Origin: Bacteroidales bacterium | Lineage (GTDB): Bacteria; Bacteroidota; Bacteroidia; Bacteroidales; WCHB1-69 | NCBI GenBank assembly: GCA_017650305.1 | Contig: JAGCFD010000048.1 | Span: 1 to 33,805 of the forward strand | DNA: 33,805 nucleotides | Reading direction: 5' to 3' | Part shown: piece after piece, positions 1 through 33,805 of the stretch | Position numbering within the stretch: the first letter of the stretch is position 1 | How the letters are laid out: every line of letters begins with the position of its first letter | The notes under the pieces: model-generated | What the model saw: the letters and a program-made list of their open reading frames with translations, nothing else | Databases searched by the model: none | What the model was told of the DNA's origin: nothing | Made by a program: the position numbers and the translations under genes

Positions 1-1
1 G

Positions 2-3000
2 GAAGGCGGCTACGACCACGTCTATATCTACGATGCCAACAACACCCAACTCGCAGATTTGACAGGTGAAGGTACTCTTGATCTCACGGTACCGGGTCCT
101 GTTTCCATCGTACTTGAATCCGATGGCAGTGTATGCTACTCTGGTTTCGTGTTCCAAGTTGAATGTACGAACGAGATGCCTGAAACTCCCGACACCTACA
201 CCATGGGCGATGTCGCTACCGTTACCACTTGTAACGCTGTCATCTATGACAATGGCGGTGCTACAGGCAACTATGAGACCTATTCTGATGAGACGATGTT
301 GATCACTCCTGCTGTTACGGGTGCTCATCTGCACATTACCGGTACTTACAACATGGAGAGCAACTGGGATTACATCTACATCTATGACAACAATGGCAAC
401 CTGCTGCAGACTTTAACCGGTCAAGGTTCTGTTGATCTGGTTGTGAATGGTCCTGCTGTTATCAACCTCTCTTCCGATGGTAGTGTATGCTACAGCGGTT
501 TCGAGTTCCATGTTGAGTGTGAAATTCCTGAGAATGTAAACACAGAATTGACTTTAGTCACTGGTCTCTATGAGGCTTGTGATTTGGATGGTCAGTCTCT
601 CGGCTTCTCTATTAAGAATATTGGTTTGGATCCTATTAATAGAGTTGTGGGTAGCTATACCATCAATGGAGGTACTCCTGTTGTTGAGACATTCTACGTG
701 CCGATGCTTAATCCTGGTGCCACAGCTAATGGTTTAATCTTCTCCACCCCGCTGACATTTGATCAACTCAATGACAACGAAGTTGTGGTGACCGCTTATG
801 CTATCGATGAGCCTTCCACTCTTTGGGATGACAATACCATCACGGTTTCCAACATCAACGCTTTGGCTCCGATGACAGCTCCTTATCCTGTATTGCCAGC
901 CAATGATATGAACAATAATACTCCTGGTTGGATTAAGTATAATGTGGACGGTATTGGTATTTGGAATGTTAACGGTGGTTTAATAACTTCTCCTTATAAT
1001 ACTCCTAATCTGGGTGATAGCTGGTTGATGACACCTTGTTATGATCTTCCTGCTGGTATTTATAAAGTCACCTACGATTATAAGGTAAGCAATGAATTCG
1101 TGCCTGAGACCTTCGCCGTTTACTATGGTCAAGGTGTTCATCTTTCCGACATGACCAACTTGTTAGCTCAGTATGAGAATGCAAGCAACAGCACTTATCT
1201 TACAGCTACTCACTATGTGAACATTCCTGCTGAGGGCAACTACAACTTCGGTTTCAAGTATCATTCCGCAGGAGGTGCTTTAGGTGTGACCATCAAGTCT
1301 TTGACGGTTACCCCGATGGCCTCCATGACTGCTATGGCTAATGGTAACGGTACGATTACCCCGAGCGGCACTGTTGTGGCCGGTGAGGGTGAAAACGTAA
1401 CCTTCGTGATGAATCCTGACGAGCATTATTACTTGCAGAATGTGACCGTGAACGGTCAGGTTGTTGCCAACTACAACAATATGGCTGGTGGCGTGATTTA
1501 CAACCATACGATTGCCAATGGCGATGTGCTGATTGCCAACTTCACCCATTCTAACCTCTTCACCTATTTCGTGAATGGCGGTCAAGGCTATGTGAACGGT
1601 GGTTTCCACGTTGCTCCCGACTCCTTCACAGAGGATTATGCAAATGGTCAGGATGTCCACATCTCCTTCGTGCCGGATGCTGGTTATCATGTAGAAAATG
1701 TAGAGATCAACGGTGTGAACTATGGTCCGATTATGGATTGGGTAATCACCAATACTTCTGGAAACTACACCTTCATCATCACCTTTGCTCCTAACACCTA
1801 TGTTGTTACCACAACGGCTTATGGCAACGGTACAGTTTCCGATGGCGAAACCTTCGTCTATGATCCTGCTAACACCTACACCTTCACAGCTACTCCTGGT
1901 GCCAACAACCACATCGCAAGCATCTTGCGTAACAATGTTGAGTTGACGATTGTTGATCCGTTCTCCACCTATACCGAGACCTTGACCAACATCTTGAGCG
2001 ACTACAACTATGTGGTTCGTTTCGACCCGAACAACTACACCGTTACGGCTACTGCTGGTGATCATGGTACTGTTACTCCTGCCGGTGTTCACAACTACGT
2101 TTACAACACCGATGTTGTGTATGGTATCGAGGCTGCCAACGGTTATTACATCGCTTCCATCACGGTTGACGGTGTGACGACTGATTACACTCAGGCTAAT
2201 GGTTTGACCGCAACGACCTACACCTTTGCTCACATCAACGCTAACCACACCATCAGTGCAACCTTCGCACAATATCAATACACCATCACGGTGAATGCTG
2301 GTGAGAACGGAACTATCAACCCTGCTACCATCACGGTTGCTGAGAATGCTACTCCGACCTTCTCCATCGTTCCTAATGCTGGTTATGGTGTTGCTGATGT
2401 GACCGTGGACAATGTTTCTGTGGGTGCTGTCACTTCTTACACCTTCGCTCCTGTATCTGCTAACCATACGATTGCCGCTACCTTCGCTCAGTATCAATAC
2501 ACGATCACGGCTACTGCTGGCAACGGTGGTTCTATCACTCCGAACGGTGTAACCAACATGGTTTACAATGGCAACCAGACTTACACCATCACTCCTGCCG
2601 CCGGTTATCATATCGCTAACGTTTATGTTGACGGTGTTTCTGTGGGTGCTGTCAATACTTATTCCTTCATGGGTGTGACGGCTAACCACACTATTTATGC
2701 TTCCTTCGACATCAACGAATACACGGTAACCGTTACCCAACCTGCCAACGGTAACATCACACCGGGTACCACCACCGTTCAATACGGTGCTACTCCGACC
2801 TTCGTGATCACTCCGAATACTGGATATAATGTTACGGCTATCACGCTCAACGGTACCAATGTTATGAACAGCACTCCGCAAGTGAACGGTGTTTACACCC
2901 TCACCTTGCCTGCTGTTACCAACAACGCTACCTTGACCGCCACCATGACTGTCAAGAGCTACACCATCACCGCTTCCGCTGGTGCCAACGGTACAATCAA

Positions 3001-3712
3001 CCCGACCGGTGTTGCTAACGTTAACTTCGGCGAGAACAAGCTTTACACCTTTACACCTGCTAACGGCTATGAGGTGGCAGCTGTGACGGTTGACGGTATG
3101 AACATGGGCGCTCTCAGCTCCTATACCTTCGTCAATGTGGTGGCTAACCACACGATCAATGTGACCTTCCGCTTGATGGAGTGTGAAATCCCGACTAACA
3201 TGCAGACCATCTTCATCGATACTACTTCGGCTACGCTCTCTTGGTATCATCCTGGTGCACAGTCCTACGACATCCAATACAAGGCTGTTGGCGACGCCAC
3301 CTTCACGACTACCAATACGACACAATTGACCTACAACCTTACTGGTTTGAATCCTTCTACCACCTACACTTGGATGGTTCGCGCTAACTGCGTTGCCAAC
3401 AACCCGAGTGAATGGACCAACGGTTGTACCTTCAGAACTCTGGATGTATTCGCTAATCCTGACGGCATTGAGGATCATGTCCAGACTCTGATCAGTGTCT
3501 ACAGCGAAACCAACAACGTTTATATCGTGAACGAGAATGGTATCCGCATCGACAATGTACAGATTTATGACGTTTATGGCAAACTGATCTACGCCGGCAA
3601 TGTGAACGGTTCTAGAGAGGTGATCTCCATGAATGTGGCTACCGGCACCTATATGGTCCGCCTGGCTACTGAATATGGCTTCTGCAACTACAAACTGCAC
3701 CTGACCAAATAG
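2..3712 (+). CDS. Giant T9SS-exported repeat surface protein, 5' end cut by the window
   Basis: The reading frame is open from base 2, so the N-terminus lies outside the window; the first internal Met is at 59. Two CUB-like modules come first, each ending in the same DGSVCYSGF core followed by a VEC triplet. Next are a CARDB-like beta domain (about residues 165-270 counted from base 59), a jelly-roll 'choice-of-anchor' style module with GDSWLMTPCYDLPAG, eight divergent InlB-like repeats, one fibronectin type III domain (TSATLSWYHPGAQSYDIQYK) and a C-terminal type A T9SS sorting domain with the VQIYDVYGKLIY core ending in KLHLTK. Known family behaviour: export through the SprA pore, removal of the C-terminal domain and attachment to the cell surface. 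A role in adhesion or polymer binding is inference. A strong terminator follows the stop. Confidence is high for the T9SS cargo class and low for the exact function. Confidence 0.9.
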   Translation, partial: EGGYDHVYIYDANNTQLADLTGEGTLDLTVPGPVSIVLESDGSVCYSGFVFQVECTNEMPETPDTYTMGDVATVTTCNAVIYDNGGATGNYETYSDETMLITPAVTGAHLHITGTYNMESNWDYIYIYDNNGNLLQTLTGQGSVDLVVNGPAVINLSSDGSVCYSGFEFHVECEIPENVNTELTLVTGLYEACDLDGQSLGFSIKNIGLDPINRVVGSYTINGGTPVVETFYVPMLNPGATANGLIFSTPLTFDQLNDNEVVVTAYAIDEPSTLWDDNTITVSNINALAPMTAPYPVLPANDMNNNTPGWIKYNVDGIGIWNVNGGLITSPYNTPNLGDSWLMTPCYDLPAGIYKVTYDYKVSNEFVPETFAVYYGQGVHLSDMTNLLAQYENASNSTYLTATHYVNIPAEGNYNFGFKYHSAGGALGVTIKSLTVTPMASMTAMANGNGTITPSGTVVAGEGENVTFVMNPDEHYYLQNVTVNGQVVANYNNMAGGVIYNHTIANGDVLIANFTHSNLFTYFVNGGQGYVNGGFHVAPDSFTEDYANGQDVHISFVPDAGYHVENVEINGVNYGPIMDWVITNTSGNYTFIITFAPNTYVVTTTAYGNGTVSDGETFVYDPANTYTFTATPGANNHIASILRNNVELTIVDPFSTYTETLTNILSDYNYVVRFDPNNYTVTATAGDHGTVTPAGVHNYVYNTDVVYGIEAANGYYIASITVDGVTTDYTQANGLTATTYTFAHINANHTISATFAQYQYTITVNAGENGTINPATITVAENATPTFSIVPNAGYGVADVTVDNVSVGAVTSYTFAPVSANHTIAATFAQYQYTITATAGNGGSITPNGVTNMVYNGNQTYTITPAAGYHIANVYVDGVSVGAVNTYSFMGVTANHTIYASFDINEYTVTVTQPANGNITPGTTTVQYGATPTFVITPNTGYNVTAITLNGTNVMNSTPQVNGVYTLTLPAVTNNATLTATMTVKSYTITASAGANGTINPTGVANVNFGENKLYTFTPANGYEVAAVTVDGMNMGALSSYTFVNVVANHTINVTFRLMECEIPTNMQTIFIDTTSATLSWYHPGAQSYDIQYKAVGDATFTTTNTTQLTYNLTGLNPSTTYTWMVRANCVANNPSEWTNGCTFRTLDVFANPDGIEDHVQTLISVYSETNNVYIVNENGIRIDNVQIYDVYGKLIYAGNVNGSREVISMNVATGTYMVRLATEYGFCNYKLHLTK
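1309..3179 (+). repeat. Eight tandem InlB-like (Listeria-Bacteroides type) repeats inside the surface protein
   Basis: Units of about 73-82 residues start with Y-[TV]-[IV]-T-x-x-A-x-x-x-G-[TS]-[IV]-x-P, have GY-x-[IV]-x-x-[IV]-x-[VL]-[DN]-G in the middle, and end in ANHTI-x-[AV]-[TS]-F. Units 4, 5, 6 and 8 are closest to each other; units 1-3 and 7 are more diverged. The DNA is locally very similar between units, for example around TATCAATACAC at about 2270 and 2490, so recombination could change the copy number. This matches the divergent InlB B-repeat family by pattern; no database search was run. Confidence 0.85.
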
Positions 3713-3736
3713 TCAATAATCTTTACTGACAATATG

Positions 3737-3768
3737 AAAGGCTGCTCTTTTCGGGCAGCCTTTTTTAT
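3737..3768 (+). terminator. Rho-independent terminator after the surface protein gene
   Basis: The stem GGCTGC (3740-3745) pairs with GCAGCC (3755-3760), extended by AAA/TTT and a further C-G and G-T pair inside, and is followed by a run of T. It lies 25 bases after the stop codon. Confidence 0.9.
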
Positions 3769-3802
3769 TTTTTCAATTCTCTTTTTTATGCAGAAAAATC
3801 AC

Positions 3803-3810
3803 TATCTTTG
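3803..3810 (+). promoter_or_regulatory. Bacteroidota -7 promoter box (TATCTTTG) before the glutamine synthetase gene
   Basis: Exact match to TAnnTTTG, 38 bases before the ATG and just after the upstream terminator. The -33 element is not clear. It would drive the whole plus-strand run from 3849. Confidence 0.75.
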
Positions 3811-3848
3811 CACCCGCTAAATAGACAAATTATTTAAATCTCAATAAT

Positions 3849-5357
3849 ATGAAAGACAATCTGACAATGAACATGAATCCCTTGGTGCAACTGTTGAAAA
3901 AAGCCCCAAAAGAGTTTACAAAAGCTGACATTATCCACGCTGTGGAGGAGTTGGAGATTAAAATGATCAACTTCCATTATGTGGCTGAAGATGGACGTAT
4001 TAAGACGTTGGGTTTCATTCTCAACGATAAAGAGTATCTTGAGCAGATTTTATCGAACGGTGAGCGTGTGGATGGTTCTAACGTGTTTCCGTCCTTCATC
4101 CAGGCTGGTTCCAGCGATTTGTATGTTATCCCGCGTTTCTCTACGGCCTTTATCAATCCTTTTGCTGAGATTCCGACCCTGTCGCTGCTTTGTTCCTATT
4201 ACAATAAGGATGGCAAGCCGTTGGAGAACTCACCAGAGTATATTCTGCGCAAAGCCTGCAAGTCTTTCACGGATGTGACAGGTTTCTATTTCCAGGCTAT
4301 GGGCGAGCTGGAGTATTATGTCATTGGTGATGCCGAGGAGCTGTACACGATTCCGGATCAGAAAGGTTATCACGAGTCTGCTCCGTTCACTAAGTTTGAG
4401 TCTTTCCGCGCCGAGTGCATGTACAACATTGCCAAGGCGGGCGGCATGATCAAATATGGCCACTCCGAGGTTGGTAACTTCACCATGGATGGAAAGATTT
4501 ACGAGCAGAATGAAATCGAATTTCTGGTGACAGACGCTGTGGAGGCTGCCAATCAGCTGATTATTGCCAAGTGGATTATCCGCAATTTGGCATACCAGTA
4601 TGGTTTGGACGTAACCTTCGCTCCGAAGATCACGGCCGGAAAGGCTGGTAGCGGCTTGCATATCCACACCCGCATTGTGGATGCCAACGGCAAGAACCAA
4701 TATGTAACCAAGGGCAAGTTGAACTCCATCGCACACACCGCCATTGCTGGCTACATGACCTGCGCTGGCTCCCTGACCGCCTTTGGCAATACGAACCCCA
4801 CTTCCTACTTCCGTCTGGTGCCTCACCAAGAGGCTCCCACCTCTATCTGCTGGGGCGACCGCAACCGTTCCGTCCTCGTGCGCGTGCCGCTGGGCTGGAC
4901 TCATAAGAACGACGTGGTGGCCGACCTGAACCCGCTGGAGAAAGCAGTGAAAGAGGACCGTTCTCAGAAACAGACTGTCGAGTTCCGCTGTCCGGACGGC
5001 TCTGCCGACATCTACCTGCTGATTGCCGGTCTGGTGTGCGCTGCTCGCCACGGTTTTGAAATGGAAGGCGCCCTCGACTTCGCCCAGAAGACCTATGTTG
5101 ACGTCAACATTCATAAAGCTGAAAACGCTGAGCTGCTGAATAGCCTTGCCCAACTGCCCACATCTTGCTGGGAGTCAGCTGACGAATTGAGCCGCCATCG
5201 TGACATCTTCGAAAAACATGGCGTTTTCAACCGCGAGATGATTGACGACATTGTGAAGAGACTGAAATCCTTCAATGATAAGAATATCCGCAAGGAGATT
5301 GAGAAGAAGCCCGAGTTGATGGAGAAGATGGTGTTTGACTACTTCTATTGTGGTTAA
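3849..5357 (+). CDS. glnA: Glutamine synthetase, type I fold
   Basis: Predicted to make glutamine from glutamate, ammonia and ATP in the cytoplasm. The beta-grasp N-domain covers about residues 20-110. The catalytic domain shows GELEYY (152-157), HSEVGN with QNEIEF (205-225), the GSGLHIH loop (267-273), RLVPHQEAP (322-330), NRSVLVRVP (339-347) and VEFRCPDGSADIYL (377-390). At 502 residues it is somewhat longer than the usual 440-470. The NLYDLP adenylylation site of enteric GlnA is absent, so covalent AMP control is unlikely (inference). The first Met is supported by the promoter box 38 bases upstream; there is no Shine-Dalgarno, as is usual in this phylum. Its stop is only 15 bases from the next gene. 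A related gamma-glutamyl ligase activity cannot be excluded by sequence alone. Confidence 0.92.
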   Translation: MKDNLTMNMNPLVQLLKKAPKEFTKADIIHAVEELEIKMINFHYVAEDGRIKTLGFILNDKEYLEQILSNGERVDGSNVFPSFIQAGSSDLYVIPRFSTAFINPFAEIPTLSLLCSYYNKDGKPLENSPEYILRKACKSFTDVTGFYFQAMGELEYYVIGDAEELYTIPDQKGYHESAPFTKFESFRAECMYNIAKAGGMIKYGHSEVGNFTMDGKIYEQNEIEFLVTDAVEAANQLIIAKWIIRNLAYQYGLDVTFAPKITAGKAGSGLHIHTRIVDANGKNQYVTKGKLNSIAHTAIAGYMTCAGSLTAFGNTNPTSYFRLVPHQEAPTSICWGDRNRSVLVRVPLGWTHKNDVVADLNPLEKAVKEDRSQKQTVEFRCPDGSADIYLLIAGLVCAARHGFEMEGALDFAQKTYVDVNIHKAENAELLNSLAQLPTSCWESADELSRHRDIFEKHGVFNREMIDDIVKRLKSFNDKNIRKEIEKKPELMEKMVFDYFYCG

Positions 5358-5372
5358 TCAAAATTCAAACCG

Positions 5373-5876
5373 ATGACAACGGAATTGGTTATTGTAATAT
5401 GCTTCTTCCTGCTCATGTTGGGTGCTGTGGCGATTTCAAAACAGTGGATCACCAAGAGCATGAACGAGCAAGCTTTGGAGGCGACGAAGGCGTCACGTAC
5501 TATCGTGATGCCTTTGCGCCTGCAGGCATACGAACGCATGGCGCTTTTTTTGGAGCGTATAGACCCCAATCAATTGGTGTTGCGCATCCATGCTCCCGGT
5601 CTGACGGTGGCAGAAGAGCAAAACCTCCTTATGACGGCCATTCGCTCTGAATATGAGCATAACATCTCCCAGCAGATTTATATCTCCAATGAGACTTGGA
5701 AAAGCATCACAGACGCCATGGATGACGTCATCACCATCATCACCACAGTGGCTGAGCAGATTGATAGCTTTGAGGGGATGACCTATGCGGAGGCTATCTT
5801 GACGGTGGCTGCGCAGAAACCCATCATCACCCGTGCCATGCAGGTGTTGAAAGCCGATATGCAGAGATTCTTCTAG
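5373..5876 (+). CDS. Small single-pass membrane protein, conserved-hypothetical type
   Basis: 167 residues. A hydrophobic N-terminal helix (about residues 4-22, LVIVICFFLLMLGAVAI) is followed by a soluble, mostly helical domain with the motif PLRLQAYERMALFLERIDP at about 47-65 and no catalytic signature that I recognise. The pattern (one anchor, then RLQAYERM...LERI.P...L) resembles a protein often seen next to cell-wall or housekeeping genes in Bacteroidota; I believe it has a DUF assignment but cannot name it with certainty. It starts 15 bases after the glutamine synthetase stop and is probably cotranscribed with it. Function unknown. Confidence 0.8.
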   Translation: MTTELVIVICFFLLMLGAVAISKQWITKSMNEQALEATKASRTIVMPLRLQAYERMALFLERIDPNQLVLRIHAPGLTVAEEQNLLMTAIRSEYEHNISQQIYISNETWKSITDAMDDVITIITTVAEQIDSFEGMTYAEAILTVAAQKPIITRAMQVLKADMQRFF

Positions 5877-5910
5877 AAATTGTAGAACAAAAGAACTGTT
5901 TGTTTTTAAG

Positions 5911-6870
5911 ATGCAAGAGTTAGAGAATTATTTTAACATGATGTTCGAAGGCAAAGAGCCGGCAACACTCTACGCCCCTATAGCCTATACCCTTAAACAA
6001 TCGGGCAAACGTCTTCGTCCCCAAATGGTATATCACGTGGTGGAGATGTTTGGCGGCGATTTGAGTCAGGCCAAATATGTGGCCGCCGCCTTCGAGATGT
6101 TGCATAACTTTACACTTATCCATGACGATATTATGGATAAGGCCCCCATTCGTCGTGGGCAGCCCACCGTGTACAAAAAATGGAACACCAATAGCGCTAT
6201 CCTGTCTGGCGACGCCCTCGCCATCATGGCATTCCAACAACTTCTCAAGCTGAATGTGGACGAGAAAACCATCCTCAAAATTTCTGAAGTGTTTGCCACC
6301 TGTACCCTCGAAATCTGTGAGGGCCAGCAGTATGACATGGATTTTGAAACCCAAGAGGAGGTATCCATTGATGAGTATATCCGAATGATTTACTTGAAGA
6401 CAGCGGTCATGTTTGCCGGTTGTCTGAAGTCGGGTGCCATCCTTGCCGGGGCAGACGAAGAGAGTCAGGAGGCCCTGTTTCAAGTGGGTATCAACCTGGG
6501 CATTGCCTTCCAACTGGTCGATGACTTTCTGGATGTCTATGCCGACACGACCGTTTTTGGAAAATCCTTGGGCGGCGACATTCGCGACAACAAGAAAACC
6601 TATCTCTATCTGAAAGCCATGCAAGACGCTTCTCCAGAGGAAAAACCGCTGTTGAAACAATGTTATGAGTCCACGGAGATGGATTTTGAAGAGAAGTTCG
6701 CCAGTGTCAAGGGTTTCTATGAAAAACTGCAGATTGCCGAAAAAACCAGCCAAGCCGTTCATGACTATATGACCAAGAGTTTCGCGGAACTTGACAAGGT
6801 GCATGTCGGCGAGGATCAGAAAAAGAAAATTCGGGAGGTTATTGCCAATCTGGAGCAGAGATCAAAATAA
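5911..6870 (+). CDS. trans-Polyprenyl diphosphate synthase (IspA/IspB family)
   Basis: Condenses isopentenyl diphosphate onto allylic diphosphates for quinones or lipid carriers, in the cytoplasm. GKRLRP (32-37) binds IPP. The first aspartate-rich motif is HDDIMD (D72, D73, D76) followed by RRGQPT, and the second is QLVDDFLD (D204, D205, D208). The 319-residue length is typical. The residue five before the first motif is Phe67 (FTLIHDD), whereas E. coli IspB has Ala there; a bulky residue at this place usually shortens the product, so a C20-like product is plausible. For this reason I do not assign ispA or ispB. The gene lies 34 bases after the small membrane protein gene and its stop codon directly abuts the PBP2 start. 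Confidence 0.92.
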   Translation: MQELENYFNMMFEGKEPATLYAPIAYTLKQSGKRLRPQMVYHVVEMFGGDLSQAKYVAAAFEMLHNFTLIHDDIMDKAPIRRGQPTVYKKWNTNSAILSGDALAIMAFQQLLKLNVDEKTILKISEVFATCTLEICEGQQYDMDFETQEEVSIDEYIRMIYLKTAVMFAGCLKSGAILAGADEESQEALFQVGINLGIAFQLVDDFLDVYADTTVFGKSLGGDIRDNKKTYLYLKAMQDASPEEKPLLKQCYESTEMDFEEKFASVKGFYEKLQIAEKTSQAVHDYMTKSFAELDKVHVGEDQKKKIREVIANLEQRSK

Positions 6871-8682
6871 ATGGATAGCAGCTTTGGAAGAAATCGGTAT
6901 TATATTATAGTGACAGCCTTGGGAGTTGTAGCATTTCTCTACCTGGCTGTCCTGTTTACTATTCAGATTCTTAACAAAGGCTATAAAACCAAAGCGGACC
7001 AGAACGCCTTGCGATACAAGACCATACATCCGGCCCGAGGGTTGGTGTATGACCGCAATGACTCCCTTCTGGTCTATAACGAGGCTGCATACGATTTGAT
7101 GGTAGTGCCTTCTGAATTGCGAGAGTTTGACACCGCTTCTTTGTGCAAGGTGTTGGATCTCACTAAAGAACAGGTGGAGAAGAAGATAGAAAAAGCTACC
7201 AAATACTCTAAGATTCTCCCTTCTCTTTTTGAGCAGCAGATTTCCAAGGAAGACTATGGCTTTCTGCAAGAGAAGATGTATGCTTTTCCGGGTTTCTATG
7301 TGCAGAATAGAACCTTGCGCAAATATCCGTACCCTATTGCCGCCCACATCTTGGGATATGTGAGTGAGGTCAACGAGGCGGACATGGAAAAGGACTCCTA
7401 CTATAAGATGGGTGACTATATCGGGAAGAGCGGTATTGAAAAGGCATACGAGTCGGTGTTGCGCGGCCATAAGGGACAAAGTGTGGTGCTGGTGGACGTT
7501 CATAACCGCGAGATGGGCAGTTATGACAACGGCGCTGAAGATGAACAGGCCATCCAAGGCACTTCTATTTGGTGCACGTTGGACATGGAGCTGCAGCGCT
7601 ATGGCGAGGAGTTGATGAAGAACAAGCGGGGTAGTGTGGTCGCTATTGAGCCTAAGACAGGTGAGATTCTTTGTATCATCTCCAGTCCGAGCTACGACCC
7701 CAACCTCTTGGTGGGTACGGCGCGCCCCAAGAACTACGTTATGCTGCAGGAAGACCCGAAGAAGCCTCTGTTTAACCGGGCTTTGCAGGCCAGCTACCCG
7801 CCAGGCTCTACCTTCAAATTGGCCAATGGCCTGATTGCGCTGCAGGAACATATTGTCACACCTACATCCATTTACAGCTGCTCTGGCGGAGGTTATCACA
7901 TCGGCAATCATGTGGTGCATTGTCACAACTGCGGTGGCTTGAACATCTATTCGGCTATCCAGCGTTCCTGCAACTCCTATTTCTGCCGGGCTTATTATAA
8001 CATCTTGTCTAACCGAAAAAAATACAAGAACATTGACGAGGCTTATACGGCCTGGCTCGACTATATGCATTCCATGGGGTTTGCCCAGAAATATGAGACG
8101 GACCTGCCCTACGAGTTGCAGGGTAGTATTCCCACTGCCGCCTATTTTGACAAGAAATACAACAACTCCTGGAATGGCAATACAGTTGTTTCCATGGGCA
8201 TTGGTCAGGGTGAGGCGGCTGTGACGCCCTTGCAGATGGCCAATATGTTGGCCGTGATTGCCAACCAGGGTTACTATATCCGCCCGCACATTGTTCGCGC
8301 TATCGGTCATCGGGATAGCCTTACCACGCAGTTTAGCGAGAAGGTTTATTCGAAAATAGAACCCCAGCATTTTGCGACTGTGTTGCAGGGCATGCGGATG
8401 GTGGTCACGGCCGGTACTGGCCGCGGCGCGCAAATACCCGGCATTGAGGTGGCAGGCAAAACAGGTACTGCCCAGAACCCCCATGGCGCCGACCACTCCG
8501 TATTCGCTCTCATTGCTCCCGCCAACGATCCTAAAATCGTCATCTTCTGCCTGGTGGAAAACGGCGGCTTCGGCGCCTCTGTGGCATGCCCTATCGCCAG
8601 CCTCCTCGCAGAGTTTTACCTCAACCGCAAGGTCGAGAGAACTGATCTTGAAAAACGAATGAAAGAACTTAGCTTCCGATGA
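6871..8682 (+). CDS. mrdA: Penicillin-binding protein 2 (elongasome transpeptidase)
   Basis: Crosslinks peptidoglycan during side-wall elongation as partner of RodA. One transmembrane helix covers residues 10-33, followed by a PBP dimerisation domain starting at HPARGLVYDRND and then the transpeptidase domain. Active-site motifs are complete: S313-T-F-K316 (PPGSTFK), S366-C-N368 and K530-T-G532 (AGKTGTAQNP). The 603-residue length is normal. The ATG directly follows the TAA of the polyprenyl synthase gene and the gene overlaps rodA by four bases, which suggests translational coupling. mreC and mreD, often upstream of mrdA in this phylum, are not here. Confidence 0.97.
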   Translation: MDSSFGRNRYYIIVTALGVVAFLYLAVLFTIQILNKGYKTKADQNALRYKTIHPARGLVYDRNDSLLVYNEAAYDLMVVPSELREFDTASLCKVLDLTKEQVEKKIEKATKYSKILPSLFEQQISKEDYGFLQEKMYAFPGFYVQNRTLRKYPYPIAAHILGYVSEVNEADMEKDSYYKMGDYIGKSGIEKAYESVLRGHKGQSVVLVDVHNREMGSYDNGAEDEQAIQGTSIWCTLDMELQRYGEELMKNKRGSVVAIEPKTGEILCIISSPSYDPNLLVGTARPKNYVMLQEDPKKPLFNRALQASYPPGSTFKLANGLIALQEHIVTPTSIYSCSGGGYHIGNHVVHCHNCGGLNIYSAIQRSCNSYFCRAYYNILSNRKKYKNIDEAYTAWLDYMHSMGFAQKYETDLPYELQGSIPTAAYFDKKYNNSWNGNTVVSMGIGQGEAAVTPLQMANMLAVIANQGYYIRPHIVRAIGHRDSLTTQFSEKVYSKIEPQHFATVLQGMRMVVTAGTGRGAQIPGIEVAGKTGTAQNPHGADHSVFALIAPANDPKIVIFCLVENGGFGASVACPIASLLAEFYLNRKVERTDLEKRMKELSFR

Positions 8683-9935
8683 AATCTGTTGACAGCTATA
8701 AGAACCATTCAAAAGGCTATGATATCCGCCTGATACTCTTCTACATCGCTTTGGTGTTGATAGGGTGGATCACTATATATTCCACTTGCTATATTCCCGA
8801 TGGCTCCAATTTCATCTTCGACATGTCCCGTCCGTATGGCAAACAGTTGATCTGGATTGGAACCTCTATTCTTTTGTGTATTGTTATATTGTTGATAGAC
8901 AAGAATATAATACAGCACTATGCCTATCATTTCTACCTCTTTTGTCTGGTGCTGATGGTTCTGGTCTTGTTTGTCGGCACCGAAATCTCCGGTGCCAAGG
9001 CCTGGATTAAGATAGGGGAGTTTAGTATCCAGCCGGTGGAGTTTATGAAAGTGGCCACCGCATTGGCGCTGGCCAAGTTCTTTAACGAGGGCAAAACGGC
9101 TGTCGAAAAACGATACGGCTGGCTAATATCCACCGCCTTTATCTTCATCCCTATCATATTGGTGATCCTTCAGCACGACGTCGGCTCGGCCCTTGTCTTC
9201 TTCTCCTTCATCCTCTTGTTCTATCGGGAAGGACTTAGTGGCGAGTTGCTCGTCTTAGTGCTGGTGGCAGCCTTCCTGTCCGTCTTCACCCTAAAGTTCA
9301 ACGAAACCTACGCTATCGCGGTCCTGACGTTTGTGTTCGTCTTGATGTTGCTGAAAGACAGGGCTATCAAGAAGAAGATGCAACGGGATATCATTATCTA
9401 TGTCATCAGCGTGGTGTTCGTTTTTTCGGTGAATCTCATCTACGAACATGCTTTTGAAAAACACCAGAAAGATCGTATCGCTTCCATTATGGGCAAAACT
9501 TCCGACCCGAAAGGTGCCGACTTCAACCTTAACCAGTCTAAGATTGCCATCGGCTCTGGCGGCATGTTTGGCAAGGGGTATCTGAAAGGCACCCAGACTA
9601 AGCTGAAGTTCGTGCCGGAACAGAGCACCGACTTTATTTTCTGTGCTATAGGGGAGGAGTGGGGCTTCTTTGGCACGCTGGTGATCTTTGCACTATTCCT
9701 ATCCATGATAATACGCATACTACGGTTGTCGGAGAACCAGCGGGTGCCATTTGTCCGATATTACGGTTATGGGATCGCCGGCATCATCAGCATGCACTTT
9801 TTTATCAATATCGGTATGACTATCGGCATTTTGCCCATTATCGGTATTCCTTTGCCGTTCTTGAGTTATGGCGGCTCTTCACTTTGGGCATTTACCATCA
9901 TGCTCTTTATTTTCATTCGCTTGAATGACAATTAA
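8679..9935 (+). CDS. rodA: RodA, SEDS-family peptidoglycan glycosyltransferase
   Basis: Polymerises lipid II into glycan strands with PBP2 in the inner membrane. About ten hydrophobic helices are visible. SEDS signatures include QPVEFMKVATALALA, LQHDVGSALVF, GTQTKLKFVPEQSTDFIF, GEEWGFFGT and the C-terminal GIPLPFLSYGGSS. At 418 residues it is of normal length. The ATGA overlap with mrdA fixes the start and argues for coupled translation. It could be FtsW by family alone; adjacency to mrdA decides for RodA. Confidence 0.96.
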   Translation: MKSVDSYKNHSKGYDIRLILFYIALVLIGWITIYSTCYIPDGSNFIFDMSRPYGKQLIWIGTSILLCIVILLIDKNIIQHYAYHFYLFCLVLMVLVLFVGTEISGAKAWIKIGEFSIQPVEFMKVATALALAKFFNEGKTAVEKRYGWLISTAFIFIPIILVILQHDVGSALVFFSFILLFYREGLSGELLVLVLVAAFLSVFTLKFNETYAIAVLTFVFVLMLLKDRAIKKKMQRDIIIYVISVVFVFSVNLIYEHAFEKHQKDRIASIMGKTSDPKGADFNLNQSKIAIGSGGMFGKGYLKGTQTKLKFVPEQSTDFIFCAIGEEWGFFGTLVIFALFLSMIIRILRLSENQRVPFVRYYGYGIAGIISMHFFINIGMTIGILPIIGIPLPFLSYGGSSLWAFTIMLFIFIRLNDN

Positions 9936-9963
9936 TAATACTTCATACTAAAAAAATAGACTT

Positions 9964-10983
9964 ATGAGAAGTTTTGGCAGTGACAATCATTCCGGGGTTC
10001 ATCCTGACATTATGCAAGCCATTATAGATGCCAATCATGATCATCAGATAGCATACGGCGACGATGATTATACACAGCAGATGCGTGAGGTTGTGCAAAA
10101 GCATTTTGGCCCTCAAGCAGAGCCCTATCTCGTTTTCAACGGAACAGGGGCAAACGTGGTCTCTTTGCGCGCTTGTGTGCAGCCATTTAACTCCATACTT
10201 TGCGCGGAGACGGCCCATATTGCCGTGGACGAATGCGGAGCACCCGAGTTCATGACACATGCGGCTCTTCGGACCATTCCGACTCCGGACGGCAAACTCA
10301 CTCCGGAACTCCTCACTCCACATCTGATCAATTTCGGTTTTGAACACCACTCACAACCCAAAGTGGTATATATTTCTGAATGTACCGAATTGGGCACCGT
10401 ATATACTCCCGAAGAAATCAAGACGCTTGCAGATTTTCTCCATGGTTATGGTATGTATCTGCATCTGGATGGTGCCCGCATTGCCAATGCCGCCCTGTTT
10501 TTGCAGAAGAGCTTCAAAGAGTTGACCGTGGATTGTGGGGTGGACATCATGAGTTTTGGCGCCACCAAGAATGGCCTGATGATGGGGGAGATGGTGATCG
10601 CTTTCCGCCCCGAGCTGGCCGAAAATCTCAAGTATTTACGCAAGCAGAGTGCCCAACTCTATTCCAAAATGCGTTATGCCGCCTGCCAGTTTATCCCTTA
10701 TCTTGAGCATGATATCTGGAGACAAAATGCTGCCAACGCCAACCTGAAGGCGCAGCATCTCCGTACACGGATAGAAGAGGCCGGATATAGAGATTTTACG
10801 CAAAAAACAGAGGCCAACATTCTGTTGTTCAAGTTGCCGCAAGACAAGATTGAAAAACTCCTGCAACAGACTTTTTTCTATGTCTGGAATGAAAATACTG
10901 GAGAGATTCGTCTTGTGACCTCTTGGGATACGACAGTCGAGGATGTGGATCACTTCATTCAATGTTTGAAGCAGATTTCTTAA
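9964..10983 (+). CDS. ltaE: Low-specificity L-threonine aldolase-like PLP enzyme
   Basis: Predicted to cleave L-threonine or allo-threonine to glycine and acetaldehyde. It has the fold-type I beta-eliminating lyase layout: SDNHSG at the start, AHIAVDECGAPE (cofactor-stacking His region), LHLDGARIANA (the Asp that contacts PLP) and SFGATKNGLMMGE with the Schiff-base Lys at residue 202. The 339-residue length fits the family. It starts 28 bases after rodA with no clear promoter box between, so it is probably the last gene of the run. Its 3' end overlaps the convergent gtrA-like gene by 29 bases. Substrate preference among beta-hydroxy amino acids is not readable. Confidence 0.88.
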   Translation: MRSFGSDNHSGVHPDIMQAIIDANHDHQIAYGDDDYTQQMREVVQKHFGPQAEPYLVFNGTGANVVSLRACVQPFNSILCAETAHIAVDECGAPEFMTHAALRTIPTPDGKLTPELLTPHLINFGFEHHSQPKVVYISECTELGTVYTPEEIKTLADFLHGYGMYLHLDGARIANAALFLQKSFKELTVDCGVDIMSFGATKNGLMMGEMVIAFRPELAENLKYLRKQSAQLYSKMRYAACQFIPYLEHDIWRQNAANANLKAQHLRTRIEEAGYRDFTQKTEANILLFKLPQDKIEKLLQQTFFYVWNENTGEIRLVTSWDTTVEDVDHFIQCLKQIS

Positions 10984-11359
10984 AGGTGAAATGCTTCACA
11001 CAGATGAATTGAGCTAATCCGATTAAGATCGTGGCAATGAATTTGGATAGCAGGTTGTTCATGTGAAATCCATCCACGAAAAGCCAAAGGAGCAGCTCGC
11101 ATATTCCTAATCCTATCATGCTGATAAGATAGAAAGACAAGAAACGGGATGCTGTTTTGTCTTTTATCTTGAAGTTATAATGCCTGTTCATGAAGAAACT
11201 GCTGATGATACCGCAGTTAAAGCTGATAACATTGGCGAGCAGATAGTGAACGTTTGCCAGCTGAAGCAGGTAAAAGACCAGGAAATCAACCAGGGTGCAG
11301 ATTCCTCCTATCAAACCATAAAGGATGAAATTCCGATGGTGGTTATAGATGTTGCTCAT
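10955..11359 (-). CDS. GtrA-family four-helix membrane protein
   Basis: 134 residues with four predicted transmembrane helices and the GtrA-family opening RNFILYGLIGGICTLVDFLVF, shown here only as RNFILYGLIGG plus TLVDFLVFYLL. The NRHYNF segment in the middle and FICVKHFTFKK at the end are also typical. Family members help flip or supply polyprenyl-linked sugars for cell-surface glycosylation; the partner glycosyltransferase is not in this window. It sits 14 bases downstream of der on the same strand and so is probably cotranscribed. Its last 29 bases overlap the end of the threonine aldolase gene on the other strand. Confidence 0.88.
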   Translation of the reverse strand: MSNIYNHHRNFILYGLIGGICTLVDFLVFYLLQLANVHYLLANVISFNCGIISSFFMNRHYNFKIKDKTASRFLSFYLISMIGLGICELLLWLFVDGFHMNNLLSKFIATILIGLAQFICVKHFTFKKSASNIE

Positions 11360-11373
11360 GAAAAGCCAGCTTG

Positions 11374-12678
11374 CTATTTTTTACGAAAATATATTTCCAT
11401 TGGTACTCCACTGAAATTCCAGTGTTTGCGTATTTGATTCTCCAAGAATCGTTTATATGAATCCACTACATATTGCGGCAGATTGCAGAAGAAGGCAAAG
11501 GCAGGGTAGGCCAATGGCAGTTGGGTCACATATTTGATACGAATCACCTTGTCTTTGTTCATCGGGGGAGGTGTCTGCTGGATGATGGGCAGCAGGGTGT
11601 TGTTCAGTTCGGAGGTAGAGATCTTGAGTGTCCGGTTTTGATATACCTGCACGGCTGTTTCCAACACTTTGTATATGCGCTGTTTCTCTTTTACGGAGGT
11701 GAAGATGATCGGCACGTCGTTGAATGGAGCTATGCGCTTGCGGATAAGGTCTTCGTACTCCTTGTGCGTGTGGGTGTCCTTTTCGATAAGGTCCCATTTG
11801 TTCATCACCAAGACGACGCCTTTATGGTTGCGGGCGGCGAGGCCAAAGATGTTAAGGTCTTGTTGTTCAAATCCTTGCGATGCATCAGCCATCACGATGC
11901 AAACATCGGAATTCTCAATGGAGCGTACGGCGCGCATGACAGAGTAGAATTCCAGATCTTCTTCCACCTTGCTTTTTCTGCGGAGTCCGGCGGTGTCGAT
12001 AAGGTAGAAGTCAAAGCCAAAACTCTTGTAGCGGGTGAAGATGGTGTCGCGGGTAGTGCCGGCCAACGGGGTCACAATGTGGCGCTCTTCGCCCAAGAAT
12101 GCGTTGATGATAGACGATTTGCCCACATTTGGTTTGCCCACGATGGCAATGCGCGGAAGGTCGTCCGTGTTTTCTTCTTTGTCTTTGGAGAAATGTTTGA
12201 CTACGGCATCGAGCAGTTCACCGGTGCCGCTGCCAGATACGGCAGAGATCGGAAATACTTCGGGGATGCCCAAAGCGTAGAACTCCGCATAGTCGAAATA
12301 GTTGGAGGGACTGTCAATTTTGTTGACTGCCAAATAGTACGGCTTGCCGCTCTGTCGCAAGATGTCGGCAACCTCCTCGTCCAACGGGGATAGACCCTCG
12401 CGTCCGTCCACCATAAGAACGATGACGTCAGACTCCTCAATGGCCAAGGTGGCCTGTTTGCGTATTTCTGCCTCGAAGATATCGTCAGAACCTACCACAT
12501 AGCCGCCCGTGTCGATGACGGAAAACTCGTAGCCATTCCAGTCGGATTTGCCGTAGTGACGGTCACGCGTGACACCTGCCACGGAGTCCACGATGGCTTC
12601 CCTGGCTTTGATAAGGCGGTTGAAGAAGGTGGATTTCCCGACATTCGGTCGGCCAATGAGGGATAGGATATTGGACAT
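11374..12678 (-). CDS. der: Ribosome-assembly GTPase Der (EngA)
   Basis: Double-GTPase needed for 50S subunit maturation. First G domain: GRPNVGKST (P-loop, residues 9-17), DTGGY, NKID. Second G domain: GKPNVGKSS, DTAGLRRK, MNKWD. A KH-like C-terminal domain follows (PPPMNKDKVIRIKYVTQ). The 434-residue length is standard. Its own -7 box lies at 12724-12731 and a terminator separates it from gcvH, so it heads the der-gtrA unit. Confidence 0.98.
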   Translation of the reverse strand: MSNILSLIGRPNVGKSTFFNRLIKAREAIVDSVAGVTRDRHYGKSDWNGYEFSVIDTGGYVVGSDDIFEAEIRKQATLAIEESDVIVLMVDGREGLSPLDEEVADILRQSGKPYYLAVNKIDSPSNYFDYAEFYALGIPEVFPISAVSGSGTGELLDAVVKHFSKDKEENTDDLPRIAIVGKPNVGKSSIINAFLGEERHIVTPLAGTTRDTIFTRYKSFGFDFYLIDTAGLRRKSKVEEDLEFYSVMRAVRSIENSDVCIVMADASQGFEQQDLNIFGLAARNHKGVVLVMNKWDLIEKDTHTHKEYEDLIRKRIAPFNDVPIIFTSVKEKQRIYKVLETAVQVYQNRTLKISTSELNNTLLPIIQQTPPPMNKDKVIRIKYVTQLPLAYPAFAFFCNLPQYVVDSYKRFLENQIRKHWNFSGVPMEIYFRKK

Positions 12679-12723
12679 GATAGTCTATTTTTCAGTTGTC
12701 AGTTGTTTTTTCAAAAGCGGCGG

Positions 12724-12731
12724 CAAAGATA
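12724..12731 (-). promoter_or_regulatory. -7 box (TATCTTTG) for der
   Basis: On the minus strand the sequence reads TATCTTTG, 45 bases before the der ATG and just downstream of the gcvH terminator. It fits TAnnTTTG exactly. Confidence 0.78.
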
Positions 12732-12745
12732 CAATTTTCTGCCAC

Positions 12746-12781
12746 ATAAAAAGAGAGGATGCGATGTTGGCGCGTCCTCTC
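12746..12781 (-). terminator. Rho-independent terminator after gcvH
   Basis: On the minus strand GAGAGGA with an inner G-C rich extension (12771-12781) pairs with 12753-12763. The loop is seven bases and the stem is followed by TTTTTAT at 12746-12752. This is a compact 11-bp stem placed between the gcvH stop and the der promoter. Confidence 0.88.
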
Positions 12782-12804
12782 CTTAGTCGTTTGGATAGTT
12801 TTGG

Positions 12805-13182
12805 TTATCCGATGAAAGCTTCGTAAGCAGCAGCGTCCATCAAAGTGTCGGCTTCGGCGGGATCAGTCATCTTGATCTTCACAATCCAACCTTCGCCATA
12901 AGGATCGGAGTTGACGAGTGCGGGCTCGCCTTCCAAAGCCTCGTTGAACTCAACCACCTCACCGCCAACAGGCAGCATCAGGTCAGCCACGGTCTTCACG
13001 GCTTCAATAGAACCGAAAACCTCGTCTTTGTCAAGGGTCTCACCAACAGAGGGGATATCCAAGAAAACGATGTCGCCCAACTCATTAGCGGCGTGAGCGG
13101 AAATGCCTACGAAAGCGAATTCGCCTTCAACTCTTAACCATTCGTGGTCATTGGAGTACTTCAAATTTGCGGGAATATTCAT
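12805..13182 (-). CDS. gcvH: Glycine cleavage system H protein
   Basis: Lipoyl carrier that shuttles the aminomethyl group among the P, T and L proteins of glycine cleavage. 125 residues, the normal size. The start is [11 protein letters not shown], and the lipoylation site is Lys63 in [13 protein letters not shown]. The C-terminal segment [14 protein letters not shown] is characteristic. The other gcv genes are not adjacent. It lies 28 bases after frr on the same strand, and they probably share a transcript. Linkage of gcvH to the sprA region is seen in other Bacteroidota, but here it is about 5.5 kb away. Confidence 0.97.
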
Positions 13183-13210
13183 AATTGAAAATATTTAAGG
13201 ATTTATAATT

Positions 13211-13774
13211 CTATACGGTCATGATCTCTTTCTCTTTGGCTTCCACGATTTTATCCACCTTGGCAATCATTTCGTCAGTCACCTTCTGAATGTCGGCTTC
13301 AAGCTTCTTGATGGAGTCTTCGCCAATACCGTCATCTTTCATCTTTTTGGCTTCATCATTGGCCGAACGACGGATGTTGCGGATGGAAACCTTGGTCTGC
13401 TCGGCCTCTTGCTTTGCCTTCTTCACGAGCTCTTTACGACGCTCTTCAGACGGAGTGGGCACTACAAGACGGATGAACTCTCCATTGTTTTGAGGAGTCA
13501 TGCCGAGGTTGGCAGCCAAAATAGCTTTCTCGATGATGGGCAGCATGTTGCGCTCCCACGGTTGAATGACAATCTGGTGAGCGTCCGGGGTGTTGATGTT
13601 GGCTATCTGATCCACGGGCGTGGGGTTGCCATAATATTCAACTCTTAAACCCTCCAGCATTTGCGGAGAAGCCTTGCCTGCCCGGATTTTTTGCAAGCTC
13701 CTGTCAAAAAATGAGACAGCAGCATTCATATTATCTTTCGTCTGTTTCAAACAGGTTTGTGTATCCATTGCCAT
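13211..13774 (-). CDS. frr: Ribosome recycling factor
   Basis: Releases ribosomes from mRNA after termination, together with EF-G. 187 residues, standard length. It has the three-helix-bundle signatures IRAGKASPQML, YYGNPTPVDQIANI, IQPWERNMLPIIEKAI and the closing DEMIAKVDKIVEAKEKEIM. Two Met codons (13774 and 13768) are possible starts; the longer is given. A minus-strand -7 box at 13871-13878 leaves a leader of roughly 90 bases. Confidence 0.98.
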   Translation of the reverse strand: MAMDTQTCLKQTKDNMNAAVSFFDRSLQKIRAGKASPQMLEGLRVEYYGNPTPVDQIANINTPDAHQIVIQPWERNMLPIIEKAILAANLGMTPQNNGEFIRLVVPTPSEERRKELVKKAKQEAEQTKVSIRNIRRSANDEAKKMKDDGIGEDSIKKLEADIQKVTDEMIAKVDKIVEAKEKEIMTV

Positions 13775-13870
13775 AGCGCGTTTGATTTTATAAATTGTTA
13801 ATATTCAATATTTTAAAAGATATTTGATGGTTCTGGACAAACGTTTTGCCCTCTCTATCTTTTTAGGGTG

Positions 13871-13878
13871 CAAATATA
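13871..13878 (-). promoter_or_regulatory. -7 box (TATATTTG) for frr-gcvH
   Basis: Exact TAnnTTTG on the minus strand, about 97 bases before the frr start. A TTG is found about 25 bases upstream, slightly farther than the usual spacing, so the -33 part is weak. Confidence 0.65.
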
Positions 13879-13954
13879 GTTTTTATTTTTTATTTGACGA
13901 ATACAAGTTTTATGCCTAAAAATGATTTACTGCTCCTTTTTTTCATGGATGTTT

Positions 13955-14089
13955 TTGTAATACCATTGGGAATAGAAACCGCTGTTTTTGTTTGTGAAAA
14001 GAGAGGTGTTTGATATCACAAGATCGCCATTTGACAAGCTCTTTTAACGCATTTAGATTTGTAAGGATTTGACAAACAAGGTATTACAA
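13955..14089. repeat. 10-bp perfect inverted repeat flanking the divergent promoter
   Basis: TTGTAATACC at 13955-13964 and GGTATTACAA at 14080-14089, separated by 115 bases. The arms flank the plus-strand -33/-7 pair at 14030-14061. They could be two half-sites for a regulator or a chance match; the next bases (ATTG against CAAG) do not extend the match well. Confidence 0.45.
14030..14061 (+). promoter_or_regulatory. -33/-7 promoter (TTTG, 20-bp spacer, TAGATTTG) for the flavin oxidoreductase gene
   Basis: TTTG at 14030-14033 and TAGATTTG at 14054-14061 fit the Bacteroidota promoter with normal spacing. The leader would be about 100 bases. Confidence 0.6.
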
Positions 14090-14169
14090 TGAATAATTTT
14101 TTATGGTCTTGGATACAATAATATGATAGAAAGTTCGTTATACGATTTTATACGAAAAAATAACGAAAC

Positions 14170-15426
14170 ATGTCAGATTCTACTATTTTTACTCCCTGTC
14201 AGATAGGACCGGTCACGTTGCGCAACCGCACGATCCGTTCTGCTGCATTTGAAAATATGGCTTATGGGAACAAGCCTTCAGAAGATTTGTTGAATTACCA
14301 TAGAGCTGTCGCTAAGGGTGGTATCGGTATGACCACGGTGGCATACGCCTCAGTGAGTCGCAGCGGTCTCTCTTTTGACGGACAATTATGGTTGCGCGAA
14401 GAGATTGTGCCGGACTTGAAGGTGCTGACCGATGCCATTCATGCGGAGGGAGCGAAAGCTTCTATCCAGATTGGCCATTGTGGCAACATGACCCACCGTT
14501 CCACTTGCGGTCAAAAGCCGATTTCCCCGTCTGGCCGTTTCAATCTCTATTCTCCCACCTTTACCCGAAAGATCACGAAGGCTGAGATTTACGAGTTGGT
14601 GGAGGATTTTGGCAAGGCCGTCAACCTGTGCCGTCAGGCTGGTTTCGACTGTATCGAGGTTCATGCTGGTCACGGTTATCTGATCAGCCAGTTCTTGTCT
14701 CCCTATACCAATCATCGCAAAGATGAGTTTGGCGGTTCTTTGGAGAATCGTATGCGTTTTATGAAGCTCGTGATCTCCAAGGTGATGGAAGAGGCTAAGG
14801 ACGATATGGCCATCGTGGTGAAGACCAATATGTTTGATGGATTCCGCAGTGGCATGAAGGAGGAAGAATGCATCAAGGTGGCCCAAGAGTTGGAAAAATT
14901 GGGTGTACATGCACTGGTGTTGACAGCCGGTTTTGTGAGCAAGGCTCCGATGCATGTGATGCGCGGTGCCATGCCGTTGAAGACTCTTGCCTACTATATG
15001 GATGTCAAGAAGTTCTGGTGGCTCAAGTTAGGTTTGTTTTTTGCGGGCCGTCTCATGATACCCACCGTACCTTACAAGGACGCCTATTTCTATGATACGG
15101 CGATGCGTTTCCGTAAAGCTCTCAAGATGCCGTTGATCTATGTGGGTGGTATGACGAAAAAAGAGGATATGGAGAAGGTTCTTGACTCGGGTTTTGTGGC
15201 CTTCCAGATGGCGCGTGCGGTCTTGCACGACACCGACTTTGTCAACAAGCTGCAATCCGGAGAGGTGACAGAGAGCGGTTGCAAACACTCCAACTATTGT
15301 ATTGGTCGTATGTATACAATAGACATGCGTTGTCACCAATGCATGCAGAGCAGTGAGCTTCCGGAGAAGTTGCGCAAGGAGATTGCCAAACAGGAAGCTG
15401 CTGTGGAGAAATCCAATAAACGATAG
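14170..15426 (+). CDS. NADH:flavin oxidoreductase, old-yellow-enzyme family, with C-terminal four-Cys motif
   Basis: FMN-dependent TIM-barrel reductase, predicted cytoplasmic. Barrel signatures are present: FTPCQIGPVTLRNR at the start, QIGHCG (100-105) where many relatives have QLxHxG, CIEVHAGHGYLISQFLSP with DEFGGSLENR (about 160-195), and VGGMTKKEDMEKVL near the phosphate site. At 418 residues it is much shorter than 2,4-dienoyl-CoA reductase and lacks its NAD(P)-binding C-terminal half. It still keeps four cysteines at 371, 377, 388 and 391 (CX5CX10CX2C), whose spacing differs from the CX2CX3CX11C iron-sulphur motif of that enzyme. A hydrophobic insertion, KKFWWLKLGLFFAGR, at about 279-293 is unusual. 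The substrate is unknown. It converges with purD, 40 bases apart. Confidence 0.88.
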   Translation: MSDSTIFTPCQIGPVTLRNRTIRSAAFENMAYGNKPSEDLLNYHRAVAKGGIGMTTVAYASVSRSGLSFDGQLWLREEIVPDLKVLTDAIHAEGAKASIQIGHCGNMTHRSTCGQKPISPSGRFNLYSPTFTRKITKAEIYELVEDFGKAVNLCRQAGFDCIEVHAGHGYLISQFLSPYTNHRKDEFGGSLENRMRFMKLVISKVMEEAKDDMAIVVKTNMFDGFRSGMKEEECIKVAQELEKLGVHALVLTAGFVSKAPMHVMRGAMPLKTLAYYMDVKKFWWLKLGLFFAGRLMIPTVPYKDAYFYDTAMRFRKALKMPLIYVGGMTKKEDMEKVLDSGFVAFQMARAVLHDTDFVNKLQSGEVTESGCKHSNYCIGRMYTIDMRCHQCMQSSELPEKLRKEIAKQEAAVEKSNKR

Positions 15427-15463
15427 CCAAGCCAATGGCTAACGGCAAATAGCCAACGGCCAA
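15423..15463. repeat. Short GCCAA-rich repeat between the convergent genes
   Basis: ATAGCCAA occurs at 15423-15430 and 15449-15456; GCCAAYGGC-like words fill the 40-bp gap. TGGCTA (15436-15441) can pair with TAGCCA (15450-15455) to form a weak hairpin, but no T-run follows on either strand, so terminator function is doubtful. Confidence 0.4.
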
Positions 15464-15466
15464 CAA

Positions 15467-16723
15467 TTATCGGATAGCCTGCCAACCGATGTCTTCGCGG
15501 AAGAATAGGTCTGGGCAGGCTATTTTGTGTACGCCCTCGTAGGCGTCTCGTTGAGCCTCGGCCAGAGTTTTGCCTTTGCCGACCACGAAGAGGACTCGTC
15601 CGCCGTTGGATACGCATTCACCATCTTTGATTTTGGTGCCCATGTGGAAAACCGTTTGGGTGACATGGTCCAAATTGCGGATAGGGAATCCTTTGCCATA
15701 TTTGCCGGGGTATCCTTTGGCGGCCAGCACCACGCCGAGGAAGGCTTCGTCGTAAAACTCGGGTGTGACCGGTTTGTTTGCCAGCAGATCCAGAATATGC
15801 TGGATGAGGTCGCTTTTCATTTTGGGCAGAACCACCTCTGTTTCCGGGTCGCCAAAGCGAGCGTTGAACTCAATCACTTTGGGACCTTGTGCGGTGAGCA
15901 TGAGTCCACCATAGAGGATGCCGGTAAAGGGGCAGCCTTCTTCCACCATAGCATCTGCGGTGGCCTGCATGATATGTTTCACAGCCCAGTCTACCTGTTC
16001 CTGCGGGATGACCGGCACTGGGGAGTAGGCCCCCATACCGCCGGTGTTGGGACCTTTGTCGCCATCATAAGCACGTTTGTGATCTTGGGCAATGACGAGG
16101 GGCACCACCTGTCGCCCATTGACGAGGGTGAGCAGTGAAAATTCGGGACCTTGCAGAAATTCCTCCATCAGCACTTTTCCGTCTCCGAAGTTGTGGTCGA
16201 GCAACATGTCGCGGAGGGCTTGGTCGGCCTCTTCGATGGTCATGGCAACCACCACGCCTTTGCCGGCGGCGATGCCGTCATATTTGATGACGATAGGAGC
16301 GCCCACCTCTTTCAGATAGGCGGATGCCTTCTCATATTGGTCAAAGATTTGGAATGTGGCAGTGGGGATGTTATATTTGATCATCAGGTCTTTGGCGAAC
16401 TGTTTGCTGCCTTCAATGCTGGCTGCTTCCGCCGTGGGGGCGAAGATGGTCAGTCCTGCTTCATGAAAGCGGTTTGCGATGCCGTTGATGAGTGCTGCCT
16501 CAGGGCCGACTATGGTAAGGTCCACCGCATGGTCGCGGGCGAAGGCCACCAAGGCTTCGGAGTCTTGTTCGTCAATGGGTACCAGCTCCACAGGTACGTT
16601 GTTGATGGTACGCATGCCGTCATTACCCGGTGCGATGTATAATTGGGTAGTCAAGGGAGATTGGGCCGCTTTCCAAGCGATGGCGTGTTCCCGGCCGCCA
16701 CGACCGATGATTAAAATCTTCAT
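15467..16723 (-). CDS. purD: Phosphoribosylamine-glycine ligase (GAR synthetase)
   Basis: Second step of purine synthesis: phosphoribosylamine, glycine and ATP give glycinamide ribonucleotide. It has the ATP-grasp layout with KILIIGRGGREHAIAWK at the N-terminus, APGNDGM, GSKQFAKDLM, PIVIKYDGIAAGKGVVVA (ATP binding), GPNTGGMGAYSPVP and IEFNARFGDPE (metal ligands). The 418-residue length is normal. The ATG overlaps the stop of the upstream lytic transglycosylase gene by four bases. No other purine genes are nearby and no PurR-type site was recognised. Confidence 0.97.
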   Translation of the reverse strand: MKILIIGRGGREHAIAWKAAQSPLTTQLYIAPGNDGMRTINNVPVELVPIDEQDSEALVAFARDHAVDLTIVGPEAALINGIANRFHEAGLTIFAPTAEAASIEGSKQFAKDLMIKYNIPTATFQIFDQYEKASAYLKEVGAPIVIKYDGIAAGKGVVVAMTIEEADQALRDMLLDHNFGDGKVLMEEFLQGPEFSLLTLVNGRQVVPLVIAQDHKRAYDGDKGPNTGGMGAYSPVPVIPQEQVDWAVKHIMQATADAMVEEGCPFTGILYGGLMLTAQGPKVIEFNARFGDPETEVVLPKMKSDLIQHILDLLANKPVTPEFYDEAFLGVVLAAKGYPGKYGKGFPIRNLDHVTQTVFHMGTKIKDGECVSNGGRVLFVVGKGKTLAEAQRDAYEGVHKIACPDLFFREDIGWQAIR

Positions 16724-18087
16724 TCTTTTTTGGTTAATTTATATCCATTGTAACGATCCATCACCTCCTGCACATAGTTGACAGTGTGCTTTCCAGGATA
16801 ATAGCCGCATTTGACATCTGGGTCGCTGTAGTAATCTTTATGTGATTTCAAGAGGAGATATTCTTTCACAGACTCCCAATGCTCAGAGTCGCCTCCGTAT
16901 TTTTTGCAAAGGGTGATAGCATCAAGAATGTGTCCAGGACCGGAATTATAGGCCCCGGCTACGAAATAGTAGATGTCGTTGGTATCTACTTTGTTCGCGA
17001 AAATGTTGTATAAAAAACTAATATACTTGACACCGGCCCGTATTTGATCTTCTACGGTGGAGGTGTCGTTTAGGCCATATCGTTCGTAGGTGACGGGCAT
17101 CATCTGCATGATGCCATAGCTGCCTCCGATGCCCAGCACATCCGTGCAAAAATGAGATTCCTGATAGATGATGGAGGATACAAAGCGCCAGTCGAGACCG
17201 TGTCGTTTGCTGGCAGCCTGTATGCAGTTGTCATACGTGGAGATGTTGTCTTTCTTCTTGCCGAAAGAGTTGTTGATGACCTGCGAGTGTTGCGACAGAT
17301 ATCGCAGCGTCATCTTTTTGTAGAATTTTGTCGGTTTCACATTGGAAAGCCATAGGTTAATGGAGTCGTTGAGGGTTTTGTTTTTGGGATTCAATATCCA
17401 GTTGCGCGGAAAGTCCTCACCGATTCTCGGGCCCATCACCAGGTTGTGATAGAAGGGCAGAAGCGTGATGGCGATATAATGGTTGCAGACAACATAGTCG
17501 ATAAGCGTGTCTTCCAGCATTTCAATCAAGTCCTCTACCGTTTTGTCGGGGTGATCCTCTTGGCGCCAGGTTTTAGGCATCTGGAGAGAGCTGAAATCGA
17601 GTTTTTGAAAATATTGTGCCGGCGTGTGTGCCACATGGGTGGCGGAGCTGTCGAAGACCATGTTCTTGCGCATCAGCAAGATGGGGTAGGTGTAGGAGTG
17701 TGGTTCCGACTGCGTCAGATACATCGGGGAGAAGAAACTCTTGTTGAAGTCGAAACTGACGATGTCGTATTTGTTGGTGAAAGACTTCATCAGCATACTG
17801 TCAGGATCGGCCTCAATCGCAATATCCACCTTCATGTTGAAGTCTTTGGCTATCTGTTTGATCATGTCATATTGGAATCCGATCACTTGACCATGATAAA
17901 CAAAATAGTCGGCCGCATGATAGAAGATCAGCGCTTTCAGGGTGTCGCTATGATGGTAGGTTTTTTTCTCGTGTTTGACGATATTAGAGATAGGGGTGTA
18001 GTCAATTCTTCCGCGAAGAAGCAACGCACCCACCAAAAACACGGTGGCGGAAATGAGTATTATTTCACCGATTATTTTCTTCTTCAA
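16720..18087 (-). CDS. mltF: MltF-like membrane-bound lytic murein transglycosylase
   Basis: Cleaves peptidoglycan between MurNAc and GlcNAc from the periplasmic side. An N-terminal anchor helix (residues 5-24) precedes a periplasmic-binding-protein-like domain (about 48-255, with KALIFYHAADYFVYHGQVIGF-type start and YDIVSFDFNKS) and a C-terminal SLT domain (about 285-450). The catalytic Glu is E310 in IIYQESHF, followed by GGSYGIMQMMP and GAYNSGPGHI, both standard for SLT family 1. 455 residues, close to E. coli MltF. Its last four bases overlap purD. Promoter not recognised. Confidence 0.92.
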   Translation of the reverse strand: MKKKIIGEIILISATVFLVGALLLRGRIDYTPISNIVKHEKKTYHHSDTLKALIFYHAADYFVYHGQVIGFQYDMIKQIAKDFNMKVDIAIEADPDSMLMKSFTNKYDIVSFDFNKSFFSPMYLTQSEPHSYTYPILLMRKNMVFDSSATHVAHTPAQYFQKLDFSSLQMPKTWRQEDHPDKTVEDLIEMLEDTLIDYVVCNHYIAITLLPFYHNLVMGPRIGEDFPRNWILNPKNKTLNDSINLWLSNVKPTKFYKKMTLRYLSQHSQVINNSFGKKKDNISTYDNCIQAASKRHGLDWRFVSSIIYQESHFCTDVLGIGGSYGIMQMMPVTYERYGLNDTSTVEDQIRAGVKYISFLYNIFANKVDTNDIYYFVAGAYNSGPGHILDAITLCKKYGGDSEHWESVKEYLLLKSHKDYYSDPDVKCGYYPGKHTVNYVQEVMDRYNGYKLTKKE

Positions 18088-18167
18088 AACATAGAATTTA
18101 ATATTCGGTCATCAATCTGGTCGGGATAGAGATGGCAGAAAAGGCAGAGTGAGTGGAGTGAATATAG

Positions 18168-18569
18168 TTAAAATGTTTGCACCATCAAGATGGTTTTGGA
18201 AGTGGTTTCGCCGTCATTGACTTGCACTTGGGCGGCGCCAGTATAGTACTTCACTTCTACGATGTTGCCTTCCTCGTCAAGGGTGGTGTCAGCTTTGGAA
18301 GCTACCACATCAAGCAGGGCGGGGTAGGGGAAAACATGTTCAAAGACACCGTTTGCATTCGTATATCCGTCCGCACGAGCATAGTCGGCATATTCTTCTT
18401 TTCCCACTACAATATGTACATTAGAGCATACCTCTCCAGTATCAATGCCATTGTTTGAATAGTAACATTCAATATGCATGGTGCAGTCATGGTTTTTCTT
18501 GCATTGAGAAAAAGCCAAAGCTACGAAGGCAGCCAGCAATATCGGAATAAAAAATCTAAGTCTTTTCAT
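18168..18569 (-). CDS. Small putative lipoprotein, function unknown
   Basis: 133 residues from the Met at 18569. This start is preferred over an in-frame Met at 18596 because a -7 box covers 18594-18601, so the mRNA would begin inside the longer frame. The signal sequence MKRLRFFIPILLAAFVALA is followed by FSQCKKNHDC; Cys21 is the likely lipidated residue, although Gln at -1 is atypical. The mature part looks like a small beta domain (VHIVVGKEEYADYARADGY, then GVFEHVFPYPALLDVVASK), reminiscent of carboxypeptidase-regulatory-like beta-sandwich folds. It sits between sprA and mltF on the same strand. No family recognised. Confidence 0.75.
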   Translation of the reverse strand: MKRLRFFIPILLAAFVALAFSQCKKNHDCTMHIECYYSNNGIDTGEVCSNVHIVVGKEEYADYARADGYTNANGVFEHVFPYPALLDVVASKADTTLDEEGNIVEVKYYTGAAQVQVNDGETTSKTILMVQTF

Positions 18570-18593
18570 AATCCTAATTATTTTTATGAGCCG

Positions 18594-18601
18594 CAAAAAT
18601 A
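18594..18601 (-). promoter_or_regulatory. -7 box (TATTTTTG) for the small lipoprotein gene
   Basis: Minus-strand exact TAnnTTTG, 25 bases upstream of the Met at 18569. It decides between the two possible start codons. Confidence 0.7.
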
Positions 18602-18678
18602 ATAAAATCCTATTTTAAAGTATCATAAAAAAACACAATTTTTCAATAGCGTAATGTCAAAAACTGCGGAAATGTCCA

Positions 18679-21600
18679 TTACTGAGATAACATCAGTCGC
18701 AGGGCGATACCGGTCTCGAAGTTCATGTTGTTGTATTGGTTCTGAACTTTCGGTCTGTTGATAGTTTGATCGTAGTAGAATTTGATGCCTACCATTTGGC
18801 TGAATTGGTATTCGGCGGCGACATTGATAGTTGCGGTGAGAGTACCAGCGGTCACTTGGTCTTGAAGTTCCTGGATCTTGCGCAATTGGGTGGAGTTGTT
18901 TTTGATGCCGACACCGGCGGTTAGATTCAGGTCACTGACAAACTGGCGTTTTTGTCCGGCGAAGACCAGGCCGACCTTGAGGTCTTTGAAACGGTAGCCG
19001 CCAGAAACGGCAAGTTCATAGCTGGCAGATTCGGTAATCTGATTGTTGGTGAAGCTGATAGCCACGTTGCGTGATTGTTTGTACTCTACTTTGAGTAGTA
19101 AGCTGTTGCGCAGTGTCATGTCGAAGCCGATAAGCGGTGCGAATTGTTCTGACAGGGCAATCTGGTTCAATTCCTCGCGTGGGATGAAGTCTCCCAGAGC
19201 GTTCAGTGCGCCGCCGCCATCAACATAGGCGAGGTTGGTGGCGAAACCGCCGATCTGGTATGTGCAGGTGTAGCTGTGTGCGATTGAGAGGCTTTGGAAC
19301 ACTTTGTCGATGCCTTTGATTTTGGAGAAACCATTGTAGGTCAGGCGCCAGTTGGGCAGCGGGATTTTCAGGAATGGGGTGGAGAGATCCATCTTCTCGG
19401 CATCCTTGCCCATGTAGGCAGAAAAGAAAGCGCCCATAAGAACATCTTGTGACACTTCGCTATAGCCTTCCGGGAAACCAGTCTCGGGATTTACCTCACC
19501 AGAGTAGTTTTCATTAGCCTCGGCAAGACGATTGGCGATGAGAAGACGTACATCCCGGAAATCTTCAAAGAGTTGGTTGTAGTCTTTGAAGAATGTCTTC
19601 AAGCCGCAATAGGTCATGCTGAAGGAGCCGTTTCTTTGCGGGGTATAATGATAAAGCACACCTTCTTCATCCACGTGGAAATATTCGGAGTAGTTTTCGG
19701 TGTAACGGCGAGTGGCTGACACTTCGATACGGAAGTCGCGGAACGGTTCTATGGTGGCCCTCAGATTGAGGTTCTCATTCATTGTTCGCTGGTAGGCAGT
19801 GTTCATCAACGAGTCTGTGGTGAGCCAGTGGTTTGCAGCGCCAATGGCTTGCACGTCTGGTTGGCCACCAAAGACGAACAGGAAGCCAGGAGACTTGTCG
19901 TGGAGGTCGATACCGAACAGTTTGGGTGTTCCCATATATCCTGGCAGCGTGGTACCCGAACCTCTTGTGTAGTTGGCGGATACGTTACGTACCATCATGA
20001 TGAAACGCAGGGTCCCGTCCAGAATGATCTTTCCATAGTTGGGTTTCTCCAAAGAGTCCTTGGCATTTTTGGCTTCTTCTCTATCTTCTTTCTTTTGATT
20101 TTTGTCCCTTAAGGTGCTTTGATTTTGATTCTGAGGTTTCCGGTTGCTGCCCTGGTTCACCTTTTTCAGGTAGGGAATGTTGTTGTACAGAGTTACAAAG
20201 TTCACATTGGCGTTGCCCTGGATATTGTTGGAGTTCTGGATGGTGTTACCCAGGTATGCCAATGAGAGGGCGGATGCGGTAAATTGGTAGGTGGACTGGT
20301 AGCGGACATTGGCGGTGATCCAGTTGAACAAAGGTATTTTGTTGATAGGAAGCTGGTAGGTGCCGCTGAATACTTGTCTGTAGTCGGTGGTGCGTCCGCC
20401 GCGGCCTATGTTGTGCCAGATGGAGTCTTTTTCCAGTCTGGTCTCAATGCGTCCGTCTGGTTCGTCGATGCGGGCGGAGGCATCGGCTCTGAATTCCAGT
20501 TTCAAGCTTTGGAAGATATCCCAGTTGAGGGCGTAGTTACGCGTCCAGTCGAAGGTCTTCACATAGCTGGTGTCCACGATGATGTTGCCTTGGCTCTTTG
20601 GACGGTATTTGAACTCTTGCAACTCTCTGCGCAGGGAGGTTCTTATCACCACATTTTTGGGCATCGGTGTGATGTTGAAGTCGCGAATCAGCTGCAGCCA
20701 CTTGTTGCGCGTCCACTTCATCTTGCTGAAAGGACGGTAGTTCTTCGGGTTGGTGCTGAAGGTATAGCCCAACTCGCCGTCATGTTTATATTCATTGTTC
20801 ATCTCCAGATCCACATCTCGTTGTATCAACTCTGAATAGGAGTAGGAGAAGTCCAGGTTTTCAATATCCCATGGATGCATCTTGGATCCGCTTTCAAAGT
20901 TGCGTTCCTTTCGGACATTCATGAGGTTGATGTTTTGCCGTTGAGTAAAGGAGGTAGTCATCTTGCGGAGGGAGTCGCGCTCTTCAGCGCTTTCGCATAA
21001 TGCCAGATCTTGTTGCAACTTCACGTCAGGATTCAGGGGGTTGTACTCCGGCATGGCCATACCCATGGAGTAGTCGTAGTGGAATGGGATTTTGATATTC
21101 CACTTCTCTGGGAAGAAGAGTTTTCCACCGTCGATATTGGTAGCGACATCGACGTTGATGTTGGTCTCGTGAGAACGTTCGGTTACCGACTGCTCAATTC
21201 CGCCGAAGCCTGGGGTGGAGTAGGTTCCAGACACGGTGATGTCACCCACGTCGGCTATGTTCATGCGGGCGCGCAACAGAGCGGCTACGCCTTGTCTGTC
21301 ATCAAAGCCGACCAGTCGAAGTTCGTTGACCCAAACCTCCACGGATTTAGCCTCCATGTCATCATTGTCTATGACGCTTTGTTTCTTTGGGTTGCGGATA
21401 CCGATCATGATGGTTGTAACATCAGCAAGGTTGGGGTTGCCGACCACGGTCATTCTGTTGCCTCCCTCCAATATCTTAGTGTAAGGAATCAGATTGCTGG
21501 CCAAGTCACCATGTCTGACAGCCAGGTTACGTTCAATCTTCATAGCCACTAAGGAGTCGAGATCGATGACCATGTTGTTGGCTAACGGCCAGATGGCGAG

Positions 21601-24600
21601 GGTGTCCTTGCCCACACCCCAAGGGGTGATCTCCACCGGAATCTCATATTCATAGAAGTTGTCGGTGAAGTCGGAACCCAATCGGATGAAGGTGGTGATG
21701 TCACCCTTTTGGAGGTCGTTGGAGCTGCGTACGGACTCTGCGTGGATGGACATTTGAATGGTTCTGAAGTTTCGGAGGTCGTAAGCAGTGCTTTTGTAAA
21801 CGGCACGGGCGTCACCATCTTCCAAATCAATGGCCTTCATGGTAAGAGACTGCTCGTTGATTTGGCGGATAGTCAAGCCTGCAATAGTCTCGCGTTCGAT
21901 GCCCGGCGGCAACAGGTAAGGGATGGGCGTTCTGTTGGAGTTCTCCTCATAACTGACCGTACCGACGTAGAAAGAGCTTTCGCCGTCACCTTGCGAGGGA
22001 ATATAGTCGCCCTCTTCGCGCAGACTCAGGTTGTATGTGCGCCAGTCGCTGCGCACCAGCTCGAAGGTGGCGAAACGGCAGATGACGGGTTCCTCAAAAC
22101 CGCGTAAGAACATACGCATAAAACGTATGGAGTTGAAACCGGAAATGTTGTTGACAACCTTGTCGGGATTATGGATCGGGATACGGAACTGATACCACTT
22201 GGTAGTCAGTCGCTCGCCATTAGGTAGCGGGGAGGAGACAGCCTCATAGACGTCGTTGATGTAGTTCTCGCCCACCACCATGTGTTCCGGAGACAGGTTG
22301 ATAACGTATTGGTAGTATTTTTCATCCTCGCTGAGGGTGTTGTCGTTGTTCATATCCTCCAGGTTGGGCAATGGAGTGGCGGAGGTGGGGTAATTCTCGG
22401 GACTTTGGTTGTCAGTAGGGGAGTTGCCATCGGCATTATTATAATATTTGTATCGTTCCACGAGCTTGATATCCGCTGCATCATAGTCTGATCCTCTGAA
22501 ATAGTGGTAGTTGTCATTGGAGGGGTCAGATATTGCCTTAAGATAGGCCCCAGAGGTGTTGCCGTATGTGTTGGCGATAAGCTGGAGGTAGGAGTCGTTG
22601 AAAAATTGACGCTCACTGTCATCGCGTAAACCATCATAACCCACATCTTGGTTGAGACGAGATTCTTCCTCCAAATCGAATGCGTTGACAATCTGCTGTA
22701 CGGTTGGCACACGGCCCCAAGCCGTGTACTCTATGTTTTCATCGCTGCCGTCAGCAGGTAGCCCGCTCTCAAAGGATTTCATACCATCACGCAAGATGTC
22801 CTCGGAGATATCTCCTAAGTTAAAGTAGAGTTTACCACCCGAATGGGTCTCGTTGTTGATGAAAGGATCCATCATCCAGAACTCAATATATTCGTAGTTG
22901 GATGACTCGAAGTCGGTGTTGTCGAACTTACGCATGATACCAGCCCAACGAGACCTGGGGTCGCGCAGGGAGCCGTCATCGTTGATACCTTGGGAGTATC
23001 CTTCTGAACCGGTCACATCATAGTTGTACGGACCCTTTTCAGAGGGATAATAAGCCAAGTTGAAAACCGGCATGTAGGTGGAGATGGTAGTACCATCGTA
23101 TTCTTTGTATGGGAAGAGCTCCGGCTCATAGACGGCACGGGCGTACGGGTCTGAAAGATCCTCTGCGGTCAAGTTGGACGGTGTGGCGGAATTGCCATTG
23201 TAGAAAACGGACTGGTCTACAATGTACCAAGAAAGATGGGCACGGTTGTAACCGTATGCCAGCTGTTTGCGAGGATTGTCGGTGACGGAAAGGACACCGG
23301 CCTCAGGGAAGATGTCAGGCTGCCCTTGTGGCGTGGAGGCCAACACCCAGTTGGCAAAGGTGTTCAGGTTGATGGTTGTCTTAGACGCCTCGAAATTGTC
23401 GATGTATGTGATGCCCTGTTTGCCGATGGCACGAGAATGACCCGGAACAAAATGGGCAAACTCACCCTCCAGATTCAAGAAGGACTGGGTTGTTGTGCTG
23501 TGGAAGGAGAGCAGGTCTACCGCTCTAGTGACGAACGGAAGCTCCGTCTTATAGGCGAAGTTCATTCCCCAAATGAAATTGTTGATGGGCTCGTCGCCGT
23601 AGTTGACCTTGTTGGTGATGGGCCGCTCTCTCAGATTCATAAGGGTGGCACCGATGTTGAAGTTCGGAGAGAATGTGTAGTCTAAGTTGGCTCCGAAGAG
23701 ATATTGGTCTGTGCCATATTCATCTTCCGGCTCCCAGGTGATGTTGATGGGAGTTCCGGAATTGAGATAACCTTGGTTGATGATGGAAACGGTACCCATG
23801 TCGTAGTTGACCGTGTAGTCCACATTTTCCTGGAGGGTGATACCACCAGCGGTGACTTTGACAGAGCCTTCTGCCACATTTGTGGTGGGGATTCGGAATT
23901 CGGAACCGTAGGAGGAGCGGTAAGTACCTTCGATGTAGAACTTGTTTTTGTTGGTGATTTGCTGCGCCATCGTCTTGGTCATCGTGTAGAGGGAGTCGAA
24001 GGCGTATTTTTCAGCCAGCTCCGGTTCGGTGATGACAGCTCTCAAGTCTTTGCCGAAAGGTTCGACGGTGGGGAAGTAGATGCGACCGTTGGAGGAGTTG
24101 ATGGTACCTCCCACAGTAGCCGCATTGTCGATGAAGTCGAAAATACCATCAGGGTTGGGGTCTTGCTGTTGGTTCAAACGGTCCAAGCCTAACAGTCGAA
24201 TCAACGGGATGCCCTGCTCGGAGCCTTGGGTGAAGAAGCCGTTGGGTACACCTTCTGCATCACCAGTATAGAGAACATTCAGACGGAATTTCTCATTGGA
24301 AACCTGATATGCGGAAAGGCTATATACATTCTTCATCATGAGTTTCCAGAGTGGAGACTTGGTGTTGGTGTTGCTGCTCTTCAGCAATTTCACGCGGATA
24401 CATTCAGGGGCGGTCACTTCGTTGGAGAATTCACCGACCTGATAGACTTTATCATCACCGATAACAGTGTATTGGAAGGCAACGGCCAGCACCTGGTCTG
24501 AATTCAATGCGGAGTTCAGAGAGATGAAACCCAATTTGGTGTTGACGGTGTATTCGCTGGGACTGAGCAGTCGGGCACTTTCGAGTTTCTCATAGTTCTT

Positions 24601-25971
24601 GCCAGAGGTCAAACCGATGGAGTGCATGTTGGCGGAAACGGTTGAAAGGTTGCGGTACAGGGATGTATCCACCAGCATCATCAAGTTGTTGATCTGGTCG
24701 TCAGGATATTGCCCGCCGTCGTACATGGGGTTGTATGAGAAGGAGGCAAATTCGGGATCGGCCTCACCCAAGTCGGTGAAGGCGACGATGTTGCGGTTCT
24801 CATTGGTGGCGGCACCGATGGTGGTGCGCCAGACCTCTATTTTAGTGATGACGATGGGGGAGCCGACGAGCGGCAGTGTGCTCAGATAATCGTTGTAGTG
24901 ATCGCGGAAAAACTGGGCTAAGAAGAAGTGACGGTTTTCTTCGTATTCGTCAGCACTGAAATAGAACTCCTCTTCTGCTGCGCCATTGGTGATGGCGGCA
25001 CTTTGGGTGGCGCCCTTCTTCTGGGCTGCCACACCCGTAATGGTCAGGTTGCCGAACTTGAACTGTCCCTTTACACCAAAGAGGTTCTGGCTTCCCGTGA
25101 TCAGGGTGCTGTTGAGCGGCATCGTCACATTACCGAACTCTATCAACTGCAAGATCTCATCTTCCTTGCCGGCATATTTCAACTTCATAAGGTCGTTGTT
25201 GGTACCGACTTGCAGCTGGTTGGTTGCATAGTTGAGGTTGAACTCGATCTTTTCGCCAACTCGCGCAATCATGTTGAGCTGGATGTCCTGGTCAAAATCA
25301 AAGTCGGTGTGCCTCCTCTGTTTGACAGGCAGAGAGTAGTTTTGGGTCCGGTTGTGCTTGACGCCGAATTTCACCTCGATATTACCAGACGGGCGGATGT
25401 CAATGGTGTTGCTGCCGAAGATGCTCTCGAAGAGATCGCCGCCAACGTGCAGTTCCGGTATCAGGCCACCGCCGCCAGTGCGTTTGCCAGAAGCGCCCAC
25501 ACTGTTGGAGTGCCAATAGTTTTCAATGCTCTGTTGGAGATCGTAGTCGATGTACTCGTTGATATCCATGTAGGCGCCCGGTCCGAATGGCACGTCGCCA
25601 GTCTGATATTGAAACTCGTAAGTGTTGGTCTCGGGATTGTATTGGATGACAGTGCCAACACCAGGAGGGTTTTGCAGATAGAAAGGACTATAATGCGGGT
25701 TGCTCAACGGATTGTTGTCGGGTTGGGGCACACCGGACTCCTCGTTGGAGTCGGGAGGTGTGATGGGACGATTGGCCATGGCAGCCATCACATAATCCGT
25801 GGAAACAATAGTGTCAGAAGAGTTGACAGTCGCCTCCTCGTCACCCTGTGGAGCGCGAATCGATGAGTGTTGCATTCTTGCGTTGGCAGCATATCCTATG
25901 GTGAAAAAGACACACAAGGATGCAAGTGCCAATGCGCAGTAGAGTATTTTGTTGAGACTTATCTTTTTCAA
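18679..25971 (-). CDS. sprA: SprA, giant outer-membrane translocon of the type IX secretion system
   Basis: 2430 residues with an N-terminal signal sequence (ILYCALALASLCVFFTIGYA). SprA is known to form a very large single-chain 36-strand beta-barrel that exports proteins carrying T9SS C-terminal domains, with PorV and Plug at its openings. Family marks visible here include GGDLFESIFGSNTIDIRPSG, QDIQLNMIARVGEKIEFNLN, the FGVKGQFKFGNLTITGVAAQ region, GITYIDNFEASKTTINL, VEVWVNELRLVGFDDRQG and the terminal FETGIALRLMLS. The length is in the SprA/Sov range. ruvA lies 9 bases upstream on the same strand, so sprA is almost surely cotranscribed from the ruvA promoter; this linkage is seen in other Bacteroidota. 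No frame breaks seen. Confidence 0.97.
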   Translation of the reverse strand: MKKISLNKILYCALALASLCVFFTIGYAANARMQHSSIRAPQGDEEATVNSSDTIVSTDYVMAAMANRPITPPDSNEESGVPQPDNNPLSNPHYSPFYLQNPPGVGTVIQYNPETNTYEFQYQTGDVPFGPGAYMDINEYIDYDLQQSIENYWHSNSVGASGKRTGGGGLIPELHVGGDLFESIFGSNTIDIRPSGNIEVKFGVKHNRTQNYSLPVKQRRHTDFDFDQDIQLNMIARVGEKIEFNLNYATNQLQVGTNNDLMKLKYAGKEDEILQLIEFGNVTMPLNSTLITGSQNLFGVKGQFKFGNLTITGVAAQKKGATQSAAITNGAAEEEFYFSADEYEENRHFFLAQFFRDHYNDYLSTLPLVGSPIVITKIEVWRTTIGAATNENRNIVAFTDLGEADPEFASFSYNPMYDGGQYPDDQINNLMMLVDTSLYRNLSTVSANMHSIGLTSGKNYEKLESARLLSPSEYTVNTKLGFISLNSALNSDQVLAVAFQYTVIGDDKVYQVGEFSNEVTAPECIRVKLLKSSNTNTKSPLWKLMMKNVYSLSAYQVSNEKFRLNVLYTGDAEGVPNGFFTQGSEQGIPLIRLLGLDRLNQQQDPNPDGIFDFIDNAATVGGTINSSNGRIYFPTVEPFGKDLRAVITEPELAEKYAFDSLYTMTKTMAQQITNKNKFYIEGTYRSSYGSEFRIPTTNVAEGSVKVTAGGITLQENVDYTVNYDMGTVSIINQGYLNSGTPINITWEPEDEYGTDQYLFGANLDYTFSPNFNIGATLMNLRERPITNKVNYGDEPINNFIWGMNFAYKTELPFVTRAVDLLSFHSTTTQSFLNLEGEFAHFVPGHSRAIGKQGITYIDNFEASKTTINLNTFANWVLASTPQGQPDIFPEAGVLSVTDNPRKQLAYGYNRAHLSWYIVDQSVFYNGNSATPSNLTAEDLSDPYARAVYEPELFPYKEYDGTTISTYMPVFNLAYYPSEKGPYNYDVTGSEGYSQGINDDGSLRDPRSRWAGIMRKFDNTDFESSNYEYIEFWMMDPFINNETHSGGKLYFNLGDISEDILRDGMKSFESGLPADGSDENIEYTAWGRVPTVQQIVNAFDLEEESRLNQDVGYDGLRDDSERQFFNDSYLQLIANTYGNTSGAYLKAISDPSNDNYHYFRGSDYDAADIKLVERYKYYNNADGNSPTDNQSPENYPTSATPLPNLEDMNNDNTLSEDEKYYQYVINLSPEHMVVGENYINDVYEAVSSPLPNGERLTTKWYQFRIPIHNPDKVVNNISGFNSIRFMRMFLRGFEEPVICRFATFELVRSDWRTYNLSLREEGDYIPSQGDGESSFYVGTVSYEENSNRTPIPYLLPPGIERETIAGLTIRQINEQSLTMKAIDLEDGDARAVYKSTAYDLRNFRTIQMSIHAESVRSSNDLQKGDITTFIRLGSDFTDNFYEYEIPVEITPWGVGKDTLAIWPLANNMVIDLDSLVAMKIERNLAVRHGDLASNLIPYTKILEGGNRMTVVGNPNLADVTTIMIGIRNPKKQSVIDNDDMEAKSVEVWVNELRLVGFDDRQGVAALLRARMNIADVGDITVSGTYSTPGFGGIEQSVTERSHETNINVDVATNIDGGKLFFPEKWNIKIPFHYDYSMGMAMPEYNPLNPDVKLQQDLALCESAEERDSLRKMTTSFTQRQNINLMNVRKERNFESGSKMHPWDIENLDFSYSYSELIQRDVDLEMNNEYKHDGELGYTFSTNPKNYRPFSKMKWTRNKWLQLIRDFNITPMPKNVVIRTSLRRELQEFKYRPKSQGNIIVDTSYVKTFDWTRNYALNWDIFQSLKLEFRADASARIDEPDGRIETRLEKDSIWHNIGRGGRTTDYRQVFSGTYQLPINKIPLFNWITANVRYQSTYQFTASALSLAYLGNTIQNSNNIQGNANVNFVTLYNNIPYLKKVNQGSNRKPQNQNQSTLRDKNQKKEDREEAKNAKDSLEKPNYGKIILDGTLRFIMMVRNVSANYTRGSGTTLPGYMGTPKLFGIDLHDKSPGFLFVFGGQPDVQAIGAANHWLTTDSLMNTAYQRTMNENLNLRATIEPFRDFRIEVSATRRYTENYSEYFHVDEEGVLYHYTPQRNGSFSMTYCGLKTFFKDYNQLFEDFRDVRLLIANRLAEANENYSGEVNPETGFPEGYSEVSQDVLMGAFFSAYMGKDAEKMDLSTPFLKIPLPNWRLTYNGFSKIKGIDKVFQSLSIAHSYTCTYQIGGFATNLAYVDGGGALNALGDFIPREELNQIALSEQFAPLIGFDMTLRNSLLLKVEYKQSRNVAISFTNNQITESASYELAVSGGYRFKDLKVGLVFAGQKRQFVSDLNLTAGVGIKNNSTQLRKIQELQDQVTAGTLTATINVAAEYQFSQMVGIKFYYDQTINRPKVQNQYNNMNFETGIALRLMLSQ

Positions 25972-25980
25972 AAGTTCTTA

Positions 25981-26571
25981 CTATAAATATTTTAACGCCT
26001 TCTTTATCAGATCTTCCACTGATAAATTAATCCCTTCAGCTTTAATGACTTTGTCAAGGACAGATTCTGCTCCGGCCTTTGGAAATCCTAAAGCGACTAA
26101 TGCGGTTAACGCATCATATTTATTATTATTGTATGCAACTGAAATTTTTGTTGCATCTGTCAGCGACAATTTCTTGGTTTTGTCTTTCAATTCGATGATT
26201 AACCGCTGGGCGGTTTTGGCACCGATACCCTTGATAGACTGGATGGCTTTGACGTTGTCGGTGGCTATGGCATTCAGCACTTCTCCCACAGACATGGAAG
26301 AAAGGATGAGTCGGGCCGTGTTGGGACCCACGCCGTTGACAGAAATGAGAAGTTGGAAGAGTTCTCTCTCCTCCTCATTCGCAAAACCATACAAAACCTG
26401 TGCGTCTTCCTTGATGATATAATGAGTGTGCAAAGTCACTTCGCCCAAGTCCTTGATTTGAGAGTAAGTAGCCAGCGAAATGTTAACGCAGAAGCCGATT
26501 CCGCCCGCTGTTTCTATGATGACGTATGCCGGAGTGACCGACACAATTTTGCCTTTTACAAAACTAATCAT
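25981..26571 (-). CDS. ruvA: Holliday junction branch-migration protein RuvA
   Basis: Binds four-way junctions and loads RuvB. 196 residues. The OB domain is at the start (MISFVKGKIVSVTPAYVIIE), helix-hairpin-helix motifs are LLISVNGVGPNTARLIL and IQSIKGIGAKTAQRLIIELK, and the C-terminal domain III is DALTALVALGFPKAGAESVL. All three domains are present. ruvB and ruvC are not in the window. It is the first gene of the ruvA-sprA unit, with a -7 box about 23-30 bases upstream. Confidence 0.97.
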   Translation of the reverse strand: MISFVKGKIVSVTPAYVIIETAGGIGFCVNISLATYSQIKDLGEVTLHTHYIIKEDAQVLYGFANEEERELFQLLISVNGVGPNTARLILSSMSVGEVLNAIATDNVKAIQSIKGIGAKTAQRLIIELKDKTKKLSLTDATKISVAYNNNKYDALTALVALGFPKAGAESVLDKVIKAEGINLSVEDLIKKALKYL

Positions 26572-26593
26572 AATGGTTTTTTAAATCAGGCTG

Positions 26594-26601
26594 CAAAAGT
26601 A
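26594..26601 (-). promoter_or_regulatory. -7 box (TACTTTTG) for ruvA-sprA
   Basis: Minus-strand TAnnTTTG 23 bases before the ruvA ATG. It is back to back with the plus-strand promoter of the TonB receptor gene, 22 bases away. Confidence 0.7.
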
Positions 26602-26623
26602 TAAAAATCGAATGATTTTTTTG

Positions 26624-26631
26624 TATTTTTG
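26624..26631 (+). promoter_or_regulatory. -7 box (TATTTTTG) for the TonB-dependent receptor gene
   Basis: Exact TAnnTTTG followed by GCGCCC, 21 bases before the ATG at 26653. Confidence 0.75.
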
Positions 26632-26652
26632 CGCCCTTAAAATATGTAGATA

Positions 26653-28932
26653 ATGCGGAAGTGTATTCTTTTTATATTCTTGCTTTTTTCAGTTCTGACG
26701 GTTTGGTCTCAGAATACTACGATAAAAGGCTTTACCTATGATGATTCCAATGGAGAAGCGTTGGGGTATTGTATGATTCATTTGGAGGGGACTTCTTATG
26801 GTGCGATGTCTGACGGGAAGGGATCTTTTATCATCACCAAGATTCCGAAAGGAACGTATGTGGTAAAGGTCACAATGATGGGCTATAACGATCTTTATGA
26901 TACGGTGGTGGTCCGTCGCGATACCAATATTGTGAAGCGCTATACGTTAGTGCCGAGCTCCACCACAATCGGTGAAGTGACCATCAGGGGCGAAGGACAA
27001 CGCAGGGAACAAGAGACAAGAACCTCTGTGATCAGTGTCACGCCCAAAGATATGAGCAAGATGCCTTCCATCGGTGGCCAACCCGATTTTGCACAATATC
27101 TACAGGTGCTGCCGGGTATCATCTCCACTGGAGACCAGGGTGGCCAGATTTATGTGCGTGGCGGCACACCCGTTCAGAACATGCTGCTTCTCGACGGCGC
27201 CATCATCTACAACCCCTTCCACTCTATCGGCATCTTCTCTGTATTCGACATGGACGTGATGAGCTCCGCCGACATCTATACGGGCGGCTTCGGCGCTGAG
27301 TTCGGCGGTAGAATATCTTCCGTGATGGATATCAAAACCCGTGACGGCAACAAAAAAAGAATCTCCGGAAAGGTGGATGTCAGCAACATCCAAACGCAAA
27401 TCCTGCTCGAAGGCCCTATTGTGAAGCTTAAAGATAAACGCAAGACATCACTCAGCTTTATTTTATCAGGGAAAGGCTCCTATCTTAATCAATCTGCCAA
27501 GGTGTTTTACCCCTATGCATCCGAAAACGGACTTCCCTACAACTTCCTCGACTTCTATGGAAAACTGACCCTTTCCACCCTGAATGGCACAAAACTTAAT
27601 ATCTTCGGTTTTAACTTCGACGATCGTGTCAACTATAGCTCCGTGGCCGATTATGCATGGGACAACTGGGGCATTGGAGCCAACTTTATGATAGTGCCGG
27701 GTTCTGTGCCCACCACTATCGAGGGCGCCCTGTCATACTCTAACTACAAGTCCTCTCTTGATGATAAACTCTACAAACCAAGGGAAAGCACTATGAACGG
27801 TTTCACGTTCAACATGACATTTAATTACTTTTTAGGACAAAGTCTCTTGAAAGTTGGTCTGGATGTTGTGGGTTATAACACCGAATATATGTTTCACACA
27901 CTTTGGGGGTCTAAAATCGATATTGAGGATCATACGACAGACCTGTCGGTGTTTATCAAATATAAGTACAACTTCCGAAACAAGCTGCTTCTTGAGCCCA
28001 GTTTCCGACTGCAGTACTATTATTCTTTAGGGGAAGCGTCTCCGGAACCTCGTTTGGCTGTTAAATACAACATTAACAAAAAGTTGCGTTTGAAGCTGGC
28101 GGGCGGTCTCTATTCACAGAATATCATTTCAGTAAGCTCCGACCGCGATGTGGTAAGCCTTTTCAATGGCTTTATGTCTTCTCCGGTAAGCCAAAGCCTT
28201 CTGTCAGATTATATGTTTAACTGGGCTGATACCATGAAGGGCCGTCTCCAGAAGTCTCAACATATAATTCTGGGTCTTGAATATGATCCACTGCCTCAGT
28301 TGAACATCAACGTGGAAGGATATTTTAAAAACTTCTCTCAGCTGATTTCTGCCAATCGGTACAAGATGTTTGATGATGAAACTGAATTTCTCTGGGAAAA
28401 AGGTATGGCGTACGGTGGTGACGTGACAGTGAAATTTGAGCATAAGGGATTCTATGTTTGGCTGGTCTATTCGTTGGGGTGGGTGAAACGTACCGACGGT
28501 GTGGTGAACTATAACCCGCATTTCGACAGAAGACATAATATTAACTTGTTGGCGTCTTATGCTTTCGGGAAACGGAGATCCTGGCAGGTTGACTTCCGCT
28601 GGAACTTCGGCACGGGATTCCCGTTCACACAGACTCAGGCCTACTATCCACACTATGTCCCGACCAGTATCAATGATGATTATGTGTCCAGTAATGAGGA
28701 AGTCTATTTCTTGTTGGCAGAGCTGAATCAGGCCAGGTTGCCACATTACCATCGTCTTGACATCGGCGCGAAAAAGAAATTCTACATTGGCGAGAGAAAT
28801 ACTATCGAATTAAGTGTCTCCCTGTCCAATGTCTATAATTATAAAAATGTATTTTATGTCAACAGAATGACCAATGATATCATTTACCAGCTGCCATTCC
28901 TCTACTATTTTGGAATGACGTGGCGCTTCTAA
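26653..28932 (+). CDS. TonB-dependent outer-membrane receptor with carboxypeptidase-D-like domain
   Basis: 759 residues: signal peptide (1-19, ends VWSQ), carboxypeptidase regulatory-like beta domain (about 21-100, TIKGFTYDDSNGEALGYCMI and GSFIITKIPKGTYVVKVTMMGY), plug domain (about 130-235 with YVRGGTPVQNMLLLDGA and GGFGAEFGGRISSVMDIKTR) and a beta-barrel ending in the aromatic LPFLYYFGMTWRF. It is shorter than SusC-type receptors, has no SusC signature and no susD neighbour, so it is not part of a polysaccharide locus here. It may import a metal complex, peptide or other small ligand; the substrate cannot be read. No regulator such as an anti-sigma factor is adjacent. Confidence 0.93.
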   Translation: MRKCILFIFLLFSVLTVWSQNTTIKGFTYDDSNGEALGYCMIHLEGTSYGAMSDGKGSFIITKIPKGTYVVKVTMMGYNDLYDTVVVRRDTNIVKRYTLVPSSTTIGEVTIRGEGQRREQETRTSVISVTPKDMSKMPSIGGQPDFAQYLQVLPGIISTGDQGGQIYVRGGTPVQNMLLLDGAIIYNPFHSIGIFSVFDMDVMSSADIYTGGFGAEFGGRISSVMDIKTRDGNKKRISGKVDVSNIQTQILLEGPIVKLKDKRKTSLSFILSGKGSYLNQSAKVFYPYASENGLPYNFLDFYGKLTLSTLNGTKLNIFGFNFDDRVNYSSVADYAWDNWGIGANFMIVPGSVPTTIEGALSYSNYKSSLDDKLYKPRESTMNGFTFNMTFNYFLGQSLLKVGLDVVGYNTEYMFHTLWGSKIDIEDHTTDLSVFIKYKYNFRNKLLLEPSFRLQYYYSLGEASPEPRLAVKYNINKKLRLKLAGGLYSQNIISVSSDRDVVSLFNGFMSSPVSQSLLSDYMFNWADTMKGRLQKSQHIILGLEYDPLPQLNINVEGYFKNFSQLISANRYKMFDDETEFLWEKGMAYGGDVTVKFEHKGFYVWLVYSLGWVKRTDGVVNYNPHFDRRHNINLLASYAFGKRRSWQVDFRWNFGTGFPFTQTQAYYPHYVPTSINDDYVSSNEEVYFLLAELNQARLPHYHRLDIGAKKKFYIGERNTIELSVSLSNVYNYKNVFYVNRMTNDIIYQLPFLYYFGMTWRF

Positions 28933-28992
28933 TGATTGTAAATACCTGGTATTAAATGTGTTGATTTAAAAATAAAAAAAAGTTGAAGAAGG

Positions 28993-29022
28993 TTGCGCGC
29001 ATTGAAAAAAAATGTATTTTTG
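28993..29022 (+). promoter_or_regulatory. Promoter of tRNA-Asp: TTG, 19-bp spacer, TATTTTTG
   Basis: TTG at 28993-28995 and TATTTTTG at 29015-29022, with ideal spacing; the tRNA begins 19 bases after the -7 box. Confidence 0.78.
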
Positions 29023-29041
29023 CGCCGTCAAAACGACAAAC

Positions 29042-29119
29042 GGATCGGTAGTTCAGTTTGGTTAGAATACATGCCTGTCACGCATGGGGTCGCGAGTTCG
29101 AGTCTCGTCCGGTCCGCCA
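29042..29119 (+). tRNA. tRNA-Asp (anticodon GTC), CCA encoded
   Basis: The acceptor stem GGATCGG (29042-29048) pairs with CCGGTCC (29109-29115), with one T-G wobble. The anticodon stem CATGC/GCATG encloses the loop CTGTCAC with GTC at 29077-29079. The T arm is GCGAG, TTCGAGT, CTCGT. G73 and an encoded CCA end the gene. It is complete and should be functional. It serves as the integration target: its last 20 bases, counted with the next A, recur at 30140 and 31616. Confidence 0.97.
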
Positions 29120-29120
29120 A
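29101..29120 (+). repeat. att-like direct repeat, copy 1 (inside the tRNA 3' end)
   Basis: AGTCTCGTCCGGTCCGCCAA, from the T loop through CCA and one further A. It is identical to copies at 30140-30159 and 31616-31635. The last two are also preceded by CTT, whereas the tRNA has TCG there. Confidence 0.92.
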
Positions 29121-29122
29121 AG

Positions 29123-29167
29123 AAAAACCTCACAAGTCATTGAAAAACAGACCTATGAGGTTTTTTT
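29123..29167 (+). terminator. Terminator 1, directly after tRNA-Asp
   Basis: ACCTCA (29127-29132) pairs with TGAGGT (29156-29161), extended by A/T pairs, with a loop of 23 bases and seven T. It differs in sequence from the terminators after att copies 2 and 3. Confidence 0.7.
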
Positions 29168-29175
29168 ATGTCCAA

Positions 29176-29209
29176 AAAAATGCACCAAAAATGCACCGAA
29201 CTTGCTGAC
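29176..29209 (+). repeat. Left-end block of island 1: tandem AAAAATGCACC and AACTTGCTGAC
   Basis: AAAAATGCACC is repeated exactly head to tail at 29176-29186 and 29187-29197, followed by AACTTGCTGAC at 29199-29209. Positions 29185-29209 match 30214-30238 in island 2 at 22 of 25 bases. They could be arm-type recombinase sites; they could also be eroded coding sequence, since several differences fall on codon third positions when read on either strand. Confidence 0.6.
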
Positions 29210-29220
29210 AGAGTGTGATT

Positions 29221-29586
29221 TGTGGACAAGTAGTCACCAAGTAGAGGGACTGATAGTCGAAACGATAAACTAAATGATGGGATAATGATGGGTTAAAGAA
29301 GAATATGATTGAGGGACTAAGTAATGTCCTAAGTAGGGACCAAGTAGGGACTAAGTTGAGATTAAGTAGGGACCAAGTAGAATATTTGCTTACAAGTATG
29401 AAACAGGCCTCACCTGCTGCAGAGATTCGGAAATTAATGGGGATGACCAATGCAAGCAAGTTCAAAAAACATTATCTGGATACGCTTTTGGAGATGGGCG
29501 TGATTAAGATGACGCAACCCGATTCTCCAAACAGTCCCACGCAACGGTATGTGCTCACGGAGGAGGGGCGGAAGCTGCTGGAATGA
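29221..29586 (+). pseudogene. 3' fragment of a winged-helix C-terminal domain (Fic/AlbA_2-type ATP-binding protein tail), broken
   Basis: An open stretch from 29305 to 29586 could encode 93 residues: LSRDQVGTKLRLSRDQVEYLL (linker, given here as repeats of LSRDQV), then a winged-helix segment with LMGMTNASKFKKHYLDTLLEMG and PTQRYVLTEEGRKLL. This resembles the C-terminal end of the Fic or AlbA_2/RecG-like regulators common in Bacteroidota; the catalytic part is missing. In the same frame upstream, 29221-29244 reads CGQVVTK followed by TAG where the intact unit has TTG (Leu), and more stops follow, so the gene is decayed. The short stretch from the Met at 29305 might still be translated as a small DNA-binding protein. 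Family assignment is from memory of the pattern, not from a search. Confidence 0.65.
29228..29380 (+). repeat. 11-bp periodic repeat AAGTAGGGAC(C/T)
   Basis: Units start at 29331, 29342, 29353, 29364 and 29375, exactly 11 bases apart; three of them are the perfect ten bases AAGTAGGGAC. Two more AAGTAG cores at 29228 and 29239 are also 11 apart. The third unit is AAGTTGAGATT, whose TTG replaces TAG and keeps the reading frame open. Confidence 0.75.
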
Positions 29587-29662
29587 TTCATTGTATCACA
29601 GAAAACTCAAAGAGAAAAAAAATATTAAAAACCATATTGTCTTTTTAATGCATCTAACAATA

Positions 29663-29884
29663 ATGAAAAAGAAGAGTGTGACAAAAAGTGAAATCATTTT
29701 CTTTGTTTGTTTGTTTCTTTTTTACTTGTTATCAAGTATCTTGTTATTGCACAACTTTGAGTTTCTCGGACACGCGCCTTTAACGTGGGAAGAAATCAAA
29801 AAAGAAATGTGGAAATTCGTTGTCGTTTGTGTAATAGGGTCTTTTATTGTTACATTTGAGATACAAGACTATCTGAGGAAATGA
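29663..29884 (+). CDS. Small two-helix membrane protein, cargo of island 1
   Basis: 73 residues from the Met at 29663 (MKKKSVTKSEII). An in-frame Met at 29648 is an alternative. Helix 1 is about IIFFVCLFLFYLLSSILLL (11-29), then a loop with APLTWEEIKKEMW, and helix 2 is FVVVCVIGSFIVTF (about 51-64), with a basic tail. No homology recognised. The surrounding DNA is AT-rich compared with the chromosomal genes. A small membrane protein as lone cargo could be a toxin, an immunity protein or unrelated; nothing in the sequence decides. Confidence 0.6.
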   Translation: MKKKSVTKSEIIFFVCLFLFYLLSSILLLHNFEFLGHAPLTWEEIKKEMWKFVVVCVIGSFIVTFEIQDYLRK

Positions 29885-30139
29885 TGGAATATTGGATTCC
29901 AAATTTTTTTGCTATTCCTTTCCGTGAAGGATAATTGAACAAATTTTCCAGAATCTTCACCCCGTGCATTTTTCAACCCCTAAAAAAATGCACCGCCACG
30001 ATAAGAAGGCGTCATCTTGCTAACCCTTACACCGTGTGTTCTTTTTACTAATTGTGCGTATTTTGCTGGTGTTCATTTATTTGCAAGGTAATTAAATGAA
30101 TACGAACAACTGCAACATTCAAGTGCAACGAACAATCTT
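29885..30139 (+). other. Non-coding right part of island 1
   Basis: No credible reading frame. It contains a strong hairpin at 29964-29993 and two copies of ACGAACAA (30102-30109 and 30128-30135), 26 bases apart, just before att copy 2. Together with the non-coding left end of island 2 this makes 485 bases without a gene. Confidence 0.6.
29964..29993. repeat. Inverted AAAAATGCAC pair (hairpin)
   Basis: GTGCATTTTT at 29964-29973 pairs perfectly with AAAAATGCAC at 29984-29993 around a 10-base loop. It is the same word as the tandem repeat at 29176-29197, so island 1 has two direct copies at its left end and an inverted pair near its right end. No T-run follows, so it is not a standard terminator. 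Confidence 0.7.
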
Positions 30140-30159
30140 AGTCTCGTCCGGTCCGCCAA
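30140..30159 (+). repeat. att-like direct repeat, copy 2
   Basis: Identical 20 bases to the tRNA-Asp 3' end at 29101-29120, with CTT upstream as in copy 3. It forms the junction between islands 1 and 2. Confidence 0.92.
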
Positions 30160-30160
30160 G

Positions 30161-30196
30161 AAAAAAGAGATGCATTTCATTGCATCTCTTTTTTTT
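30161..30196 (+). terminator. Terminator 2, directly after att copy 2
   Basis: GAGATGCA (30167-30174) pairs with TGCATCTC (30181-30188) around the loop TTTCAT, flanked by A6 and eight T. It is a textbook bidirectional terminator. Confidence 0.9.
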
Positions 30197-30213
30197 ATTC
30201 CCAAGATAAAGCG

Positions 30214-30238
30214 CCAAAAATGAACCAAACTTGTTGAC
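30214..30238 (+). repeat. Left-end block of island 2, matching island 1
   Basis: CC, AAAAATGAACC, A, AACTTGTTGAC; 22 of 25 bases equal 29185-29209. It begins 55 bases after att copy 2; in island 1 the block begins 65 bases after att copy 1. Confidence 0.65.
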
Positions 30239-30307
30239 TGGCAAAAAGATAAGGAGACGGAACTGCTATCTTCGTAAGTGGGTATAACTTTATATTTATA
30301 AATTTTG

Positions 30308-30334
30308 TATTTTTGCAGCGAACAACATTGTTCG
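30308..30334 (+). promoter_or_regulatory. -7 box (TATTTTTG) with a palindrome over the transcription start of the ATPase gene
   Basis: TATTTTTG at 30308-30315, then CGAACAA (30319-30325), CA, TTGTTCG (30328-30334). The 16-bp near-palindrome covers the expected start of transcription and is well placed as an operator. CGAACAA also occurs at 30103 and 30129. This box lies over a possible TTG start at 30313, which argues for the ATG at 30370. Confidence 0.65.
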
Positions 30335-30369
30335 TTTCAAATGAACAACTTTACAACAAACTGATAAAT

Positions 30370-31584
30370 ATGATATTACAGCAGACTATTGATCAAGTAA
30401 TACAAGAATGGCACGATAGAATCTCTACGGATGAGACAGGAATCGTACGAGAAAAGACTATCCCATTGGGTAGTATTGCTTCACATGCCACCGTCATCAG
30501 CGGCATCAGGCGTTGTGGGAAAAGTACCTTGCTTGCCCAACTCTACCGTCAACTTCCCGAACCTGCATTGTACATCAACTTTGAGCATCCTCTGCTGATG
30601 GACTTCGCCATGAACGATTATGCCCGCCTTGATAATGTCATCGCGAAATATAATGCCCAATGGCTCCTGTTCGACGAGATTCAATCATTGCCTAATTGGG
30701 AGGTTTATGTGCGACAGAAATTGGATAATCATTATAAAGTTGTAATTACCGGTTCCAATGCCTCTTTGTTAAGTCGGGAGTTGGGTACCCACCTTACCGG
30801 CAGGCACATTCAGATGGAACTTTTCCCATTCTCATATACCGAATTTCTGAAACTGAAATCTCAAACAGCTTCATACGAATCCTTCCACGAATATCTGTTT
30901 GCCGGAGGTTTTCCCGAATATTTGAAGACTGGAGACATACAGCAACTCACAACACTGTTTCAGGATATTCTCTACCGCGACATTATTGTGCGGTACGGTA
31001 TCAAGGAAGTGTCATCCCTGCAAAGGTTGGCAAATTTCCTTATGCAGAATGTCGGCAACAAATTCTCAGCTTCAAAAATTAAACAAGCAATCTCCGTAAA
31101 TGCCACCAATACCGTTTTGAACTGGTGTAATTATTTGGCAAACAGTTATTTGTTTTTATTTGTCGAGAAATACAGTTACTCTGTCCGCTCGCAAATGGTC
31201 AGTCCAAAAAAAATATACGCCGCTGATACCGGACTTGCCTACTCGCTTTCCACCCATTCCATGACAGACGAAGGACACCTTTTGGAAAATCTTGTTTACA
31301 TTGCATTGAGAAACCAATATCCGCACATCTGTTATTTTGAAGGGAAAGGTGAATGTGATTTTGTGGTGGTGGAAAAAGGAACTCCCTCGCAATTGTTACA
31401 AGTATGTGCCGAACTAAATGCTGATAACCTGCATCGTGAAACGACAGGCATAGAAGAAGCAATGCGTACATTCTCCATTCATAATGGGCTGATTATCACA
31501 GAAAACCAAACCGACACGATCCAAACTGATACAGGTACAATTGAGGTGCTGCCATTTTGGAAATGGAATATGGATAATCAGTAA
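30370..31584 (+). CDS. AAA ATPase (AAA_14-type) with DUF4143-type C-terminal domain
   Basis: 404 residues from the ATG at 30370; a longer frame from TTG at 30313 starts inside the promoter and is rejected. Walker A is GIRRCGKST (45-53), Walker B LLFDEIQ (99-105), and a sensor-like VVITGSNAS follows, then LTGRHIQMELFPFSYTEFL, typical of this family. A winged-helix segment (ASKIKQAISVNATNTVLNWC) and the DUF4143-like end with GKGECDFVVVEKG and LLQVC come next. The latter resembles a PD-(D/E)xK nuclease core, but the expected (E/Q)xK lysine appears replaced by Cys, so cleavage is doubtful. The cellular role of this widespread family is not settled. It is the only gene of island 2. Confidence 0.9.
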   Translation: MILQQTIDQVIQEWHDRISTDETGIVREKTIPLGSIASHATVISGIRRCGKSTLLAQLYRQLPEPALYINFEHPLLMDFAMNDYARLDNVIAKYNAQWLLFDEIQSLPNWEVYVRQKLDNHYKVVITGSNASLLSRELGTHLTGRHIQMELFPFSYTEFLKLKSQTASYESFHEYLFAGGFPEYLKTGDIQQLTTLFQDILYRDIIVRYGIKEVSSLQRLANFLMQNVGNKFSASKIKQAISVNATNTVLNWCNYLANSYLFLFVEKYSYSVRSQMVSPKKIYAADTGLAYSLSTHSMTDEGHLLENLVYIALRNQYPHICYFEGKGECDFVVVEKGTPSQLLQVCAELNADNLHRETTGIEEAMRTFSIHNGLIITENQTDTIQTDTGTIEVLPFWKWNMDNQ

Positions 31585-31615
31585 ATGATAACCCTATCTT
31601 GAAAAAGAGAAGCTT

Positions 31616-31635
31616 AGTCTCGTCCGGTCCGCCAA
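31616..31635 (+). repeat. att-like direct repeat, copy 3 (distal, chromosomal junction)
   Basis: Identical 20 bases to copies 1 and 2. If the islands entered one after the other, this copy and the terminator after it are the likely original tRNA-Asp tail. Confidence 0.92.
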
Positions 31636-31639
31636 CAAA

Positions 31640-31672
31640 AAAAAGAGAGTGATCATCATCATTCTCTTTTTT
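31640..31672. terminator. Terminator 3, directly after att copy 3
   Basis: AGAGAGTGAT (31644-31653) pairs with ATCATTCTCT (31658-31667) with one G-T wobble, loop CATC, flanked by A-run and T-run. It can work on both strands and may also end the minus-strand ClC transcript. Confidence 0.85.
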
Positions 31673-31755
31673 ATTTTCCGAAATCTTGCAGGAAGAATGA
31701 CAAACGGGGACTTTTTGTTACCCTCAATGGTCATAATTCAAAGTCAGGCTCAAGA

Positions 31756-33543
31756 TCAGTCTTCCGATTCGGCGGCGATGAACGACTGGTATTCCGCCAG
31801 AAACCGTGCCTTGGAGACGAAGCCGATGTATTCGCGGTCGCGAGAGATAATCGGCATGTTGAAGTTGCCGGTGCGGTTGAACTTTTCCAGCACGGCGGTC
31901 GCTGTATCATCGTCATAGATGAACTCGCCAGGGTCGATCATCAAGTCCTCGACTAACAGGGTGTCGTATTTCGACTGGTCGAAGATGGTTGGCCGGTGGT
32001 CATCCATCACCAACAATCCCTCGAAATGGTTGGCATCGTCGGTTACGACAAACAGATTGCGCTTGCTGCGGGCGATGAGTTCCGTATAGGTGCGGAGGGT
32101 GCTGTGGATGGGGATGGTGAGGATGTTGGTGTCGATGATCTTGTTCCACTGCAGTTTGCGAAGGGCGTATTTGTCTTTGTTATGGGTTTTCAGGTTGTCC
32201 TTTTCGGCAAGATGGTAGGTATAGATGGAATATTTCTCAAATGGATGGACACTGATGTAGGAGCAGGTGGCGGTAATCATCAGCGGGATAAGCAGGGTGT
32301 AGCCACCGGATAGTTCCGCAATCAGGAAGATGGCCGTCAGGGGAGCCTGCATGATGCCGGTCATGACGCCAGCCATGCCTGCCAACACGAAATTGGCGGT
32401 CGGCACGTCCCAGGGAAGGAACTGCTGCGCCATGAGGGCGACAAAGAGCCCGACGAAGGCGCCGATGAACAGGGAAGGCGCGAACACACCGCCCACACCG
32501 CCGGAGGAGGTGGTCAAGGTGGTGGCGAAGACCTTCAGCATGAAGATGCCAAGAACACCCAGCAACAAAGCGTGGGGCCGCTGGAAGAACTCCGAGAGCG
32601 GAGAATTGGAAAACAGATGGTTGAAGTCCCCGTTGATGATGGAGTTTATGCTGTTGTAACCCTCTCCGAAGAATGTCGGGAAAAGACAGATGAAACCACA
32701 GAGCATCAGGCTGCCGATGATGGCCCGCGCGTATATGTTGTGGAGGCGCTTCATCTGACGGTCTATCCAGCGTGATGTGCGCAGAAAGAAGACCGACACT
32801 AACCCCGTGAGCAGTCCCAACACGATATAAAGCGGAATGTTGCCCATCAGGAATGTCTGCGTGGGATCGAAGGTGAACATCACCGTCTTGCCCCAGAAGA
32901 GCAGCGACATGACCGTTCCTGTTATGGCGGAGATGAGCAACGGCAGGATGGCGCTGCCCGTCAGGTCGAGCATCAACACCTCGAAGGTAAAGACGAGCGC
33001 CGCGATGGGAGCTTTGAAGATGGCTGCCATGGCCGCTGCAGAACCGCACGCCAGCAACAAGGTGGTGTGCTTGCTGTTCATCTTGAAGAATCGGCCGACG
33101 TTGGAACCGATGGCCGAGCCCGTCAGCACAATGGGCGCCTCCAGTCCCACTGAACCGCCAAAACCCACCGTGATGGAACTCGCCACCATGGAGGAATAGA
33201 CGTTGTGAAAACGCAACTTGCCGTCACTCTTGCAGATGGACTTCAAGACAATGCTGACCCCATGACTCAAGTCATCTCGTACAATCTTTTTCACAAACAG
33301 CAAGGTGAGCAGGATGCCGATCGGAGGGAAAATCAGATACAGGTACTTGACAGCCAAGTAGGCGAAGATCTTGCTGACCGCTATGGAGGTGAGGTGCAGC
33401 AGATTCTTGATGACCACCGCTGCGGTTGCCCCCAAAATGCCTATCAAGCCACTCAATATCAAGATGATACCCCTGGAGCTAAAGTGTTTCTCCAGAAATT
33501 TCCTGAAACGGACAAACCGATATAACTGCTTATGATAACGCAT
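31756..33543 (-). CDS. ClC-family chloride channel/antiporter with C-terminal CBS domains
   Basis: 595 residues from the Met at 33543. An in-frame Met at 33570 is rejected because a minus-strand -7 box covers 33560-33567. The ClC membrane domain (about 25-430) has GGSVGLEAPIVLTGSAIGS with the gating Glu at 135, FKAPIAALVFTFEVLMLDL, SSGGVGGVFAPSLFIGAFVG and MAGVMTGIMQAPLTAIFLIAE, where the last is a typical helix-N region. Two CBS domains follow (about 455-590: NILTIPIHSTLRTYTELIA and VEDLMIDPGEFIYDDDTATA). The usual GSGIP loop reads LSHGVSIV, a variant. Channel or proton-coupled exchange cannot be decided from sequence alone. It converges on the island region and stands alone. Confidence 0.93.
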   Translation of the reverse strand: MRYHKQLYRFVRFRKFLEKHFSSRGIILILSGLIGILGATAAVVIKNLLHLTSIAVSKIFAYLAVKYLYLIFPPIGILLTLLFVKKIVRDDLSHGVSIVLKSICKSDGKLRFHNVYSSMVASSITVGFGGSVGLEAPIVLTGSAIGSNVGRFFKMNSKHTTLLLACGSAAAMAAIFKAPIAALVFTFEVLMLDLTGSAILPLLISAITGTVMSLLFWGKTVMFTFDPTQTFLMGNIPLYIVLGLLTGLVSVFFLRTSRWIDRQMKRLHNIYARAIIGSLMLCGFICLFPTFFGEGYNSINSIINGDFNHLFSNSPLSEFFQRPHALLLGVLGIFMLKVFATTLTTSSGGVGGVFAPSLFIGAFVGLFVALMAQQFLPWDVPTANFVLAGMAGVMTGIMQAPLTAIFLIAELSGGYTLLIPLMITATCSYISVHPFEKYSIYTYHLAEKDNLKTHNKDKYALRKLQWNKIIDTNILTIPIHSTLRTYTELIARSKRNLFVVTDDANHFEGLLVMDDHRPTIFDQSKYDTLLVEDLMIDPGEFIYDDDTATAVLEKFNRTGNFNMPIISRDREYIGFVSKARFLAEYQSFIAAESED

Positions 33544-33559
33544 GATTTCAATGAAGGCG

Positions 33560-33567
33560 CAAATGTA
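33560..33567 (-). promoter_or_regulatory. -7 box (TACATTTG) for the ClC gene
   Basis: Minus-strand exact TAnnTTTG, 17 bases upstream of the preferred ATG at 33543. Confidence 0.65.
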
Positions 33568-33607
33568 CATAAAAATTGTTATGCCTCAATATTCTGCGTG
33601 TTTTTTG

Positions 33608-33615
33608 TATTTTTG
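33608..33615 (+). promoter_or_regulatory. -7 box (TATTTTTG) upstream of the transposase-like gene
   Basis: Plus-strand TAnnTTTG, 70 bases before the ATG at 33685. It may belong to a chromosomal gene interrupted by the insertion sequence rather than to the transposase. Confidence 0.5.
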
Positions 33616-33684
33616 CCTGTCAATGCCTGAAATAAGTTGACCGCCTATGGTATAAAAACAGTCTAAAAACCAAAGCTAGTCAAC

Positions 33685-33805
33685 ATGGAAAATTTAACAA
33701 AAGAGGAACGCATCAGGCGGCGTTTCAGCGAAAGTTTCAAAAGAAAGAAAGTCCTGGAAATAGAGAGCGGCATTTCAAAAATTGGCGATATTTGCCGCCA
33801 ATACC
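33685..33805 (+). CDS. Transposase orfA-like protein, 3' end cut by the window
   Basis: 40 residues are visible: MENLTKEERIRRRFSESFKR, then KKVLEIESGISKIGDICRQY. The layout (basic RRFSESFKRKKV start followed by a first helix-turn-helix with IGDICRQY) is that of IS3-type or related HTH transposase first frames. The insertion-sequence end would lie between about 33615 and 33685; no terminal repeat can be confirmed without the other end. Confidence 0.7.
   Translation, partial: MENLTKEERIRRRFSESFKRKKVLEIESGISKIGDICRQY

Follow-up and report, generated by a model that had tools for sequence, protein, structure and literature searches.

The segment that follows the tRNA-Asp gene near the right end of the window (the whole stretch of DNA analyzed here, 33,805 bp) very likely consists of two small units in tandem, each an integrase-less derivative of a genomic island specific for tRNA-Asp. 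They resemble CIMEs, would have arisen by decay and site-specific accretion and could be moved by the integrase of a related island.

Organization of the array

An exact search of the window for the last 20 nt of tRNA-Asp gave three copies; from shuffled sequences, 0 would be expected. Given the position of the tRNA gene (Table 1), the first copy is the tRNA 3' end and the second and third copies are displaced ends. The three copies enclose unit 1 (1039 bp) and unit 2 (1476 bp), both free of integrase genes. After every copy comes a hairpin with a T-run, and the three hairpins differ from one another. A simple consensus terminator scan of the window, in contrast to the folding result, found 0 terminators (expected from shuffled sequences, 2.4); the likely cause is that the A/T stem swallows the T-run. 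Terminators after the core were genus-wide, being found at 47 of 48 core copies. The simplest reason would be that every unit once adjoined the tRNA, whose termination it then had to provide. Hairpin 3 is probably the original tRNA-Asp terminator, as judged from the similar sequence after the last core in the relative G018.

Table 1. Features of the tRNA-Asp segment, in window coordinates.
Feature	Position	Strand	Basis
tRNA-Asp (GTC), integration target	29042..29119	+	ARAGORN, Rfam RF00005
att core copy 1, at the 3' end of the tRNA; unit 1 starts here	29101..29120	+	exact repeat
Terminator-like hairpin 1	29119..29172	+	fold z -3.7
Left end block of unit 1	29161..29209	+	sequence comparison
Putative arm sites for the integrase: AAAAATGCACC motif in two direct copies	29176..29197	+	absent from middle of 17/17 units
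ORF of 93 aa: C-terminal piece (Fic-like_C, winged-helix) of Schlafen-AlbA_2/HATPase_c_4 protein	29305..29586	+	Pfam; relatives
111-aa ORF, no assigned function; clusters with ORF in G018 unit	29549..29884	+	ORF clustering
Unit 1 right end (RE), conserved, about 170 bp	29963..30139	+	common to units with unrelated cargo
att core copy 2, boundary between unit 1 (on its left) and unit 2 (on its right)	30140..30159	+	exact repeat
Terminator-like hairpin 2	30158..30202	+	fold z -8.1
Left end block of unit 2, degenerate, with a single arm-like motif, AAAAATGAACC, at 30216	30190..30238	+	sequence comparison
Integrase-deletion junction stretch of unit 2	30239..30271	+	comparison with relatives
404-aa AAA_14/DUF4143 ATPase, intact; PADLOC candidate PDC-S01	30370..31584	+	Pfam, PADLOC
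Unit 2 right end, lacking an RE	31585..31615	+	same junction in G039
att core copy 3 (attR): 3' end of the original tRNA, now displaced, adjoins chromosomal flank	31616..31635	+	exact repeat; comparison with relatives
Terminator-like hairpin 3	31634..31680	+	fold z -7.0
ClC-type channel gene, right chromosomal flank	31756..33570	-	Pfam; comparison with relatives

The two units carry unrelated cargo. Their left blocks were identical at 22 of 25 positions (29185-29209 versus 30214-30238) and 82% identical over 49 nt, and no other match between the units was found beyond this block and a 34-bp inverted hairpin match. No recombinase or integrase was detected in either unit by Pfam search of the three cargo ORFs or by tblastn with the integrase of the relative G030. 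Thus, what the initial annotation had reported from the sequence, that is, three exact tRNA-end copies, a distinct terminator after each, unrelated cargo behind a shared left block of about 25 bp and no recombinase in either unit, was confirmed throughout. Direct repeats next to their parent gene could also be produced by local duplication or be chance repeats of the tRNA end. With no copy expected by chance, unrelated cargo between the copies, and both empty sites and homologous islands in relatives, this explanation is extremely improbable and was rejected.

Unit 1 retains the left motifs, the RE and the core at both boundaries. At positions 29125-29210 (86 bp) it was 97.7% identical to the island of G030 that has an integrase, at the left end of that island, and the RE of unit 1 starts with an inverted pair of arm motifs (29963-29973 on the minus strand, with one mismatch, and 29984-29994 on the plus strand). 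As cargo, unit 1 has no more than one gene fragment and one small ORF; the corresponding Schlafen-AlbA_2/HATPase_c_4 protein is found at full length, about 500 aa, at the tRNA-Asp site of relatives. The interior of unit 1 was 97.9% identical to G018 over 797 bp, while the identity of der between the two genomes was 84.3%. This match ends short of both unit ends, making unit 1 a mosaic.

Unit 2 delivers one candidate defence ATPase. In G030, G026 and G005, the counterpart of its junction stretch lies between the left end and the stop codon of the integrase gene; in unit 2 the stretch continues into the ATPase leader, and the same junction was found in G001, G003 and G039. As unit 2 lacks an RE, its attR is retained as the core only.

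The tRNA-Asp site in the genus

Our comparison set consisted of 40 genomes of the genus, which comprises uncultured Bacteroidales, including the window's own genome (G000). The exact core was present in 32 of them, with two to three copies in seven (the two of G033 on separate contig ends), and absent from eight; the site comparison was drawn from the genomes with the core. Arrays were cut by contig ends in several relatives, among them G003, G016, G022, G026, G033 and G039. In the search of related genomes suggested by the initial annotation, the core with a terminator was found across the genus, at a recurrent integration site that was empty in some genomes, had an island with a full integrase in one and had islands with integrase fragments or, in many cases, integrase-free units in others. 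The sites of G032, G010, G024 and G002 are empty by comparison with the occupied ones of G027, G005 and G035, whose right flanks contain genes of the same clusters; among genomes of the lineage that has the ClC gene as right flank, like the window, none was seen empty. Like site-specific tRNA islands, the array shows a restored target 3' end, a direct repeat at the far end and, in relatives, an empty site; unlike them, the window's units have no integrase of their own. The comparison with relatives supports the earlier proposal of site-specific integration at the tRNA 3' end, with stacked units of core, terminator, left end and cargo.

The full-length tyrosine integrase (446 aa) was found in a 10.2-kb island of G030. 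Of the other integrase-bearing relatives, G005 and G007 contain fragments and G026 is cut at a contig end. All four have the same left core as the window's units and a similar left end. The integrase at this site is lost in graded steps (446 aa, 214 aa, 47 aa and none), and the cargo of one family is truncated from about 500 to 93 aa. Moreover, cargo families are common with integrase-carrying islands, that of unit 1 with G030 and that of unit 2 with G005. Given that the cargo of unit 1 is truncated and found at full length elsewhere, and that integrase islands carry the same cargo families, the units descend from larger integrase-bearing islands. The initial annotation had reasoned that larger islands of this kind in relatives would make the units only deletion remnants. 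This holds for their origin, with G030 and G005 having larger islands that carry an integrase or a fragment of it together with the same cargo families. It does not hold for their spread, because integrase-deleted forms are common to several species.

Among 17 units with both boundaries, 14 had no match to the G030 integrase, two had a fragment and one had the full length. Thirteen of the 17 were 1-5 kb in size. The RE was present in 15, including unit 1. The AAAAATGCACC motif was found at an end in 15 units and in the middle of none, and the left arm motif was missing in 12. Given these 12 and the missing RE of unit 2, not all units may be substrates. The prevalence of integrase-free units (14/17), most with a conserved right end and some spread, would also fit an undescribed class of minimal satellites that lack an integrase by design rather than by degeneration from larger islands. 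That reading is quite improbable: the integrase island of G030 has the same ends and cargo family at the same site, and the partial integrases form a series.

The proposal that the units are moved by an integrase encoded elsewhere was upheld in part. Relatives have an integrase with matching ends, but the genome of the window itself, which is 84.65% complete, yielded no integrase of the tRNA-Asp type. A phage or plasmid vehicle was rejected: the RE pattern matched 0 IMG/VR contigs, and the integrase gave one distant match in IMG/VR (28% identity) and matches at < 60% identity on 27 plasmid records. The core was found in IMG/VR on one 330-kb contig, as part of a complete tRNA-Asp gene among clustered tRNA genes; over 4.9 kb of this contig, the match to the genus loci was confined to that tRNA. 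The integrase had no match among solved structures.

The comparison supports the first two steps of a scheme in which an island would insert by recombination between the 20-bp tRNA end and its own matching core, using a tyrosine integrase whose gene points toward the tRNA, which would restore the tRNA and bring in a terminator. Internal deletions would then remove the integrase and most of the cargo, with the cores kept in both units and both ends kept in unit 1. Further units may accrete successively at the same core. Finally, shared deletion junctions and core-bounded identity suggest that the integrase of a related island in the same cell may move units between genomes, singly or as a block with a neighbor.

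Sharing of units between species

Unit 2 was 93-95% identical in G039, G001, G005 and G003, and the identities of der were only 74, 79, 78 and 77%, respectively. G005 shares only the ATPase part, and the integrase-deletion junction is common to four species: G000, G001, G003 and G039. At its right junction, unit 2 of G039, whose two contigs were linked by a 55-bp overlap, matches that of the window up to a degenerate core in G039, and the neighbors differ beyond it. An integrase-free 2.8-kb unit was 98.7% identical between G015 and G026, which share only 81.6% identity in der; this match begins at the core, and the left neighbors differ (the tRNA versus the end of another unit). In G012 and G015, the 2.8-kb unit with its upstream flank was 90.1% identical and der 90.6%, so the unit is as similar as the chromosome and was inherited vertically there. 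Taken together, these sequence comparisons suggest that integrase-free forms have been passed from species to species.

It is possible, though the less favored view, that the units are dead remnants of integrase islands that decayed in place in each lineage, the integrase-free forms being immobile. The graded truncation of cargo and integrase, the lack of an integrase in the window's own genome and of an RE in unit 2 all agree with this. The shared deletion junction in four species, at identities well above those of der, and the core-bounded unit of G015 and G026 argue against it. Alternatively, site-specific recombination may play no part in the spread of units, which would instead be taken up as DNA and incorporated by homologous recombination, with the tRNA region and neighboring units as anchors. 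The tRNA and about 40 nt upstream of it are conserved genus-wide, unit ends are mosaic, and the match between G008 and G014 extends about 98 bp into the tRNA region, so that this route could explain some of the sharing. It is unlikely as the general explanation, in that the G015 and G026 match starts at the core despite different left neighbors and the G000 and G039 match stops at the core, where the neighbors differ.

Divergence of the RE was correlated with that of the flank gene when only homologous flanks were compared (Mantel r 0.445, p 0.010; 11 units, with G030, G038 and G020 dropped and with G009 and units without an RE already left out). The RE is thus not independent of host descent. 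An earlier run with 14 units gave r 0.00 but included a non-homologous flank (G030). In 45 of 54 pairs among the 11 units, and in 56 of 65 among the 14 units, the RE nevertheless had diverged less than the flank gene.

Relation to known elements

Interpreted as site-specific island derivatives, the units belong to a known kind of element, for which the ssrA islands of Dehalococcoides are a comparison, and they form no new class. The initial annotation had suggested an undescribed class; tandem islands, some without an integrase, that have a 20-bp tRNA or tmRNA end at their borders are described for Dehalococcoides (PMC3146451) and Methylophilaceae (PMC10872708), and the CIME is a named concept (PMC5704250). 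According to the passages on CIMEs, these have lost the genes for integration and transfer, keep attL and attR and stack in tandem at integration sites, including tRNA ends (PMC5704250). Similar to CIMEs, units 1 and 2 lack integration and transfer genes, have identical 20-nt cores at all three boundaries and derive from an integrase-bearing element, as indicated by the left end and cargo shared with G030 and the cargo shared with G005. Different from CIMEs, the parent is a small integrase island in which no conjugation genes were seen, and unit 2 has lost its right arm. For cis-mobilization the evidence is circumstantial: in G026, one contig has an integrase at tRNA-Asp and another has a unit free of it.

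The Dehalococcoides ssrA islands, as presented in passages of PMC3146451, are tandem, with a 20-bp repeat of the RNA gene end and a conserved motif beside it; the integration module is missing in 15 of 31, and the authors suggest CIME status. They involve a serine recombinase, ssrA and rdhA cargo, whereas the genus studied here has a tyrosine integrase, tRNA-Asp, units of mostly 1-5 kb and defence-like cargo. The additive flexible genomic island at tRNA-Lys of Methylophilaceae consists of variable units of 330 bp-42 kb with 1-63 CDS (PMC10872708); it belongs to another phylum and tRNA, and the passages on it describe no conserved right end or terminators. Tycheposons are portrayed as tRNA-bordered cargo islands with a tyrosine recombinase (PMC10872708, PMC11389934) of 4-200 kbp (PMC10872708). 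The likeness to them is in the tRNA border and the tyrosine recombinase, and no helper/satellite relation is claimed. By analogy, integron cassettes and CALINs, in the account of PMC11389934, also are small cargo units with a recombination site, form integrase-less arrays and may be served by an enzyme in trans. Their sites are attC, whereas the att site here is a tRNA end, and membership is not claimed.

We tentatively consider, as a broader and rather doubtful possibility, a genus-wide cassette system anchored at tRNA-Asp, in which integrase-free units of one to a few genes in ruminant-gut Bacteroidales would be shuffled in trans by rare integrase islands, integron-like for single-gene defence candidates. 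If an integrase does act on these units in trans, a pool of tiny defence-like units throughout the genus would be served by a single rare enzyme. This would explain the spread of single genes at tRNA sites without visible mobility genes, as well as why integrase-based searches would miss most such units. Even on the ordinary reading, the site provides a clear series of island decay, from full integrase to fragment to none. Units of such a system would each have the core, a terminator and usually the conserved right end.

Organization of the tRNA-Asp array

The array behind tRNA-Asp probably consists of tandem units similar to cis-mobilizable elements (CIMEs), which keep their att ends and have lost the genes for integration and transfer. 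Three exact copies of the 20-nt core were found, as in the initial annotation, where none is expected by chance, and the first is the 3' end of the tRNA. The left block said to be shared between units 1 and 2 was recovered as 49 nt with 82% identity, and their cargo was unrelated as annotated, with different Pfam domains. The 93-aa ORF of unit 1 matched Fic-like_C and its 111-aa ORF had no Pfam match. The 404-aa ORF of unit 2 contained AAA_14 and DUF4143 and was assigned by PADLOC to the candidate PDC-S01 (E = 3.8e-109), a label mentioned in a paper about bovine rumen antiviral defence, in the text available (PMC13356809). Unit 1 also contains imperfect 11-bp tandem repeats (AAGTAGGGACC-like), located after its left end and ahead of its first cargo ORF; part of these repeats is matched at a similar position in the relative G007.

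Features of the window and of other extracted loci (L) and contigs (C)
Feature	Sequence	Position	Remark
tRNA-Asp	Window	29042-29119	
Core copy 1	Window	29101 (start)	
Core copy 2	Window	30140 (start)	
Core copy 3	Window	31616 (start)	
Unit 1	Window	29101-30139	
Left end of unit 1	Window	29125-29210	Compared with G030
11-bp tandem repeats	Window	29227-29380	
Unit 2	Window	30140-31615	
2430-aa ORF	Window	18679-25971	Minus strand
AbiEi/AbiEii-type unit	L040	6337-8768	Also in L062
Right-end homologue	L132	8221-8440	
Right-end homologue	L133	9118-9320	Minus strand, coordinates oriented
Right-end homologue	L134	718-930	Minus strand, coordinates oriented
Right-end homologue	G000, C23	10527-10659	Window's own genome
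tRNA-Met recombinase	L051	6519-7842	Window's genome, C55
tRNA cluster	L196	4513-4589 (tRNA-Asp)	IMG/VR contig

The insertion site and unit ends in related genomes

The exact core was found in 32 of the 40 genomes of the genus, the window's own included, and at the family level it was confined to this genus (32/104 genomes). The loci of all 32 were examined. Empty sites were identified in G032, G010, G024, and G002, where the sequence after the tRNA resembled that after the last core in the occupied genomes G027, G005, and G035, with right-flank gene clusters also in common. No empty site with the window's own ClC flank was seen among these loci. Units with both boundaries numbered 17, from 15 of the 32 genomes, and ranged from 688 to 10,214 bp; some of their boundary cores had 1–2 mismatches or a small indel, and that of G004 was only partial.

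A hairpin and a T-run lay downstream of all three copies in the window, in line with the terminators annotated there; unlike this result, a consensus terminator scan of the window reported none. Among 48 core copies (at most 2 mismatches, 60 nt available downstream), 47 had downstream a hairpin that folded better than shuffled sequences (z below -2) together with five or more consecutive T; the sole exception was a degenerate copy in G038. Because a tRNA regaining its end from an island would need a terminator, each unit would bring its own, which would serve that tRNA. A REP-like hairpin (GTAGAGACGCAATGCATTGCGTCTCTAC and variants) just after the core acts as the terminator after many cores (L039, L041, L053, L064, and others). 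GTAGAGACG or its complement was counted 38 times across loci totalling 434,708 bp, and was absent from the window.

Despite differing cargo, 15 of the 17 units, including unit 1, had a conserved right end (79–176 aligned bp, 83–91% identical to unit 1), of which only the last 79 bp were matched in G005 and G009; unit 2 had no such end. The last 25 bp or so before the core occurred in two variants. In unit 1, two copies of AAAAATGCACC inverted relative to each other open the right end, and the left end has two in direct orientation. The 33.8-kb window contained five occurrences of AAAAATGCACC (at most one mismatch) against 1.1 expected, and each lay at a unit end. Across the 17 units, 15 had the motif at an end, none had it in the middle, and only five had left motifs. 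These motifs are putative integrase arm sites. The right-end pattern matched 13 contigs, all from uncultured Bacteroidales MAGs, 8 of which carried a ruminant label (yak, sheep, water buffalo, red deer). Diverged homologues also adjoined another core (AATCCCTCTCTC...), which resembles a tRNA-Ser 3' end, and are perhaps sister islands at another tRNA. One more was found in the window's own genome, where a recognisable core was absent.

Integrase loss and sharing across species

At the start of the 10.2-kb G030 unit lies the gene of a 446-aa tyrosine recombinase (domains Phage_int_SAM_5 and Phage_integrase), which reads toward the tRNA; the far core of this unit had one mismatch. This integrase had matches in 9 of the 40 genomes at E <= 0.001. 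Close copies (over 85%) were confined to G030, G026, G005, and G007, of which those of G005 and G026 were partial and that of G007 was a fragment of about 47 aa; none was found by this search in the window's own genome. That genome had three other tyrosine recombinases, one of which (408 aa) directly follows tRNA-Met and probably marks another island there. No match to the G030 integrase was present in 14 of the 17 units, including the two of the window, in agreement with their initial annotation as integrase-free.

A protein of 491–509 aa was encoded at the site in G027, G030, G031, and G038, with SLFN_AlbA_2, HATPase_c_4, and Fic-like_C in the G027 copy. Shorter ORFs of the same cluster were found in G009 (200 aa), G004 (174 aa, with only HATPase_c_4 of these domains), G018 (154 aa), and G020 (135 aa), and the window's fragment is the 93-aa ORF. 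Moreover, the left end of unit 1 was 97.7% identical to that of G030. Given this truncation series and left-end identity, unit 1 would most simply have arisen by deletion from an island that carried an integrase. The alternative raised initially, that the units are only deletion remnants, agrees with this origin, G030 combining an integrase with the same cargo family, but fits less well with integrase-free forms common to several species.

Unit 2 was 94% identical in G039 and G001, 93% in G005, and 93 and 95% in two pieces of G003, whereas identities of the housekeeping gene der (EngA) to the window's genome were 74, 79, 78, and 77% for G039, G001, G005, and G003, respectively. The same deletion junction, at which the stretch adjacent to the integrase stop runs into the ATPase leader, was found in the window's genome, G001, G003, and G039; in G005 the ATPase sits within an island bearing an integrase fragment. 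On a second G039 contig, which overlaps the first by 55 bp, the right junction of unit 2 was reproduced as far as a core carrying three mismatches, followed by a different neighbour. Similarly, a 2.8-kb integrase-free unit was 98.7% identical between G015 and G026 (der, 81.6%), the match beginning at the core, a changed terminator hairpin aside, though the left neighbours differ. Across 797 bp, the interior of unit 1 shared 97.9% identity with G018 (der, 84.3%), with both ends different. As a counter-case, the 2.8-kb unit was only as similar between G012 and G015 as their chromosomes are (90.1% with upstream flank; der, 90.6%). A further counter-case is an AbiEi/AbiEii-type unit that was 99.1% identical between two species (G008 and G014; flanks, 92–93%); because the match reaches into the tRNA region, recombination over the tRNA is possible in this pair.

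Known systems, mobility and cargo

Comparison of these sequences supports the target, the core, the empty sites, the integrase-bearing relatives, the deletions, and the cross-species sharing. An integrase from another island would be supplied in trans or in cis and would act at arm sites at the unit ends. Unit 1 or units like it may still be mobile today, which is at best about as likely as not. The units had been proposed as an undescribed class. In the portions available of the cited sources, however, CIMEs are defined and tandem structures formed by decay and accretion are described (PMC5704250); the Dehalococcoides ssrA islands are, like the tRNA-Asp array, tandem with a 20-bp repeat, lack an integration module in 15 of 31 cases, and were suggested to be CIMEs (PMC3146451); and the last 20 nt of tRNA-Lys are similarly repeated in Methylophilaceae, with units as short as 330 bp (PMC10872708). 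The architecture is therefore already known. For this particular array, no description was found in a targeted search of open-licence literature at the level of titles and abstract starts.

In a Pfam scan of 30 proteins from the relatives' loci and PADLOC on 10 proteins (five clear matches, one weak match to Argonaute-type models, four without match), the cargo of other units and loci included AbiEi/AbiEii, a second PDC-S01 ATPase, a YhcG nuclease (PDC-S02), a PIN-domain protein, and a SIR2-like protein scoring just below its cut-off; these labels are family names assigned from sequence.

A 330-kb IMG/VR contig has, within a tRNA cluster, a tRNA-Asp whose last 20 nt are those of the att core; this gene might be an alternative target on a large phage. 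Elsewhere in the window, a 2430-aa ORF adjoins ruvA and may encode an SprA-type secretion protein.
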